In this document: piece after piece, positions 1 through 64,000 of the stretch | How positions within the stretch are numbered: the first letter of the stretch is position 1 | Layout of the letters: every line of letters begins with the position of its first letter | NCBI RefSeq assembly: GCF_008386395.1 | Contig: NZ_CP043761.1 | Coordinates: 4,588,001-4,652,000, forward strand | Source of the DNA: Paenibacillus sp. 37 | GTDB taxonomy: Bacteria; Bacillota; Bacilli; Paenibacillales; Paenibacillaceae | Direction: 5' to 3' | DNA: 64,000 nucleotides | Made by a program: the position numbers and the translations under genes | The notes under the pieces: model-generated | The model's input: the letters and a program-made list of their open reading frames with translations, nothing else | What the model was told of the DNA's origin: nothing | Database searches by the model: none

Positions 1-288
1 GCTCGTTCTTACTTTGTCCGTCAGCTTCAGCTTTCCTGAGTCGATCGCTTCGATTGTAAGCAGCATGGTCATAATTTTTGTAATGCTCGCCGGAGGCAGC
101 TGATCATGACTGTTTTTCTCATAAATGACGGTCCCCGTATCTGCATCCATTAAGATCGCAGAGCGCGCCGACGGGGCCAGATCAGTTCCTCCTGCTGCCT
201 TCGGTGTTTCTTCAGCTAATGCCGTTGATGCCAAAAGGGACAGCAGGATACAAAGGGTCATGAACGATGCCATTATTCTTTTCTTCAC
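1..288 (-). CDS. dacF: D-alanyl-D-alanine carboxypeptidase, partial (3' end outside window)
   Basis: Serine peptidase of the penicillin-binding protein 5/6 family, which trims the terminal D-Ala from peptidoglycan stem peptides outside the membrane. Only the first 96 codons are in the window. The GTG start at 288 has GAGGAGG seven bases upstream. Residues 1-25 form a signal peptide (KKR, a hydrophobic core, then an ALA cleavage site). The SxxK catalytic motif is visible as PPASITKIM (Ser68, Lys71), where the family expects it. The gene lies downstream of punA on the same strand, as dacF does in B. subtilis, where it precedes the spoIIA-sigF operon. That placement is the reason for choosing dacF over dacA or dacB. 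A terminator separates it from punA. The rest of the protein cannot be assessed. Confidence 0.9.
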   Translation of the reverse strand, partial: MKKRIMASFMTLCILLSLLASTALAEETPKAAGGTDLAPSARSAILMDADTGTVIYEKNSHDQLPPASITKIMTMLLTIEAIDSGKLKLTDKVRTS

Positions 289-471
289 AAGGTTACCTCC
301 TCAAATGACTTGCTTACTGCATGTTCCATGCATGTACTGCTAATCATTGTCGGCCCTTTTCCAGTAAATTATTCCATGTAAAGAATGATTTCCCGAACTT
401 TTATTGAAAATGTGGTCAAAGCAAAAAAACGCACTGCACTTAACGAATGAGTAAGCGTACGTTCATCACAA

Positions 472-519
472 CAAAAAAAGGTTACCCCCGATGATTTCTC
501 ATCCAAAGAGGTAACCTTA
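472..519 (-). terminator. Intrinsic terminator after punA
   Basis: On the minus strand an AAGGTTACC arm (plus-strand 510-518) pairs with GGTAACCTT (478-486) and runs into T7. It lies about 17 bases past the punA stop. Confidence 0.85.
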
Positions 520-535
520 TCTACTCAAATCTTGC

Positions 536-1360
536 TTACATTTGTGGAATAACCGCCACTACCAGCGCCAGGAACGACTCACGCACACGTTCCGTCGTCT
601 CCATCACCTCATCATGTGACAGCGGCTGATCCAAAATTCCTGCAGCCATGTTGCTGATACAGGAAATACCCAGTACTTCCAGGCCTGCGTGGCGTGCCAC
701 GATCACTTCAGATACAGTGGACATGCCCACTGCGTCTGCGCCCAATGTACGCAGCATTCTGATCTCTGCCGGTGTCTCGTAGTTTGGACCAAGCATACCT
801 GCGTAAACCCCTTCACGTACGTTAAAACCTTGTGACGCGGCCGTATCCTTCGCCAGCGCACGCAAACGGCGGCTATATGCTTCGGACAGATCCGGGAAAC
901 GCACGCCCAGTGCAGCGTCATTTGGTCCGATCAGTGGATTTTTGCCTGTGAGATTTAAGTGATCAGAGATCAGCATCAAGTCGCCAGCTTCATACGACGT
1001 ATTCACACCGCCTGCAGCATTGGTTACAAGCAGGCTACTTACACCCAATTCTTTCATAACCCGTACCGGGAAAGCTGTCAATTCCGGACCATATCCTTCG
1101 TACATGTGGAAACGGCCTTTCATCATCACGACTGGACGACCTTTAATGGTTCCGACCAATAGTTCACCTTCATGTCCTTCTACTGTGGACACTGGAAAAT
1201 GCGGAATATCCTGATAAGCGATACTTACGCCATCTTCAATCAGTTCTGCCAGTACGCCAAGACCCGAACCCAAAATCAAACCGACTTCCGGCTTAATGGA
1301 GCTTTTGCTTTGAATATAAGATGCTGCTTCCGAAATCATTTGTTGGTTTAATGCTGTCAT
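536..1360 (-). CDS. punA: Purine-nucleoside phosphorylase
   Basis: Cleaves purine ribo- and deoxyribonucleosides with phosphate to give free base plus (deoxy)ribose 1-phosphate, in cytosolic purine salvage. The 274-residue length fits the trimeric PNP/MTAP family. Visible motifs are the phosphate-binding LGSGLG near residue 30, HMYEGY in the 80s, TNAAGG near 115 and the substrate-binding GMSTVSEVIVA near 215. The following SNMAAG carries the Asn typical of enzymes that act on guanosine or inosine. The ATG has AAGGAGG ten or so bases upstream. It sits between xerD and dacF as in B. subtilis, but the phosphopentomutase gene drm, which lies between xerD and punA there, is absent: only about 130 bases separate them. 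Confidence 0.96.
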   Translation of the reverse strand: MTALNQQMISEAASYIQSKSSIKPEVGLILGSGLGVLAELIEDGVSIAYQDIPHFPVSTVEGHEGELLVGTIKGRPVVMMKGRFHMYEGYGPELTAFPVRVMKELGVSSLLVTNAAGGVNTSYEAGDLMLISDHLNLTGKNPLIGPNDAALGVRFPDLSEAYSRRLRALAKDTAASQGFNVREGVYAGMLGPNYETPAEIRMLRTLGADAVGMSTVSEVIVARHAGLEVLGISCISNMAAGILDQPLSHDEVMETTERVRESFLALVVAVIPQM

Positions 1361-1489
1361 GCGATGTATGTTCCTCCTTGAGTTGAAACGATCCGTCTTA
1401 TGTATAACGGCGTTTGAATGTATTCATTTTATTTTATCCTAAATCGGCCCAATGTTCCGCATTTATTTGTGAATGCCATGCGTCAAAAT

Positions 1490-2380
1490 CTATCTTGCCC
1501 TCGGATGATGGGTTTCATAGATTTCTTTCATGGTTTTGCGACCATGATTGCCATATTGTTGTCCAGGCTGCTCCACGTGACCCAGCATGTCTTGAACCGC
1601 ACGTGTATCCGCCCCATTGGCAATCAGGTGTGCCGCAAAGGAATGACGCAGCGTATGCGGCGTAATTTCTTCCGAGATTCCCGCATCCACCGCCGCTTTT
1701 TTGAGCAGCTTCCAGAAGCCCTGTCGGGTTAAACGTCTGCCAGATACATTCACGAATAGTGCCTGCTCGTCCGAATCGGTTTTGAGCAACTTATTGCGGA
1801 ATTCCTCCACATATACACTTGCCCAATGTGCTGCTGGTGCACCGATGGGAAGGATACGTTCCTTGCCCGCCCCACCGCATCGTATAAAGCGCATGCCAGG
1901 CTGAACATCCCGAATGTCAAGGGCAATCAGTTCCGAGACCCTAATGCCTGTAGCATATAATAGTTCAAGCATGGCTCGATCTCTTACACCCTGCGGTGAA
2001 CGAATATCAGGCGCTGTCAGCAGTTGTTCGATCTCCTGGATACTTAACACCTGTGGTGGCGTCTTGTCCGCCTTGGGAGCTTCCACATCAAACGTAGGGT
2101 CCTGTATAATATCACCCCGCCGCATCAAAAAATGAAAGTAGGAGCGCAGAGATACGATGCTGCGGGCAATGGTTGCATTGGCACGTCCTGCCTGTTTGAG
2201 CTGACCCGCAAACAGAACGACATGTGTGCGTCTGACCTGATCGGCTTCGCGTATGCCATATTCCTTATCTGCAAATTCAATGAACTTGTCCACGTCTCGG
2301 AGATACGATTCAAGCGTGCTGCTCGACATCCCTTTATCATCTTCCAAGTATAAGGCATAGGCATGTATCGTCTGTTTCAT
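1490..2380 (-). CDS. xerD: Tyrosine recombinase XerD, with an unusual catalytic-tyrosine region
   Basis: Site-specific recombinase that, with a partner Xer protein, resolves chromosome dimers at dif. At 296 residues it has the usual length. It has an N-terminal SAM-like core-binding domain (residues 1-100) and a catalytic domain with ATGIRVSE (catalytic Arg), GAGKERILP (Lys), HTLRHSFAAHLI (His/Arg) and MLGH (His). The ATG at 2380 has GAGGAG eight bases upstream; a TTG two codons earlier is less likely. The C-terminus is odd. Where the family has a motif like DISTTQIYTHV around the nucleophilic Tyr, this protein has EQPGQQYGNHG, one residue shorter before the Tyr. Normal sequence (MKEIYETHHPRA) then resumes. 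It may be a diverged enzyme, a compensated frameshift or a sequence error. Synteny with punA and fur supports XerD. Confidence 0.9.
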   Translation of the reverse strand: MKQTIHAYALYLEDDKGMSSSTLESYLRDVDKFIEFADKEYGIREADQVRRTHVVLFAGQLKQAGRANATIARSIVSLRSYFHFLMRRGDIIQDPTFDVEAPKADKTPPQVLSIQEIEQLLTAPDIRSPQGVRDRAMLELLYATGIRVSELIALDIRDVQPGMRFIRCGGAGKERILPIGAPAAHWASVYVEEFRNKLLKTDSDEQALFVNVSGRRLTRQGFWKLLKKAAVDAGISEEITPHTLRHSFAAHLIANGADTRAVQDMLGHVEQPGQQYGNHGRKTMKEIYETHHPRAR

Positions 2381-2455
2381 GTACAACGCTCCTCAACTGA
2401 CAGATCTGCCACTCTGGCAGACTGCTCCCGTATTTGCATCCCTGGCTGTTTGAAG

Positions 2456-2698
2456 CTACTCCCCGTACCAATAGAACAAACGGAGACGCTCTGCCATCGT
2501 AGGACGTCCTTCTCCATTACCCGGCCAATCCGTTTCCTGAAATACTTTGATTGCATTGCCAGTTGGCATCTGATACTGATCCACAGGTGAGATCCAGCCA
2601 TTAAACAGATCCAGAACATGATAGAACAGATAAACTAATGCGGCAAAAACTATGATAAATCGAATAAAACGGAGCCCTCTCCGCACTGATATAATCAT
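2456..2698 (-). CDS. yqzK: YqzK-like small membrane protein (DUF4227)
   Basis: 80-residue protein with a basic N-terminus (SVRRGLRF), one transmembrane helix at about residues 12-29 and a charged tail rich in Trp and Tyr. It resembles the DUF4227 family, whose B. subtilis member YqzK is encoded between fur and xerD, exactly the position here. The function is unknown. The ATG has AGGAGGGG ten bases upstream. The gene ends about 75 bases before xerD and is probably co-transcribed with it, while a terminator isolates it from fur. The family call rests on position, size and layout, not on a database search. Confidence 0.8.
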   Translation of the reverse strand: MIISVRRGLRFIRFIIVFAALVYLFYHVLDLFNGWISPVDQYQMPTGNAIKVFQETDWPGNGEGRPTMAERLRLFYWYGE

Positions 2699-2805
2699 GG
2701 GCGCGTCCCCTCCTGATTCGAATCCGGTATTGTCCTTGAATCAGGGTATGTCCATAAACAGAGGTTTATGCCATTCGGGGGAAACTCCAGATCATGTCCG
2801 GTGCC

Positions 2806-2842
2806 AAAAAAGCTCTCCCGTCAAAACCGCCGGTGAGAGCTT
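2806..2842 (-). terminator. Intrinsic terminator after fur
   Basis: On the minus strand AAGCTCTC pairs with GAGAGCTT and is followed by a T-run. It lies 15 bases beyond the fur stop, so fur looks monocistronic. Confidence 0.85.
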
Positions 2843-2856
2843 GAAGATATGCTATG

Positions 2857-3324
2857 TTATTCTTCATCTTTGGGTTTCTGTTCATTTTTAGCTTTGCAAC
2901 GATAACAAATTCCATGAAAGTCCAGTCGGTGATCTACTACCGAAAAGTTGAATTCCCGCTCCAAACGCTCTTCAAGCGGTCCAAGCCAGTCTTCACGTAT
3001 TTCATCCATACTTCCGCATTGAACACAGATTAAGTGATGATGGTGATGCTTGGATGTATCTCCGCGCAGATCATAACGCGCTACACCGTCGCCGAAGTTG
3101 ATTTTCTCTACAACATGCAGCTCACTCAGCAGTTCGAGGGTACGGTACACGGTTGCCAGACCGATTTCGGGAGCCTTTTCTTTAACGAGCATGAATACGT
3201 CTTCTGCGCTCAGATGATCTTCTTCATTCTCAAGAAGTACTCTTAAGGTGGCTTCCCGCTGGGGCGTTAATTTATATCCTTGGGACTGTAGTTGCTGCTT
3301 AATTTTATCAATCCGTGCTTCCAT
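2857..3324 (-). CDS. fur: Ferric uptake regulator Fur
   Basis: Dimeric winged-helix repressor that binds Fur boxes with Fe2+ as corepressor. At 155 residues it is typical. The DNA-binding helix region is LTPQREATLRVLLENEEDHLS (about 18-38), here cited only by position, followed by LATVYRTLELL. The HHHHH cluster near residue 93 and two structural-zinc CxxC pairs (CVQC near 100, CYRC near 141) are visible. ATG follows GGGGGAGGG. PerR and Zur are relatives, but the fur position next to spoIIM matches B. subtilis and favours Fur. Its likely targets in this window are the Fur-box-like sites at 18.9, 20.1 and 21.1 kb. Confidence 0.93.
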   Translation of the reverse strand: MEARIDKIKQQLQSQGYKLTPQREATLRVLLENEEDHLSAEDVFMLVKEKAPEIGLATVYRTLELLSELHVVEKINFGDGVARYDLRGDTSKHHHHHLICVQCGSMDEIREDWLGPLEERLEREFNFSVVDHRLDFHGICYRCKAKNEQKPKDEE

Positions 3325-3378
3325 TTTCTCCCTCCCCCTAGGAAATCACTGCACACTGCAACTTAACCCACTCTTTTC

Positions 3379-3408
3379 ATTATAGGGGGAGTGCGTAATT
3401 AAAGTCAA
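3379..3408 (-). promoter_or_regulatory. SigA-type promoter of fur
   Basis: The minus strand carries TTGACT (3403-3408), an 18-base spacer and TATAAT (3379-3384), about 55 bases before the fur start. Confidence 0.75.
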
Positions 3409-3431
3409 CATTTTACACTATACGGTACACG

Positions 3432-4061
3432 TTAGGCCGGCAGTAGCATTGGCGTGACCCAACGCATCATCGCAGGTGTAACCCATGTTTCAAAAGACGC
3501 TACGCCGAGCAGCAATGCAGCCATAACCAAAGTTAACACTATATATGAAGCAAAAGGCCTTTGTCGACCAGGTGTTCGCTGCATCAAAACACGATTGCGA
3601 ATGATGTATAACGAGAACGTCATCGCCGCCACACTGCAGACCAGAAGGATCGGAATGACGAACAAATTATGCGGTGCCACGGACACCAGTGCAAACAGCA
3701 GCCCTTTCCAGGAATACTGTCCAACAAGGTACCCTACTGTGAATCCAATGAGCACACCTTTCAAAAAATCCAGAACCAGTATACCGGGTAGTCCAACGAC
3801 GGATAAACCCAGAATAAAGATCAGACCTACCCATTTCAGATGAAGCATGGCAATGTCCCAATATGCCCCGGTCTCTGTCAGCTGTGCACTGTGCTGCACG
3901 GTCATGAAGAAATTGCCGAGATAACCCTCTAGATCCTGACGTTGCTCAAGAGATAATGCGTTCACCATGAGTGCGCCAAAAATGACGCCGACCAGAAACA
4001 AGACAGCCACGAATACATATAACGAAGTCTGACCTTTAAATGTAAAGTAGGAAGTGCGCAT
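3432..4061 (-). CDS. spoIIM: Stage II sporulation protein M
   Basis: Integral membrane protein of the SpoIID-SpoIIM-SpoIIP engulfment machine, which remodels septal peptidoglycan during engulfment. Several hydrophobic segments are visible: about residues 15-37, 70-95, 105-125, 130-155 and 175-195. The preferred start is the ATG at 4061 (MRTSYFTFKGQ), with GGAAAGGGGA upstream. A TTG 12 codons earlier (4097) is possible but has no good ribosome binding site. Position beside fur matches B. subtilis. Expression from the mother-cell sigma factor is expected from the family, but no promoter was assigned here. Confidence 0.9.
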   Translation of the reverse strand: MRTSYFTFKGQTSLYVFVAVLFLVGVIFGALMVNALSLEQRQDLEGYLGNFFMTVQHSAQLTETGAYWDIAMLHLKWVGLIFILGLSVVGLPGILVLDFLKGVLIGFTVGYLVGQYSWKGLLFALVSVAPHNLFVIPILLVCSVAAMTFSLYIIRNRVLMQRTPGRQRPFASYIVLTLVMAALLLGVASFETWVTPAMMRWVTPMLLPA

Positions 4062-4223
4062 ACAGGTACGAGTCCCCTTTCCGGTATCATGCTGCAAGGA
4101 TTCTCAGTTACATCCTCATAGTCATTCTTATGAACCGGAATGCACCTGTATGACTTCTTGTCCAGATTGGACCTCTGTAAAGCGAAAGCTATATGAGTTG
4201 AACTACAGAATATTTCCACGGGG

Positions 4224-5444
4224 TCACTCCGAAGATTTCACCTGAACAGCAACCTTTCCGTACGTGCCGCCACCTCCGGAGGACAGCTCCAGTTGTCCGT
4301 TCCGTGCAGCCACAATCAGGCCTGCCAGCACAGGTCCAACAACCGCAGCAAGTTCTTCCTCACTGGTGCGATGAAGTACGTTCATTTCTGTACCAAAATG
4401 GTCCAGTAGTTGGCGCAGTTTGGCTTTGCCAAGTCCGGGGATGAACTCCAGTGGTACCTGATAATGATAGGCTGGTCTGTTTGCAGGAACATGAGGACTC
4501 TCCCGATCAGAGATCGCCAGGATGCGATCCAGCACCCCCTGCACCAGCTTCAGACTGCCACAGTGAGGACAGCGCTCTGCTGACATCGCTTGCTCGTCCA
4601 TAATGCTGCCACATGCTGCACAGTAGGTACGGTGGTATTTGCCCAGCCTTGGATTCAGTCCATAATTGGCCGCAATTTTCCTGCCAGCTTCTCCTTGAAG
4701 TGCCATACGGAATTCATCAAATGAAGGGGCAGCAACTTGCAGTTCGTTATACTCCCGTCCAATCTTACCGAGTGAATGAGCATCCGAATTGGTCAGAAAC
4801 GGTACATGATCCAACTCCCGAATATAACTGGCCATGGATGAGTCCGAGCTTAACCCCAGCTCTACCGCATCCACGAGACTAGTATCCAGCACATCGCCCA
4901 TACGGGGCGATGTACTGCCATAGATGCCTTTGTGCGGTGTAAATACATGTGCAGGCACAATAAGCCCACCACGTGCCTTAATCTCGGCTTGCATCTCTAG
5001 AGCGGGCACGTATACCCGCTGAGAACTGAGATTCACATTTTTCATATAACGTTTCATCCAGTCCGTGAAGGACTTCATCGTTTTCAGATCACGGAAGTAC
5101 GCCAGCATATGGAACTCACGCATTCCAGGCTCGCGCAGCTCAATCTCTGTACCCAGCAGAATGGTGGTGTCCTGGTAGGCAATGCCGCCTCCCTCAATCT
5201 CGGACATGGTACCACTCTCCAGCAATTGTTCAATATCCATCTGTACAACCGGAGAATGACAATCAATAACACCAAGCAAATGAATTCCTTTGCGATCCGA
5301 TGCTTCCCGAGCGATATTCTCAAATGTAAGATCGCGACTGCCGCTGATTTTTACGGCCTCACCGCGAGAGGTTCGTCCAATGTGAATATGCAGGTCTGTA
5401 TAACAGGGCTCCCACATCGTAGACGTTTCCAGTTGGTCATTCAT
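4224..5444 (-). CDS. yqxK: EndoQ-like PHP-domain endonuclease (YqxK family)
   Basis: Likely DNA-repair nuclease related to endonuclease Q, which nicks 5' of deaminated bases (hypoxanthine, uracil) or abasic sites. The domain order fits: an N-terminal PHP metal-binding domain with YTDLHIHIG and VIDCHSP and later LTNSDAHSLG; a zinc ribbon CAAC...CPHC at about residues 280-300; and a C-terminal helix-hairpin-helix segment FIPGLGKAKLRQLL. The ATG at 5444 starts two bases after the nudF stop, which suggests translational coupling. A GTG 12 codons earlier would overlap nudF. YqxK lies between nudF and spoIIM in B. subtilis too. Activity on deaminated DNA is inferred from described Bacillales homologues. 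Confidence 0.85.
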   Translation of the reverse strand: MNDQLETSTMWEPCYTDLHIHIGRTSRGEAVKISGSRDLTFENIAREASDRKGIHLLGVIDCHSPVVQMDIEQLLESGTMSEIEGGGIAYQDTTILLGTEIELREPGMREFHMLAYFRDLKTMKSFTDWMKRYMKNVNLSSQRVYVPALEMQAEIKARGGLIVPAHVFTPHKGIYGSTSPRMGDVLDTSLVDAVELGLSSDSSMASYIRELDHVPFLTNSDAHSLGKIGREYNELQVAAPSFDEFRMALQGEAGRKIAANYGLNPRLGKYHRTYCAACGSIMDEQAMSAERCPHCGSLKLVQGVLDRILAISDRESPHVPANRPAYHYQVPLEFIPGLGKAKLRQLLDHFGTEMNVLHRTSEEELAAVVGPVLAGLIVAARNGQLELSSGGGGTYGKVAVQVKSSE

Positions 5445-5446
5445 CT

Positions 5447-6040
5447 CTAGAACCGTCCTGTCGTTCTGTAGAGGTCCCACGCGTACACAGCCATCATCGT
5501 TTTGGCATCGCTAATCCGGTTATCGTCCATGAGTGCGTAGGCTTCCTCCAGTGTGATCTCGGATACTTCAAGAAATTCATCTTCGTCCAGCGCCATGTCC
5601 CCTGCTTCAAGCTCTTCTGCGATGTAGAGATGAATGATTTCATCTGCGAACCCCGGTGAAGTATAGAACGACCGCAAATGACGTAGCGTCTTGGCCACAT
5701 ATCCCGTCTCTTCTCGCAATTCACGTGCTGCTGCAACCTCTGGTTCTTCACCCGGGTCCAGTTTCCCCGCAGGAATCTCTACTTCGGTACGTCCCATTGC
5801 CTGACGATACTGATCCACAACAAGCATGCGATCCCCATTCAGAGCAAGGACAGCTACCGCTCCAGGGTGTCGGATTATCTCACGTGTAGCCGTCTGGCCG
5901 TTTGGCAGTTTAACGGTATCGACTTGAAGTGAAATCACTTTGCCCTCGAAGATTGGCTTGGTGGATACGGTCACTTCATCTAGTTTTGGATTGGCAGGTT
6001 GTGCCGCGTGGATGGATTGAGCAGATTGGTTTGGCTTCAT
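5447..6040 (-). CDS. nudF: ADP-ribose pyrophosphatase, Nudix family
   Basis: Hydrolyses ADP-ribose to AMP and ribose 5-phosphate, in cytosolic clearance of reactive nucleotide sugars. The Nudix box is complete: GKLDPGEEPEVAAARELREE then TGY, matching GX5EX7REUXEEXGU, at about residues 98-120. The tail LYRTTGRF matches the family's usual end. At 197 residues it is slightly long because of a 20-residue low-complexity N-terminus rich in Gln, Ala and Pro. The ATG at 6040 has a modest TGGAG about 13 bases upstream, so a later start is possible, but none stands out. It heads the nudF-yqxK pair. Confidence 0.92.
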   Translation of the reverse strand: MKPNQSAQSIHAAQPANPKLDEVTVSTKPIFEGKVISLQVDTVKLPNGQTATREIIRHPGAVAVLALNGDRMLVVDQYRQAMGRTEVEIPAGKLDPGEEPEVAAARELREETGYVAKTLRHLRSFYTSPGFADEIIHLYIAEELEAGDMALDEDEFLEVSEITLEEAYALMDDNRISDAKTMMAVYAWDLYRTTGRF

Positions 6041-6100
6041 TTGTTCTTCAACTCCATATCGTTGGATTATATATAAATGGACTAAAAATATTTACACTAA

Positions 6101-6274
6101 CCACTCCGATGACAGAACAACCCTTCGATCGCTGTTATCCCCAGATTTTTTGATTTCTTTCTCTAATAGATAAAATTTGGTGATAGCTTATGCTTACGAT
6201 GCAGCTTTCCTTCAGAAAGCTTTTTGGCGAACGCTCCGCTTCTCTTGGTTATTTCTGTCCTCTCCGTTCTTGTG
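6101..6274. repeat. Structured dispersed repeat, copy 1 (longer form)
   Basis: Intergenic element sharing GCTGTTATCCCCAGATTTTT and several other blocks with 49373-49505. Its ends form an imperfect inverted repeat: GACAG at 6111-6115 against CTGTC at 6255-6259, flanked by further pairs. An inner stem pairs TTATC...CC with GG...GATA. This copy has about 40 extra bases (6186-6226) with their own hairpin, AGCTTTC-GAAAGCT followed by T's at 6203-6225. It fills most of the 347-base gap between nudF and mciZ. It has no coding potential that I can see. It may be a MITE-like element or a family of structured RNA. Confidence 0.75.
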
Positions 6275-6387
6275 TAAAGGATTAGCTCAATTTATATATT
6301 CGCTTAATGTATAAATCTCTGATTTGGGGCATATGGTGAGCGTATAGAACTCTCACAGTAAATATAAACAAATCAGGGGGAATTTTG

Positions 6388-6522
6388 ATGAACAGTTATT
6401 TGACGCCTAAATCCGTACACGTGGTAGGACAAGCCCGGCAAGTACAGCTCATACTCAAACAATGGTTGCGCGAGTGGGGCCCGGATGCCAAGTTAGTCGA
6501 TCTGCTTGCTGGACGTAAATAA
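6388..6522 (+). CDS. mciZ: Z-ring inhibitor MciZ (44 residues)
   Basis: A short open reading frame with a strong ribosome binding site (AGGGGGA, seven bases before ATG). It encodes 44 residues. The segment PKSVHVVGQARQVQLILKQW aligns with the B. subtilis MciZ core as I remember it (PKGVVLVGKAWEIRAKLKEY): a PK-V--VG-A pattern, then an amphipathic helix with LK. MciZ is made in the mother cell and caps FtsZ filaments to stop a Z-ring forming during sporulation. Divergent position beside nudF supports the call. A terminator follows at 6601. No sigma-E promoter was confidently placed upstream. Confidence 0.82.
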   Translation: MNSYLTPKSVHVVGQARQVQLILKQWLREWGPDAKLVDLLAGRK

Positions 6523-6600
6523 ACGAATCGAAACATGATTTTGCTTCCTTTTGACCTTAAATTAACGAGTCTTCTTCCTTGAAATATAACATGAATTCGC

Positions 6601-6638
6601 AAAAAGTCCGAATCCGTATAGACCGGGTTCGGACTTTT
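6601..6638. terminator. Bidirectional terminator between mciZ and the M20 peptidase gene
   Basis: Perfect AAAAGTCCGAA / TTCGGACTTTT stem with a 15-base loop. A-rich and T-rich flanks allow function in both directions. Confidence 0.85.
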
Positions 6639-6671
6639 CTGTAACAACAAGTTAGGAACATGTGCTCAATA

Positions 6672-7805
6672 TTATTTCTTGTCTGCTGCCGTTTCCTGAA
6701 TAATAGCCACGACCACCTGAGACAACTTCACAATATCTTCGGCACGAATACGTTCTTTGGTTGTATGAATATCCTCATACCCTACCGCCAGATTCACTGT
6801 CGGAATGTTGAATCCGTTAAAGATATTGGCATCACTGCCACCACCGGAAGCAAACGTACTTGTCTCCAGTCCAATACTGCGGATGGCACGCTGTGCAAGT
6901 TGTACAACTTCGTGTTCATCATGGAAACCAAACGCAGGGTAAAGAATCTCACTTCTGAATTCAGCTGTTGCACCGTATTTGCGACATGTTGTTTCGAGCG
7001 CGTCACGCATCTGTGCAACCTGCAATTCAACTTTCTCCTGCACAATACTGCGAGCTTCCGCTTCAAGCTGTACAAAGTCACACACCACGTTGAGTGCTGA
7101 TCCACCTTGGAATTTACCGATGTTCGCTGTCGTCTCATCATCAATTCTGCCCAGTGTCATCGCTGCAATCGCTTTGGCTGCAACTTGAATGGCGCTGATC
7201 CCGTCTTCCGGGTTCACGCCCGCATGGGCAGACTTCCCATAGATGCTCATTTGAATTTCAGCTCTGGCTGGTGCAGCAACACAGATCGTACCTACAGCTC
7301 CATTAGAATCCAGCGCATAACCGAACTCGGCATCGATATCCTTCGGATTCATGGCACGTGCACCCACCAGGCCAGACTCTTCGCCGACCGTAATGACAAA
7401 TTGAATTTTACCATGTGGAATCTTGTTTTCCTGGATCACACGAATCGCTTCGAACAATGCCGCAATCCCTGCTTTGTCATCTGCTCCCAGGATCGTTGTT
7501 CCATCACTGCGAATCCAGCCATCTTCACCCAGTTCAGGCTTGATTCCCTGTCCCGGCGTCACGGTGTCCATATGACATGTGAAAAAAATTGGTGCAACCC
7601 CTTCAGTTCCTTCGGCTTCCCAGGTGATGACGAGGTTTCCGGCGCCATGTCCGGTTTGCTCCATGGTATCATCCTCATAGACATGAAGACCGAGATCTGT
7701 AAACTGTTCTTTTAACACCTTCGAGATGTTCTGTTCATTTTTCGTTTCGCTATCAATCTGCACCAGTTCCATGAACTGATCGATAACACGTTGTTGTTTA
7801 ATCAT
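6672..7805 (-). CDS. M20 family zinc peptidase, YqjE/PepT-like
   Basis: Cytosolic metallo-aminopeptidase of the tripeptidase T-like group. Zinc ligands are visible: His in TCHMDTV (about 77), the bridging Asp in GADDKAG, catalytic Glu-Glu in GEESGLVGA, Asp in YALDSNG and the C-terminal His in YEDIHTTKE. A lid or dimerisation domain lies at about residues 175-285 (SAHAGVNPEDG). The 377-residue form starting at ATG 7805 is chosen because GGGAGGAAAG sits seven bases upstream; an earlier in-frame codon lacks one. It is divergent from prli42 and ends at the shared terminator 6601-6638. Substrate preference cannot be read from sequence; peptide recycling is inferred. Confidence 0.88.
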   Translation of the reverse strand: MIKQQRVIDQFMELVQIDSETKNEQNISKVLKEQFTDLGLHVYEDDTMEQTGHGAGNLVITWEAEGTEGVAPIFFTCHMDTVTPGQGIKPELGEDGWIRSDGTTILGADDKAGIAALFEAIRVIQENKIPHGKIQFVITVGEESGLVGARAMNPKDIDAEFGYALDSNGAVGTICVAAPARAEIQMSIYGKSAHAGVNPEDGISAIQVAAKAIAAMTLGRIDDETTANIGKFQGGSALNVVCDFVQLEAEARSIVQEKVELQVAQMRDALETTCRKYGATAEFRSEILYPAFGFHDEHEVVQLAQRAIRSIGLETSTFASGGGSDANIFNGFNIPTVNLAVGYEDIHTTKERIRAEDIVKLSQVVVAIIQETAADKK

Positions 7806-7887
7806 AGGACTTTCCTCCCTCTCGTGGATACGGTACAATACAATTACTATGGCTTGTTTACTTTATGTTGAAAGGAGTTCTCTCATC

Positions 7888-7989
7888 ATGCAAAAAAAGA
7901 AATGGTTCAAAATCATTATCTATCTCATGCTGATCGCCATGATCGGGTCTACCCTTTTCATAGCTCTCGAACCGTTGCTGTTTGGATAG
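7888..7989 (+). CDS. prli42: Stressosome-associated miniprotein Prli42 (33 residues)
   Basis: A 33-residue frame with a near-ideal ribosome binding site (GAAAGGAG, nine bases before ATG). It has a basic N-terminus (QKKKWFK) and one transmembrane helix with IYLMLIAMIGSTLF. That matches the conserved YLML-AM-GST core of Listeria Prli42 as I recall it. Prli42 tethers the stressosome to the membrane and helps relay oxidative stress. A strong terminator follows directly. No stressosome gene lies in the window, so the role is by family only. Confidence 0.8.
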   Translation: MQKKKWFKIIIYLMLIAMIGSTLFIALEPLLFG

Positions 7990-7993
7990 CAAC

Positions 7994-8042
7994 CTAAAGC
8001 CTTTCGACGGTCTGTTTACAGACGTTGAAGGGCTTCTTTTTC
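7994..8042 (+). terminator. Terminator after prli42, overlapping the end of lipB
   Basis: A long stem (AAGCCTTTC...GAAGGGCTT with an inner TCTG/CAGA) is followed by CTTTTT. Its 3' arm is also the last codons of lipB on the other strand. Confidence 0.85.
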
Positions 8043-8723
8043 CGTGACCCAATTAATTTGATATGGAAAAATACGATTAAAGTACGGAACAATCTCCTGC
8101 GCTACCTGCTCCACCGAATAAGACTTGCCCGTTATATCCTCGAGTGAGGTAACGCCATACTGCTCAATCCCACAAGGAACAATCCCCTGAAACCCTGCAT
8201 GTTGAATGCCTGAGCTGATGTTAAAAGCAAACCCGTGACTGGTCACAAAACCGCGGCGGTGTTTGCAACGATTAAACTTGATGCCGATTGCAGCAATCTT
8301 CATATCGCCAATCCACACACCCGTGTAACCCTCTTTGCGTCCTGCTTCGATGCCCTGGTCTGCGAGATAATCCATAAGTACCTGCTCAAGTTTCCGTAAA
8401 TAGCCGTGCAGATCCAGGTCTTCATCCCGACCAAGAATCAATAACGGGTAACCTACCAACTGACCCGGGCCATGATAAGTAATATCACCGCCGCGGTCAA
8501 TTTGAAACAAAGAAATCCCTTGCTCACGCAACTCTTCCGGACTGAGAAGCAGATGCTCCGGATGATTTTGTGAGCCGATCGTATACGTAGGCGGGTGTTG
8601 TAAAAGCAGCATCTGCTCCGCTCCCTCGCCCTCGTCCAATCGCTGCACAATCGCTTTCTGGCGGTTCCAAGCCTCTTCATAATCAAGCATTGGTATGTAT
8701 GCAACATCCAGCGGCTTGCTCAT
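8016..8723 (-). CDS. lipB: Octanoyltransferase LipB
   Basis: Transfers octanoyl groups from acyl carrier protein to the lipoyl-domain lysine of E2 subunits, the first step of lipoate assembly. Signature segments are RGGDITYHGPGQLVGYPLL (about residues 75-93), GVWIGDMKIAAIGIK with the catalytic Lys, and SHGFAFNI. The catalytic Cys is in IVPCGIEQYG. ATG at 8723 (MSKPLDVAYI) is chosen; a GTG four codons upstream shares the same GGTGTGGGG purine run. It is the last gene after the bkd E1/E2 genes on the same strand, whose E2 lipoyl domain is its obvious substrate. Its 3' end is inside the prli42 terminator. Confidence 0.94.
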   Translation of the reverse strand: MSKPLDVAYIPMLDYEEAWNRQKAIVQRLDEGEGAEQMLLLQHPPTYTIGSQNHPEHLLLSPEELREQGISLFQIDRGGDITYHGPGQLVGYPLLILGRDEDLDLHGYLRKLEQVLMDYLADQGIEAGRKEGYTGVWIGDMKIAAIGIKFNRCKHRRGFVTSHGFAFNISSGIQHAGFQGIVPCGIEQYGVTSLEDITGKSYSVEQVAQEIVPYFNRIFPYQINWVTEKEALQRL

Positions 8724-8834
8724 GATTCCCCACACCCTTCTGCTTCAGGTTCAGTGTACAATTGAGCACCTGTCCGTAGACAGCAGGAAAAGTGCACGGC
8801 CTCCGGCACATACACTTCCCCGACAACTATTTAC

Positions 8835-10280
8835 TTAATACACCTTGGTCTCCATGGTATATCCTTCAAGGTTTTCTTTGACACGTTGCAAGAAACGTCC
8901 GCTGATTACACCATCCAGGATTCGGTGATCAAGCGACAGACACAGGTTAGCCATCGAACGAACAGCGATCATATCATTAATAACCACTGGTTTCTTGACA
9001 ATCGACTCGAATGTAAGAATCGCTGCCTGTGGATAGTTAATGATCGGCTGGGACAGGATCGAACCAAATGAACCTGTGTTGTTCACCGTGAACGTACCAC
9101 CTTGCATATGGTCCAGCTTCAACGTACCTTCACGTGTTTTGCGAGCCAGTTCATCCACTTCACGGGCCAGACCTGCAATATTTCGCTGATCGGCATGTTT
9201 GATTACGGGTGTAAGTACGGAATCTTCGGTTCCTACCGCCATGGACAGGTTAATGTCCCGTTTGACGATAATTTTGTCCACTGCCCATACCGAGTTCATG
9301 ATTGGGTAGTCTTTAATCGCGTTAACGACTCCCTTCATCATGAATGACAGATATGTCAGATTGATGCCTTCCTTACGCTTGAACTCATCCTTGAGTTTAT
9401 TGCGCAGCATCACAAGATTTGTTACGTCCACTTCAATCATTGTCCATGCATGCGGGATTTCAGATACGCTTTGACGCATATTCCGGGCAATGGCATTACG
9501 CACAGGGGTAACATCGATGAAATACTCCGATCTTCCCTGGCCGCCACCTTCCACTTCGATCTGTGGAATTTTCGGGCTTTCGGTTAGATGAATGCCTGAA
9601 TGTCTCACAGGAACACCTGCATCGGACGCTGAGATCGCTTCTCCAGCGGTTAAACCCATTTCTCCATTTCCACGATTCACTCCGCTGAATGGAGAAGCAG
9701 ACGGCACACCAGAAGGTGTATGCTGTGCTGCTGCAGATGATGCTTGTGCAGACGATCCAGCCGCGTTACCTCCCTGTGCAACAAATGCCAGCACATCTTT
9801 GCGGGTAATACGACCACCGGCTCCAGTGCCTTGGATGCTTTGCAAGTTCAAGCCATGCTCTGCTGCCAAGGATTGCACTGCCGGGGAATACCGATTGCGC
9901 ATCGGCTGGTTCGGGTCATGTGCTGCTGTATTTGAGGCGGCAACAGGAGTGTGGCTAGCATGTTGCTGCACTTGCTCCTGTTGCTGCGATACTTGTGTTA
10001 CTTGCTCAGCCGCTTCTTCGTCAGAAGCTGCGACCTGCATGCGGCAGATTGCTTCACCAACAGCAATCGTTGTGCCCTCTTCCACCAAAAGGTCACCCAT
10101 AATTCCATCCACAGTGGATGGAATCTCGGCATTAACTTTATCAGTGATTACTTCACAGATCGGCTCGTACTGTTCCACACGGTCGCCCGGTTTTTTCAAC
10201 CATTTGCCTATGGTAGCCGAGACCAGCGATTCCGCCAATTGCGGCATAATGACCTCGATCCATTTCATACGTTCAGCCAT
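8835..10280 (-). CDS. bkdB: Branched-chain 2-oxoacid dehydrogenase E2 (dihydrolipoyl acyltransferase)
   Basis: Core of the complex that makes branched-chain acyl-CoA primers from valine, leucine and isoleucine keto acids. Three domains are readable: an N-terminal lipoyl domain with the lipoylation lysine in EVITDKVNAE (residues about 40-50); a peripheral-subunit-binding domain YSPAVQSLAAEHGLNLQ...GRITRKDVLAF (about 130-168); and a C-terminal acyltransferase domain ending in LSLDHRILDG with the catalytic His. Ala/Gln/Ser-rich flexible linkers join them. The ATG at 10280 has TTTGGAG upstream. It follows bkdAB by 47 bases. Similar E2s serve pyruvate dehydrogenase, but neighbouring alpha-beta E1 genes of the branched-chain type favour BKD. 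Confidence 0.93.
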   Translation of the reverse strand: MAERMKWIEVIMPQLAESLVSATIGKWLKKPGDRVEQYEPICEVITDKVNAEIPSTVDGIMGDLLVEEGTTIAVGEAICRMQVAASDEEAAEQVTQVSQQQEQVQQHASHTPVAASNTAAHDPNQPMRNRYSPAVQSLAAEHGLNLQSIQGTGAGGRITRKDVLAFVAQGGNAAGSSAQASSAAAQHTPSGVPSASPFSGVNRGNGEMGLTAGEAISASDAGVPVRHSGIHLTESPKIPQIEVEGGGQGRSEYFIDVTPVRNAIARNMRQSVSEIPHAWTMIEVDVTNLVMLRNKLKDEFKRKEGINLTYLSFMMKGVVNAIKDYPIMNSVWAVDKIIVKRDINLSMAVGTEDSVLTPVIKHADQRNIAGLAREVDELARKTREGTLKLDHMQGGTFTVNNTGSFGSILSQPIINYPQAAILTFESIVKKPVVINDMIAVRSMANLCLSLDHRILDGVISGRFLQRVKENLEGYTMETKVY

Positions 10281-10327
10281 TTGATTATCACTCCAAACTT
10301 TACTTTTAAACGATCCAAAAAACGAAA

Positions 10328-11314
10328 TTAAAACTCGGCAAGTGTACGCATTGCTGCTTTGGCTTTGTCCTTGCTCAGCATGTAGAATTTCTCCAATGTT
10401 GGGCTAATTGGCATGGCCGGCACGTCAGGTCCGCAGAGACGCTGAATCGGTGCATCCAGTTCAAACAGACATTCCTCACTAATAATCGCGGCAACTTCGG
10501 CACCTACACCACCCGTTTTGTTATCTTCGTGTACGATCAGCACTTTGCCTGTCAGACGAGCGGAAGCAATAATCGCTTCACGATCCAACGGTTGCAATGT
10601 GCGCAGATCCAGAACGTGTGCTGTAATGCCTTCTTCACGTTCCAGCTCCTCAGCAGCCTGCATTACAAAATGCAGCGGCTGACTGTAACCGATCACTGTA
10701 ATATCCGCACCCTCACGAAGTACGTTGGCCTTACCAATCGGAACGATGTAATCATCTTCAGGCACATCTTCCTTGATAAGTTTGTAGCATTTTTTATTTT
10801 CAAAAAAGAGTACCGGGTCCGGGTCGCGAATAGCGGCCTTGAGCAGTCCCTTAGCATCGTATGCCGAGTAGGGAGCTATAATTTTCAGACCAGGTGTACC
10901 AAAGAAAATCGATTCCGGACATTGGGAGTGATACAACCCACCGAAGATCCCGCCCCCAATCGGTGCACGGATAACAATCGGGCAGCTCCAGTCATTGTTG
11001 GAACGATAGCGAATTTTCGCCGCTTCACTAATGATCTGGTTGGTTGCCGGCAGCATGAAGTCCGAATATTGCATCTCGGCAATCGGCTTCATGCCATACA
11101 TCGCTGCACCAATGGCAACACCTGCAATTGCGGATTCAGACAAAGGTGTGTCCATCACTCGCATTTCGCCGAACTGATCTTGCAGCCCTTTAGTTGTGGT
11201 AAACACACCACCTTTGAGACCTACGTCTTCACCAAGGATAAAAACATTCTCGTCCCGTTCCATCTCTTCTTTCATCGCGAGACGGATTGCATCAATATAT
11301 TCCATCACTGCCAT
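10328..11314 (-). CDS. bkdAB: Branched-chain 2-oxoacid dehydrogenase E1 beta subunit
   Basis: Beta subunit of the thiamine-diphosphate-dependent decarboxylase. The 328-residue length is normal. It contains the transketolase-like pyrimidine-binding half, with LGEDVG near residue 27 and DTPLSESAIAGVAIGAAMYG around 55-75, and the C-terminal transketolase domain with IVHEDNKTGGVGAEVAA. It starts at ATG 11314, right after the E1-alpha stop at 11317, with GGGGGA upstream, so the two subunits are translationally linked. It acts with BkdAA, BkdB and LpdA in the cytosol. Products feed iso- and anteiso-fatty acid synthesis. Confidence 0.94.
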   Translation of the reverse strand: MAVMEYIDAIRLAMKEEMERDENVFILGEDVGLKGGVFTTTKGLQDQFGEMRVMDTPLSESAIAGVAIGAAMYGMKPIAEMQYSDFMLPATNQIISEAAKIRYRSNNDWSCPIVIRAPIGGGIFGGLYHSQCPESIFFGTPGLKIIAPYSAYDAKGLLKAAIRDPDPVLFFENKKCYKLIKEDVPEDDYIVPIGKANVLREGADITVIGYSQPLHFVMQAAEELEREEGITAHVLDLRTLQPLDREAIIASARLTGKVLIVHEDNKTGGVGAEVAAIISEECLFELDAPIQRLCGPDVPAMPISPTLEKFYMLSKDKAKAAMRTLAEF

Positions 11315-11316
11315 AC

Positions 11317-12345
11317 TTACCGTCCCCCTTCTTCGCTGTCCGCATAAACGTGCGTCAGAGTGTCCTCAGGTTTAGGATATGGCGCGTTGTCTGCATATTC
11401 AGTTGCTTCTTTCATTTCCATCGCAAGCTGGGAAGCCAGATCCGCATCCCGGGCTTCGTCCCAGATGCCACAATCAATCAAGTAGTTCTTCATGCGAGGA
11501 ACGCCATCTTTCTTCCAGTTCTCCTCAACTTCCTCTTTGGTCCGGTAAGCCAGATCATTATCGGAGGTGGAGTGAGGTGACAACCGATACATCATCGCTT
11601 CAATCAGTGTCGGGCCTTCTCCGGCTATGGCACGGCGACGTGCTTCCTTCACTGCAGCATATACTTCTAATGCATCGTTACCATCTACACGCAGTCCGGG
11701 GAACCCGTATCCTTGTGCTCGATCGGATATTTTGCCGCTCAACTGCTTGTGAATCGGTACCGAAATTGCATATTGATTGTTCTCACACATAATAATGACA
11801 GGCAATTTATGCACACCTGCAAAGTTGGCTCCCTCATGGAAGTCACCCTGATTGCTTGATCCTTCGCCAAAGGTAACAAAAGAAACAAATTCTTGCTTCT
11901 TCATTTTGGCAGCCAGTGCAAATCCAACAGCGTGCGGAACCTGTGTTGTAACCGGGCTTGAACCCGTCACTATCCGCAGCTTTTTGTGACCGAAGTGACC
12001 CGGCATTTGCCGACCGCCACTATTCGGATCTTCTGCCTTCGCAAAAGCAGAAAGCATCAACTCACGCGGAGTCATGCCTACCGCCAGTACAAAACCGTAA
12101 TCGCGGTAATAAGGTAAATAATAATCGTGATCCCGATCCAGACCAAAAGCAGCGCCTACTTGCGCAGCTTCCTGCCCTACACCGGATACGTGAAAGTTAA
12201 TTTTGCCAGCCCGTTGCAAAAGCAAGCAACGCTCGTCAAACTTGCGCGCGAGCAGCATGTATTTGTACATATCCAATACTTCACCATCGCTAAGTCCCAG
12301 CTGTTGATGCCGGTGGACCGCGTCTGCAGTACCTTGTGAACTCAT
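11317..12345 (-). CDS. bkdAA: Branched-chain 2-oxoacid dehydrogenase E1 alpha subunit
   Basis: Carries the thiamine diphosphate-Mg binding motif, GEGSSNQGDFHEGANFAG through ENNQYAISVP (about residues 164-200), and the phosphorylation-loop-like YRLSPHSTSDN. The 342-residue length fits. ATG at 12345 is preceded by AAAAGGAGG. It is the first of the E1alpha-E1beta-E2-lipB run, about 140 bases after lpdA. The usual B. subtilis upstream genes (bkdR, ptb, bcd, buk) are not in the window, so catabolic primer genes must lie elsewhere or be missing. Confidence 0.94.
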   Translation of the reverse strand: MSSQGTADAVHRHQQLGLSDGEVLDMYKYMLLARKFDERCLLLQRAGKINFHVSGVGQEAAQVGAAFGLDRDHDYYLPYYRDYGFVLAVGMTPRELMLSAFAKAEDPNSGGRQMPGHFGHKKLRIVTGSSPVTTQVPHAVGFALAAKMKKQEFVSFVTFGEGSSNQGDFHEGANFAGVHKLPVIIMCENNQYAISVPIHKQLSGKISDRAQGYGFPGLRVDGNDALEVYAAVKEARRRAIAGEGPTLIEAMMYRLSPHSTSDNDLAYRTKEEVEENWKKDGVPRMKNYLIDCGIWDEARDADLASQLAMEMKEATEYADNAPYPKPEDTLTHVYADSEEGGR

Positions 12346-12484
12346 ATGAGGTACCTCCTTTTAATCAGAGCCTGTGCCACTCTTACTACCCGATCTTATA
12401 ACCTGGTACTAAGACTTGGCTTAACCTTATTATAATCCCTTTTACCCAAAAAAGGAAAGGACCTTTCTCATAAGCTTGTTTGAC

Positions 12485-13909
12485 TTACATTCCAATGGCC
12501 TTTCCATCGACCGCCAACATGGCTTCACCCATAATTTCCGACAGAGAAGGGTGCGGATGAATGGTTTGTCCGACTTCCCAAGGTGTGGCATCCAGCATCT
12601 GAGCCAGAGAAGCCTCAGCGATTAATTCCGTCACATGGGTGCCAATCATATGTACCCCCAATATATCATTCGTCTTGGCATCTGCGATCACCTTCACGAA
12701 TCCATCCCGACTTCCGTGAATAAGCGATTTGCCAATAGCCGAAAATGGGAACTTGCCTGTTTTAATGTCATAGCCACGTTCTTTGGCTTCTCGCTCGGTG
12801 AATCCGATGCTTGCTGCTTCCGGACGTGTATACACACAGCGCGGGATGCGATGGGATTCTACGGCATGTACCGTTTCGCCCGCCAGATGATCGACAGCGA
12901 GAATACCTTCATGACTTGCGGCATGTGCAAGCTGCAAACCGCCGATGCAGTCACCAATGGCGTAGATGTGACCTTCACCGGTCTGTAACTGTTTGTTCAC
13001 AGCGATGAACCCACGCTCCAGTTTGATATCTGTATTTTCAAGTCCAATATTTTCGACATTAGCTTGACGTCCAACTGATACGAGCATTTTCTCCGCTCTC
13101 AGCGTTTCCTGCTTATCGTCACCAAGCTGCACATCAATCTGGATGCCCTCTTGATCTGTGTTATATGTTTCCGTTAGAACAGTGGCACCTGTTAGGAAAC
13201 GAACACCTCGTTTGCCGAGCAATCGCTGCATTTCTCTGGCAACATCCTCATCCTCGGCAGGCAACACGTGAGCAGCTGCTTCTACTACTGTGATGTCTAC
13301 GCCAAAGTCATTCAGCATGGATGCCCACTCCAGTCCAATCACGCCCCCACCGACAATGATGAGTGATGCAGGAAGTTCATCCATACGCAGGGCTTCGTCG
13401 CTGCTCATTATGAATTTACCGTCCGGTTCCAGGCCCGGCAACACACGAGGACGCGAACCAGTGGCAATGATAAGATTGGTTGGAACTACCGTATCCATCT
13501 CTCCATCTTCAAACTCCACAGCGACTGCTCCGCTCTGCGGTGAGAAGATGGATGGTCCGATGACGCGACCTTTCGCGTGTACAACCTGGATTTTATTTTT
13601 TTTCATCAAATACTGAACGCCCTGATGAAGCTGTTCGACAATTGCATCCTTGCGCGCCTGTACTTTGGGAAATACAAGTGTAGCTCCAGCTGTCTCGATA
13701 CCATACGTCTCGCTCTTCTGGATCTCGGCGTATACTTCCGCACTTTTCAGCAAAGCCTTACTCGGAATACAGCCACGATGCAGACAGGTACCGCCAAGCT
13801 TGTCCTTCTCAATGATAACGACCTGTTTTCCCAGCTGTGCAGCCCGGATTGCGGCTACATATCCACCGGTTCCTCCTCCAAGAATTGCAACATCACATGT
13901 AATTGGCAT
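12485..13909 (-). CDS. lpdA: Dihydrolipoyl dehydrogenase (E3)
   Basis: Flavoprotein that reoxidises the dihydrolipoyl arm and reduces NAD+. It has the FAD-binding GGGTGGYVAAIRAAQ (residues 11-25), the redox-active disulfide GGTCLHRGCIPSK (Cys42 and Cys47), the NAD-binding IIVGGGVIGLEWAS near 175, and the C-terminal HPHPSLSEIMGEA, whose His-Glu pair completes the partner's active site. Length is 474 residues. It lies upstream of bkdAA on the same strand, as lpdV does in B. subtilis. The ATG at 13909 is preceded by AGGAGAGC. It may serve other 2-oxoacid dehydrogenases too. Confidence 0.95.
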   Translation of the reverse strand: MPITCDVAILGGGTGGYVAAIRAAQLGKQVVIIEKDKLGGTCLHRGCIPSKALLKSAEVYAEIQKSETYGIETAGATLVFPKVQARKDAIVEQLHQGVQYLMKKNKIQVVHAKGRVIGPSIFSPQSGAVAVEFEDGEMDTVVPTNLIIATGSRPRVLPGLEPDGKFIMSSDEALRMDELPASLIIVGGGVIGLEWASMLNDFGVDITVVEAAAHVLPAEDEDVAREMQRLLGKRGVRFLTGATVLTETYNTDQEGIQIDVQLGDDKQETLRAEKMLVSVGRQANVENIGLENTDIKLERGFIAVNKQLQTGEGHIYAIGDCIGGLQLAHAASHEGILAVDHLAGETVHAVESHRIPRCVYTRPEAASIGFTEREAKERGYDIKTGKFPFSAIGKSLIHGSRDGFVKVIADAKTNDILGVHMIGTHVTELIAEASLAQMLDATPWEVGQTIHPHPSLSEIMGEAMLAVDGKAIGM

Positions 13910-14139
13910 CTCTCATGCTCTCCTCTATGAATCAAATTTCAATATCATTTATGATGGCTTGAATCATGGTTTAGCTTATACCCTCTATATGCCATTGTAC
14001 TCTCCTTGAGCGGTCAACTCAAAGTTTGAAGCAATCACACATGGACAGCCTATGCATTCCAAGCTATGATGGAATCAGGTATGATCTGTAAGCGTAACCT
14101 TTATTTAATGTCGACTTTGGCAGAAAGGGTATAATGCTC

Positions 14140-14451
14140 ATGAATACAAGATTGGTCTTTGCGCGTTTTTTGGCGATTGTTGTTCTGGTCATCCCCGGTT
14201 TAATGGCAATGAAGGGTTTTCTGATGATGAAAGATGCCCTGTTCCTATATTATGCCGAGCACGGGAACGAACTAATTTCACCAGGTTTCCAATGGCTCTC
14301 CTTTGGCGGTGGACTTGTCCTTTTTGCCGCAGGTATGAGTTTTCTGGGAGGCTGGATCTTGTTCCGTGACCGCAAGCGTAATTATGTAGGTCCCCGTTTC
14401 CGGTCCAAAAGTGTACCCGAAAAAGCAGAGACGCCCGGAAGGACTCCATGA
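14140..14451 (+). CDS. yqzF: DUF2627 membrane protein (YqzF-like)
   Basis: Protein of 103-105 residues with two transmembrane helices (about residues 6-30 and 55-78) and a basic cytoplasmic tail with RDRKRNYVGPRFR. It resembles B. subtilis YqzF, which also lies beside the bkd genes. Function is unknown. Two ATG codons six bases apart (14134 and 14140) share the AGAAAGGG site. The second has normal spacing and is preferred. Its stop codon lies in the loop of a terminator. The family name is from memory of size, helices and location. Confidence 0.8.
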   Translation: MNTRLVFARFLAIVVLVIPGLMAMKGFLMMKDALFLYYAEHGNELISPGFQWLSFGGGLVLFAAGMSFLGGWILFRDRKRNYVGPRFRSKSVPEKAETPGRTP

Positions 14452-14465
14452 GTCCGGGCTTTTTG
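14433..14465 (+). terminator. Terminator overlapping the yqzF stop codon
   Basis: GCCCGGA (14433-14439) pairs with TCCGGGC (14453-14459), followed by TTTTTG. The TGA stop is in the loop. Confidence 0.85.
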
Positions 14466-14514
14466 TGTGTTTATACAACACACCGCCTACTTTACATAGA
14501 CAGGATGGATCATC

Positions 14515-14862
14515 ATGGTATCATTTCTAATCACGTTACAACGATTGCTCAAAGGCATTTTCCATGCGTTCAAAGACCCCAAGTTTCTGGCTCTGTTTGC
14601 GTTAACGACAGCAACGTTGCTGTCAGGCACTTTATTTTACACTCGTGTTGAAGGTCTGCACTGGATCGATGCGTTATACTTCTGTGCGGTTACTCTGACT
14701 ACGGTGGGACATCCTGAATTTGTGCCAACCACCGGATTCAGCAAAGCCTTTACCGTAATCTACATGTTTGCAGGCATTGGTCTCACCTTTGCCATGATTG
14801 CCAGAATTACAGCAGGTATTCTATTCCCTCGCAAATTAAAGACAGAAGAGGACCCGGAGTAA
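14515..14862 (+). CDS. Two-helix potassium channel family protein
   Basis: 115 residues with two transmembrane helices (about 25-45 and 82-105) flanking a pore loop, the minimal layout of ion-channel family 2. The selectivity-filter region reads TLTTVGHPEF rather than the canonical TVGYGD. Thr-Val-Gly is kept and Tyr-Gly-Asp is replaced. Related short bacterial channels do carry TVGHP-type filters. A regulatory RCK domain is absent. ATG follows AGGATGG. Tetramer formation and K+ selectivity are inferred from the family. It converges on the small gene at 14871. Confidence 0.78.
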   Translation: MVSFLITLQRLLKGIFHAFKDPKFLALFALTTATLLSGTLFYTRVEGLHWIDALYFCAVTLTTVGHPEFVPTTGFSKAFTVIYMFAGIGLTFAMIARITAGILFPRKLKTEEDPE

Positions 14863-14872
14863 TCTCCGGGTC
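14851..14872. other. Perfect hairpin between convergent genes
   Basis: GACCCGGAG / CTCCGGGTC with a four-base loop. It spans the stop codon of the channel gene and touches the end of the gene on the other strand. No T-run follows on either strand, so it may be a transcript-end stabiliser and not a standard intrinsic terminator. Confidence 0.55.
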
Positions 14873-15083
14873 ATTCGTATAAGGCATCCCGCAGTTTGGT
14901 AGACATACGTGATTCTTTGGAAGAAGACTTCAAGATTGTTCTACGCAAGGTAAGGTTACTTGCCTGCAGTCTCTCCGCTTCTGCGAACAGTTCTGCAAAT
15001 AACGCCTGCGCTGCTTCATCTAGAGCCCCCTGTTCTTTCAGGCTTTCATATCGCTCTTGAAGTGATGTTAATGCTTCACTCAT
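14871..15083 (-). CDS. Small hypothetical protein
   Basis: 70 residues starting at ATG 15083 (MSEALTSLQERY), with AGAGGTG seven bases upstream. The sequence is mostly helical and acidic in its first half (ERYESLKEQGALDEAAQALF...), then basic (TLRRTILKSSSKESRMSTKLR). It looks like a soluble coiled-coil or helical-hairpin protein. I do not recognise a family. It converges with the channel gene and is divergent from tdk, with about 175 bases between. Codon use and the ribosome binding site support a real gene. Confidence 0.65.
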   Translation of the reverse strand: MSEALTSLQERYESLKEQGALDEAAQALFAELFAEAERLQASNLTLRRTILKSSSKESRMSTKLRDALYE

Positions 15084-15259
15084 ACTAAACACCTCTTTTC
15101 ACAACTCCTGTTAACTAGCTGCCGTAACCAATACCTTAACAATCCATATAGTAACACAAAGCTGCGCAGATTAGTTCTGGCTCTTTCCAAAGATTTTGTG
15201 GTACTCTGTAATGGTCGCTTTTTTTGTTGAATCCCGTATGTGAGAGGAGTAGCAGCACC

Positions 15260-15859
15260 GTGCAAACAGGACGTATTACCGTAATTACTGGACCCATGTT
15301 CAGTGAAAAATCCGGTGAACTCATTCGCCGTTGTCAGAAATTAATACAATTTGGCCGTAAAAAGGTTGTGGCCTACAAACCAGCCGAGGATAATCGGTTT
15401 GCCCAGGACGAGATCGTAAGCCGAATTGGTTATCGACTCCCTGCCCATTCCATTCCCCGGCAATTAACCCCGGAATCCGTAGAAATGATCTTGAACCAAA
15501 CCATAGATGCTGATGTTGTTGCATTTGATGAAGTACAATTTTTCAGCAGTGCCATTATGGAACTTGTCTCGGAGTTAGCGTATTGTGGCAAACATGTCAT
15601 TGTGGACGGACTTAATATGGATTACCGTGGTAAGGAATTCGGATATGTCGGTGGTTTGCTTGCCATGGCAGACGACATTGAGAAACTCTCGGCTTTCTGT
15701 GCGGTATGTGGCAGCCCGGATGCAGCCTTTACGCAACGTATCGTCAATGGGGAGCCCGTTACCTTGGGTCCGGTTGTCATGATTGGCGATTCAGAGGCTT
15801 ACGAGCCACGTTGTCGTTGCTGCTTCATTCCTCCTCACAAAGTTGAATGCTCATCATAA
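15260..15859 (+). CDS. tdk: Thymidine kinase, type II, with altered P-loop
   Basis: Family enzyme that phosphorylates (deoxy)thymidine with ATP. The GTG at 15260 is chosen because GAGAGGAG lies ten bases upstream; it gives 199 residues, normal for the family. Walker B-like VAFDEVQFF (about residue 85) and zinc cysteines CAVC (near 145) and CRCC (near 185) are present. The phosphate loop is abnormal. Where relatives have GPMFSGKSEEL, this protein reads GPMFSEKSGEL, so the second glycine of GxxxxGK(S/T) is Glu. A later GLDMDFRG-like segment reads GLNMDYRG. It may be a diverged kinase with reduced or changed activity. A terminator follows. Confidence 0.85.
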   Translation: MQTGRITVITGPMFSEKSGELIRRCQKLIQFGRKKVVAYKPAEDNRFAQDEIVSRIGYRLPAHSIPRQLTPESVEMILNQTIDADVVAFDEVQFFSSAIMELVSELAYCGKHVIVDGLNMDYRGKEFGYVGGLLAMADDIEKLSAFCAVCGSPDAAFTQRIVNGEPVTLGPVVMIGDSEAYEPRCRCCFIPPHKVECSS

Positions 15860-15884
15860 TTCCTAAAAGTCTTAGATAACTTCC

Positions 15885-15909
15885 AAAAAGGCCCCTTGGG
15901 GCTTTTTTG
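15885..15909 (+). terminator. Terminator after tdk
   Basis: AAAAAGGCCCC and GGGGCTTTTTT form a short GC stem with a T6 tail, about 25 bases after the stop. Confidence 0.85.
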
Positions 15910-15930
15910 TTATGGAGCAAACATTCGCAC

Positions 15931-15958
15931 AAAAAAGCACCGCTTCGCAGCGATGCTT
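15931..15958 (-). terminator. Terminator after the zinc-ribbon gene at 15975
   Basis: On the minus strand AGCATCGCT pairs with AGCGGTGCT and is followed by T6. It lies 17 bases past the stop. Confidence 0.8.
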
Positions 15959-15974
15959 CCAGAGTCACTTCCCG

Positions 15975-16451
15975 CTAGTCCCGGGAAACAAAATATTTGT
16001 TGGTCATGTAGTAAGCGTCACCACGCGACGTTTCCACCATTCCTTTTTTGGCATCCAAAAATACAATCTCTTTACACTTTGTACAGTACCATTTTGTGCG
16101 CTTGTATGGGGATTCCGTCACATAAGCCGTGCCACATTTACAATCAATCTTCATTAATAACTCGGTTGATTTATAAGCACTGGACAAGCGTTCCAGGTTA
16201 TCCTGCTGCTGTGTAGGCATAATGGTCTGCTGATAATCCGATAAATGATTTTGAACCTTGAAATCTGCTACCAATCCTGCATTCAATCCAAAAAACTCCT
16301 TGCCAATTTCGGTCACGAAGCGCTTCTCATTTCTGTAGCAATCCAGCCACTCAATAATCTGCTTATTAGACAGTGGAACCGTACCCTTGATACCGCTGTT
16401 TAAGGTGTAGGTCATGATGTATAAAGTATCGTCTTGTCTACCTGAGTACAT
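15975..16451 (-). CDS. Hypothetical protein with C-terminal zinc ribbon
   Basis: 158 residues. ATG has AAGGAGG six bases upstream, one of the strongest sites in the region. The N-terminal 80 residues (TVPLSNKQIIEWLDCYRNEKRF...) look alpha-helical and resemble no family I know. The C-terminal part has CKCG at about residues 103-106 and CTKC at 122-125, spaced like a zinc ribbon, followed by a basic tail. Nucleic-acid or protein contact is possible but not shown. It is followed by its own terminator. Unrelated to its neighbour at 16541 except that both carry paired CxxC-type motifs. Confidence 0.72.
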   Translation of the reverse strand: MYSGRQDDTLYIMTYTLNSGIKGTVPLSNKQIIEWLDCYRNEKRFVTEIGKEFFGLNAGLVADFKVQNHLSDYQQTIMPTQQQDNLERLSSAYKSTELLMKIDCKCGTAYVTESPYKRTKWYCTKCKEIVFLDAKKGMVETSRGDAYYMTNKYFVSRD

Positions 16452-16540
16452 TAGAATCCTCCTTCGAATACATTTGCTAATGTACTACAAAAACGCGCAT
16501 AAATCAAAAAATTCTTATTTCCTGAGCGCATCTCTTCTTA

Positions 16541-16756
16541 TTAAATGGGAAACATTCCACGTTCATCCGCCAAAGACTTACAAGAACTGCATACACCTGA
16601 AACATTTCCCTGTGGAGCCGCATAATGCACGACCGATTTAACGTTTTTCTTGCATATGGAACAGTAGTGCCTCCTTTCCTTTTTTGGGATATAGTCCGAT
16701 AGCTTAACCACGTTTTTGTTCGGTCGGAATCGTTGTAAGAAACCCGGCCATTTCAT
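16541..16756 (-). CDS. Small hypothetical protein with paired CxxC motifs
   Basis: 71 residues with CSIC (about 32-35) and CSSC (about 56-59), compatible with one zinc site. The N-terminus is basic (FLQRFRPNKN) and the middle has PKKERRHY. The ribosome binding site is only moderate (AAAGAGTGAAGCGAG before ATG). It lies upstream of the 15975 gene on the same strand with 90 bases between, and the two may be co-transcribed. I do not recognise the family. The spacing of the cysteines and coding-like composition are the main support. Confidence 0.58.
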   Translation of the reverse strand: MKWPGFLQRFRPNKNVVKLSDYIPKKERRHYCSICKKNVKSVVHYAAPQGNVSGVCSSCKSLADERGMFPI

Positions 16757-16918
16757 CTCGCTTCACTCTTTCTTGTTCGTCTACTTTGTAGTCATTTTTT
16801 TACTCTGGGCTAAAAATCATCTCGCCTTTTTTTATGTATACGATTCCAAGTTGTGCGTTCCTATCTCATAATCTATTCGACGTTTTGGGCGTTTTTCCTG
16901 TTTTTAATCTCTACACAT

Positions 16919-16984
16919 ATAAAAAAAAACCGACAGAACCTGCTCTCCTTTTTTTCGGGAGAACAGTATTTTAGTCGGTTGCAG
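16919..16984 (-). terminator. Long terminator after the papain-like gene
   Basis: On the minus strand an outer stem ACCGAC / GTCGGT and an inner stem GTTCTCC / GGAGAGC are followed by T9. Confidence 0.85.
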
Positions 16985-16986
16985 CC

Positions 16987-17637
16987 TTATTTATAAAAAG
17001 TTCCCAGAACGTCCAGCTCTGATGAGCGCTCAATTCGAAATGGATAGATATAACCCTGATTCATTCGGGTAAATTTGCGGCTCCACAGATCCAGTCCCGA
17101 TGTGAACTGATAGGCCTGATATATAAACTTGGAGCAGTAATTGCGCTCAATACTGCGCAGATTGGTCTGCAAACGGTAGAATTTCACCTGCTTGTAATGG
17201 TCATGTACCCACCCGGCTGCTTTCATTCCTGCCTCATTCAATCTGGAACGGAATACAATGAAGCGATCTCCTTCATAAAAACGCGTAAGATACCACTCTA
17301 ATGAATCAGCAAAAACAGGCCCATAAGGGTGCACATGATACACCTTGCCGTCGAGACCAATAATGCCCATATGCCCGGCGTAATATGTCGATTCCGAGCT
17401 TGGCGTATACACAATATCCCCTGGCTCCAGCTTCATTTCGCCCAATACGTTAATAGGCAAGTCCTGATGCAGCCGTTTGGCTGCTGAACGTTCACGCCGC
17501 CCTTCAACCAACAAGCGATGAAGCGCTCCAGCCAGTGCGAGATACATTTCAGACCATTTGATCTTTTTTTTATCAGATCGTTTGAACCACCGCTGGATGA
17601 AGGTGAAACCTCGTTGTGGCTGTGATCCCTTTTTCAT
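16987..17637 (-). CDS. YiiX/YebB-like permuted papain-fold cysteine hydrolase
   Basis: 216 residues from ATG 17637, with GGAGTG seven bases upstream. The family signs are GDIVYTPSS near residue 75, AGHMGIIG...VYHVHPYGPV with candidate catalytic His around 90-105, and NYCSKFIYQAY near 165 with a Cys followed by an amphipathic helix. This is the order of circularly permuted NlpC/P60-like enzymes such as B. subtilis YycO. No signal peptide is seen, and the N-terminus is basic. Substrate is unknown; amide bonds in peptidoglycan or lipids are possible for the superfamily. It is a single-gene unit with its own terminator. Confidence 0.75.
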   Translation of the reverse strand: MKKGSQPQRGFTFIQRWFKRSDKKKIKWSEMYLALAGALHRLLVEGRRERSAAKRLHQDLPINVLGEMKLEPGDIVYTPSSESTYYAGHMGIIGLDGKVYHVHPYGPVFADSLEWYLTRFYEGDRFIVFRSRLNEAGMKAAGWVHDHYKQVKFYRLQTNLRSIERNYCSKFIYQAYQFTSGLDLWSRKFTRMNQGYIYPFRIERSSELDVLGTFYK

Positions 17638-17787
17638 ACGCTGCACTCCACTCTGATCTAGTTGTTGTATCTTGATGTCATTCTACAGTTTCTCAGGCTT
17701 ATTATAGACATTTGGTGGTTCATGTTCAATTCTAAGCGTGTTCTATCTTGTGCCATTATGCCTTCTTATTACCCATTTTATGCAAAA

Positions 17788-17821
17788 AAAGATGACTTCG
17801 GGATTAACCCGAAGTCATCTT
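17788..17821 (-). terminator. Terminator after the NADP reductase gene
   Basis: A perfect 12-base stem GATGACTTCGGG / CCCGAAGTCATC is followed on the minus strand by T7. Confidence 0.9.
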
Positions 17822-17842
17822 AATATAACCGATCACAGACCT

Positions 17843-18880
17843 TTATTCTTCTACAACACCAAGAGCTTTATTTTTCTCCTTAAAGCGACTGTTATGGGAA
17901 GAAACATAAGCCACTTTTTCCGCTTCAGGGTCCATGTAAAGCTTCGCACTGTTTACCGCTAGGGCTGCATCAGTGAAAGTACCTGCAATCAGGTACAGTT
18001 TGCTACCATAATTTACAAAGTCACCTGCGGCAAAAACACCAGGAATATTGGTTTGCAATCTCTCCGTTGTAGTGACATGCCATTCGCCAAGATCAAGTCC
18101 CCAATCCCGGATTGGACCAAAGTCACTCTTCATGCCATGGTTTACAATGACAGCATCGACTTCAAGCAGTTCAGTTTCACCTGTGTCCACGTGTGAGATG
18201 GTCACCTGTTCAATCACATCACCACTCATACTATGCAAGGTCTCTACCGCATATGGTGTACGGACATCTACAGAGGATTCTCTCATACGCAGTACATTAC
18301 GCTCCAACCCGCCAAAGCGGTCACGACGATGCACCACCGTAACTTGCTCTGCCAGTGCTTCCAGTTCATTCGCCCAATCCACAGCAGAGTCGCCTCCACC
18401 CGAGATCAGCACGCGTTTACCACGGAATGGTTCTAGTTCCTGTACGGTATAGTGCAGATTGCTAACCTCATAACGGTCTGCACCTTCAAGCTCCAGCTTG
18501 GCCATTTTATATATCCCATATCCGATTGCCATAATGACGGTACGTGTCCAGTGTTGCTCACCTGTTGCAGAAGTTAACAGAATCGTGCCATCAGGTTGAC
18601 GCTCGAATCCTTCGATCTGTTGTTCAAACACAAGGGTTGGCTCGAAAGTTCGAGCCTGTTCTTCCAATTGTTTGATCAGATCCTCACACAGAATTGGTGT
18701 CACACCTCCAACATCCCAGATCATTTTCTCCGGATAAAAGAGCATGCGACCGCCCAATCTGTCACGCGCCTCAATCAACTTGGTCTTCATATCCCGCATG
18801 CCGCTATAAAAGGCAGAGTACATGCCCGCAGGGCCACCGCCGATAATGGTTACATCATAAAGTTCCAACTGCTGATTCAT
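17843..18880 (-). CDS. Ferredoxin/flavodoxin-NADP+ reductase, thioredoxin-reductase-like
   Basis: Dimeric FAD enzyme of the YumC/YcgT type that passes electrons between NADPH and ferredoxin or flavodoxin. The FAD motif [16 protein letters not shown] (about residues 11-26), the NADPH motif [18 protein letters not shown] (about 160-177) and the late FAD contact [12 protein letters not shown] (about 282-293) are visible. The CxxC of true thioredoxin reductases is missing, as expected for this class. Length is 345 residues. ATG follows GGAGG. A Fur-box-like site lies about 50 bases upstream, so iron repression is likely and a role in iron release or iron-sulfur supply is plausible. Confidence 0.9.
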
Positions 18881-18927
18881 ATTAAAAATACCTCCGTTAA
18901 TTCGATCCAGAACATCGAGTATTTGAT

Positions 18928-18946
18928 ATCGATTCTCATTATCACT
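18928..18946 (-). promoter_or_regulatory. Fur-box-like operator before the NADP reductase gene
   Basis: The minus strand reads TGATAATGAGAATCG, which matches TGATAATnATTATCA at 11 of 14 defined positions. It lies about 50 bases before the start codon. Confidence 0.6.
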
Positions 18947-19034
18947 TAAATCCTAGTTTAATGGTAATCTTATCAAATTACAATGACTAAAAAACAAACA
19001 TTTCTTGTACAAAACTTCTGCGAACCGCTCTTTA

Positions 19035-21008
19035 CTATTGCGCTCTTGGAGCCGCCAACATCTTTTCTACGACAAAATCAAGTTGTTTATTGACTGAATA
19101 GATATCGGAATAATAGAAAAATTCAAAATCAATCTCGATCAGACGGCCTTCCTTAACAGCCGGTATGCTACTCCAAATTGGATCATTCGTAAGGTTATCT
19201 GCCCCTTCATACACCGAACGAAACACATAATCACCGATATACTCAGGCAGTACTTCCATGGATAAGTTGGAGCCTCCTGCTTCCGAAACCACATCAATTT
19301 TCTTTTGCACTACTTCCGGAGCTTTCATGTCCAAGTACTCATATAGTGCCTGAGAACCTCGGCCATATTGCTTGCTCTCTACAACGACCATACCTTTCAA
19401 ACCGCCCTCCACAATGGAAACCGTTTTATCCAATATGCCTGCATCTGCAAGTGTTTTCTTGCTTTCTTCAACTTTGCTGTTGAGATTAGTGATTAATGTC
19501 TCGGCTTCCTGTTCTTTGCCAAAAACACTCGCTATACTCCGGAGTCTTTCTTCTGTAGTCATTTTCTCGTACGGAATATATACCGTAGGTGCGATATCCT
19601 TTAACAACGAATACGTCTCTTCTGAAGGCGCAATAATCAGATCCGGATCGAGGTCTATTACAGCTTCAGGATTCGGTTCAAACCAGGCACCCAGTGAATT
19701 TACACCTTCAAGTTCACCCTTATATGCAGCTCCGGCGAATACTTCTGAGGTAGCGATTGGCTTAATTCCAAGTGCGACAACATCCCCCTGGAGATACAAT
19801 ACAACAACCCGTTTCGGATTCGCTGGAACAACCACGTCACCTTTAACCGTTGAGACCGTACGTGTTTCATTGTCTTTGTTCGTCTGGCTTCCAGTGTCCG
19901 ATGACACGGCCGTACTGCTGTTATTGGAACTGGCACCCGTTCCTTCGCCAGCTGCTGGTGTTGTTGCAGTACCTGAAGAGCAGGCTGCGAGGAGCATCGT
20001 TATGCTCAACAATGCAACCATGATCATACTGGAACTTGTTTTTCTTCTTCTCATTGGTGTAGACCCTCCGTCTATATATTGATAATGATTCTCATAATCA
20101 ATATATCCCGACTTCCATCTTCGGCCAATGGACGATTCAGAGATTTGCAATGGACGATCCTCTGTTCGAGCTTCTTCTCTCATCTTTCGTTGATACAGAA
20201 TCGGAGAGATCCCCACATGTTTTTTGAAAATACGACTAAAATAATACACATCCGAATAACCCACTTCTGTTGCAATTTCACTCAGCGTTGCATCAGATCG
20301 TACAAGCAGATTCCGAGCCTTGGCGATTCGGGTCTGAATTAAATAATAAATTGGACTGTAACCCGTCTGTCGTTTGAATTGCATGGATAAATGTCGGGAG
20401 CTGTAGTTGAACTGTTCAGCCAGGAAATCAAGCGTCACCTGTTCCCTATAATGGTTCTGTATATAACGAAGTGTTTGTTTCACCGGGTCAGCAAGCTCTG
20501 TTTTAATCTCCTGCTCTGCCAACTGAACCATCATTTCATGAATGAATTGGTAAAATAAACTTTTTGTATGAAGCAGATCCAGACTGCCAGATTGAATCCA
20601 TGCACCCTCAAGCTCATCAAGGTAACGTAACAACCCCAGCGGACTACTTGGCGTAAATCCATATTGCAAAGAGAACGGTGCAACCTCTGGCTGTGCCAAT
20701 AACCACTTTTTGCGAAAACTAGGAAAGGCAAGGAATGCTCTGTAATAGAGCAGAATATATTCAAAATCTTCGTTGGTTTGGATATCCAGTGAAGATCCTT
20801 TGGCCCCATGAAGCATGTAAAATCGCTCTGCATTGTAAGCTCTACCATCCATTTGGAGGTCAGCGGAGCCTCGAATCGTATATATAAAAGCATTTGCCGG
20901 AAGTGTGTAGGAACTCAGTTGTGCCCCTGCCTCCATAACGATTCGTCGTATATCCAGAACCTTAACAGCGGCATGATTCCAGCATTTCATCTGTTCGTCT
21001 AATTGCAT
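19035..21008 (-). CDS. AraC-family regulator fused in frame to a siderophore-binding lipoprotein
   Basis: One open frame of 657 residues. Residues 1-165 look like a cupin-type sensor domain. Residues 190-275 are two AraC helix-turn-helix units (LDFLAEQFNYSSRHLSMQFK, then LSEIATEVGYSDVYYFSRIF). Residues 276-318 are a linker. Met319 begins a complete lipoprotein signal (RRRK, hydrophobic core, LLAAC with Cys343). From about 385 a ferric-siderophore-binding fold follows (NPKRVVVLYLQGDVVALGIK, DLDPDLIIAP). The ATG at 21008 has GGAGAG six bases upstream. Btr of B. subtilis is a known AraC-binding-protein fusion, but it has no internal lipobox that I know of. Met319 has its own GGAGGG ribosome site and an adjacent Fur box, so the second half may also be made separately from 20054. 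No permease gene is nearby. Confidence 0.82.
   Translation of the reverse strand: MQLDEQMKCWNHAAVKVLDIRRIVMEAGAQLSSYTLPANAFIYTIRGSADLQMDGRAYNAERFYMLHGAKGSSLDIQTNEDFEYILLYYRAFLAFPSFRKKWLLAQPEVAPFSLQYGFTPSSPLGLLRYLDELEGAWIQSGSLDLLHTKSLFYQFIHEMMVQLAEQEIKTELADPVKQTLRYIQNHYREQVTLDFLAEQFNYSSRHLSMQFKRQTGYSPIYYLIQTRIAKARNLLVRSDATLSEIATEVGYSDVYYFSRIFKKHVGISPILYQRKMREEARTEDRPLQISESSIGRRWKSGYIDYENHYQYIDGGSTPMRRRKTSSSMIMVALLSITMLLAACSSGTATTPAAGEGTGASSNNSSTAVSSDTGSQTNKDNETRTVSTVKGDVVVPANPKRVVVLYLQGDVVALGIKPIATSEVFAGAAYKGELEGVNSLGAWFEPNPEAVIDLDPDLIIAPSEETYSLLKDIAPTVYIPYEKMTTEERLRSIASVFGKEQEAETLITNLNSKVEESKKTLADAGILDKTVSIVEGGLKGMVVVESKQYGRGSQALYEYLDMKAPEVVQKKIDVVSEAGGSNLSMEVLPEYIGDYVFRSVYEGADNLTNDPIWSSIPAVKEGRLIEIDFEFFYYSDIYSVNKQLDFVVEKMLAAPRAQ
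20064..20128 (-). promoter_or_regulatory. Fur box, promoter-like hexamers and RBS inside the fusion reading frame
   Basis: Within the linker coding region the plus strand has TGATAATGATTCTCA at 20080-20094, one mismatch from the Fur consensus, centred in a 33-base near-palindrome (20073-20105) that codes for YIDYENHYQYI. Minus-strand hexamers TTGGCC (20123-20128) and TATATT (20100-20105) are 17 bases apart; a second pair, TTGATT (20096-20101) and TATATA (20073-20078), is also 17 apart, but would start transcription on the RBS. GGAGGG (20064-20069) precedes ATG 20054. Confidence 0.7.
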
Positions 21009-21116
21009 CAAATACTCTCCAATCCCAGCCTCACCCGGAACAAAGGCCTTACAAGGTCATCATTCTGCCATACATCCAATAACATATATGTAGCAGAGGT
21101 TTACTAATGTACCTTT

Positions 21117-21146
21117 ATTATAAATGATAATAATTTTCATTATCAA
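21117..21146 (-). promoter_or_regulatory. SigA-type promoter with Fur box, upstream of the AraC fusion
   Basis: The minus strand has TTGATA (21141-21146), an 18-base spacer and TATAAT (21117-21122). TGATAATAATTTTCA (21125-21139, plus strand) is one mismatch from the Fur consensus and fills the spacer, so Fur binding would block RNA polymerase. Confidence 0.78.
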
Positions 21147-21199
21147 CTGTAATTTAGAGTGGAAGAATTGGATTTCATCTCATCCATCACTTGTTACGC

Positions 21200-21683
21200 T
21201 TATTCTTGTTCAGAGATCTTCGTAAACCACGCAGCCAATTCCTCTGTTTGATTCAATGTTGCAATCGGGTCAAAGTACCATGAACGTCCGGGCTCCAGAT
21301 AAACACACGATCATTTTTAACCCATCCAGTGAACTCCAGACAAGTTTCGATTTCAACTCTTCCAGGGTCAGATTGTTCGCTGTTAGAATAATGTAATCCT
21401 CCACCAGGCAGGTTTGTTTTGTACATCAAGTAATATAGGCGCAATCAGGATTCGCCTGCTTGAATCACCAACTTACTTCCTTTTGCCCCATGGATAATAT
21501 AAAAGCGACTCACTTCATATGTTTGCTTGTCAGCGTCACTCCAGCATCACCCTGAATGGTGAGTACAAAGGTACTTGTTGGAAATTTGTAATTCATCTCT
21601 TCTTATGCCTCTAATTCCATGTAACGAATATCTGTTATACTCACCGCAGCATAGTTCCAGAGGATATAATAATCATTCCACAT
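21200..21683 (-). pseudogene. Remnant of a second AraC-siderophore-binding fusion gene
   Basis: Reading the minus strand from ATG 21683 gives WNYAAVSITDIRYMELEA then a stop, which parallels WNHAAVKVLDIRRIVMEA of the intact neighbour. Past the stop and a frameshift, RFYIIHGAKGSKLVIQAGE parallels RFYMLHGAKGSSLDIQTNE. The helix-turn-helix part and most of the binding protein are gone. The last part reads, across two frames, LEELKSKLVWSSLDGLK, NDRVFIWSPDVHGT and FDPIATLNQTEELAAWF, like the C-terminus of a siderophore-binding protein. So it keeps both ends of a fusion like that at 19035, with a large internal deletion, at least two stops and several frameshifts. Confidence 0.78.
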
Positions 21684-21742
21684 TTTGCTAACCCATCTCC
21701 GTCTACATAGATTGTGTCTGAACTTCCACTCACTTAATAATA

Positions 21743-21762
21743 AACATTATCAATTATTATGA
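21743..21762. promoter_or_regulatory. Degenerate Fur-like site before the pseudogene
   Basis: AT-rich sequence with TTATCAATTATTATGA. The reverse strand matches the Fur consensus at 10 of 14 positions. It is weak on its own and credible mainly by location. Confidence 0.35.
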
Positions 21763-21890
21763 GGAAGTACGCAATACATCCGACGCAAAATGAATCCATT
21801 GCGATGAAACAAGAGCTATTCAAATCCTTCTCTTAACATCCGATATATGTAAATAGAACCATGATAGAGAGTAGAAGGAGAACAGTGGAT

Positions 21891-22703
21891 ATGAATTCAA
21901 TCTCATCTGCAACCAAAAGCAGTTTCACTCCCGGGAATCAAGTCTCCAGTCGGGATAAAGAAATACAGGGACTCATGCAGCAGAAGGTCCGGCTCAATGA
22001 AGAAATGCAAAGTGTAAAAACCAATGACGAGTTGGATACCAAAACCAAAGCTCAACGAATTAAATCCTTAACAAGCTCCATTTCCCAGATCGACAGCCAG
22101 ATTACCCAAATTAAAGCTGAAGAATTGCAAGAAAAGAACAAATTAAGACAGCCCGAAAAGACTCAACAGCAACAACCCAAACCAACCGACGAGACACAAG
22201 CCCCTTCACTCGATCACCTGATCAAGCATAGTCAGACTTATGATCAATTGGGTAAGCTGGTCGGTTTACGTGATCGCATGCAGGGCTCCATTCAGACCAC
22301 CGAAGGAGAAACCCGCTTCGACCGACTTGTTCTGGAGATTAATCCTCCTACAAATGATCTCGATCTCGGCAAATCAAAGATGTTGGAAAATTCAGAACGC
22401 ACCGTCTTTCAGGCAAAGCGAGAGACCGTCCAAGACATCAACTCCCAGTTAAACAAGGTTAATCAGAAGATTGGGGAACTGGTGGAAGAGATCCATCAAT
22501 CCGCGCCTAAAGAATCGGCACAACCTCCCATCTCTGCAACATCTGGAGAAGATAATCAGGAAGTAAATGAAGGAAAGAAAACGGGAAGTAAGGAGCACCC
22601 ATCAGATGGCGGAACCACAGATCAGGAATCAGGAAACGGCCCGCAAACTACGGCTTCTACATCTCCTGCTGCTTCATATCCATCCGTCGATATTCGAATC
22701 TGA
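21891..22703 (+). CDS. Coiled-coil hypothetical protein, FlxA-like
   Basis: 270 residues from ATG 21891. AAGGAG is ten bases upstream, and a GTG six bases earlier is an alternative. Residues 25-95 form a heptad-rich coil ([20 protein letters not shown]... [19 protein letters not shown]), recalling the FlxA-like family. A Gln-Pro-rich break follows, then a second helical region at about 115-210 and a disordered Ser/Gly/Thr/Asn-rich tail. No signal peptide or membrane segment is seen. Function is unknown. It is transcribed away from the iron patch and has its own terminator. Confidence 0.72.
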
Positions 22704-22794
22704 GTACTCTTTGCTCTAACATACTTATATGTATACATAATGAGGTTGAAGTGTTTTTGCAACACAGCACTCGACTCGCATCACATAATAGATA

Positions 22795-22838
22795 AACCGC
22801 TATTACAGGTGAATAACTCCTGATAAGTAGTGGTTTTT
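22795..22838 (+). terminator. Terminator after the coiled-coil gene
   Basis: Interrupted stem AACC-CTA-CAGG / CCTG-TAG-GGTT followed by TTTTTC, about 90 bases beyond the stop codon. Confidence 0.65.
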
Positions 22839-22887
22839 CTTGTATCTTTAACGTTAGTAGTTGAGCTACTATGAGTATTTCTTATCT

Positions 22888-23844
22888 CTAGCACAGAGTA
22901 CTGACGTTATCATTTGCACAGATGATACTGCCAGCAATCGCTTTACAACCTTTTTTGATGCGTGTGGCATCATCAATAATCTGATCTATGTTTTCATATT
23001 TTCGCTTGCTATTGGTTACAACGGCGATGGATACCGACACCAGAGGAATGGGCCGATTCAGCCCGGAGCGTCCTTCCCCCAGAACATATTGATGATGCCA
23101 ATCATGTTCGTTGTAGAATGTCTTTTTCATTTCCTCAAAACCTGAGATGACTTCCTCACTAATAAGTTTGTAATCATGGTGATTCAGGATCGTAATAAAA
23201 TCATCACCACCGATATGTCCAAGAAAAGCTTCAGGGGGAACAAATAGCTTACGAAGCAAGTTAGCTGTCGCCTGAATAAGCTGATCCCCCAATTTGAAGC
23301 CGTAGCTATCATTGTAGGATTTGAATTGATCGAGATCAACGTACAGTACACTAAAATGGTCCATCTGAAGAGCCTGAGACAGCCTTTCATCTATAATATG
23401 ATTACCTGGAAGACCCGTCAGAGGGTTCATAAAAATCGCCATTTCAGCCCGTACATCTGCAACAGCAAGTAGCAAACGTCGAATACTCACAGCTCCCAAG
23501 AAACGTTCTCCTGACGTGACCAACACAAGATCATATATTTCCCCTTCATCTCTGTCCATGGCTAGAACACTGACATCCGTAATCTGTTCCGAATAATCCA
23601 CGACCAGTGCCTGCGTGTTCATCACCAGTTCTACAGGACGTCCCATATACAGATTATAGCCATACTGGGTGCCAATCTGCTGAAAGAATCGGGCCCGCAT
23701 CATTAATGACACACACCTCTCCCCCATAACAGCTATACCTTCCAGACTAGGTTTGGACTTAAAAAGATGATAGACGATATCACATTTTGTATCAGATTGT
23801 ACTACAGGAATTGGTTCAGCAATCTCGCCTATTTGCGTAAACAT
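22888..23844 (-). CDS. CBS-GGDEF signalling protein
   Basis: 318 residues. Residues 1-135 resemble a CBS pair (LEGIAVMGERCVSLMMRARF... VLVTSGERFLGAVSIRRLL). Residues 145-305 form a GGDEF domain (NPLTGLPGN, VLYVDLDQFKSYNDSYGFKLGD). The active-site loop reads GHIGGDDF, where cyclases usually have RxGGDEF or RxGGEEF, and no RxxD inhibitory site precedes it. It could make or sense cyclic di-GMP; the variant loop leaves cyclase activity uncertain. No transmembrane helix is seen. ATG follows GAGGAG. It converges on the coiled-coil gene, and no EAL or PilZ partner lies nearby. Confidence 0.85.
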   Translation of the reverse strand: MFTQIGEIAEPIPVVQSDTKCDIVYHLFKSKPSLEGIAVMGERCVSLMMRARFFQQIGTQYGYNLYMGRPVELVMNTQALVVDYSEQITDVSVLAMDRDEGEIYDLVLVTSGERFLGAVSIRRLLLAVADVRAEMAIFMNPLTGLPGNHIIDERLSQALQMDHFSVLYVDLDQFKSYNDSYGFKLGDQLIQATANLLRKLFVPPEAFLGHIGGDDFITILNHHDYKLISEEVISGFEEMKKTFYNEHDWHHQYVLGEGRSGLNRPIPLVSVSIAVVTNSKRKYENIDQIIDDATRIKKGCKAIAGSIICANDNVSTLC

Positions 23845-24267
23845 ACGATTCTACTCCTCTGTTCGTAGCATCTATCCGAACTTTCAAATATATATGTAGG
23901 TCTTTGTCAATGGTCACATCGTACCACTTTCTACTTGAAAAAGCGTTAACTGAGAGTAAAAGTTTATGAATTATTTCCTTTATCTGAATTTTGCTATAGG
24001 GAGCTTTCTTTAATGTAGAAACTCAAAATTCAGAAACAATCATTCAAAACTAAATTTCATCATCATGTTCTGTGTTATTTCGTTATGCAAAAATACCGTC
24101 ATTTACTGGATATCTTTAATCCAATAATTGACGGTATTCGTTGGCATATATTACAGAAGTTTATCGGCATGAAATGAACGAATTCAGATACAGGCCACCA
24201 AAATCCATTTGGCTAGAATCTAATCTGAATTCAAACTATAATTGCCAGCTCACTACTCCTGACCGTT
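23845..24267. other. 423-base gap between the GGDEF gene and spo0A
   Basis: AT-rich. It holds the start-side flank of the GGDEF gene (23845 to about 24000) and the spo0A terminator (24091-24141). I see no small gene with a ribosome binding site and no further repeat. Confidence 0.6.
24091..24141 (-). terminator. Likely terminator of spo0A
   Basis: AATACCGTCA / TGACGGTATT with an inner GGAT / ATCC stem. TTTTTGC follows on the minus strand. It lies about 130 bases past the spo0A stop. Confidence 0.75.
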
Positions 24268-25074
24268 TCAGCTTACCTTATGCTCAATTCTCAGCTTGTC
24301 AGCGACCATCGCGATGAACTCGCTATTTGTTGGCTTCGACTTGCTGATATTGATCGTGTAACCAAACAAGTGGCTGATGCTGTCGATGTTACCACGAGTC
24401 CATGCCACTTCAATCGCATGACGGATGGCACGTTCGACGCGGGACGGCGTGGTTTTGAATTTTTCGGCAATCGCTGGATACAGTGTTTTGGTGATTGCTC
24501 CCAGAATTTCGATATTGTTATACACCATCGTAATAGCTTCGCGCAAATACTGATATCCCTTAATATGCGCAGGAACGCCGATTTCATGTATGATGGACGT
24601 AATGCTTGCATCGAGATTTTTATGTTTGCCCATGGGCACAACATTGGATTTCATGAACATGGATGATCCATTGCTCGTCGACATCGCGGTCTGTGTTCCA
24701 ACCAGTTGACGCACACGATTCGCAAGCACCTCCATGTCAAACGGCTTGAGAATATAATAAGAAGCTCCGAGTTGCACGGCACGCTGTGTGATATTCTCTT
24801 GTCCGAATGCCGTAAGCATAATGACTTTAGGCTGTGGAGACAGGTTCAGGTTGCGCAAGCGCTCAAGCACACCCAGACCGTCCAGATGAGGCATGATAAT
24901 ATCCAGAATCAATACATCCGGCACATCCCGAGTTTGCTCCAGCAATTGCAGTACTTCTTCTCCATTGTATGCAATACCGGTTACTTCCATATCTTCCTGT
25001 TCAGATATATATTCGGCAAGCAAATTCGTAAATTCACGATTATCATCGGCCAGCAATACCTCAATTTTTTGCAA
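24268..25074 (-). CDS. spo0A: Master sporulation response regulator Spo0A
   Basis: End point of the sporulation phosphorelay. It activates or represses genes at TTGTCGAA boxes when phosphorylated. The receiver domain has LLADDNREF (acidic pair at residues 10-11), [13 protein letters not shown] with the phosphoacceptor Asp near 57, and YILKPFD with the conserved Lys. The C-terminal Spo0A DNA-binding domain has [17 protein letters not shown] and the conserved [17 protein letters not shown] start at 25074 is chosen: AAAGGAGG lies eight bases upstream, and [11 protein letters not shown] matches the family N-terminus. A frame from 25113 has no proper ribosome site. It follows spoIVB, as in other Bacilli. 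Confidence 0.97.
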
Positions 25075-25131
25075 AACGGTATCCTCCTTTAAATTAAACA
25101 TCGTTTCGTACATTTCCTTACACGTTTAATT

Positions 25132-25250
25132 TTCGACACAGCGAGTTAAATTCCTCCTGTCGAAAATTATTTTTCTTTATTTTTTTTTCTTGATCCTATA
25201 TAATAAATAATTTATTTCATTATCCGATATATTATGTTTGCTTTCGACAA
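25132..25250 (-). promoter_or_regulatory. spo0A control region with three 0A boxes and a SigH-like promoter
   Basis: A perfect TTGTCGAA is on the minus strand at 25243-25250. GTGTCGAA (25132-25139, minus) and CTGTCGAA (25158-25165, plus strand) each match at 7 of 8. The minus strand also has CAGGAGGAATT, then about 12 bases, then GTCGAAAAT, which resembles a sigma-H promoter overlapping the near-start box. Autoregulation, as in B. subtilis, is likely. Confidence 0.75.
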
Positions 25251-25291
25251 AAAAGAACCTCAAGGCTGTTTAACCAGCCTTGAGGTTCTTA
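25250..25291 (-). terminator. Terminator encoding the last codons of spoIVB
   Basis: AAGAACCTCAAGGCTG / CAGCCTTGAGGTTCTT with a six-base loop and T6. The 5' arm is the 3' end of spoIVB, and the perfect 0A box lies right after it. Confidence 0.9.
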
Positions 25292-26598
25292 TCGTTTTCC
25301 TTTTTCATCATAACGCCAGCATCTTGTAACATCCATTCAATGAAGCAACCGTAACCCGATTTCGGATCATTCACGAATACATGAGTAACTGCACCGATCA
25401 ACTTACCATTCTGTACAATAGGGCTGCCACTCATCCCTTGAACGATACCTCCGGTCTTATCCAGCAGTTTCGGGTCCGTGATTCGAAGTACCAGACCTTT
25501 TGTTGCTGGTTCGGTTTGATCTGCCACATGAACAATGTCAATGGAGAAGCGTTCAACTTGTTGACCGTCAACCACGGTAAGTATTTCGGCCGGTCCTTCC
25601 TTTACTTCATGAGAGAAAGCAACGGGAATACCTTTCGAATACAAACTGTGCTCAGGATTTCCGGACATTTTACCAAAGATACCAAAAGCCGTATTACGTT
25701 CAATATTGCCCAAAATTTTGCTTTCCTTGAGGAAATGAGCACGTTTTTCACCCGGATCACCGGTCTCACTTTTAGAAATGGACGTCACATTGGATTGAAC
25801 GATCTGACCACTACCTACAACAATAGATGTTTGTGTGTTCATATCTGTAATGACATGGCCCAGTGCGCCGTATACGCCCTGATCTGGAGCATAGAAGGTA
25901 AGTGTGCCAACACCGGCTGCAGAATCACGAATGTACAATCCAAGCCTCCACGCTTGATCCTCGGAGTCATACGCCGGAGTTAATCGTGTCTTCACCGTTT
26001 CCTTACCACGTTTTAACACAACATCAATACCTTTTTTACTTTTCCCTGCAAGTTCAACGGCTTCAGAGACACCTGCTACGCCATCAAGACGTTTACCATC
26101 CATATGCGTAATCAGATCTCCGAGCTTAATGCCTGCGGTTTCTCCTGGCGATACACGCTCATCCTGCCCAGAGTGGACCAGATGATGACCTACAACCAGA
26201 ATGCCTGCCGATTTAACTTTGACGCCAATCGTTTGACCCCCGGGTACAACACGCAAATCCGGTATCACATTCACATGGACTGTTTTGACCGGAATTTTAC
26301 CCCACAACTTTAACGTTAATTTGGCATGTCCCGTTTGTTGAGGGTGAAGATGCAAAGGTTGTTGCCTGGTAACATGCATCGCTGCCTGATCATCCAAACC
26401 AACGATATCTGGTCGATCTACAACGGCGCTTGAAACAGCAGGTACAGCGAGCCGGACATCCGCTTGCCTGCCAGCAAACACCTGCAATTCATCCGGCAGT
26501 GAAGCATAACTTTGCACAGGCTGAATGGCCTGGCTAATCACACAAAGAAAGAAGGCAAATAAAAGACCTAGCAATTTCTTCCTGAGGGGGGAATTCAA
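25270..26598 (-). CDS. spoIVB: SpoIVB signalling serine peptidase (S55)
   Basis: Secreted by the forespore into the intermembrane space, where it cleaves SpoIVFA to release pro-sigma-K processing. It has an N-terminal membrane anchor/signal (residues 6-28), a PDZ domain with SPGETAGIKLGDLITHMDG near 145-165, and an S55 peptidase domain with GALGHVITDMNT (catalytic His) and QGMSGSPIVQNGKLIGAV (catalytic Ser). The 442 residues are close to the B. subtilis length. The start is TTG at 26598 with AGGGAGTG nine bases upstream. It lies between recN and spo0A, as in B. subtilis. Confidence 0.95.
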   Translation of the reverse strand: MNSPLRKKLLGLLFAFFLCVISQAIQPVQSYASLPDELQVFAGRQADVRLAVPAVSSAVVDRPDIVGLDDQAAMHVTRQQPLHLHPQQTGHAKLTLKLWGKIPVKTVHVNVIPDLRVVPGGQTIGVKVKSAGILVVGHHLVHSGQDERVSPGETAGIKLGDLITHMDGKRLDGVAGVSEAVELAGKSKKGIDVVLKRGKETVKTRLTPAYDSEDQAWRLGLYIRDSAAGVGTLTFYAPDQGVYGALGHVITDMNTQTSIVVGSGQIVQSNVTSISKSETGDPGEKRAHFLKESKILGNIERNTAFGIFGKMSGNPEHSLYSKGIPVAFSHEVKEGPAEILTVVDGQQVERFSIDIVHVADQTEPATKGLVLRITDPKLLDKTGGIVQGMSGSPIVQNGKLIGAVTHVFVNDPKSGYGCFIEWMLQDAGVMMKKENDKNLKAG

Positions 26599-26718
26599 TG
26601 GCTGTCACACTCCCTTTGCTTCTTTCGCTTGACGAAAGGTGGTCGCCAATTGCGTACCTATAAGATAACCTCGCCCCCAGGCTTTTATTACTGTCAATCA
26701 TTACGCCAGCCGTCCGTT

Positions 26719-28437
26719 TCACCCTTTTTTGGCTTCCGCCAAATTCAGCATTTCCTGTGCGTGATGCAGCGTTTTTTCTGTAATTTCCACGCCGCCCAGC
26801 ATACGTGCCAATTCCTTCACTCTGCCTTCGTCTGACAGCGATTCCACCTGCGTCATCGTCCGTCCATCGTAAACATGTTTCTCAATGAGATACTGATGAT
26901 CTGCCATACAAGCCACTTGTGGTAAGTGAGTTATTGAGAAAACCTGACAAGTCGAAGACAAGCGGAACAGTTTTTCCGCAATGGATTGAGCTGCTCTACC
27001 ACTAACTCCGGTATCAACTTCATCAAAAATCAACACAGGTATCCGGTCATGTCGTGCAAAAATACTCTTCATCGCCAGCATCATTCTCGACAACTCACCA
27101 CCTGAAGCAATTTTGCCAAGTGGTCGTAATGGCTCGCCCGGGTTCGGCGAAATCAGGAATTCCGCATTGTCCGCACCCTGACGATTCAGACGAATACGAC
27201 GTCCATTCCATTCAATGCCCTTCGGATCTTCGAAAGGAGTAATCTGAACACGCAACGTAGTCCGCTCCATTTGCAGATCCTTGAGTTCGCTTTCCACCTG
27301 TGCAGCAAGTTCCTCGGCGCATTGTTTGCGAACCTTGCTAAGTTCTTCAGCAGACTCCATCACAAGGTTAAGCATTTTGTCACGTTCAGCTCGCAATTTC
27401 TCCAGCCGTTCGTCCTTGTTCTCCAGTTGGTCGGTTTCATGGCTAATCTGATCATAATAACTCAGAATAAGTTCAACACTGTCCCCGTATTTCCGTCTGA
27501 GGCCAGAAATCAGATTCAGCCTTTGCTCCACTTCTTCCAGCCTTGCCGGATTAAATTCAATCTTCTCCCGGTAATCCCTTAATTGAAATGTCGCATCTTC
27601 CAATTGATAAAATGCGGATTGCAATTGTTCTACAATGGGTTGCAGTCCTTTGCTATCATATCCAGAAATGTCTTCAATTCTTGAAAGAGCAATGCTCACA
27701 GCTTCAAGTCCGCGTTGACCACTGAGCAGATCATATGCACCAGCAACACTGTCCATCATTTTCTCACTATGGGATAGTTTGACCCGTTCTTCCCCGAGTA
27801 ATTCATCCTCGCCTCGTGTAAGGCTTGCCGCTGAGATCTCCTCAAGCTGAAACCGATACATGTCCAAGAGTTGATATGCCCGCTGACTGGACTCCTGAAG
27901 CGCACGCAGTTCTTTTTCCGCCGTGATAAACTTGCTGTAGCGCTCCTGGTACTTCGCTTTGATCGGTCCGATTACTTCCGAGCCATAGGTGTCGAGAAGC
28001 CCCAGATGGCTCTCAGCGCGCAGCAAACTCTGATGTTCATGTTGTCCATGAATATTGATCAGCTTCTCGCCTACTTCCCGCAGCATGGTCAGATTGACCA
28101 ATTGCCCATTAATGCGGGACGTACTTTTCCCCTGTGTGTTCAGTTCACGTCGAATGACCAGATGCTCTTCAGGCTCACAATGGATACCCAACTTCTCTAA
28201 TGTCTGCCATACCGGATGACTTTGCTCCATCTCAAACAAGGCTTCCATCTCTGCCTTCTCACATCCGTACCGGATCAGATCAGCTGAACTTCGTCCACCG
28301 GCAATTAAGCCAAGTGCATCTATAATAATCGACTTCCCTGCACCCGTTTCCCCTGAAAGTACATGGAATCCCGGATGGAATACAACGTCCACTTCTTCCA
28401 CCACAGCCAAATTACGAATCGATAACGTAACTAACAT
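26719..28437 (-). CDS. recN: DNA repair protein RecN
   Basis: SMC-like ATPase that gathers at double-strand breaks. The N-terminal Walker A is SGETGAGKSIIIDALGL (about residues 28-44), followed by a long coiled-coil middle (about 150-370). The C-terminal half has the signature ASGGELSRMMLAMK, Walker B VLIFDEVDTGVSG and FSITHLPQVA. ATG 28437 is chosen because GGAGGTG is nine bases upstream; a GTG inside that site is unlikely. The 572-residue length is normal. It is followed by spoIVB and preceded by argR. Confidence 0.95.
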   Translation of the reverse strand: MLVTLSIRNLAVVEEVDVVFHPGFHVLSGETGAGKSIIIDALGLIAGGRSSADLIRYGCEKAEMEALFEMEQSHPVWQTLEKLGIHCEPEEHLVIRRELNTQGKSTSRINGQLVNLTMLREVGEKLINIHGQHEHQSLLRAESHLGLLDTYGSEVIGPIKAKYQERYSKFITAEKELRALQESSQRAYQLLDMYRFQLEEISAASLTRGEDELLGEERVKLSHSEKMMDSVAGAYDLLSGQRGLEAVSIALSRIEDISGYDSKGLQPIVEQLQSAFYQLEDATFQLRDYREKIEFNPARLEEVEQRLNLISGLRRKYGDSVELILSYYDQISHETDQLENKDERLEKLRAERDKMLNLVMESAEELSKVRKQCAEELAAQVESELKDLQMERTTLRVQITPFEDPKGIEWNGRRIRLNRQGADNAEFLISPNPGEPLRPLGKIASGGELSRMMLAMKSIFARHDRIPVLIFDEVDTGVSGRAAQSIAEKLFRLSSTCQVFSITHLPQVACMADHQYLIEKHVYDGRTMTQVESLSDEGRVKELARMLGGVEITEKTLHHAQEMLNLAEAKKG

Positions 28438-28491
28438 CTGCAAAAACACCTCCGGATGACTAACTCAGAAATTATGTTTTTGAACCATTGA

Positions 28492-28941
28492 TTAAGCAAT
28501 GTAACCCATGATCCGCTCAATAACGGTCACACTGTTACCTTCAGTCCGGCAGATAATCAGAATGGTGTCATCTCCACAAATCGTGCCCATGACTTCATTC
28601 CACTCAATATTATCAAGCAGAGCTGCAATGGAGTTGGCTGTTCCTGGCAAACATTTCATCACAACCAGATTGTTTGTGTGATCAATGTGCAAGAAGTTGT
28701 CAACAAGTGCACGCTTCAACTTTTGAATCGGATTATATCGTTGATCTGTCGGCAAAGAGTACTTGTATCTTCCGTCATCCATCGGAATCTTGATTAACAG
28801 AAGTTCCTTGATATCCCGGGATACCGTCGCCTGAGTCACCTGAAAACCTGATTTGCGTAGTGCTTCAACCAGATCATCCTGGGTCTCAATTTCATTTTGA
28901 CTAATGATTTCACGAATTTTGATGTGCCTTTGTCCTTTCAT
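28492..28941 (-). CDS. argR: Arginine repressor ArgR/AhrC
   Basis: Hexameric regulator that represses arginine synthesis and activates catabolism. The N-terminal winged helix contains [16 protein letters not shown] (about residues 35-50). The C-terminal oligomerisation and arginine-binding domain has [11 protein letters not shown] and [13 protein letters not shown] with the Asp pair that contacts arginine. Length is 149 residues, exactly typical. GGAGG lies five bases before ATG. In many Bacillota it sits between a TlyA-type gene and recN, as here, although an extra gene (29026) intervenes. Confidence 0.95.
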
Positions 28942-29025
28942 ACATGCCTCCAGTTAAATGTATTGCAATAAAGCAGCATTTGTAATTCGCCGCAGACTTT
29001 GCCCTGCAATGTTCATTCTTTTATA

Positions 29026-29511
29026 TTAGTCCAGATCATCCCCATCATACACATCTTCCTGATAGTCCATGAGCCTGATTAACTTAATATCGGAATCCTC
29101 CACGTCAACATACAGCAATCCTTCACAGCCAGGATATAACAACAGGTAATTGAGGAAGCGATCCCTTAGCGCAGGGCCGGTCATTTCAATTGGCTGTCTG
29201 CGACGAGACGTTTTCACGAGGTATCTGAGATCCTCACGTTCTGCAACATAATCAATGAATAATCTGCTGTAATAAACGGATTCATTGGCCTCAAAAGCCA
29301 GAGGAACCTTCATTTTGCCACCGATGACTTCGTAACCCTGTGCTTCAAGCAAATCCAAGGCCGGGGAATCCTGAATCTTCACGTTCAGCTGCATTCCAGA
29401 CAAGCTTACCGGCGTCGGTCGGTTCACCCAATTACGCAAGCCAAAGAACAGCCACAAGATCAAACAGACAGCAAGTACACCTATAACGATTGTGTCATAT
29501 TGACCATCCAT
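29026..29511 (-). CDS. Hypothetical single-pass membrane protein
   Basis: 161 residues with a transmembrane helix at about 8-25 (IVIGVLAVCLILWLFFGL), a short basic stretch (RNWVNRP), and a globular domain of mixed alpha/beta character ending in an acidic tail (DYQEDVYDGDDLD). The ribosome site GAGGTGAGCG precedes ATG. I do not recognise the family. It lies between argR and tlyA, where B. subtilis has nothing, so it may be a Paenibacillus-lineage gene. Co-transcription with tlyA and argR is likely from the spacing (about 85 bases each side). Confidence 0.75.
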   Translation of the reverse strand: MDGQYDTIVIGVLAVCLILWLFFGLRNWVNRPTPVSLSGMQLNVKIQDSPALDLLEAQGYEVIGGKMKVPLAFEANESVYYSRLFIDYVAEREDLRYLVKTSRRRQPIEMTGPALRDRFLNYLLLYPGCEGLLYVDVEDSDIKLIRLMDYQEDVYDGDDLD

Positions 29512-29595
29512 TATCGCTCACCTCGAAGACATATTCGAGGTTCAGTAACGATTTCCCTTTACCTCAATCACCTTTCCAGCGAAAAGAAACCCATC

Positions 29596-30441
29596 TTATG
29601 ATGAGTTTCCCGTAAATGTATGAGCTGCTTCCTTTGCAACTTGCTCCGCAAGTGCGTCAAGTGAAGCTGGATCGATCTCTGGTTGTGTTGCCTCTGGTGC
29701 TTCCAGACGCCAATGTGCGAGAAATTCTATATTACCTTCTCCACCGGTTATCGGTGAAAAAGTTAAACTCTGCAGATGCAAACCAAGTTGACTGGCAAAA
29801 TGAAGCATCGTCTGCAATACATCCTTGTGTACCTTCGTATCACGTACCACACCGGACTTGCCTACTTTTTCACGCCCTGCCTCAAATTGAGGTTTAATCA
29901 ATGCAACGATATCTGCAGGTTGTTTCAAAAGAGCCAGAAGTGGCGGCAATATGATTCGCAGTGAAATGAACGACACATCAATGCTCGCAAAGTTCGGCAC
30001 GGGTCCCGTCAGATCTTCAGGAGTCACATAGCGGAAATTAGTTCGTTCCATAACAGTAACCCGCTCATCATTACGCAAAGACCAGTCGAGCTGATTATAC
30101 CCCACATCAATAGCGTAGACGTGAGATGCGCCATGCTGAAGTGCACAATCCGTAAATCCACCGGTGGATGAACCTATGTCGAGCATGACAAGTCCATTCA
30201 TATCAAGGCCGAAATGACGGATCGCTTTTTCGAGCTTTAATCCGCCTCTGCCGACGTAGGGATGTACCGAGCCTTTAACTTTTAGCTCGGCTTCCCTTGG
30301 AATTTTCATGCCCGCCTTTTCGATCGGCTCATTATTGGCATATACCAGTCCAGCCATGATTGCAGCTTTTGCCTTCTCACGACTTTCATAATAGCCCTGC
30401 TCAACCAGCAGAACATCAATTCGTTCTTTCGGGAGTGACAT
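29596..30441 (-). CDS. tlyA: TlyA-type rRNA 2'-O-methyltransferase (YqxC)
   Basis: An S4 RNA-binding domain (residues 5-65, RIDVLLVEQGYYESREKAKAA) is followed by a Rossmann FtsJ-like methyltransferase domain with LDIGSSTGGFTDCALQ (about 85-100, S-adenosylmethionine loop), AIDVGYNQLDW and ASIDVSFISLR. Family members methylate ribose 2'-OH groups in 16S and/or 23S rRNA. The residue set in B. subtilis YqxC is similar; targets here are unproven. ATG 30441 follows a weak purine run. It starts 22 bases after the dxs stop, in the same operon. Confidence 0.9.
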   Translation of the reverse strand: MSLPKERIDVLLVEQGYYESREKAKAAIMAGLVYANNEPIEKAGMKIPREAELKVKGSVHPYVGRGGLKLEKAIRHFGLDMNGLVMLDIGSSTGGFTDCALQHGASHVYAIDVGYNQLDWSLRNDERVTVMERTNFRYVTPEDLTGPVPNFASIDVSFISLRIILPPLLALLKQPADIVALIKPQFEAGREKVGKSGVVRDTKVHKDVLQTMLHFASQLGLHLQSLTFSPITGGEGNIEFLAHWRLEAPEATQPEIDPASLDALAEQVAKEAAHTFTGNSS

Positions 30442-30463
30442 GTCTGTCTCCTATCATGTAAAT

Positions 30464-32371
30464 TTACGAAGGAAAACGTGTTTTGGGTATGCCATAAGAT
30501 GATTGAACAGCCATCTTGCGCAGTTCAGCACATACATTTTCAACGGTAAGACCCACTTCCTCACGTTGTTCCTTAATACTGCCATGCTCGATGAAGCGAT
30601 CCGGAATCCCCATCAATTGTACATGAACATCATGCAGTCCCTGTTCTGCATAAAATTCCAGCACTGCACTACCCATGCTGCCTGCTTGAGATGTTTCTTC
30701 AAGTACAATCAATTTGGTGCCTCGAACAGCTAAATCACGCAACATTTGCTCGTCAAGAGGTTTCAGGAAGCGAGCGTTGATTACGCCAGCTGTGATACCT
30801 TCCCGCTTCACCATCTCCGCTGCTTCTTCTGCAAGCTGCACCATCGATCCTGAAGCGATGACAGCATATCCCTCCGATGGACGCAGTTGCTCCCATGATC
30901 CGATTGGAATCGAAACAAGTACATCATCCAAAGGTACACCGACCACATTGTTTCGTGGATAACGGTAAGCAATTGGACCTTCATTATAATCAAGCGCCGT
31001 TTTCATCATATGACGCAATTCATTTTCGTCTTTTGGCATCATCAGAACGATATTTGGAATATGACGCATAAATGCCACATCATACACCCCTTGATGTGTT
31101 TCCCCATCCGGACCAACAAACCCGGCACGGTCAATGGCAAACATCACGTTAGCGTTATGTCGGCAAATATCATGTACGATCTGATCATATGCACGTTGCA
31201 TAAACGTAGAATACACGGCAAAGACCGGCTTCAAGCCTTCCATAGCCAGTGCAGCACACATGGTTGCCGCATGCTGTTCTGCGATCCCTACGTCAATCAT
31301 GCGGTCAGGAAATTCCTTACTAAAAGGAATGAGACCTGATCCTGTAGGCATTGCTGGCGTTACAGCTACGACCCGCTTATCCTGCTTCGCAAGATCAATT
31401 AACGTTTGACCAAACACTTCCGTGTACATCGGTTTCCCCACAGCTTTCAGCACTTGACCGGATTCAATTTTGTACGGAGAAATCCCGTGCCACTTGTGTG
31501 AATCGGCTTCTGCTGGCTGATAACCTTTGCCTTTGGTCGTGAGCACGTGAACGAGCACAGGACCATCAACGTTATCAGCCTGTTTGAAGGTTTCAATCAA
31601 TTTGGGAATATCGTGTCCATCAATCGGACCCAAATACGTGAAGCCCAGTTCTTCAAAAAGAACACCTGGTACCATCATATATTTGACACTATCTTTGATC
31701 CAGCTTGCCGATTTGGCCAAACGATCCCCAATAGCAGGAATTTTTTTAAGCATGCCCTCGACATCATCTTTCGCTTTCAGATAATGACGATCCGAACGAA
31801 TTTTGCTCAAATATTTATGCATGGCCCCAACGTTTGGAGCAATGGACATTTCATTATCATTCAGAATAACCATCAGTTTTCTCTGCTCATGACCGATATG
31901 ATTGAGAGCCTCAAAAGCCATACCACCTGTAAGCGCTCCATCACCAATCATCGCGATAACTTGGTTGTCCTCACCCTTCAGATCACGTGCAAGGGCCATC
32001 CCCATCGCAGCGGACAATGAAGTACTGCTGTGTCCAGCTTCCCATACATCATGTTCACTTTCGTTGCGTTTGACAAACCCGCACAGGCCGTTATGTTGAC
32101 GCAATGTATCAAAGCGATCCATACGCCCTGTCAGAACTTTGTGCACATAAGCCTGATGCCCTACATCAAAAATCATTTTGTCTGCTGGACTGTTATAGCA
32201 GTAATGCAGGGCTACCGTGAGCTCAACCACGCCTAAGTTGGGTGCGAGATGCCCACCTGTAACAGACAGTTTCTCAATCAGAAACTGCCGGATCTCTGCC
32301 GACAAAAGGGCAAGATCATCCTGAGACATCGACTTTAGATCACTGGGTTGTTTAATTTGTGGAAGCAGCAC
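30464..32371 (-). CDS. dxs: 1-deoxy-D-xylulose-5-phosphate synthase
   Basis: First enzyme of the MEP isoprenoid pathway. It condenses pyruvate and glyceraldehyde 3-phosphate using thiamine diphosphate. The 635-residue length is standard. [16 protein letters not shown] and [11 protein letters not shown] (about 37-80) and the diphosphate motif [15 protein letters not shown]...[12 protein letters not shown] (about 142-175) are visible. The C-terminal transketolase domain follows, with [17 protein letters not shown]. It lies upstream of tlyA and downstream of ispA, so two isoprenoid genes share the transcription unit. No regulatory RNA was recognised in the 283 bases ahead of it. Confidence 0.96.
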
Positions 32372-32654
32372 GAGAATCTCCCCGCTTTCCTAGATTGTTT
32401 AGTTATTGTTGTAAATCGATATATACATTATGAATCAAATGACATTAAATCATTATAACATAAAAGAACAAGAATCATAATTTACTGCACTATACTCCCG
32501 ATAACGAGCATTCTCGCCAGCAAGTTACTTAAAATTCTTCTCCATATGTATTCCCGCATCCACTGAGGACAGACTTTTCCCATCTAATCGGAAAAAGGAC
32601 ATTACATTTATTACACGGTTATACAGGTTTTGAAACAACGCGTTTTATTCGAAT

Positions 32655-33560
32655 CTAATGGTCTCGACTCATCAGATAATCTGCAATTTCCAGCAATCTG
32701 GATGCATCAGGTAACTCGGCTCTTTCAAGTGCATCTTTTGCAGATTGGGTAAGGGATTTCACTTCATCTAGAGAAGCGTCCATGCCAATAAAATAAGGAT
32801 ACGTTACCTTCTGCTGATTCACATCGCTCTGTGTTTTTTTGCCCATCTTCTGCTCGTCACCCGTCAGGTCGAGAATATCATCCTGAATCTGGAACGCCAG
32901 CCCCAAATCACGGCCAAACACACGTAAGGCTTCCAATTGTCCTTCCGTTGCTCCACCAATTCGTGCTCCAGCAATGAGTGAGAAAACAATCAGGTCACCC
33001 GTTTTGTGCAAATGAATATATTGGAGCTGTGAAAGATCAGTCATGCCTTGCTCACCTTCCATATCCGCAACTTGGCCGCCGACCATGCCTCTTGCTCCAG
33101 CAAGTTCGGACATGTCCTCTACGATGGACAGCAGCGCATCTGCCGCCACACCACTACGGCGTCCAGCTTGAACAATGCTATAAAAAGCATGGGTTAACAG
33201 CGCATCACCTGCCAATATGGCTGTTGCCTCACCATATACCTTATGATTCGTTAATTTTCCCCTGCGGTAATCATCATTATCCATAGCAGGCAGGTCGTCG
33301 TGGATCAGTGAATACGTATGAACCATCTCCACGGCGCAGGCTACCGGCATTGCAGCTGTACGCTGTGCACCGAAGGCTTCCGCCGCAGCAACGACCAGAA
33401 GAGGACGAAGGCGTTTACCTCCGGCCATGAGTGAGTACTGCATCGCATCCGACAACGATTGTGGTACATCCCAGTGAACAGGAAGCGTGTGTTTCAACGC
33501 TTCTGTCACCTCAGCTGTAACCTCTTCGAGGTATGCTTGAAACGAAGGACGATTACTCAT
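32655..33560 (-). CDS. ispA: Farnesyl diphosphate synthase
   Basis: Builds geranyl and farnesyl diphosphate from isopentenyl and dimethylallyl diphosphate. Both Asp-rich motifs are present: DDLPAMDNDDYRRG (about residue 82) and QIQDDILDLTGD (about 215). ATG 33560 (MSNRPSFQAYL) is chosen because it overlaps the end of xseB as ATGAGTAA, a common coupling. A frame extension of 19 codons upstream lacks a good start. The 301-residue length fits. The 283-base gap to dxs contains no obvious gene. Confidence 0.94.
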   Translation of the reverse strand: MSNRPSFQAYLEEVTAEVTEALKHTLPVHWDVPQSLSDAMQYSLMAGGKRLRPLLVVAAAEAFGAQRTAAMPVACAVEMVHTYSLIHDDLPAMDNDDYRRGKLTNHKVYGEATAILAGDALLTHAFYSIVQAGRRSGVAADALLSIVEDMSELAGARGMVGGQVADMEGEQGMTDLSQLQYIHLHKTGDLIVFSLIAGARIGGATEGQLEALRVFGRDLGLAFQIQDDILDLTGDEQKMGKKTQSDVNQQKVTYPYFIGMDASLDEVKSLTQSAKDALERAELPDASRLLEIADYLMSRDH

Positions 33561-33810
33561 GGACTTCACCGCTCTCATCGTCAGCAGTTCCGAAAGGCTT
33601 CTTGCGAAGCTCTCCATCTTCTTCTACGATCATCTCGATCTTGCGTTCCACTTGTTCCAGCTTCAGTCCGCAAAGTTGCGAAAGCTTCATCCCGCGTTGA
33701 AACAGATCGATGGCCTGTTCCAACGGAACATCACCATGTTCCAGCTGACCTACGATGTCTTCCAATGCCGCCATTGCCTCTTCAAAATTCAATTCCGGTT
33801 CATTCGCCAT
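33553..33810 (-). CDS. xseB: Exodeoxyribonuclease VII small subunit
   Basis: 85 residues. It has the family core FEEAMAALEDIVGQLEHGDVPLEQAIDLFQRGMKL (cited in part: positions 9-43) and CGLKLEQVERKIE. It coats the large subunit to form the single-strand exonuclease. It overlaps the end of xseA by 11 bases and the start of ispA by 8. GGAGGACGA precedes ATG. The acidic C-terminal tail is slightly longer than average. Confidence 0.93.
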   Translation of the reverse strand: MANEPELNFEEAMAALEDIVGQLEHGDVPLEQAIDLFQRGMKLSQLCGLKLEQVERKIEMIVEEDGELRKKPFGTADDESGEVHE

Positions 33811-35170
33811 GGGTATTGTCGTCCTCCTTCATTCCCCAAACCTGACAGTCCAGCTGTCCGTCTGATAATTTAATCTTAATTGAATCTCCAGGCTGTACAT
33901 CCTTCGTTGACTTGATCAATCGCTGTTCTTGCTCATCATAGACAAGGCTGTATCCCCGTGACATGACTTTAAGCGGGCTAAGCGCATCCAGATGCCGCAC
34001 AGATGATTTCCACTGTTGTTGCTTCGATCTGGTTATAGACCTGATCGCAAGTTCCAGTTGTCTGCGTGCTGCCGCATTCTCACGGCGTGCTGCATTGACC
34101 TGCTCACGAGGATTGAATCGTTGCAGTGCTGCCCGCAGACGCTCCTGCTTCTCTCCTGTCCATTTCATACGCGTATCCACTGTTCTCAAAAGCCGTTGGT
34201 GCATCATATCCAGTCGTTCCGTATGCTGCATCAACGTACGTCTTGGATGCACCAGCACTGGCGAACGCTGTAATCTTGCGAGCCGTTCACGATTATGTAC
34301 AGCACGCTGACGTAAGCTGTGCTGTAACTGGCGCTGACGTTGTCCGATCTGATCAAGCAACTCAGCTCGATTAGGTACAGCTAATTCAGCTGCTGCTGTA
34401 GGTGTAGCCGCACGCAAATCGGCTGCAAAATCAGCAATTGTGAAGTCCGTTTCGTGCCCAACCGCAGAAATGACAGGAATATCCGAAGCGACTATTGCTC
34501 TTGCCACAATCTCCTCATTAAAGGCCCACAACTCCTCCAGTGAACCGCCTCCGCGTCCAACGATAAGTACATCGGCTTCTCCCATCCGGTTCAAGTTGCC
34601 AATGGCTTTGACAATGGAAGGTGCTGCACCTTTGCCTTGGACCAAAACAGGATACAAAACAACTTTGGCAGAAGGGTATCTACGCTGGAGTGTGATCATG
34701 ATGTCCCGCACCGCCGCTCCCGTCGGTGAAGTTACAACCCCGATGGTCTGGGGATAACGAGGGATCTGTCTTTTTCGCGAAGGTGAAAATAACCCTTCAT
34801 CCTCAAGCTTTTTCTTCAGCTGTTCGTAAGCCAGATACAGACTTCCAATTCCGTCCGGTTGCATCTGGGTAGCGTAGAATTGATACTGCCCATCCCGTTC
34901 ATACACCGAGACATTACCACGGGCAATAACCCTTGCACCCTCCTTCGGTACAAAGGGTAATCGCTGGTTATGGGACGCAAACATAATCGACTTAATCCGA
35001 CTGTCCTTGTCCTTCAATGTAAAATACATATGGCCGCTGGAGTGATGTGTGAAGTTCGAAATCTCCCCGCGTAGCCAAACGTCCGACAGGACCTGATCCG
35101 ATTCCAGTTTCATTCGAATATACCGGTTCAGGTCTTTGATGGAGTAGATCTTTTGATCTGCCACAGACAA
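33800..35170 (-). CDS. xseA: Exodeoxyribonuclease VII large subunit
   Basis: 456 residues. The N-terminal OB fold (about 10-105, IYSIKDLNRYIRMKLE... VWLRGEISNF) binds single-stranded DNA. The catalytic domain has GVVTSPTGAAVRDIM, VLIVGRGGGSLEELWAFNEE and SAVGHETDFTIADFAADLRA (about 130-270). A long Arg/Gln-rich coiled coil (280-400), where XseB binds, follows. Start ATG 35170 is only a few bases after the folD stop at 35175. It digests single-stranded DNA in both directions to oligonucleotides. Confidence 0.95.
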   Translation of the reverse strand: MSVADQKIYSIKDLNRYIRMKLESDQVLSDVWLRGEISNFTHHSSGHMYFTLKDKDSRIKSIMFASHNQRLPFVPKEGARVIARGNVSVYERDGQYQFYATQMQPDGIGSLYLAYEQLKKKLEDEGLFSPSRKRQIPRYPQTIGVVTSPTGAAVRDIMITLQRRYPSAKVVLYPVLVQGKGAAPSIVKAIGNLNRMGEADVLIVGRGGGSLEELWAFNEEIVARAIVASDIPVISAVGHETDFTIADFAADLRAATPTAAAELAVPNRAELLDQIGQRQRQLQHSLRQRAVHNRERLARLQRSPVLVHPRRTLMQHTERLDMMHQRLLRTVDTRMKWTGEKQERLRAALQRFNPREQVNAARRENAAARRQLELAIRSITRSKQQQWKSSVRHLDALSPLKVMSRGYSLVYDEQEQRLIKSTKDVQPGDSIKIKLSDGQLDCQVWGMKEDDNTHGE

Positions 35171-35174
35171 AACC

Positions 35175-36032
35175 CTAGGCCAATCCGTGAGCGCGCTTGG
35201 CAGCGATCAATGTATTTTGCATCAGCATTGTGATTGTCATCGGACCAACACCACCTGGAACGGGTGTAATTGGACCAGAAACTTCTTTCACACTCTCGAA
35301 ATCAACGTCTCCTGCCAGTTTGCCATTCTCCAAACGGTTCATGCCGACATCGATAACCACAGCACCCGGTTTCACAAAATCAGCATCCACAAAGTTTGCA
35401 CGACCGATGGCTACAACTAGAATGTCCGCCTGGCGTGTAATTTCTTTCATGTTGGCTGTACGGGAATGACACATGGTTACTGTCGCATTCTCACGTTGGA
35501 GCAACAGGGATACCGGTTTGCCAACGATGTTGCTTCTTCCGATGACTACCGCATGTTTACCGGACATTTCCAATCCAGTGCGCTTGATCAGTTCAATTAC
35601 ACCCGCTGGGGTACATGGAAGCAGACTATCGTCCCCAATAACAAGATTACCAACATTGACTGGATGGAACCCGTCTACGTCTTTATCCACGGCAATTGCA
35701 TCAATAACCGCTTTCTCTTCGATATGTTTCGGTAGTGGGAGTTGCACCAAAATTCCGTTAATGGATTGTTGATTGTTCAGCTTGTCCACCAGCGCAAGCA
35801 GATCTTCTTGGGACGTATCTGCATCCAAGCGATGCACTTCGGAGTAGAAACCGAGGTCGTGACATGCTTTTTCTTTATTACGCACATAGACTTGGGATGC
35901 CGGATCTTCCCCGACGAGCACAACAGCCAGACCAGGTACTACCCCCTGTTCGCTAAGCTGTTTTACTTCTGTTGTCATGCTTGCGCGGATCTCTTGGGAT
36001 ACTTCTTTACCGTTAATAATAGATGCTGTCAT
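35175..36032 (-). CDS. folD: Bifunctional methylene-THF dehydrogenase / methenyl-THF cyclohydrolase
   Basis: Interconverts methylene-, methenyl- and 10-formyl-tetrahydrofolate with NADP+, feeding purine and formyl-Met synthesis. 285 residues. Signatures are [17 protein letters not shown] (about 48-64, with the catalytic Lys), [12 protein letters not shown] near 95, [17 protein letters not shown] near 165 and [17 protein letters not shown] near 260. ATG 36032 follows GGGAGAGA. A hairpin (36072-36128) lies between it and nusB, so part of its transcription may be separate from nusB. Confidence 0.95.
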
Positions 36033-36071
36033 TGTACTCTCTCTCCCTTATGTGAATATAAAATTAGAGGT

Positions 36072-36128
36072 TGTTCAAAAAGCCCGCTTTTGATTACGAA
36101 GGATACTGAAAACCGGTCTTTTTGAACA
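36072..36128. repeat. Imperfect inverted repeat between nusB and folD
   Basis: TGTTCAAAAAG (36072-36082) and CTTTTTGAACA (36118-36128) are perfect 11-base arms around a 35-base loop. T- and A-runs are inside the arms, so it could terminate weakly or be the trace of a small mobile element. Only one copy is in the window. Confidence 0.6.
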
Positions 36129-36149
36129 CACACTATAATTAATCATAAC

Positions 36150-36602
36150 TTAAGATAATTTTGCTTTAATGGCGTCAACTTCCTGAATCATGCGTCCAAG
36201 TACACCATTGACGAATTTACCGGATTCTTCTGTACCAAAATATTTGGACAGTTCAATCGCTTCATTGACAGATACCTTTGCCGGGATGTCATCACGGAAC
36301 ACCATTTCATACGTGGACAGTCGTAGAATCTGGCGATCTACACGTGACAGACGGCTAATCTGCCAACCTTTCAAATAATCCACAAGCAAACCGTCAATGG
36401 CTTCCTTATTGTTCCAGGCTCCTTGTACAATCTCAGTAACATAAGTACGCATTACATCTGCATCGCGGATAACTACTTCAGTTTCATTATCTTCAGCAGC
36501 TTCATTGATCAACATGTTCACAGCTTCTGCTGCACCTACCTCATTCATTTCCATCTGATACAGACTTTGTACTGCAATTTCCCTTGCCAAACGTCTTTTC
36601 AT
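36150..36602 (-). CDS. nusB: Transcription antitermination factor NusB
   Basis: All-helical RNA-binding protein that, with NusE (S10), joins boxA in rRNA antitermination complexes. ATG 36602 (MKRRLAREIAVQSLYQMEMN) with AGGAGGCAGG upstream is chosen over a 19-codon extension. 150 residues. The C-terminal VDRQILRLSTYEMVFRDDIP and NEAIELSKYFGTEESGKFVNG motifs are full-length. Upstream are DUF2273 and amaP, with a large terminator between. Confidence 0.95.
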   Translation of the reverse strand: MKRRLAREIAVQSLYQMEMNEVGAAEAVNMLINEAAEDNETEVVIRDADVMRTYVTEIVQGAWNNKEAIDGLLVDYLKGWQISRLSRVDRQILRLSTYEMVFRDDIPAKVSVNEAIELSKYFGTEESGKFVNGVLGRMIQEVDAIKAKLS

Positions 36603-36734
36603 GTCCTGCCTCCTGCAGCGCTCCGCCTGGAGCGTCATCATGCTTATTTTATAATCCATGCATCCATCTCATCAAATCCTGTATCGGTTAGATCGATGGA
36701 TTACACGGTATTGTTATTGTTATCCCTTTTCACA

Positions 36735-36813
36735 AAAAAACCTGCAATACGTTTCCTCCAAAAAACGGGCAACCTAAACTACAGCTCTATTTTCGGAAGA
36801 AACATATTGCAGG
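36735..36813 (-). terminator. Large stem terminator after DUF2273
   Basis: CCTGCAATA-GTTTC-TCC arms pair over about 17 bases around a 34-base loop and end in T7 on the minus strand. Confidence 0.8.
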
Positions 36814-36824
36814 GTTCAGGTAGG

Positions 36825-37058
36825 TCACTTAAACGGACGCCAGCGATCGCCCAGCCATTGTCCCCACTCCCTCCAGGGAATGGACGAACCCAGCTTCGAA
36901 TCGCTTCGTCTGCCTAACGTATAACCAATGAACACCAAGAGTGCAAAGAACAACATATCCCAAAAACCGATCCATACATAAAGAAATCCAAAAAAGATGC
37001 CGCCGATAATTCCGGTAATTCGGCCTCTGTGACTATCCCAAATCTCTTTCCACAGCAT
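36825..37058 (-). CDS. DUF2273 small integral membrane protein
   Basis: 77 residues with two closely spaced transmembrane helices (about 14-32 and 34-50, ITGIIGGIFFGFLYVWIGFW and beyond) and a basic, Trp-rich tail (SSIPWREWGQWLGDRWR). DUF2273 proteins are typically encoded beside AmaP/Asp23 genes, as here. The start is 14 bases after the amaP stop, so the two are translated together. The function is unknown; a role in anchoring the Asp23-type protein to the membrane is inferred from context. Confidence 0.8.
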   Translation of the reverse strand: MLWKEIWDSHRGRITGIIGGIFFGFLYVWIGFWDMLFFALLVFIGYTLGRRSDSKLGSSIPWREWGQWLGDRWRPFK

Positions 37059-37072
37059 CAGTGAAACTCACC

Positions 37073-37621
37073 TCATTCCACTCGACTCTTGTAGTTAGGC
37101 GACTGGGTCACATTAGCGATATACACCGTGACAAAAGAAACCGGGATGCCCGTAATCTCTTGTACATGATCATGAATCGCCTTTTGCAGATCAGAAGTCA
37201 GCGCAGGAATAGGTGTCTCACCATCCACTACTGCACGGATCATAATCTCCAGTCCTGACTCGACCACACGTATGCGTGCCTTGACATCACGTACTCCCCG
37301 GAAACGGGAAGTTGCCTTCAAACAGAGATTCTCAATCGTCTCCATCGAAATCTGTACATCACCAAACTCAGTACGTTGATCTACAGACGGCAACGATGCA
37401 CGCTCACGCCGAACCGAGATGTAGAAAAATCGCAAACTCAGGATAAACAAAATCGCTGCTGCAATAACCGACGCAACAATAACGTTTTGTTCCTGCTGGT
37501 AATTCAATTCGTAAGGCAGCACACCGCTAATCAGAAGAATGACGGCTGCCGATATTGCTCCAACGCTTATGCTGTATATAAACAACAGAAGCCGATCCAG
37601 TATTTTAGCCACGAACTGCAC
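37073..37621 (-). CDS. amaP: Alkaline shock response membrane anchor AmaP
   Basis: 182 residues. Two N-terminal transmembrane helices (about 10-34 and 46-66) form a hairpin. A cytoplasmic Asp23-like domain (about 85-180, FGDVQISMETIENLCLKA... SGLEIMIRAVVDGETPIP) follows. In Staphylococcus AmaP recruits Asp23 to the membrane. Here it lies downstream of the Asp23-family gene yqhY on the same strand, with a hairpin between. Involvement in cell-envelope stress is by family; direct evidence is lacking. Confidence 0.85.
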   Translation of the reverse strand: MQFVAKILDRLLLFIYSISVGAISAAVILLISGVLPYELNYQQEQNVIVASVIAAAILFILSLRFFYISVRRERASLPSVDQRTEFGDVQISMETIENLCLKATSRFRGVRDVKARIRVVESGLEIMIRAVVDGETPIPALTSDLQKAIHDHVQEITGIPVSFVTVYIANVTQSPNYKSRVE

Positions 37622-37719
37622 AGCCTCCCTTGCTCACTAACATGACTTAACCTGTTCACTAGCAAAAAATCAGATCCTCATCTAGCTTTCGCTATAATGA
37701 AGACCTGTCCAAGACGGGA

Positions 37720-37747
37720 TAACCCCCGGCAGATGATGCCGGGGGAA
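37720..37747 (-). terminator. GC-rich hairpin after yqhY
   Basis: Perfect CCCCCGGC / GCCGGGGG stem with a 7-base loop. The following TTAT is a weak U-tract, so it may attenuate read-through into amaP and not stop it fully. Confidence 0.65.
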
Positions 37748-37758
37748 TCTGTCTTCTT

Positions 37759-38169
37759 TTATTTTACACGCTGACTGTTCAGGTCGATCTCTTCCACTTT
37801 CTCGGTGCTCTTGAACTGAACGTCATGAATGTGCACATTCACTTCATTCACATTCAATCCTGTCATGTTCTCGATGGAACGTTTCACGTTCTGTTGAATC
37901 TCCGTAGCTACCTGTGGCAGACGGTATCCGTACTCGATAATTACAGAAACATCAACTGCAGCTTCACGTTGGCCCACTTCAACTTTAACGCCTTTGGAAA
38001 GGTTTTTGCGACCAAGCAATTCAGCAAATCCGCCAGCGAATCCACCACTCATGCCTGCAACACCTTTCACTTCAAGGGTCGCCAATCCAGCAATCACTTC
38101 AATAACTTCAGGTGCGATCTGGATTTCACCGATATCCGTTCGTTCAAATTCAGTCGGTAGTGTACTCAT
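37759..38169 (-). CDS. yqhY: Asp23/Gls24 family protein YqhY
   Basis: 136 residues, essentially one Asp23 domain (GEIQIAPEVIEVIAGLATLEVKGVAGM, cited in part; about residues 13-39) and NEVNVHIHDVQF near the end. YqhY is encoded beside accB-accC in B. subtilis and is thought to help tune acetyl-CoA carboxylase and lipid synthesis there. The same gene order appears here. No membrane segment is seen; AmaP nearby could tether it. The 216-base leader contains two hairpins (38252-38317). Confidence 0.9.
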   Translation of the reverse strand: MSTLPTEFERTDIGEIQIAPEVIEVIAGLATLEVKGVAGMSGGFAGGFAELLGRKNLSKGVKVEVGQREAAVDVSVIIEYGYRLPQVATEIQQNVKRSIENMTGLNVNEVNVHIHDVQFKSTEKVEEIDLNSQRVK

Positions 38170-38251
38170 AACTGTTCAACACACCTTTCGCGAGATAAGT
38201 TTGCGGCCATCCGTCAGGGCGCTGGACTCAGGTTAATCAACCTTCAGACCC

Positions 38252-38317
38252 TTCCGGTCCGGCTTTACCGGAACTCCTGCAAACATCCGCGAGGTGCGGG
38301 CTTATCCTTTGCAGGAG
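38252..38317 (-). other. Two adjacent hairpins in the accC-yqhY interval
   Basis: CTCCTGCAAA (38274-38283) pairs with TTTGCAGGAG (38308-38317) and encloses CCGC/GCGG. TTCCGGT (38252-38258) pairs with ACCGGAA (38267-38273). No T-run follows. It could be an mRNA processing or regulatory structure. It does not match a riboswitch class I know. Confidence 0.6.
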
Positions 38318-38385
38318 ACATGCGCTCTTATTATTCATACTATATCATTTGGGCTACATTATGACAAACAAGCCCAATATACCTT

Positions 38386-39729
38386 TTAAATCTCGTTTTC
38401 CTCAAGAAATTTGATATCAAAGTCACCACGAATGAACGTTGGGTGCTCCAGCAATTTCTGATGGAAAGGAATAGTTGTAGATATGCCTTCAATCGCAAAT
38501 TCCCCAAGCGCACGCTTCATCTTGGCAATCGCCTCTTCACGATTCGCTCCCCACACGATCAATTTTGCGATCATGGAGTCATAGAAAGGTGAAATGGTAT
38601 AACCCGGATAAGCAGCACTATCTACACGAACGCCAGGTCCACCTGGTGCAAGGTAGAATCCGATTTTGCCTGGTGATGGCATAAAGTTACGGTCCGGATC
38701 TTCTGCATTGATACGACATTCAATGGACCAGCCATTGATAACCACGTCTTCCTGACGGAATGAGAGTGGGTTGCCCTCAGCTACCGAGATCATCTCACGG
38801 ATCAGATCCACGCCAGTAACCATCTCGGTTACCGGGTGCTCTACCTGAATACGCGTATTCATCTCCATGAAATAGAACTCGCCATTCGGGCTGAGCAGGA
38901 ACTCCAATGTACCCGCTCCCGAGTAGTCCACAGCAAGGGCAGCCCGTACCGCAGCTTCACCCATCAGTGTGCGCACATCTTCGGAGAGAATCGGACACGG
39001 AGCTTCTTCTACCAATTTCTGGCGACGACGCTGAACAGAACAATCACGCTCTCCCAAATGTGCTGCATTTCCGTGTTTATCAGCAATGATCTGAATTTCC
39101 ACGTGTTTCATACCTGTCAGGAATTTCTCCAGATATACACCTGCATTGCCAAATGCCTTTTGTGCTTCCTGCTGAGCAGCGGTAATCTGCTTAATCAGCG
39201 TTTCTTCATCTTCGGCAATACGAATTCCCTTACCTCCGCCACCAGCAGTAGCTTTGATAATGATAGGATATCCGATGTCTCTAGCAATCATGATGGCTTC
39301 ATCCATATTTTCAACAAGGCCGTCTGATCCAGGAATAACAGGTACTCCTGCATCTTTCATCGTCTGTTTGGCAACAGCCTTGTCTCCCATTTTGGTAATG
39401 GCTTCGGGTGAAGGACCGATGAATGTAATGTTGCAGGAACCACAGATTTCTGCAAAGTCAGCATTCTCCGCCAAAAAACCGTAACCAGGGTGGATTGCAT
39501 CACATTCCGTCAGTGTGGCTACACTCATCAGGTTTGTGAAGTTGAGGTAACTGTCCTTAGACAGTGTCGGTCCGATACAATAAGCCTCATCTGCAAGACG
39601 AACATGCAGAGAATCTTTGTCCGCTTCCGAATAGACGGCTACCGTTGAGATGCCGATTTCACGGCAGGCACGAATAATACGTACCGCAATCTCTCCACGG
39701 TTCGCAATCAGTATTTTTTGAAATTTCAT
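38386..39729 (-). CDS. accC: Biotin carboxylase subunit of acetyl-CoA carboxylase
   Basis: Carboxylates biotin on AccB using ATP and bicarbonate, in the first committed step of fatty-acid synthesis. ATG 39729 ([17 protein letters not shown]) follows AAGGAGG; an upstream in-frame extension is rejected. The ATP-grasp loop [14 protein letters not shown] (about 159-172), [15 protein letters not shown] and [16 protein letters not shown] (about 285) are present. 447 residues, typical. It is 55 bases after accB. Confidence 0.96.
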
Positions 39730-39784
39730 TTCGTTTTGTCCTCCTTCGAAGCTCATGCGGTTAGCTGTTAACCAGCTATAACGG

Positions 39785-40255
39785 TTATTCCGGTTTCACC
39801 AGGAAAAGGGGCTGCCCATACTCGACCAGCTGTCCGTTCTCAACCAGCACTTCAACGATTTCTCCCTTGATGTCCGCATCAAGCTCGTTCATCAGCTTCA
39901 TAGCTTCGATGATACATACCGTTGTTTTCTCAACAACTTTATCACCAGCGCTCACAAAAGGACCTGCTTCCGGCGAGGAAGCTCTGTAAAAAGTACCTAC
40001 CATCGGAGATACAATTTTATGTAAATGACTTGTAGTATCGACCTGCGGTGCAGCTTCATTTACCACTGCTGCCGGCTGTACTTGCGGAGCAGCAATCATT
40101 TGCGGTTGCACAGCAGCTGCTTGAACATACTCCGTTTTGCCCGGTTTGCGGATCGATAACCGTGATCCTTCATTTTCAATTTCCAATTCTTGAACGGAAC
40201 TTTCATCTACCAGTTTAATCAGTTCTTTGATTTCACTCAATTTAAACATTTCCAT
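39785..40255 (-). CDS. accB: Biotin carboxyl carrier protein
   Basis: 156 residues: an N-terminal helical region ([18 protein letters not shown]), a Pro/Ala/Gln-rich linker (60-80), and a C-terminal biotinyl domain whose biotin Lys is in [15 protein letters not shown] (about 113-127). ATG 40255 with GAAGGAG six bases upstream; ATG two codons later is an alternative. It lies after the spoIIIA operon, separated by a terminator, as in B. subtilis. Confidence 0.95.
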
Positions 40256-40331
40256 TATTCACTCCTTCGGCATCATGCCAGTCTCACTAGGACGGTCATA
40301 TGGCTTTATGTATTATATCATAATCATTAAA

Positions 40332-40381
40332 AATGGAAAGAGCCCGAGAGTACAACCAGCTCCCGGGACTGCATTTCCATG
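40332..40381 (-). terminator. Terminator of the spoIIIA operon
   Basis: ATGGAAA / TTTCCAT and CCGAGAG / CTCCCGG arms, followed by TTTTTA on the minus strand. Confidence 0.75.
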
Positions 40382-40388
40382 ATTTGGA

Positions 40389-41219
40389 TTACTGTTCTGT
40401 GACGTATTGCACGCTGATTTTGTTCTGTGAAACCGCCAATTCTTTCATCACCAGATCCACAATGGATACCGCCTGTTTTACATCCAGTTTGTCACTGAGG
40501 ACCACAACTTTATACTTGTCGGCATCTTCTTCAACGATCGCATTAGCGAACTGTTGAGAGAGCGTCTCTTCAATGCCAGTGATTTTAGCTTCTTTTTCTT
40601 CCAGTGTGCGGAGTTGCTCCGTTGCTTTGGCATTCTCCTCTGGCGTTTTGCTCAGATCACCTGCTACGGTCATCAGTTCCTCATACTTGCGATTGTTGCT
40701 CTCTTCACGCTGCCATTGGTAGTTCTGGAACTGGCTGCTTGCAGATGCTGTCGTATTCTGCTCTTCCATTTCCTTGAGGACTTCCTCATCTGTCTTCGTT
40801 GCAGTGCCTCCTGCCTGACCGTCTGTCTCCGGTGTTGTTGTTGCCCCTTTGTCGGTCTCTTTGTTGGTTTCTTTGCCTGCCTCACCCTTATTCTCGCCTG
40901 GTTCGACAGCAGGTGTTTTCTCTGTATTTCCAGCTTCTTTACCTTCTGAAGCCGCCGGTTCTTCCACAGCGCCAGCCGCACTTGGATCACTTTCAACTTC
41001 GCCGCTATTCACCACTTCATTCACAACCAAACCTTCTGTAGGATCAAGAATGCCTGCCGTCTCCTTGGCTTCCCCTTGCTTGATTCCATCCACTTGCTGA
41101 CTGTCAGCCACCGGCGCGTTGGCTGGACCGGAATCTTCAGTGAACAGATAATACGCGGACAAAATGACCATCAGACTCAGCATGGAAACGAGCCATACCG
41201 TTTGGCGTTTGTTATTCAT
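40389..41219 (-). CDS. spoIIIAH: Stage III sporulation protein AH
   Basis: Mother-cell membrane protein whose periplasmic YscJ/FliF-like ring domain meets forespore SpoIIQ to form the feeding channel. 276 residues, longer than the roughly 218 of B. subtilis. The extra length is a low-complexity Glu/Lys/Thr/Gly region (about 60-135) between the N-terminal helix (8-26) and the conserved C-terminal domain (EESNNRKYEELMTVAGDLSKTPEE..., positions 168 onward). Last gene of the spoIIIA operon. Confidence 0.94.
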   Translation of the reverse strand: MNNKRQTVWLVSMLSLMVILSAYYLFTEDSGPANAPVADSQQVDGIKQGEAKETAGILDPTEGLVVNEVVNSGEVESDPSAAGAVEEPAASEGKEAGNTEKTPAVEPGENKGEAGKETNKETDKGATTTPETDGQAGGTATKTDEEVLKEMEEQNTTASASSQFQNYQWQREESNNRKYEELMTVAGDLSKTPEENAKATEQLRTLEEKEAKITGIEETLSQQFANAIVEEDADKYKVVVLSDKLDVKQAVSIVDLVMKELAVSQNKISVQYVTEQ

Positions 41220-41285
41220 TAGAACTTCCTCCTCAAATTAGCTTCAATCTTATGAGAATTGAATCTTGTGATTCAACACATCAGA

Positions 41286-41924
41286 TTAGTCTTGTTTGCG
41301 CGGTACAACCGAGATCCGGTAGGCTGCCACATTCAGTCCTTTTTCCACAGCATCGGTTATCAGGTCCTTCACAACCTTGTTCTCTGCACCCCTGGCAACC
41401 ACAAGCACCCCACGGATCTGCGGTTTGAGCTTTTTGGTCACTATAGGTGTCTGATCCCCTGATATTTCGTACGTAATAATCTCGCCATCACGGGTATATT
41501 GCGTCATATGTCGCTTGCCCCCGCTAGCATCAGTTTCTTCGGTAAGTTGCTGAGAATCCTTCACATTCCGCTGAACGACTAATTCCTCTGTGGAATCCAC
41601 GGTAACCATCACATCAACCGTTCCCACACCAACAATGTTTTCCAGCACACCTTTGATTTTGTCTTCAAATGCAATTTCGATCGCCTGAAAAGGATTCTGT
41701 TCTGACGGATCACTCTGTATGGATGCCATGGATGTTGCCGGGTCCGGTGGTTCCCGACCGATATTTTCGGAATCAATTTTTTTGACATTGACGAAGGAAT
41801 TGAACAGCATGATTCCCACCCCGATCAAACCCAGGATAATCAGCCAGCGGAAGGTTTGATTTCGCCTTGCCCCACCCTCTCCGCCACCCATCCAGGTTTC
41901 CATCTTTTTGAACCATTGTTTCAT
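41286..41924 (-). CDS. spoIIIAG: Stage III sporulation protein AG
   Basis: 212 residues with one transmembrane helix (about 27-45, LIILGLIGVGIMLFNSF) and a ring-building domain at about 85-205, including VGVGTVDVMVTVDSTEELVV and GVLVVARGAENKVVKDLI. It forms large ring oligomers in the intermembrane space in B. subtilis. A Gly-rich basic N-terminus (GGGEGGARRN) precedes the helix. Fifteen bases separate it from spoIIIAF. Confidence 0.95.
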   Translation of the reverse strand: MKQWFKKMETWMGGGEGGARRNQTFRWLIILGLIGVGIMLFNSFVNVKKIDSENIGREPPDPATSMASIQSDPSEQNPFQAIEIAFEDKIKGVLENIVGVGTVDVMVTVDSTEELVVQRNVKDSQQLTEETDASGGKRHMTQYTRDGEIITYEISGDQTPIVTKKLKPQIRGVLVVARGAENKVVKDLITDAVEKGLNVAAYRISVVPRKQD

Positions 41925-41939
41925 CGGACACCCTCCTTC

Positions 41940-42770
41940 TCAGAGCACTTCAGCACTTTTTGGTTCTGTCACTTGAACGTTGTTTGCATCAACATCCCAC
42001 TTTTCAGTCAACAATGTAATAATCTGCACCGCATGTTCGGACCTTGTGGATGTCTCACCTTGCTGCTTCGTCTCATCTGTCTGATCACGTATAACAGGTT
42101 CGGAAGACGCTTCATTTCCATCACGTTGCCCTCTACTCACATCAATCTGTACATCAGGCACTTCAATCTGACCGATCTGGATGGGCTGCTGTATTTGATG
42201 TGTTTCATCCTTCTCGGATTCTGTGTCTGTTCCAAATATGGGTTGTGTATTGGCAGCGATTTCTTGCTGCCCTGCCTTCACTTCTCCTCCTGCATCCTCT
42301 CCGGCCATCTCGACCAACACACGCTGGATCACAGGCAGTTCGACGGATGAGGCAGCTTCCATCTCGGTTTCATATTTACTCATTGCCAGCTGTACCTCTA
42401 CGGATCGAACCTTCGCTCCTGTTGTTTCTTCAATCTGGCCTTTCATGACATTAGCCAGTTCTTTCGCTGTCCATTGTAAGGATTGTTCCTGTTCACCCGC
42501 TTGCAGCCGCTTGCCCTGAGCTAATATCTGTTCGAGTGTTGCATTCCCATCCGATGGCGCATCCATTGCCGACATTGCCCGTTTCAGTTCGCCAACCGGA
42601 TCACTTTTGAGGAGCTTAGTTATGGGAGATAAAAGGGTCAGCAGGATGAGAAGGCTCAGCACAAGCTTGACATAACGTTCCATGGATCGATTGGGCAACA
42701 GCATATCCACAAAAGTCGCCAGCAGAACGATCATAATCAATTCCTGGAGCCAGTTGCTCAGCCACCCCAT
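41940..42770 (-). CDS. spoIIIAF: Stage III sporulation protein AF
   Basis: 276 residues from ATG 42770 (MGWLSNWLQELIMIVLL), with AAAGGGG nine bases upstream. Two N-terminal transmembrane helices (about 8-25 and 33-52) are followed by a ring domain in which the family core is interrupted by a long Glu/Gln/Thr-rich insertion (about 145-230). The C-terminus keeps HAVQIITLLTEKWDVDANNVQ. B. subtilis SpoIIIAF is about 206 residues, so the insertion is a lineage feature. Confidence 0.92.
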   Translation of the reverse strand: MGWLSNWLQELIMIVLLATFVDMLLPNRSMERYVKLVLSLLILLTLLSPITKLLKSDPVGELKRAMSAMDAPSDGNATLEQILAQGKRLQAGEQEQSLQWTAKELANVMKGQIEETTGAKVRSVEVQLAMSKYETEMEAASSVELPVIQRVLVEMAGEDAGGEVKAGQQEIAANTQPIFGTDTESEKDETHQIQQPIQIGQIEVPDVQIDVSRGQRDGNEASSEPVIRDQTDETKQQGETSTRSEHAVQIITLLTEKWDVDANNVQVTEPKSAEVL

Positions 42771-42801
42771 CCTTTCCATCCCCTTTCTTGCCAACATACA
42801 T

Positions 42802-43992
42802 TCAGCGCATCATGACAGTCAGATTGCCCGCGGTCAACAAGATGGTAATTGCCAGAAAAAACATCAGCCCGACGGCTGCGAGCGCCGCAAATACGTAGAT
42901 CATACTCTTGCCGATGGCCTGGAGGCATCCTACAATCGGGGTGTCTCCAAGCGGTTGCATAATGGCACCAGTTACGTTGTATATCAAGGCAAGAGCCAGG
43001 ATCTTGAGTGCCGGAAAGGCACATAGAAACAAAATGATGATCACTCCGGTGAGTCCAATTGCATTTTTGACAAGTAAAGAAGCTGTAATTACCGTATCCG
43101 TCGCATCCGCAAATGTTCTGCCCACGACAGGGACAAAATTGCCTGCGATGTATTTGGCGGCCTTCAGGCTAACTCCATCCGCTACGGAGCCCGATGCTCC
43201 CTGAACCGAGATTACACCCAGAAACATCGTCAGCAGGATACCCAGCAGTGCCACACTAATATTGCGCAGGAGGTCTGCCAGCTGTGTCAGCTTGTACTTG
43301 TCAGACAATGAACTGACGAGATGCAGAACAGCTGAGAAGAAGAGTAACGGGAATACCAGCAAGTGAATCAACGTACTCACCAGATGAATCATGAAAATGA
43401 TGAGTGGATGTGTCACCGAGACGGTGATGACATTACCCATGGACGCAAGCAGTGTGAATAACAAGGGAACCATGGCCATCATGAAGTTGATCATGCCAGT
43501 TATGGCATCCTTGGCGTATCCAATCGCCACACTGAAGCTGTTGATTGCAATAATGATGATGACCATATAACAGATGGAATAGGCGATTTTGCTAATATTA
43601 TTTTTCTCAAATGCAGTCTGAAGCGTCTCCAGAATCATGCTGAGTACGCTTAACATCACAATCGTGACCAGAAGCTTGCCATTATATAAAATTTCATGCA
43701 GCATGAAGGTTCCGATCGCCACAAACACTGATTTCAGGCTGAACCCTTCATTGCCGGGGATTAACATATCCATGAAGGAAGGGGTCTTCCCTTCCGGGAA
43801 GAAACCACCGTATTGTTGCATCAGTTGATCCCAGTATTTCTCCACCTGATCCTTGGGAAGCTGATCGGCCTGCTGCTCCATCCACTCACCGGAAGGCGAG
43901 GTTGCAGTAACCTGTCCCAGGATACCAAACAGAAAACAGAGCATCAGCACAACCGTAAGGCGCCACTGCGGCTTATGATGCATTGATTTCAT
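42802..43992 (-). CDS. spoIIIAE: Stage III sporulation protein AE
   Basis: 396 residues. A cleavable or anchoring N-terminal segment (about 12-30) is followed by a soluble stretch (FPEGKTPSFMDMLIPGNEGF) and at least six transmembrane helices (about 85-390). Conserved features include FVPVVGRTFADATDTVI and KILALALIYNVTGAIMQPLG. The start ATG at 43992 has a weak site; ATG three codons on is possible. Part of the spoIIIA channel in the mother-cell membrane. Confidence 0.93.
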   Translation of the reverse strand: MKSMHHKPQWRLTVVLMLCFLFGILGQVTATSPSGEWMEQQADQLPKDQVEKYWDQLMQQYGGFFPEGKTPSFMDMLIPGNEGFSLKSVFVAIGTFMLHEILYNGKLLVTIVMLSVLSMILETLQTAFEKNNISKIAYSICYMVIIIIAINSFSVAIGYAKDAITGMINFMMAMVPLLFTLLASMGNVITVSVTHPLIIFMIHLVSTLIHLLVFPLLFFSAVLHLVSSLSDKYKLTQLADLLRNISVALLGILLTMFLGVISVQGASGSVADGVSLKAAKYIAGNFVPVVGRTFADATDTVITASLLVKNAIGLTGVIIILFLCAFPALKILALALIYNVTGAIMQPLGDTPIVGCLQAIGKSMIYVFAALAAVGLMFFLAITILLTAGNLTVMMR

Positions 43993-44012
43993 ATGAAGTC
44001 CGCACGCCCTTT

Positions 44013-44402
44013 CTACACCGGCATCAGCTTCATGACGGTTTCGATAATAATGCTGATGATCGGTATAGCAAGTACAAGGATCAGTACCTTACCAGCCAGT
44101 TCGATCTTGGACGCAATGCTCTCCTGACCTGCATCCCTGACAATCTGTGCGCCAAATTCAGCGATGTACGCTATGCCAATAATTTTCAGCACCGTTTTCA
44201 GATAAATACTTTCCATGCCTGAATTCTCGGCAAGCCGCTTCAACACTTCGATGACTGCACCGATTTTGCCAATCAACAACATGAAGATGACAATGCCGGT
44301 CGCGGCAGCAATCAGAAAAGCAAACATGGGTTTCTGTTCCTTAATAACCAGAATGAGCACTGTTGCGATGAGCGCCAAACCTACAACTTGGATAATTTCC
44401 AC
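44013..44402 (-). CDS. spoIIIAD: Stage III sporulation protein AD
   Basis: 129 residues with four transmembrane segments (about 4-20, 28-48, 68-90 and 100-122). ENSGMESIYLKTVLKIIGIA is typical of the family. The start is GTG 44402, with GGTGGTGA upstream. Small polytopic subunit of the SpoIIIA complex. Confidence 0.93.
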   Translation of the reverse strand: MEIIQVVGLALIATVLILVIKEQKPMFAFLIAAATGIVIFMLLIGKIGAVIEVLKRLAENSGMESIYLKTVLKIIGIAYIAEFGAQIVRDAGQESIASKIELAGKVLILVLAIPIISIIIETVMKLMPV

Positions 44403-44434
44403 AGGTCACCACCATCCGGCTTCATGACCGTTTT

Positions 44435-44638
44435 TCATTGAAAAAGAAATATCGATTTGATCTCTTGTAGCAGGCTGTCCAGCATACGGACCACCATGAA
44501 CAATACAACGACAAATCCGATTACGGTCACCCAGTGAGCCATATCTTCCTTTCCCATTTGTTTCAGTACCGTGTGAATCATGGCGATGATGATTCCGATA
44601 CCCGCAATTTGAAAGATTGCGTTCACTTCTAGATTCAT
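44435..44638 (-). CDS. spoIIIAC: Stage III sporulation protein AC
   Basis: 67 residues with two transmembrane helices (about 8-26 and 36-56) and VLKQMGKEDMAHWV between them. ATG with GAGGTG seven bases upstream. Length and topology match the family exactly. Fourth from the end of the membrane set A-H. Confidence 0.93.
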   Translation of the reverse strand: MNLEVNAIFQIAGIGIIIAMIHTVLKQMGKEDMAHWVTVIGFVVVLFMVVRMLDSLLQEIKSIFLFQ

Positions 44639-44667
44639 GACCTTGGCACCTCACTATCCCGGCTATT

Positions 44668-45177
44668 TCAGAAGATCAGAATGACGATTAACGCTCCGAC
44701 AAGCATCCCGAGGCTTCGGCTCATTCGTTCATATTTCATTTGATCGGCCTGAGCGCGAGATTCCTCATGCATTAGTTGTTGAATGGCTAACGATATATGT
44801 TTGGTCTGATCCTGACGGTCACTTGTGCCAAGGCTGAAGCTTAGTTGCAACATCACTTCCTTCTCGTCAGCCTTCATGGCCGATCTTCCCCACGCCAGAT
44901 CCACGCCTGACTGCAGACTTTCCCGGGCAGTGAGTCCATGAGGAGGTTCCATCTGTGTAGCTGCATGAAGAAACAGCGTCTTTACAGGTTCTTTGGTCTG
45001 TGCTCCCATCTTGCCCATGGCATCGGGAAGTGGAGTGAGCCCATAGTTAATCTCCGTCATTAGTCGCTGGAGGGCTGCAATCAGTTCTCGCAACTGTCTC
45101 GGTCTTAATGCATACTGTCTGGCCTTGTAAAAACCGGCGAGGGTGCTGGCTAACAGAATAATTACCGCACCAAACAT
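44668..45177 (-). CDS. spoIIIAB: Stage III sporulation protein AB
   Basis: 169 residues from ATG 45177 (MFGAVIILLASTLAGFYKAR), which begins one base after the spoIIIAA stop; AGGAGGTGAAG is about 12 bases upstream. N-terminal and C-terminal transmembrane helices (2-18 and 150-168) enclose a helical cytoplasmic domain with REL--ALQRLMTEINYG. It resembles type II secretion F-domain proteins, in keeping with the secretion-like complex. Confidence 0.93.
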   Translation of the reverse strand: MFGAVIILLASTLAGFYKARQYALRPRQLRELIAALQRLMTEINYGLTPLPDAMGKMGAQTKEPVKTLFLHAATQMEPPHGLTARESLQSGVDLAWGRSAMKADEKEVMLQLSFSLGTSDRQDQTKHISLAIQQLMHEESRAQADQMKYERMSRSLGMLVGALIVILIF

Positions 45178-45178
45178 G

Positions 45179-46183
45179 TTAACCAAAGGCTTCACCTCCT
45201 GCCCCGGTCTGCTGCAACCCACGCATTTTGCCATCAGCCAGCCGAAAGGTCATGCCCCGGCTCGTCCGTTGCAGCTGGACATAACGTTGAAACATCTGCT
45301 CCGTAATTAAGGTTCTGAGGGCGGGTCTGGCCGACAGCTCCGATAGGTCACGGCCATGAGCAGTCGCAATCACTGAGACTCCTGCATGCAGGGCTTCCAT
45401 CACCGCTTCGGCATCCTCCGGACGACCGATCTCGTCCACAATCAGGACATCGGGCGACATGGAGCGAAGCATCATCATCATGCCCTCAGCCTTCGGACAA
45501 CCGTCCATCACATCTGTTCGGGGACCTACGTCGAAGCCAGGTACTCCTTTGTAGCTACCAGCGATTTCGGACCTTTCATCCACAATGCCCACTTTCAGAC
45601 GCGGACGTATTCCCTGAACCAGTTCAGTTCCCCCTGTAAGCTTTGTACCACTGCTAATTTGTCTCGCCAGATCTCGCAGCAACGTCGTTTTCCCTTGTTG
45701 TGGTGGTGATAGGATCAACGTGTGCAGGACCTGTCCGCTCTTCATATCGAGAAGATAAGGAAGGATACGATCAGCTACTCCATGTACCTCACGGGCTACC
45801 CGAACGTTAAACCCGTTGATGTCACGCAGGTATTCGACACGCCCACCGCTCAGTACCGTTCGGCCAGCAAGCCCGATTCGATGTCCTCCAGGTATGGTGA
45901 TGAACCCTTTGCGCAGTTCCTCTTCCAATGTATAAAGTGAATGGTTACTGATCAGATCCAGCAACCTGTGCGTCACTTCTTTCTGAGGAACATACGCTTC
46001 TTCAGGATTCCCGGTTGGACAACCTTGAGGTGTCAGGAAGTGGTATGTGTTGCCTGCATTAATCTCCAGGGGTCTGCCTTCACGAATACGTACTTCCTCC
46101 ACTTGTTCCAATAGAGCGGGTGGCATTCTTCCAAGAATGGTTCGGATCGGTTCCGGAAAAAGTTCCCTCCAGTTCACCTTCAT
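45179..46183 (-). CDS. spoIIIAA: Stage III sporulation protein AA, ATPase
   Basis: Secretion-type ATPase thought to energise the SpoIIIA-SpoIIQ channel. 334 residues. The P-loop is SPPQQGKTTLLRDLAR (about 158-173), so the first P-loop glycine is Ser while GKTT is kept. Walker B is DVLIVDEIGRPEDAEAV (about 246). An Arg-rich HRIGLAGR segment lies upstream. First gene of the spoIIIA operon; a sigma-E-like promoter lies about 65-90 bases upstream. ATG 46183 follows GGAGGAGC. Confidence 0.95.
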   Translation of the reverse strand: MKVNWRELFPEPIRTILGRMPPALLEQVEEVRIREGRPLEINAGNTYHFLTPQGCPTGNPEEAYVPQKEVTHRLLDLISNHSLYTLEEELRKGFITIPGGHRIGLAGRTVLSGGRVEYLRDINGFNVRVAREVHGVADRILPYLLDMKSGQVLHTLILSPPQQGKTTLLRDLARQISSGTKLTGGTELVQGIRPRLKVGIVDERSEIAGSYKGVPGFDVGPRTDVMDGCPKAEGMMMMLRSMSPDVLIVDEIGRPEDAEAVMEALHAGVSVIATAHGRDLSELSARPALRTLITEQMFQRYVQLQRTSRGMTFRLADGKMRGLQQTGAGGEAFG

Positions 46184-46246
46184 GAGTAGGCTCCTCCAAC
46201 CTTGAGATCATTTGGTTCACACTTCTGGCGCTTGTTCATATCTCAA

Positions 46247-46273
46247 GTTTATGCCTGTACATTTATTTTATGA
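46247..46273 (-). promoter_or_regulatory. Candidate SigE promoter of spoIIIA
   Basis: The minus strand has TCATAAA (46267-46273), a 12-base spacer and CATAAACT (46247-46254), close to the sigma-E pattern of KMATATT and CATACAnT. Confidence 0.55.
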
Positions 46274-46446
46274 CGCTGAAATCTATCAATTCTTCAGAAT
46301 ACGGTTGAGAGTTGAAACCATAGATGCACCTTCTGTTCTAGGCACCCGTCTAGATGTTCATGCATATAGTAATTGCAGATAGGTAAGTTCCATTCCGGTT
46401 CAAAACAGAACTACCGATCCCCAGATACAGAAAGGAGTTGTGGGGA

Positions 46447-47196
46447 GTGCGAGTTGATGTCGTTGGCAATGTGAATGAAGTACGTACTATTGATATTGCA
46501 GGGCGAAGTGCAGTTGTCATTGATGTATTGTGTACGACCAGTACAATTGTTACGGCTCTGGCGTATGACGCTTTGGCTGTGATTGCCGTAGAGACCGTTC
46601 CACAAGCCAAACAAATGGAAGTGAAAGATTGCATTCGAGGCGGGGAGCGTTTTGACAAAAAAATCACCGGATTCGAGGTGGGTAATTCCCCCTATGAATA
46701 TATGACTAAGGACATTGCTAATAAAACGATCATCCTGACCACAACCGATGGAACCCGAGCCTTGATTAAAGCTTCCAGGGCGAAACATGTACTAGCTGGA
46801 TCATTACTCAATGTCAGGGCTGTCGCAGCAGTTCTCTGCCAACTTCAACGAGATGTATTGCTGTTATGTGCGGGGAATCAGGATGAATTTGCACTGGAGG
46901 ACGCCTTGTGTGCTGGATGTATCATCGACGAACTGCACCGTCAATCCTGCTCTCCCATCCAACTAAACGATCTCGGCATAGTACTTCATCAGGCGGTATC
47001 CCAATGTCAGGAGAGCATCCCGGAGCTGGTGCAGGGATCTGTTAGCGGGCGTAGGCTTGAAAAGTTAGGCAGGGTCCATGACATTTCATATTGTTCTCAA
47101 TTAAACTTGCTGGATTGTGTTCCCGAGATGGGGGAGGGGAACCTCATGCAACCATATAGAGGCATACGCGGGGAAAAGATGTTCAAGTTGATGTGA
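46447..47196 (+). CDS. comB: 2-phosphosulfolactate phosphatase (ComB family)
   Basis: Removes phosphate from 2-phospho-3-sulfolactate. The pathway product sulfolactate is a known Bacillus spore solute. 249 residues from GTG 46447, with AAAGGAG nine bases upstream. Characteristic segments are VVIDVLCTTSTIVTAL (about 23-38), CIRGGERF (about 64), FEVGNSPYEY, TTTDGTRAL (about 99) and CAGNQDEFALEDALCAG. A link to sporulation is suggested by spoIIIAA immediately upstream on the other strand. Methanogen ComB serves coenzyme M synthesis, which is not expected here. Confidence 0.88.
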   Translation: MRVDVVGNVNEVRTIDIAGRSAVVIDVLCTTSTIVTALAYDALAVIAVETVPQAKQMEVKDCIRGGERFDKKITGFEVGNSPYEYMTKDIANKTIILTTTDGTRALIKASRAKHVLAGSLLNVRAVAAVLCQLQRDVLLLCAGNQDEFALEDALCAGCIIDELHRQSCSPIQLNDLGIVLHQAVSQCQESIPELVQGSVSGRRLEKLGRVHDISYCSQLNLLDCVPEMGEGNLMQPYRGIRGEKMFKLM

Positions 47197-47211
47197 GAAT
47201 GGCCATGAGAA

Positions 47212-47254
47212 AAAAAAAGGTGTACTGCTGCCCGTTGGCAACAGTACACCTTTG
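47212..47254 (-). terminator. Terminator of lysC, possibly bidirectional
   Basis: GGTGTACTG / CAGTACACC stem. T8 follows on the minus strand and only TTTGC on the plus strand, so it serves mainly lysC. Confidence 0.85.
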
Positions 47255-47278
47255 CTAATTTACATACACAGAAGATAC

Positions 47279-48532
47279 TTATCTGCGATCTTGAGGTCCA
47301 CCGATAACGGCTTGCTCGGCAGTGTCGAGATCATATGCTGTATGCAATGCCTTAATGACGTCATGCAGCTTATCTCCGTCAATAACACAAGATACTTTGA
47401 TCTCGGAAGTGCTCACCATCTTGATACTCACGCCTTCAGCGGAAATAACTTTGAACATCTTCGCAGCTACACCCGGGTGACTGACCATACCTGCGCCAAC
47501 AATGGAGATTTTAACGAGGTTCTCCTCAGATGTGACTTCACGGTAAGGCAAGCGGCTGTGAAGGCCTTCAATGACACGTAATGCGTTCTCACGGTCAGAC
47601 AGCGCCACAGAGAACGAGAAGTCCGCTTTGCCATCCATCACTCCGCTCTGAACGATAATGTCCACATCCAGCTGATTGGATGCAAGCGCACCAAATACTT
47701 CGGCCAGAACTCCTGGTACATCCGGCACACCCAGAATACTGATGCGAGCCACGTTTTTGTCATAGGCAATACCACTAACCACTACGCCTTGTTCCATTGT
47801 TGCTTCCTCCTTCACAACCGTTCCTTCATTATGGTTAAAGCTGGATCTTACAATTAAAGGTACACCGGAATGCTTCGCGTACTCTACTGCACGCGGATGC
47901 AGCACCGCTGCTCCCAAATTAGCAAGTTCCAGCATTTCGTCATAGGATATTTCCTTCAGCTTGCGCGCAACCTTAACGATCCGCGGGTCCGTAGAATAGA
48001 TTCCGTCTACATCCGTATAGATCTCACACGCATCAGCCTTAATTGCTGCCGCCAGCGCTACAGCTGTGGTATCCGAACCACCACGACCCAGCGTTGTGAT
48101 CTCGCCGTCTTCCGTCATGCCCTGGAAGCCTGCAACAATAACAATGTTTCCCTCGGCAAGTGCTGCATTCACACGGTCAGGTTGAATGTCATGAATACGT
48201 GCTTTTCCGTGAACCGGCTCTGTGCGGAATCCCGCTTGCCAGCCCGTAAACGATACTGCCTTACGTCCAAGCGCTTGAATAGCCATCGATAACAAAGAGA
48301 TCGAAATCTGTTCTCCTGTCGTTAAGAGCATATCCATCTCACGAGCAGGCAGATCACTATTCAGTTGTTTTGCCTGATCAATCAAATCATCTGTTGTATC
48401 CCCCATGGCCGAAACCACGACTACGCACCGATGTCCTTCATCAGCTTTTTCTACAACACGTCCGGCTACACGCTTCATGCGTTCTGTATCTCCGACCGAG
48501 CTGCCCCCAAATTTCATGACGTACAATGACAA
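47279..48532 (-). CDS. lysC: Aspartate kinase (LysC-type, two ACT domains)
   Basis: First step of the lysine, threonine, methionine and diaminopimelate pathway. Kinase motifs are VMKFGGSSVGDTERM (5-19), TTGEQISISLL, TTLGRGGSDTTAVALAAAI and DVDGIYSTDPR. Two ACT domains follow (about 265-405), the first with NQLDVDIIVQSG and the second with VSIKMVSTSEIKVSC. The alpha-beta type usually has an internal start for a beta subunit; the sequence would allow one but none is assigned. The start is TTG 48532, with GGGAGTGG seven bases upstream; ATG five codons on is an alternative. No lysine riboswitch was recognised upstream. Confidence 0.93.
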   Translation of the reverse strand: MSLYVMKFGGSSVGDTERMKRVAGRVVEKADEGHRCVVVVSAMGDTTDDLIDQAKQLNSDLPAREMDMLLTTGEQISISLLSMAIQALGRKAVSFTGWQAGFRTEPVHGKARIHDIQPDRVNAALAEGNIVIVAGFQGMTEDGEITTLGRGGSDTTAVALAAAIKADACEIYTDVDGIYSTDPRIVKVARKLKEISYDEMLELANLGAAVLHPRAVEYAKHSGVPLIVRSSFNHNEGTVVKEEATMEQGVVVSGIAYDKNVARISILGVPDVPGVLAEVFGALASNQLDVDIIVQSGVMDGKADFSFSVALSDRENALRVIEGLHSRLPYREVTSEENLVKISIVGAGMVSHPGVAAKMFKVISAEGVSIKMVSTSEIKVSCVIDGDKLHDVIKALHTAYDLDTAEQAVIGGPQDRR

Positions 48533-48654
48533 CGCAAATCCACTCCCTACCTTGTGCAGTATGCATAATTAATGTCCATCGTCATTATTCTCTACGAGAA
48601 ATGACTTTAACCCAGTATATTACGAAAGCGCCTGATAGGCTAATCTTTTTTCGA

Positions 48655-48689
48655 AAAAACCCTCTGCCAAAGGAATGGCAAAGGGTTGT
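48655..48689 (-). terminator. Terminator of efp
   Basis: On the minus strand AACCCTTTGCCA pairs with TGGCAGAGGGTT, followed by TTTTCG. It lies about 35 bases past the efp stop. Confidence 0.85.
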
Positions 48690-48722
48690 TAATAACCTTT
48701 TTTAGCTTACAAGCTGTGAAAG

Positions 48723-49280
48723 TTACGCACGGGAAGAGTATTTACCTTCACGTGTGTCAATCAGGAGAACGTCACCTTCGTTAATGAACAAAGGAACCTG
48801 TACGTTCAAGCCTGTTTCCACTTTTGCATTTTTGGTAGCGCCTTGTGCAGTGTTACCTTTAACACTTGGCTCAGTCTCGATAACTTTCAACTCAACGCTT
48901 GTTGGCAAGTCGATTCCCAGGATTTCACCTTGGTAGCTAACAATCTTAACGACCATGTTTTCTTTCAGGAAGTTCAATTCCCATTCCAGTTGATCACTAG
49001 TTAATGTGAACTGATCATATGTTTCGTTATCCATGAATGTGTGCTCTGTACCGCTTGCATATAGGTAGGATACGCCACGGTTTTCGATGATGGCACGACC
49101 AATCGTTTCGCCTGCACGGAATGTTTTTTCAACGGTGTTACCGTTACGCAGGTTTTTCAATTTGGAACGTACGAAGGCAGCGCCTTTACCTGGTTTAACG
49201 TGTTGGAAATCAAGCACGGTATAGATATCGTTATCTACTTGCACGGTCAAGCCTGTTTTAAAATCGTTTACTGAAATCAC
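48723..49280 (-). CDS. efp: Translation elongation factor P
   Basis: Rescues ribosomes stalled at polyproline. 185 residues, three beta-barrel domains. The tip loop is [12 protein letters not shown], with the modifiable Lys at about residue 32. The end contains [24 protein letters not shown] has AGGAGGGA upstream. In B. subtilis it follows yqhT, as here, though 288 bases holding a structured repeat intervene. Confidence 0.97.
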
Positions 49281-49372
49281 AAAAAATCCCTCCTGATATG
49301 GTTAAAAGTAGGTGATATAAGACGATGGATTAATGTTATATGTAAAATGAGCCCAAGAATGGCCACCTCGTT

Positions 49373-49505
49373 CACTTCGATTGCAGTACCATCCTCGGAT
49401 CGCTGTTATCCCCAGATTTTTTGATCCCATTATCAATGGGAAAATTCGGTGATAAAGGCGAACGCTTCGCTTCTTCAGATTGGTTCTGCACTCTCCGTTA
49501 TGGTG
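49373..49505. repeat. Structured dispersed repeat, copy 2 (shorter form)
   Basis: Shares ATCGCTGTTATCCCCAGATT and GGCGAACGCT-type blocks with 6101-6274. Outer arms TGCAG (49382-49386) and CTGCA (49486-49490) replace GACAG/CTGTC of copy 1, keeping two base pairs by compensatory change. The apex is CCCATT-ATC-AATGGG (49426-49440). It occupies the gap between yqhT and efp. It has no visible coding potential. Confidence 0.75.
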
Positions 49506-49568
49506 AAATTTCTTATTTCCAATTTAAATAACACATTAAAAATCGTCTTATATCCCTGTGGCTGTAAT

Positions 49569-50642
49569 TTAGCCGATTACGGTGAACTTCTTGTCCGACT
49601 TCGTTAGAATATGAATACCCGTCTCGGTAATCACTACATCATCCTCGATTCGCACGCCGCCAAGCCCGTCAATATATATACCCGGTTCAACGGTAACAAC
49701 CATACCCGGTTTCAATACATCGTCGCTAAGCTTGGACAAGCGTGGAGCTTCGTGAACTTCCATACCCAGGCCGTGGCCTGTGCTGTGTCCGAATTGATCT
49801 CCATATCCGTGACCTGCAATGATATCACGAGCCAATGCATCTGCTTCCCGTCCGGTCATGCCCGGTTTCAGGTTCTCCAGCGTATGTAACTGAGCTTCCA
49901 GTACAATGTCATAAATTTTGCGCAGCTCAGGTACAGGTGTACCTGTTGCAATGGTACGTGTCAGATCTGAACAGTATCCGTCCAAAAGTGCACCAAAGTC
50001 AAATGTAATTAACTCATTCTGTCCGATGACCTTGCTGCTCGCTACACCGTGAGGCATAGCAGAACGTTCACCCGATGCTACAATGGTGTCAAACGAAGAG
50101 GACGTTGCTCCATGTTTACGCATGAAAAACTCCATCTCCAGATCCACTTCACGCTCCGTCATACCTGGTTTTGCAAACTGCAAAACGTGGCTGAACGTGG
50201 CATCCGCCAGATCTGCTGCTCTCTGCATAACCGCGATCTCATCTTCATCCTTGAACATACGAAGTTGCTCCACGATCCCGGATACAGCTTCCAGTTCGAT
50301 AGATTGAAGTGCTTCAGCATAAGCGGAATGCGTGCCAAATGTGACGCTATCCTGCTCGAAGCCCACTTCTTTGATATTCGCGGATGTCAGCAATTCGCGC
50401 ACCGTATCCATCGGCTTAGCTCCATGCTCCACAACGGTAAATCCTTTGGCTTGCTGAGGCGCTTGTGACATATAGCGGAAATCAGTCAGCAGATATGCAT
50501 CCTGTTCCGTAATCAGCACATATCCCGCCGAGCCTGTAAAGCCCGTCATATAACGACGGTTAATCGGGTTTGTAATCAGCATTGCAGTGAGTTCATGCTC
50601 ACGCATGGCTTCACGCAACTTATTTACTCGTTTGTTTTCCAT
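49569..50642 (-). CDS. yqhT: Xaa-Pro aminopeptidase (YqhT-like, M24)
   Basis: 357 residues: an N-terminal creatinase-like domain (1-130, [20 protein letters not shown]) and a C-terminal pita-bread domain with metal ligands in [18 protein letters not shown] (two Asp), [16 protein letters not shown] (His), [11 protein letters not shown] (Glu) and [10 protein letters not shown] (Glu). Removes N-terminal residues before proline. It lies next to aroQ, as in B. subtilis. ATG 50642 follows AGAAAGAAGGG. Confidence 0.93.
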
Positions 50643-50681
50643 CGGTAACCCTTCTTTCTCTCACATTCCCGGGTTCCCGGC

Positions 50682-51125
50682 TCAGGTTTGTTTGTCCAGA
50701 TGACGCACAAGAGCCAGCAATCCCAGTTCATAGCTTACTTCGCCAAATCCGGCAATCTGCCCGATTGTTTCCGCTGCAATCACTGAATGATGTCTGAACG
50801 CTTCGCGTGCATGAATGTTGGATAGATGTACTTCAACCGTAGGGACTTTTACAGCATTGATTGCATCACGTATAGCATAGCTATAATGGGTAAATGCTCC
50901 GGCATTCAGTATTATTCCGTCTGCCTCACCCATCGCTGCATGAATGCGGTCAATGATGTCCCCTTCATGGTTCGATTGATAAAAAGCGATGGAGACGCCA
51001 ATTTCGTCAGCCTGTCTGCGAATTTTGTCCTCAATATCCTTCAGACTAAGCGTTCCATAGATGCCCGGTTCGCGTACACCAAGCATGTTCAGGTTCGGAC
51101 CATTGATCACAATAATTCGTTTCAT
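50682..51125 (-). CDS. aroQ: 3-dehydroquinate dehydratase, type II
   Basis: Third step of the shikimate pathway. 147 residues, the normal type II size. GPNLNMLGVREPGIYG (9-24) has the catalytic Tyr region, NAGAFTHYSYAIRDAI (about 76) the Asn/Ala/Gly loop, and VEVHLSNIHAREAFRHHS the catalytic His. ATG 51125 follows GGTGGAG. Forms dodecamers. A single dehydratase gene here, as in B. subtilis. Confidence 0.95.
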   Translation of the reverse strand: MKRIIVINGPNLNMLGVREPGIYGTLSLKDIEDKIRRQADEIGVSIAFYQSNHEGDIIDRIHAAMGEADGIILNAGAFTHYSYAIRDAINAVKVPTVEVHLSNIHAREAFRHHSVIAAETIGQIAGFGEVSYELGLLALVRHLDKQT

Positions 51126-51201
51126 CGCTGCTCCACCCTCTCTGCAAATAACCATCTGCTATTTTAACACAGCCATTGCCGGATTGAGAAGCTTTTTTGC
51201 G

Positions 51202-51780
51202 CTATGCCCCCGCTTGCTCCGGCTCGCGTTTGCGTTCGTCCGTGTACTCCATGGCTACCGTGTAACCAATGAACAGCCCCCACAGCAAAAAGAAACAGAG
51301 TTCCGTGATGATTGAATCCCACGTTAAACCATTCAAAGGTTTCATCATCCCCAGTTTGGGTCCTACCAGGATAAAGAGAATCAGCCACCAGACGATTCCA
51401 TACACCATGCCGGGTAACGGCCCTTTCAGTTTTCTAATCGTGAACGTGTATAACAAGGATGCCAAGATGGAAAAGACGATAAAAAACAGCCAACCTGTCA
51501 AATGTCCTGCTGCGGTATATATATATTCATGTTTGAAAAAAGGCTCGGCCAGAAATCCGACAGGTACAATCGTAAAATGCAACAGATAGAATAGCCAATG
51601 CAGCCCACCCCAGATAAAACCGGCAAAAAAGCCAAGCTCTAACGCAAAGGAAAATGGCTTGGTGTAGTAGTGTGCTTGACCTTGCCTCTGGGTAGGGCGC
51701 CTGCCCTTGTACTTTGGCTGCCGCTCATTGGGTCGTTGACCTTCATCTTGTGATGTATCTTCATGCTTACGTTCTGTCAT
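51202..51780 (-). CDS. yqhR: YqhR-like membrane protein
   Basis: 192 residues. A hydrophilic, Gln/Arg-rich N-terminus (1-40) is followed by four predicted transmembrane helices (about 45-68, 88-112, 125-142 and 155-175) with conserved FIWGGLHWLFYLLHFT and GMVYGIVWWLILFIL. Position next to aroQ and divergent from yqhQ matches B. subtilis YqhR. Function unknown. Confidence 0.85.
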   Translation of the reverse strand: MTERKHEDTSQDEGQRPNERQPKYKGRRPTQRQGQAHYYTKPFSFALELGFFAGFIWGGLHWLFYLLHFTIVPVGFLAEPFFKHEYIYTAAGHLTGWLFFIVFSILASLLYTFTIRKLKGPLPGMVYGIVWWLILFILVGPKLGMMKPLNGLTWDSIITELCFFLLWGLFIGYTVAMEYTDERKREPEQAGA

Positions 51781-51993
51781 CGATATTCTCCTTCATTCAG
51801 TTGATAATCCCGCATTATGCCTCAAATTTCCGCTCCGATTCTACGAGGTAGTATGTTCAAAACAGGACAATCTTAACAACATCCTTCAAGGTTTGACTCA
51901 CAAACTAGAAATTGGTCTTAAAATTCGATACAATAGGGTTATTAAACTGCCTTTGATCGCGAAGGCCTAGAACAGAATAGGAAGGTGAATAAT

Positions 51994-52986
51994 TTGCCTC
52001 AACAATCCAAGCCTGTCAGCTATGGGGGGCAAGCTGTCATTGAAGGCGTAATGTTCGGTGGGAAACATGTCAACGTTACAGCTGTTCGTAGAAAAGACGG
52101 CGAAATTACGTATCTGGAAGTTCCCAAGCAAGACAAGTCCTGGGTCATGAAATTGCGGCGGATTCCTTTATTACGCGGAATTGTCAGCATTATAGATTCA
52201 AGTGTCAAAGGTAGCAGACATCTCAATTATTCTGCTGACGCCTATGCTGATGATGAACTGGAACCTGAAGAGAAAGCCAAGCAAAAAGAGAAAGAAGGTT
52301 CGGGCTGGAGCCTAAGCATGATCATTGGTGTGACCGCCGTCGCCATCCTTTCATTCCTTTTTGGTAAAGTTGTGCTCACATTGCTTCCTGTTGTTATCGA
52401 GAATTTTCTATTCAAAAATGCATTCGACAATCAGTTTCTGCATAATTTACTGGAAGGCGGCATTAAGCTGATCCTGTTACTCGCTTATCTGTGGTTAATC
52501 TCACAGACACCGATGATTAAACGTCTCTTCCAGTATCATGGGGCGGAACACAAAGTAATCAGCGCACATGAAGCTGGTGAAGAACTGACACCGGAGAACG
52601 TGCAAAAGTACAGCCGACTGCACTACCGCTGCGGAAGCAGCTTCATTATGTTGACTGTCATTATCGGAGTGTTTCTATACTCCCTCTTCACGTACGATAA
52701 CCTCTGGGAACGGATGGGTCAGCGTCTGTTGTTATTGCCAGTTGTGCTAGGCATTTCTTTTGAACTGTTAAAGCTCACGAATTCGGTACGTGATATTCCT
52801 GTACTGCGTTATCTTGGATACCCGGGATTGTGGCTGCAATTGCTGACAACAAAAGAACCGACCAACGAACAGGTAGAAGTATCCATTGCTTCGTTTAACC
52901 GTATGCGTGAGTTGGATGCCAAGCTTGCCAATGTCTCTGCTACGTCAGAAGTACCTGTTGCAACACTCGATCCTGTGAAAGGGTGA
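51994..52986 (+). CDS. yqhQ: DUF1385 membrane protein YqhQ
   Basis: About 330 residues. The N-terminal SYGGQAVIEGVMFGGKH is a family signature, and a glycine-rich cytosolic domain precedes several transmembrane helices (about 105-130, 150-170, 215-235 and 245-265). FQYHGAEHKVISAHEAGEELT (cited in part) is the hallmark GAEHK region, with possible metal-binding His/Glu. The start is ambiguous: TTG 51994 has AGGAAGGTG at proper spacing, while GTG 51985 lies inside that site. Function unknown. It heads the yqhQ-yqhP pair. Confidence 0.87.
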   Translation: MPQQSKPVSYGGQAVIEGVMFGGKHVNVTAVRRKDGEITYLEVPKQDKSWVMKLRRIPLLRGIVSIIDSSVKGSRHLNYSADAYADDELEPEEKAKQKEKEGSGWSLSMIIGVTAVAILSFLFGKVVLTLLPVVIENFLFKNAFDNQFLHNLLEGGIKLILLLAYLWLISQTPMIKRLFQYHGAEHKVISAHEAGEELTPENVQKYSRLHYRCGSSFIMLTVIIGVFLYSLFTYDNLWERMGQRLLLLPVVLGISFELLKLTNSVRDIPVLRYLGYPGLWLQLLTTKEPTNEQVEVSIASFNRMRELDAKLANVSATSEVPVATLDPVKG

Positions 52987-52991
52987 ATGAT

Positions 52992-53324
52992 ATGAACAAG
53001 CAGGCAATCTTATTTTGGACGTTCATCGCACTAGCTGCTGTTGGAGTCTTGACTTGGCTGGGGAACGCTAGTCCATCCAGGATCATTATTCCTCTGGTCG
53101 TGTTCGGAGCTGTATTCCTGCTGTACAAATATCCGCCTCGTCGCTGGGCAAGCAAAGCCAAAACACCGAAGATTAAACCATCGGCACGAACCATGGCGAA
53201 AGTTAATGCACAGTCCAGTGCCAGAAAGAGCAGCGGCTCTTCAAAGAAACGCAAGGATTATCCTTTCCAAGTGATTCAGGGACAAAAAGGGAAAAGCGAT
53301 GAAGATATACCGAAATTTCACTAA
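52992..53324 (+). CDS. yqhP: YqhP-like small membrane protein
   Basis: 110 residues from ATG 52992, with AAAGGGTG six bases upstream and only 5 bases after the yqhQ stop. Two transmembrane helices (about 4-22 and 30-46) and a long basic tail (KAKTPKIKPSARTMAK, KKRKDYPF) are seen. The B. subtilis neighbour YqhP has the same position. Function unknown; the tail could contact RNA or membrane lipids, which is speculation. A terminator follows. Confidence 0.8.
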   Translation: MNKQAILFWTFIALAAVGVLTWLGNASPSRIIIPLVVFGAVFLLYKYPPRRWASKAKTPKIKPSARTMAKVNAQSSARKSSGSSKKRKDYPFQVIQGQKGKSDEDIPKFH

Positions 53325-53340
53325 TATCGACTGAACATAC

Positions 53341-53381
53341 AAAAAAGCAGTTCTCCCAACATGCGGAGAATTGCTTTTTTC
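53341..53381. terminator. Bidirectional terminator between yqhP and yqhO
   Basis: AAAAAAGCA-TTCTCC / GGAGAA-TGCTTTTTT, with A- and T-runs on both sides. Confidence 0.9.
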
Positions 53382-53385
53382 ACGT

Positions 53386-54387
53386 TTATACAGGAATCAG
53401 AGGTGGAGCTTCTGCTTGTTTCTTGCGCAATTCTTTTCTTTGTTTGTCCAGCTGTTCATCATACATTTTCATATTCCATCCGTTGAAAAATTCGTTCCCT
53501 GCTGTTGCGCCTGATCGATATAAGGCTGTGCTGTCCTGTAACGATAAATGAAATTGCGTCGGTTTAATGCCTAGCGTTGGTATCTTCACTGTCCGAAACC
53601 GGTTAATCTGTTCGATATAGCGTTCATCATGTGCTGTGAGCATCGTCTCTACAAGGGCCTGAAGCATGCTTAGCGGTCCTTTAATCCGGGCAGGTTCTAC
53701 TTCCGTCTTCCCTACCATTTTGAATCCGACAACCGGAATAACGTCTCCTCCTCGTTCCGAGCGATCACCATCGAAGAGCCACAACGGGAAATTGCTAAGC
53801 AATCCACCATCCACGACATAAACGAACTGATCTTGAAAAGGAAGACCTTTGGAAAATATCGGCGACTTGCGTATGACTACCGGATCGAAAAAATATGGGA
53901 TACTGCAACTCATACGTACCGCCTTTGCAACATCCAGCTTCGCAGGGTCAATGCCGAACCGCCGAATATCGTCTGGCAACACCAGAATGGTCCCATTGGA
54001 TATATCGGATGCGGTAATAAGCAACTTGCCTAGTGGCAAGTCAGCGAATGTGCGAATCCCTTTTTGCTCCAGCATCTTGCGAATCCATGATTCCAATGCC
54101 TCCCCCGAATACAAACCTTTCTTCAAGAACAGCCTCGCTGCGGGGCCAATCCATCGGGTATTAAATATGGGGGAACGACGCAGCAATGAAACAAAGGGTG
54201 TATTCTCGATAATGACTTTCATCTCTTCGGCCCGGTAACCCGCCGCTAGCAGAGCAGCTACAATGGAGCCGGATGATGTGCCAGCCACCCGATTGAACTG
54301 AATGCCACAATCTTGAGCACCCTGCACAGCACCCGCAAGCGAGATTCCTTTGACGCCTCCACCTTCAAACACCGCGTTAATTAACAC
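53386..54387 (-). CDS. yqhO: Patatin-like phospholipase (YqhO)
   Basis: 333 residues with a patatin fold. FEGGGVKGISLAGAV (7-21) forms the oxyanion hole, AGTSSGSIVAALL (about 35) holds the nucleophile Ser, and YVVDGGLLSNFPLWLF (about 190) holds the Asp of the dyad. No signal peptide, so probably cytosolic or membrane-associated. GTG 54387 has GGGGG about seven bases upstream, and that run is also the 3' arm of the terminator of the gene before it. Convergent with yqhP. Lipid substrate unknown. Confidence 0.87.
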   Translation of the reverse strand: MLINAVFEGGGVKGISLAGAVQGAQDCGIQFNRVAGTSSGSIVAALLAAGYRAEEMKVIIENTPFVSLLRRSPIFNTRWIGPAARLFLKKGLYSGEALESWIRKMLEQKGIRTFADLPLGKLLITASDISNGTILVLPDDIRRFGIDPAKLDVAKAVRMSCSIPYFFDPVVIRKSPIFSKGLPFQDQFVYVVDGGLLSNFPLWLFDGDRSERGGDVIPVVGFKMVGKTEVEPARIKGPLSMLQALVETMLTAHDERYIEQINRFRTVKIPTLGIKPTQFHLSLQDSTALYRSGATAGNEFFNGWNMKMYDEQLDKQRKELRKKQAEAPPLIPV

Positions 54388-54392
54388 AACAA

Positions 54393-54455
54393 AACCCCCG
54401 TTCTCCAGGCAGCCACGTTTCTACTGCCACTCTATGAGAACAAGGGTTTGTCTTA
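54393..54455 (-). terminator. Terminator of the glycoside-hydrolase-like gene, overlapping the yqhO ribosome site
   Basis: On the minus strand AACCCTTGTTCTC pairs with GAGAACGGGGGTT, with an inner GGCAG/CTGCC. A T-rich stretch follows and leads directly into the GTG start of yqhO. Confidence 0.75.
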
Positions 54456-54476
54456 TAACTGTATCGTTAAAATGTT

Positions 54477-56087
54477 CTAGAGACCATAGTACGCTTTTAA
54501 TTTGGCAATTACGCCGAGAGGATTCTTCGTCAGGTGCTGTGAACTAAAGAAAATATCCCCTTTGACCGAACCATACTTTTTGTTGTAGTTCAGCTGATCG
54601 ATGATCTCCTGTGAAGTCTGCCAGCCAATTTCCGGCGTACCTAACTTATAAGGAGAGTGACCGATATACAATTTTACATTTGTATTAGCCACTTCATTCG
54701 CCCACCAGTCCACAACTTTGTCGTATCGGGCTACACTCAGTGTCATACTCCAATATACCTGCGGAGCGACATAGTCGATCCACTCCTGGTTAATCCATGT
54801 CCGCACATCTGCATTCATGCTGTCATACGCGGTTACTCCCGCTTTGGTATCAGAGCCAGTCAGATCAACGGATTTATTACGCCATACACCAAATGGACTA
54901 ATTCCATATTCAACGTTACCTTTCACCCTGTGAATGCTCTGTCCGAGCTGCTTGACGAACTGATTAATATTGTCCCGACGCCATTCAGCACGGTCTTTGG
55001 TATTCAATGTGTTATAGGTTTTGAAGGCTGCATCATCATTAAAAGTCACATTGGATGGATAGAAATAATCATCCAGATGTACACCATCAATATCATACTG
55101 ATTGACCACTTCCATGATCGTATCGATAATATGCTGTCTGGCTTCCGGGATACCCGGGTTAATGTACATTTTGCCGGATGCATTCACAATCCAGTCGGGA
55201 TGAAGCTTCGAGATGTGGTTTGCAGCCAAGTTTGATGTACTTGCTGAGTTCGTTGCTCTAAACGGATTAAACCAGGCGTGGAACTCCAAACCTCGTTTAT
55301 GTGCTTCCTCGACCATAAACGCGAGGGGATCATAACCTGGATCTTTACCTTGTGTTCCTGTCAATACGCTGTTCCAAGGTACCAAACCTGAAGGATAGAT
55401 GGCATCCCCATTGGCTCTCACTTGGACAAATACAGCATTAATGCCCATACCTTGCAACGTATCTAGCTGTTTCGTATACTCCTGTTTTTGCTTCTCTACA
55501 TTTCCCTTGGCACCGGATGAAGGCCAGTCTCCATTCACAGTGGAAATCCAGGCTCCCCGCATCTCTTCAGAAGCTGGTACAGTACCCGTGCCTCCAGGCT
55601 CCGCTGGGGTTACCGGGGTTGGTTCAGGAGTTGGGACTGATTCGTCTCCTGTGTACAGATCAATGGTCTGGGCTGCTTGATTCCAGTTCACTCGAATGCC
55701 CAGGTTCTCACTGACAAATCGAATGGGTACCATGACCCGACCTTGTTTCAATTCGACCGATGCATCCAGACCAACTACAGCGTTATCCACGGTTGCCTGC
55801 TGGCGCCCGCTCGTCATAGAGATGACCGAATCAAATTTCTGAATGGTCACGGTACGAGTAGCTTGAGACCATAGAACAGACGCACCCAGTCCTTCGCTAA
55901 TAACACGCAGAGGTACCATCGTTACATTTACTTTGGGCAGGATGTAGGGTGATACATCCGATTCCAAACGGTTGCCGTCTAGAAAAATAGCGATTTCCTT
56001 CTGCCCGGCCGCTTGTGCCGTCATGCCTGCTGTCTGTAATCCAAGTACAAAAATGAGCAGCAGCATCAATCCTTTACGAACGTTCAT
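54477..56087 (-). CDS. Secreted glycoside-hydrolase-like protein (GHL10/DUF187) with stalk domains
   Basis: 536 residues. Signal peptide 1-27 (LMLLLIFVLGLQTAGMTAQA, cleavage near AQA-AG). Residues 30-145 form two copper-amine-oxidase-N-like repeats (VTMVPLRVISEGLGASVLW and VMVPIRFVSENLGIRVNW). A Pro/Thr linker follows. From about 172 a (beta/alpha)8 domain of the YngK/GHL10 type begins (EMRGAWISTVNGDWP), with FVQVRANGDAIYPS, FHAWFNPFR and the acidic strand DIDGVHLDDYFYPS. The substrate is probably a cell-wall or peptidoglycan-related glycan, by family. ATG follows GGAGGAC. Confidence 0.88.
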   Translation of the reverse strand: MNVRKGLMLLLIFVLGLQTAGMTAQAAGQKEIAIFLDGNRLESDVSPYILPKVNVTMVPLRVISEGLGASVLWSQATRTVTIQKFDSVISMTSGRQQATVDNAVVGLDASVELKQGRVMVPIRFVSENLGIRVNWNQAAQTIDLYTGDESVPTPEPTPVTPAEPGGTGTVPASEEMRGAWISTVNGDWPSSGAKGNVEKQKQEYTKQLDTLQGMGINAVFVQVRANGDAIYPSGLVPWNSVLTGTQGKDPGYDPLAFMVEEAHKRGLEFHAWFNPFRATNSASTSNLAANHISKLHPDWIVNASGKMYINPGIPEARQHIIDTIMEVVNQYDIDGVHLDDYFYPSNVTFNDDAAFKTYNTLNTKDRAEWRRDNINQFVKQLGQSIHRVKGNVEYGISPFGVWRNKSVDLTGSDTKAGVTAYDSMNADVRTWINQEWIDYVAPQVYWSMTLSVARYDKVVDWWANEVANTNVKLYIGHSPYKLGTPEIGWQTSQEIIDQLNYNKKYGSVKGDIFFSSQHLTKNPLGVIAKLKAYYGL

Positions 56088-56198
56088 TAGTGCAGTCCTC
56101 CAAAATCATTATAAATTTGCGGTAAATTCTACTAGTTTAATAGACGCTCCTACCGTTCGTTTAGTTGCGATAATCACCAAATTATGGTGTGATTGCAC

Positions 56199-56242
56199 AC
56201 AAAAAAATGCTTCCTGCCATTGAAACGGCAAGAAGCATCCTT
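56199..56242 (-). terminator. Terminator of mntR
   Basis: On the minus strand GATGCTTCTTGCC pairs with GGCAGGAAGCAT, then T7. Confidence 0.85.
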
Positions 56243-56296
56243 TGATCACAGGATACAATTCATTATATATCACCATGTGTATTCCACTGCTGAAAC

Positions 56297-56725
56297 TTAA
56301 GACTCCGTATTACTCATGACATCCTGAAGGTTTTTGAGGTCACGCAACCGGCTCTCATCCTGACGGAAGTATTCAACCAAGGACTCAATGCATGTAATGG
56401 AGTCCCAGCTCAGATGATGTTCAATGCCTTCAACATCATTGTAGATATTTTGTTCCTGAACACCAATCGTTGTCAAAAATTGTTCAAGCAGATGATGGCG
56501 CTCCATCAAACGTTTGCCCATCTTTTTACCTTTTGGCGTAAGCACCAGTCCGCGGTACTTTTCGTAGATCAGGTACTCGTCTTTGTCCAGCTTTTGGATC
56601 ATCTTCGTCACCGATGAAGGATGTACTTCCAGTCCTTCAGCTATATCAGACACACGAGCATAGCCCTTTTCATCAATTAATTTGTATATACGCTCCAAAT
56701 AATCTTCCATACTGGGCGTTGGCAT
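56297..56725 (-). CDS. mntR: Manganese transport regulator MntR
   Basis: 142 residues, DtxR family. Winged-helix DNA-binding domain [21 protein letters not shown]...[13 protein letters not shown] (1-70). Metal ligands expected for MntR are visible in MEDYLERI (Asp8-equivalent and Glu11), HHLLEQFL (His77 region), and GIEHHLSWD (Glu99, His103). Mn2+ binding represses manganese importers. ATG has AGAAAAGAGGGAAG upstream. It lies between yqhO and other yqh genes in B. subtilis as well. Confidence 0.93.
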
Positions 56726-56782
56726 CTGCTTCCCTCTTTTCTCTCTGACCGGCCCCTATTCGTGCCTGGTCCCTATCTTATA

Positions 56783-56812
56783 ATGATACATGTTATCAAT
56801 ACGCATTGGCAA
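56783..56812 (-). promoter_or_regulatory. mntR promoter with palindromic operator-like site
   Basis: TTGCCA (56807-56812) and TATCAT (56783-56788) lie 18 bases apart on the minus strand. TGATAcatgtTATCA-type symmetry (56784-56798) overlaps the -10 element and could be an autoregulatory or Fur-type site. Confidence 0.5.
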
Positions 56813-56917
56813 GTCCTGCACAGTTCAGAGCGCGCTGTTACACAAGTAATTGGCAGGCGTGACTTCTCCCCAAACGAGGCAAACTAAGCAAAGTTCCGCA
56901 ACGAAAGGAGTGATTTC

Positions 56918-57988
56918 GTGAGTACAAGTGTAGCCTCTCCGCCAGTTCGTAAAGCAAAAGGTACTAAACCCTTTATTCCCGATTTGGTGTATTTTGAACC
57001 CGGTGCGCTGGAATATGATAAAGGTAAACGGATTATGGAATGGGTCACATCCAAAAACATCCCTTATCAAATGACCACATCCCATAACCGAATCACAAAC
57101 CTGCCCGGTGAAACCGAACAAGAAAAGTATCGGATGGCGAAGCGTACTCTGGTCGTTGGTGTGCGCAAAACACTCAAGTTTGACCAGTCGAAACCTTCAG
57201 CGGAATATGCCATTCCCATCTCTACCGGCTGTATGGGGCACTGCCATTATTGTTATCTTCAAACGACACTTGGTGCGAAACCTTATGTCCGTGTCTATGT
57301 TAATACCGAGGAGATCATTCAGGCAGCCAAAGGATACATCGAAGAACGCGCGCCTGAAATCACACGATTTGAAGCCGCCTGTACATCTGATCCCGTAGGA
57401 CTCGAACATATCACGGAAAATTTAAGTGACTTGATCCGTTTTATGGCGGAAGAAGAATATGGGCGTTTGCGATTCGTAACCAAATATCATCACGTTGATC
57501 CATTGCTGAACATTAAGCATAACGGCCATACTCGTATCCGGTTTAGTGTCAATTCGGATTATGTTATCAAAAACTTTGAACCGGCTACCTCCAGATTTGA
57601 GGAACGCATTGAAGCTGCTGGCAAAATTGCACACGCCGGTTATCCCCTGGGATTCATTATCGCTCCTATTATGTGGTATGAAGGCTGGGAAGAAGGATAC
57701 TCGGATCTGTTGCAGAAGCTGGCAGATACGCTTCCAGAGGAAGCAACCAAGGATCTTACCTTTGAGATGATCCAGCACCGTTTTACCAAAACGGCCAAAG
57801 CAACCATTGAGAAACGTTATCCTAAAACCAAGCTGGAGATGGATATCGAGAAACGTAAAATGAAATGGGGCCGCTGGGGCCAGTACAAGTATGTGTATAA
57901 AGATGACCAGCAAGATGCGCTGCGCGAATTCATTACGGAACGGATCTTTGAACATTTCCCACTAGCCAGTATTGATTACTTCACCTAA
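56918..57988 (+). CDS. splB: Spore photoproduct lyase
   Basis: Radical SAM enzyme that reverts 5-thyminyl-5,6-dihydrothymine in germinating spores. 356 residues. The iron-sulfur CxxxCxxC is TGCMGHCHYCYLQT (about 105-118), and the hydrogen-donor Cys is in EAACTSDPVG (about 155). GTG start with AAAGGAG seven bases upstream. The upstream regulator gene splA of B. subtilis is not present. Expected to be made in the forespore; no promoter was assigned. Confidence 0.96.
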   Translation: MSTSVASPPVRKAKGTKPFIPDLVYFEPGALEYDKGKRIMEWVTSKNIPYQMTTSHNRITNLPGETEQEKYRMAKRTLVVGVRKTLKFDQSKPSAEYAIPISTGCMGHCHYCYLQTTLGAKPYVRVYVNTEEIIQAAKGYIEERAPEITRFEAACTSDPVGLEHITENLSDLIRFMAEEEYGRLRFVTKYHHVDPLLNIKHNGHTRIRFSVNSDYVIKNFEPATSRFEERIEAAGKIAHAGYPLGFIIAPIMWYEGWEEGYSDLLQKLADTLPEEATKDLTFEMIQHRFTKTAKATIEKRYPKTKLEMDIEKRKMKWGRWGQYKYVYKDDQQDALREFITERIFEHFPLASIDYFT

Positions 57989-58053
57989 ACGAAAAACGCG
58001 ACTGCCCGTAATGATATGCTCGTATAGGCAGGCATTTATAACAAACGATTAAA

Positions 58054-58104
58054 AAGCAGGTTACATGACCCAGAGTGACTCTGGTTAACATGTAGCCTGC
58101 TTTG
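58054..58104. terminator. Bidirectional terminator between splB and ccdA
   Basis: AAGCAGG-TACATG / CATGTA-CCTGCTT with an inner CCAGAGT / ACTCTGG. A-run before and TTTG after. Confidence 0.85.
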
Positions 58105-58139
58105 TCATGCATTTTTAAATTCAAATTCAGTTCATCCGT

Positions 58140-58853
58140 TTAAATAATCATCCAGTCTGGTGTAATCTGCTGCAACCAGATCGTAATCTTGGTCATCTGA
58201 TCTGTAAAAAGCAATACCCCAAGGAACAACATTAATGCTCCCCCGACTTTCATCATGACATTGGAATACCGTAAAATCCAGCGTGTCGATCCAATGAAAA
58301 AGGCCAAAATGAAGAATGGGATGGCAAACCCTGCCGTATAACCTGTAATCAACGCCAACCAGGTTGTGGGCTCACTTGCAGCCATTGCAATGATCGCTGT
58401 TAGAATAGGGCCAATACAAGGCGACCAACCTGCTGAGAAACCGATACCAAATATAAAAGAGCCCAGATAGCCTGCTGGTTTCCATTTCATATCCAGCTTG
58501 CGTTCCTTCATCAGAAACTGCGGCTTGAACACACCAAGCAAAAATAACCCCATAAGCATAATCAAAATCGCAGACAATTGCCGAATCAGTTCTCGGTTAT
58601 CATTGAAAAATTGGCCAAACAGTCCAGCACCAAGGCCAAGCGAATAAAATACAGCCGAGAAGCCTAAAATAAACGCCAGCGTATGCGTCATGGTCTTAAA
58701 GCGGACTTCGCGCTGATTGCGGTCATCCTTCAATTGTTGCACCGTCATCCCTGTAATGTAGGAGAGGTATGATGGATACAGCGGAAGACAACATGGTGAT
58801 ATAAATGAGACCAAACCTGCTACAAAAGCCATCCATACATTAACATCAGGCAT
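58140..58853 (-). CDS. ccdA: Cytochrome c biogenesis protein CcdA
   Basis: 237 residues with six transmembrane helices. It carries electrons across the membrane to thioredoxin-like partners. The two conserved Cys sites are SFISPCCLPLYPSYLSYITG (16-35, helix 1) and GWSPCIGPILTAII (about 144-157, helix 4). CcdA of B. subtilis is needed for cytochrome c maturation and for spore-coat or cortex redox steps. ATG 58853 has GGGAGACACC upstream. It is followed by splB on the other strand. A gene for a thioredoxin-like ResA/StoA is not in the window. Confidence 0.92.
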   Translation of the reverse strand: MPDVNVWMAFVAGLVSFISPCCLPLYPSYLSYITGMTVQQLKDDRNQREVRFKTMTHTLAFILGFSAVFYSLGLGAGLFGQFFNDNRELIRQLSAILIMLMGLFLLGVFKPQFLMKERKLDMKWKPAGYLGSFIFGIGFSAGWSPCIGPILTAIIAMAASEPTTWLALITGYTAGFAIPFFILAFFIGSTRWILRYSNVMMKVGGALMLFLGVLLFTDQMTKITIWLQQITPDWMII

Positions 58854-58901
58854 GAAGCGGTGTCTCCCTTCCCCGGGCTCACGTGCTTGCTCGTTCAGTC
58901 G

Positions 58902-59714
58902 TCAGGCTCGGAACCCTTTTTTTCCAATCATCGTCAGAATCAGCATCATGATCAGCAGTAATACAATCGTTGCTCCAGGTGCGAGGTTCCAGATACCTGC
59001 TACAACCAGTCCAAGGACTACGGCAATTTCGCCGATCACCACGGACAAAATAATAGCAGATTTAAAACTTCGAGCCATCAACAGGCTGACCGCTACCGGA
59101 ATGGTCAATAGCGCTGACACCAGAAGCGCACCAACAATCTTGATCGCCGTGCTTATGACAAGTGCTGTCATCACAGTGATTAACATGTTCAGAATTCTCA
59201 CAGGCAACCCTGTAACCGCTGCCGCATCTTCCTCAAAGCTGAGCAGGAAAAATTCCTTATGTAACAATGCCACTACAATCACCACGATCAGCGTAACCAC
59301 ACCTACAAGCTTCAGATCCGTAGCGTCTAATGTATATATACTGCCGAACAAATAACTCATGACATCTGCATTATATCCTTTGCCCAGCGTAAAGAACAAG
59401 GAAGCAAGAGCCACGCCACCGGACATGATAATGGCGATCGATAATTCGGCGTAACTCTTGTACGCTTTGCGCAACTTCTCTATCGCAAATGAAGCAAGTA
59501 CGGCAAATATCAAGCCCACCGCAATGGGATACACTTCGATCAGGAATCCAAGTGCAACCCCGGCAATGGTCACATGAGACAAGGTGTCCCCGATCATGGA
59601 TAACCGCCGCAAGACCAGGAACAGTCCGATTAACGGAGCGGTAATGCCGATTAACAACCCACCCGCCAGCGCACGCTGAAAAAAATCACTCATTAATATT
59701 TCCAAAACAAACAC
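58902..59714 (-). CDS. znuB: Zinc ABC transporter permease
   Basis: 270 residues with about eight transmembrane helices. ABC-3 family features are GGLLIGITAPLIGLFLVLRR (18-37), DTLSHVTIAGVALGF (43-57) and ALLVSALLTIPVAVSLL. GTG 59714 has AAGGAG close upstream; an ATG seven codons on is an alternative. Zinc rather than manganese is inferred from the His-rich binding protein and the Zur-like operator of the same cluster. It ends about 50 bases before ccdA. Confidence 0.9.
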   Translation of the reverse strand: MFVLEILMSDFFQRALAGGLLIGITAPLIGLFLVLRRLSMIGDTLSHVTIAGVALGFLIEVYPIAVGLIFAVLASFAIEKLRKAYKSYAELSIAIIMSGGVALASLFFTLGKGYNADVMSYLFGSIYTLDATDLKLVGVVTLIVVIVVALLHKEFFLLSFEEDAAAVTGLPVRILNMLITVMTALVISTAIKIVGALLVSALLTIPVAVSLLMARSFKSAIILSVVIGEIAVVLGLVVAGIWNLAPGATIVLLLIMMLILTMIGKKGFRA

Positions 59715-59761
59715 GACTCCTTCGGCCTTACTTACTCTAATCTAATGGGCCATACATACGG

Positions 59762-60520
59762 CTAGCGTACCTGTGCAGTAGTATGTTGCAGATTGGTCTC
59801 TGCACAATCCTGTACCTCATGCGAATGACGGACATGAAAATTAATTTTGCCATTCGTTACGGCAGCTTCAGAACCCAGATAACTCTCCATCCGATCCATA
59901 TCATGTGACACCATCAGAAAAGTCATCCGGTGATGTTCATGCATATGGGTAATCAGTTCAAAGAAACTGGCCTGTGATTCAGCATCAATACCTACTGTGG
60001 GTTCATCCAGAATCAACAGATCCGGGTGATTGATAAGCGCTCGTGCAAGAAATACACGCTGCTGCTGTCCGCCGGACAATTGGCCAATTCTTTTGTTCGC
60101 CAGATCTTCAATGCGCATAACCTGCATCGCATCCGTGCACTGTTGCTGACATTTGCGAGACATACGACGGAACATGTTTTTGTTATTGTACAAACCGGAC
60201 ATGACCACTTCACGAACGGTCGCAGGGAATAACGGGTTAAATGCATTCTTTTGAGGTACATACCCGATTCGTTCCCAGTCCTTGAACCTGCGGATCGACT
60301 GTCCGAATAGTTTGATATCTCCCTGCGCAGGAGGAAGAAGTCCTACCAGCATGCGCAGCAATGTCGTTTTACCCGCCCCATTGGAACCTATAATCCCGAC
60401 AAAGTCCCGTTCCTGGGCCATAAAATCGAGATTCTCAATCACTCGCTGGTCCCCGTAGGAAAATGATAGTTTCTCGATCTCTATAATTGGATCATGACAT
60501 AGTGGCATGATTTGCTGCAT
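59762..60520 (-). CDS. znuC: Zinc ABC transporter ATP-binding protein
   Basis: 252 residues from ATG 60520, with AAGGGCGG seven bases upstream. Walker A is GSNGAGKTTLLRMLVG (about 47-62), Q-loop GYVPQKN, signature LSGGQQQRVFLARAL (about 149), Walker B LLILDEPTVGID and switch VSHDMD. Energises the ZnuB permease. Middle gene of the znuACB unit. The N-terminal MQQIMPLCHDPIIEIE is slightly extended relative to relatives. Confidence 0.92.
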   Translation of the reverse strand: MQQIMPLCHDPIIEIEKLSFSYGDQRVIENLDFMAQERDFVGIIGSNGAGKTTLLRMLVGLLPPAQGDIKLFGQSIRRFKDWERIGYVPQKNAFNPLFPATVREVVMSGLYNNKNMFRRMSRKCQQQCTDAMQVMRIEDLANKRIGQLSGGQQQRVFLARALINHPDLLILDEPTVGIDAESQASFFELITHMHEHHRMTFLMVSHDMDRMESYLGSEAAVTNGKINFHVRHSHEVQDCAETNLQHTTAQVR

Positions 60521-60619
60521 GGCAAAGCCGCCCTTCTTTATATATAAGAATCCCATAGCGTCCTAAGAGCCTTCACCGCGAACGGTAAAGACTCTTCGAC
60601 CTGAATCCTTCATTCTATC

Positions 60620-61609
60620 TTATTTTAATGCGATCAGCAGATTTTGCAAATTTTTCTCCATGAGGGTGAAATAATCATCCCCGTTTGTTGCCTGCTCCTT
60701 GGTCAATCCCTCAACCGGATTAAGGACCATGGTCTCCACGCCTGCTTCACTTGCCAGTGTTTTCGCCAATTTGTCAGATACCAGCTCTTCAAAGAAAATG
60801 TATTTGATGCCTTCATCTTTAACCAGTTTCGCAAGCTTCACAATATCCTGTCCTGTCGGTTCAGCATCCGGGGAAAGTCCCATAATGGCATGCTGGGTTA
60901 ATCCATAATCACGTGCAAGGTAGCCAAACGCTTGGTGCGAGACAACAATTTCGTTGTTTGGTACGTTAGCCAATTCATCTGTAAAACGTTGATCCAGCGT
61001 CTCAAGCTTCGTACGAAGCTCTTCATAACGTTGTTCGTAACCTGCTTTGTGATCAGGATCTGTTTCGACCAGACTATTTTTGATGTTTTCAGCCATGATC
61101 ATGGCCGATTTCGGACTAACCCACGTATGTGGATCAATATGATGATCAGCGACATCTTCACTGGTAGCCTCATCTGTATGTTCATCCGCATGCTCGTCTT
61201 CGTGCTCTTCACCGTGACCGTGCCCATCATCACCCTCAGCGGTTAACAGCTTAACCCCTTCGCTGACGGCAACAGACTTCACCTTAGTATCACTATTCAG
61301 CGACTTCAGGAAATTCGGCACCCATCCTTCCAGTCCAGCTCCATTATAGAAAAACAGCTGTGCCTTGGACGTATTAACAATATCCTGACTCTTCGGAGTC
61401 CAGTCATGTGGCTCTACTCCCGTTGGCAGCAGGTTAATGACATTGGCATCCTCACCACCGATTGCCGTCGTAAAAGCATATACAGGATAAAATGTCGTCA
61501 CAACGTTTACCTTGCCTTCCACAATCTTCGCACTATTGGAACTATCCTGCCCACACGCTGACAATACCAGCAAAGTGAGAATAAGGAAACCCGTCCACAG
61601 TAACTTCAT
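60620..61609 (-). CDS. znuA: Zinc-binding lipoprotein ZnuA
   Basis: 329 residues from ATG 61609, with AAAGAGGT upstream. Lipoprotein signal with LLVLSACG (Cys at 19). The cluster A-I metal-binding fold has FYPVYAFTTAIGG, VEPHDWTPKSQD (His ligand), a His/Glu/Asp-rich loop GHGHGEEHEDEHADEHTDE (about 128-146) typical of zinc-specific proteins, DPHTWVSPK (His), SHQAFGYLARDYG (His) and FFEELVSD (acidic ligand region). It feeds Zn2+ to ZnuBC. A Zur-like operator lies in its promoter. Confidence 0.94.
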   Translation of the reverse strand: MKLLWTGFLILTLLVLSACGQDSSNSAKIVEGKVNVVTTFYPVYAFTTAIGGEDANVINLLPTGVEPHDWTPKSQDIVNTSKAQLFFYNGAGLEGWVPNFLKSLNSDTKVKSVAVSEGVKLLTAEGDDGHGHGEEHEDEHADEHTDEATSEDVADHHIDPHTWVSPKSAMIMAENIKNSLVETDPDHKAGYEQRYEELRTKLETLDQRFTDELANVPNNEIVVSHQAFGYLARDYGLTQHAIMGLSPDAEPTGQDIVKLAKLVKDEGIKYIFFEELVSDKLAKTLASEAGVETMVLNPVEGLTKEQATNGDDYFTLMEKNLQNLLIALK

Positions 61610-61700
61610 GTTACCTCTTTTGCTCGTCTTTCCTGTCCGGTTATCCTGAACTTGATGTTGCACTTTATAAAATGTCATTATGATTCACTCCGCATCTCTT

Positions 61701-61751
61701 AATCGTAAACATTACTGAAAGAATTATAGGTAACCTGAACCTACTTGTCAA
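61701..61751 (-). promoter_or_regulatory. znuA promoter with Zur-box-like operator
   Basis: TTGACA (61746-61751), a 17-base spacer and TATAAT (61723-61728) form a consensus sigma-A promoter on the minus strand. AATCGTAAACATTACTGAAA (61701-61720) resembles the Zur site TCGTAATnATTACGA and sits at the expected transcription start. Confidence 0.75.
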
Positions 61752-61841
61752 GCCATCTCGTCCTATTCATTCTTTCCTGAAGTACGGAGTTCATAACAGT
61801 ATATGCTTGTTCTCTTCCCGTCAGATACGAATTATATCAAT

Positions 61842-61875
61842 AAAAAAGGGACCCGAATTACATCGGGCCACCTTG
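61842..61875 (-). terminator. Terminator of metG
   Basis: CCCGA / TCGGG stem followed by TCCCTTTTTT on the minus strand. Short but well placed, about 60 bases past the metG stop. Confidence 0.7.
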
Positions 61876-61932
61876 AGTCATAGTTACGACAGAATTTGAA
61901 TCAATTTAAAGGTATTATGAAATTGATTCTTT

Positions 61933-63999
<2,067 letters not shown>

Positions 64000-64000
64000 C

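Follow-up and report, generated by a model that had tools for sequence, protein, structure and literature searches.

The window (i.e. the whole stretch of 64,000 nucleotides from Paenibacillus sp. 37 that was analysed) carries on its minus strand a long frame that starts at an ATG (21008, with GGAGAG upstream) or at a TTG (21011) and whose stop codon ends at 19035. The initial annotation had described an uninterrupted frame of 657 codons joining an AraC regulator, a lipobox and a binding domain, and both ORF reading and Pfam agree with it. The chain contains, in this order, an AraC regulator, a linker, a hydrophobic, charged segment terminated by LLAAC, the last residue of which is Cys343 (numbering from the ATG), and a Peripla_BP_2 domain. 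In the 658-aa form, Pfam places HTH_18 at 197-275, HTH_AraC in two stretches and Peripla_BP_2 at 438-629 (72.5 bits for a cut-off of 27.5). The two helix-turn-helix units that define AraC/XylS regulators are thus present, HTH_18 and HTH_AraC both scoring above their cut-offs. An AlphaFold model of the long chain (48 alignment rows, mean pLDDT 80.6, pTM 0.45) is confident at both ends. The linker (284-325) is of low confidence and predicted to be disordered, a helix (326-342) directly precedes Cys343, residues 344-379 are of low confidence and the binding domain begins at about 380. This domain is nearest in sequence to FhuD/YfiY-type siderophore-binding proteins (3hxp, 142 bits), and 3tny, FhuD2 and 3hxp are closest in fold.

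The linker also carries a set of putative control features (Table 1), namely an operator repeat, a promoter, a Fur box, a Shine-Dalgarno sequence and an ATG, which were absent from the account given by the initial annotation. As expected for the Fur regulon, a predicted box is found at the promoter, with 13 of 14 positions matched both in the linker and upstream of the long frame.

Table 1. Features of the nested regulator-lipoprotein gene (positions in the window)
Feature	Position	Strand	Basis
Long frame, 657 codons, AraC regulator and siderophore-binding lipoprotein in one	19035..21008	-	ORF reading, Pfam
Fur-like box upstream of the long frame, 13/14 positions	21125..21139	-	Box score
AraC half: N-terminal domain rich in beta and two helix-turn-helix units	20187..21008	-	Pfam, AlphaFold model
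Linker, 44 codons; its protein is predicted to be disordered, its DNA reads as a control region	20055..20186	-	Synonymous variation, AlphaFold model
Predicted AraC operator, distal half-site GATCGTCCATTG	20148..20159	-	Repeat test, covariation
Predicted AraC operator, proximal half-site AATCGTCCATTG (offset of 22 bp; overlaps the -35)	20126..20137	-	Repeat test, covariation
-35-like TTGGCC of the predicted internal promoter	20123..20128	-	Promoter scan
-10-like TATATT, spacer of 17 bp	20100..20105	-	Promoter scan
Internal Fur-like box TGAGAATCATTATCA, 13/14, read in frame as Y-E-N-H-Y-Q	20080..20094	-	Box score
Shine-Dalgarno GGAGG	20065..20069	-	Sequence
Internal ATG start, coding for Met319 in the long chain	20052..20054	-	Sequence, member alignment
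Signal peptide and lipobox LLAAC, lipidation at Cys343	19980..20054	-	Sequence, AlphaFold model
Siderophore-binding domain (Peripla_BP_2), FhuD/YfiY-like, with Glu448 and Glu585	19038..19982	-	Pfam, structure-database comparison

The same layout, with lipobox and internal start, was found in 147 members that form 50 clusters at 65% identity and belong to at least four family groups of the class (outside the own family, those coded f3, f19 and f22). They were retained from 151 sequences, among which L124, L143, L144 and the second L141 frame have no internal start; L145 was counted apart. A smaller set of 106 members corresponds to 109 unique ORFs minus three non-members. Five nested members are encoded by the genome of Paenibacillus sp. 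37 itself. In the source records, members are mostly named AraC family transcriptional regulator, an annotation that conceals the lipoprotein.

The internal start codon is an ATG in 144 members, a GTG in two and a TTG in one. The initial annotation had asked whether the fusion and the lipobox are conserved among homologues: both are kept in relatives, the lipobox ([LVIM][SAGT]AC) in all 147 internal-start members. The hydrophobic segment has a mean hydropathy of 2.1 and the first nine residues have a net charge of at least +1 in 145 of the 147. In 106 members, the ATG lies 20-25 residues before the lipobox cysteine, and a Shine-Dalgarno-like word of at least four bases precedes the internal start in 101 of these. 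When linkers are anchored on the Fur box, the repeat, the -35, a spacer of 17 bp, the -10, the Fur box and the start follow each other in that order in 44 of the 50 clusters, among which L141 is a poor fit (2 of 12 repeat matches). The usual operator register is missing from the other six (L078, L103, L106, L142 and two of L154), all of which are fused and have a lipobox and a start. In these and in L003, also of unusual register, the Fur-like box is mostly located 58-64 bases before the start. The linker of L145 has no Fur-like box of at least 12 matches; the methionine and the lipobox are present. The distance from -10 to start ranges from 39 to 72 and is always a multiple of three because the frame must stay open. 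Upstream of the long frame, a Fur-like box of at least 12/14 occurs in 33 of the 49 clusters examined, the mean score being 11.5 versus 9.0 in shuffles.

All of the 21 Paenibacillus records have an open linker, and 19 of them an open frame throughout (L025 is broken in the binding domain and L027 near the N-terminus); this set leans towards open linkers because the linker peptide was among the search patterns. Genome searches that ignored stop codons gave a match in at least 49 of 60 genomes of the genus (E<=1e-50), in at least 49 of 148 genomes and at least 12 of 19 genera of the family (E<=1e-60) and, binding domains alone included, in 39 of 250 genomes of the class (E<=1e-45). Eleven stop-containing matches spanning the linker were read among the matches listed: the stop lies outside the linker in seven (L086, L119-L124) and in the linker in the remaining four (L125-L128), where the genes are separate. 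Searching with only the AraC half gave a list of 77 matches in 59 family genomes (E<=1e-28). Of the 60 matches at E<=1e-40, 56 belong to frames of at least 600 aa and none is a stand-alone AraC gene. The four exceptions are a broken copy (L186), two genes whose frame is interrupted within the binding domain (L187, L188) and a fusion that has no signal peptide (L189); L190, one of the 56, also lacks the signal peptide. Among the 17 weaker matches, eight lie in frames of 280-323 aa, which is the size of a stand-alone AraC gene.

Codon usage in the linker indicates constraint at the DNA level. The proportion of same-residue codon pairs that differ is 0.02-0.13 at codons -38 to +3 of the internal start and 0.25-0.37 elsewhere, and synonymous variation recovers about ten codons into the signal peptide, the collapse being confined to the control region. 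Furthermore, dS values are 0.05-0.31 for the 23 codons at the end of the linker, versus 0.18-1.57 for the binding domain (12 clusters with at least three members). The Fur box scores 13.2/14 versus 11.5 (sd 0.2) in synonymous recodings (24 clusters). The excess is small for the promoter (9.23 versus 8.76, sd 0.14, real and recoded linkers being scanned alike) and slighter still for the Shine-Dalgarno sequence (5.29 versus 5.05, sd 0.10). At the level of protein, about 71 stop gains would be expected in the linkers if stops were free, and none is seen among members. This estimate relies on a rough spanning tree with 1272 linker substitutions, 5.3% of single changes giving a stop, in 25 clusters with at least two members (122 rows), and the members were selected as open frames. 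The other two frames of the linkers contain stops in 92 and 106 of the 106 members, frame 0 being open by choice of members. Since stops are absent despite the constraint on the DNA, two layers of selection, one on DNA and one on protein, seem to act on the same linker bases.

Operators of AraC/XylS family regulators are direct repeats separated by about two helical turns and located near the -35. In the 44 clusters, the similarity between half-sites peaks at an offset of 22 bp, with 7.09 of 12 matches, whereas 49 other offsets give 2.92 (sd 0.31) and synonymous recodings reach 4.23 (sd 0.19). The two half-sites are in different codon phases, and they are more alike within a gene than across genes (7.09 versus 6.01, sd 0.18; 0 of 5000). 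The offset of 22 bp emerged from a scan for 21 bp and was then tested on the same data, whereas the covariation tests came later; 21 bp itself shows no excess (3.07 versus 3.11 at other offsets). The -35 and -10 positions were the best pair near the Fur box, chosen on the real sequence, and their excess in the repeat test is inflated for this reason.

Moreover, the distance between operators follows the distance between recognition helices (43 clusters, L141 being left out), with a Spearman coefficient of 0.47 and a partial coefficient of 0.46 when the remainder of the AraC half is controlled for (0 of 2000 permutations). The corresponding values are 0.09 for the rest of the AraC half (248 of 2000) and 0.08 for the binding half (313 of 2000). 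When the AraC half was scanned in 88 windows (42 clusters, L151_146 also being left out for its incomplete AraC half), the second recognition region comes first (0.49, for a median of 0.005), followed by the first recognition region (0.37 just after it and 0.33 on it). The partial coefficient is 0.30 (2 of 2000) once eight TGCC-type rows are left out. Half-sites with TGCC are mostly paired with helices like PDAHSLSRSFKK and those with TCC mostly with xDVYYFSRxFKK. Crude operator classes placed on trees were uninformative, requiring 8 changes in the AraC tree as against 9 in the SBP tree. Three operators, out of the five members of the own genome, were searched for with up to three mismatches and occur once each in 7.6 Mb, the patterns used being such that they would miss weaker sites. 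Since the half-sites covary with the recognition helices of their own regulator and not with the rest of the regulator half, this regulator very likely binds inside its own gene. The linker DNA would then very likely be its on-switch for the production of extra binding protein alone.

The binding domain of nested members is predicted to be of the transport type. Glu448 and Glu585, which we take to be equivalent to the residues docking on the permease in relatives, are invariant in 48 sequences. They are kept in 49/50 and 48/48 of the aligned nested clusters, respectively, as well as in the three unfused rows and in L145. The counts are 2/3 and 1/3 in the signal-less rows, and 4/9 and 3/9 in the shorter Btr-like fusions of the own genome. 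FecCD-like permease frames are present in 7 of the 66 loci read, and no permease gene adjoining the window member was found at its locus.

Gaballa and Helmann reportedly described in 2007 that Btr of Bacillus subtilis regulates feuABC. Btr is regarded as a cytosolic sensor of imported siderophore and, to our knowledge, it has neither a lipobox nor an internal start. Two articles (PMC3896406, PMC9609785) present this protein, also called YbbB, as an AraC regulator fused to a siderophore-binding domain, and it is the precedent for such fusions. Like Btr, the frame studied here combines an AraC helix-turn-helix with a FeuA-like siderophore-binding domain and may be linked to siderophore uptake, which Btr controls. 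However, Btr acts on a separate gene, whereas here the linker of the regulator itself holds the target's operator, promoter and Fur box together with its start. Identity with Btr was ruled out by the score against the Btr equivalog model NF049932 (112.3 bits for an NCBI cut-off of 900) and by the lipobox and export signal between the domains, in line with the initial annotation, which had set the frame apart from Btr. The own genome also encodes nine or more AraC-SBP frames of smaller size (538-595 aa; L160-L167, L008), none of which scores above the Btr cut-off.

Natural variants give some indications on the history of the gene. In L125-L128 and L192, which are unfused, the stop codon of the regulator lies in or beside the operator, and a separate lipoprotein gene comes after the same 22-bp repeat and promoter; these pairs differ from the nested genes by this stop codon. 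A Fur-like box is present in L192, and none of at least 11 matches was found between the genes of L125-L128. In the tree of AraC halves (midpoint root), the unfused L125, L126 and L128 fall outside the nested rows (support 82, not starred), and one Btr-like row, the long-branched L008, falls inside the nested ones. The signal-less L124, L143 and L144 group with L136, a nested member, among the nested rows (98, starred), and L143 and L144 keep the half-sites and the -10 (by eye). The simplest history would be that an existing unit of regulator, operator and lipoprotein was fused and kept since then, export being lost in a side branch. This history is weakened by the disagreement between the trees of the two halves: congruence was not found (Mantel r 0.13, Spearman 0.03, same nearest neighbour in 17 of 50). 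It is as if binding domains had been swapped between regulators while the frame was kept, but long branches would give the same picture and may be partly responsible. Since the fused domain of this branch can hardly be a transport lipoprotein, it is more likely to be a sensor. Downstream of L124 and L144, FhuF-type reductase-like and MFS transporter-like genes were noticed by eye. In addition, a stand-alone AraC gene of the own genome (L195, C1:3611500-3616000) ends in a similar operator followed by a cupin-like gene (by eye); therefore, an operator in the tail of the regulator is not tied to siderophore lipoproteins.

We consider it probable that this single gene is a self-inducing siderophore-uptake switch, whose linker control region would also make the lipoprotein alone. 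The frame and its conservation, the constraint on linker DNA, the repeat and its covariation with the helices are read in the sequence, and we infer the other steps from them. Under iron starvation, Fur would leave both sites, and a scarce long chain, being both regulator and sensor, would be made from the upstream promoter. Binding of siderophore to the C-terminal domain would cause this chain to bind the repeat in its own linker and to activate the internal Fur-gated promoter. Much free lipoprotein would result and would feed an ABC permease, until the return of iron closes both Fur sites. The separate lipoprotein would most simply come from internal initiation rather than from cutting of the long chain, since the lipoprotein half has its own start, Shine-Dalgarno sequence, promoter and Fur box. 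The long chain itself is most likely anchored in the membrane, its regulator half facing the cytosol and its binding domain the exterior, since a signal peptide sits inside it in every internal-start member; this location is the least certain part of the mechanism. The full version is possible rather than probable: a membrane-spanning AraC-siderophore receptor would feel siderophore outside, bind an operator in its own coding sequence and fire the Fur-gated internal promoter for free lipoprotein, a single stretch of DNA combining the roles of protein linker, operator, promoter, Fur site and ribosome-binding site.

If true, this would be a minimal private siderophore switch, in which the sensor, the receptor and the control DNA are passed on together in a single gene, and it would help to explain how several copies (five in the own genome) stay apart. 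It also makes two questions testable: the reporting of outside siderophore to DNA in Gram-positive bacteria, and the long-term upkeep of promoter DNA and protein code in one stretch.

The use of the long chain is deduced from the lack of stops, since the unfused relatives indicate that the internal promoter needs no fusion. Among the alternatives, the one keeping the most weight, although unlikely, is that the frame gives two products and no working fusion, the long chain being a tolerated read-on that lacks a stop. It agrees with a lipoprotein that has its own start and control region, with linker residues that are predicted to be disordered and are mainly constrained as DNA, and with the existence of unfused relatives. 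However, it would not account for the absence among members of the approximately 71 linker stop gains expected, nor for the lack of any stand-alone gene among the 60 close AraC halves found by a stop-blind search. Furthermore, the signal-less L124, L143 and L144 are still fused even though their domain can no longer be a lipoprotein.

This persistence of the fusion in signal-less relatives also argues against a second, rather improbable alternative, in which the long chain is inserted and then cleaved by signal peptidase II ahead of Cys343. Such cleavage would leave an AraC regulator held in the membrane and provide lipoprotein from a second source, with no signalling by a single chain. The lipobox present in 147 of 147 members and the predicted helix 326-342 just before Cys343 would suit such a cut, but conservation of the lipobox is uninformative about the long chain because the short form needs it anyway. 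The same relatives lend some weight to a third alternative, to which we give a poor chance: the long chain would be cytosolic and sense imported siderophore like Btr, its signal segment being buried or ignored. L124, L143 and L144 have indeed lost the export signal and kept the fusion inside the nested group, and Btr is a precedent; yet the strong hydrophobic segment of every internal-start member should insert. Finally, a sequencing error or a stop codon lost recently in this strain (the latter being the plain alternative of the initial annotation) has only the unusual layout in its favour and is rejected with near certainty, because every one of the 21 records has an open linker and relatives carry the same one-frame layout, which stop-agnostic searches find to be common across genomes of the genus and family.

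In the self-inducing switch that we favour, several parts are known, i.e. the AraC-SBP fusion as in Btr, internal starts and Fur sites. The binding domain resembles the lipoproteins FhuD2, YfiY and FhuD by its fold and sequence, its lipobox and its paired glutamates, but these are encoded by separate genes, whereas here the domain also ends a regulator. In FecA/FecIR-type surface signalling of Gram-negative bacteria, an uptake receptor also reports its ligand to transcription. This role is alike, but it involves several proteins and a sigma factor instead of one gene. CadC and ToxR have a DNA-binding N-terminus of the winged-helix type, one membrane segment and a sensing domain outside. They are similar only if the membrane reading holds (here with the predicted helix 326-342), and they differ by their winged-helix domain and by having neither a siderophore domain nor a nested gene. 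In-frame internal starts giving short forms of proteins are also known. In these cases, a second start lies in the same frame, whereas here the DNA-binding half of the long form appears to control the short form. Sense-strand transcription starts within genes are documented in Paenibacillus riograndensis SBR5, where 835 have been mapped (PMC5670726). We know of no case in which the coding linker of a regulator serves as operator and promoter for the second half of that same regulator, and no description of the layout was found in a literature search of partial coverage, most subscription journals lying outside it.

Two other observations concern the neighbourhood of the gene. Downstream, at 17843-18880, lies a gene encoding a thioredoxin-reductase-like FAD protein, which could be an iron-regulated reductase; a Fur-like sequence (18924-18938, read by eye) precedes it. 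On the other side, a decayed remnant of a tandem nested gene of the L012 type is found at 21203-21743 on the minus strand. It consists of pieces of the first 117 and last approximately 70 residues in several frames, and an intact paralogue occupies its place in relatives, for instance L014 and G052.
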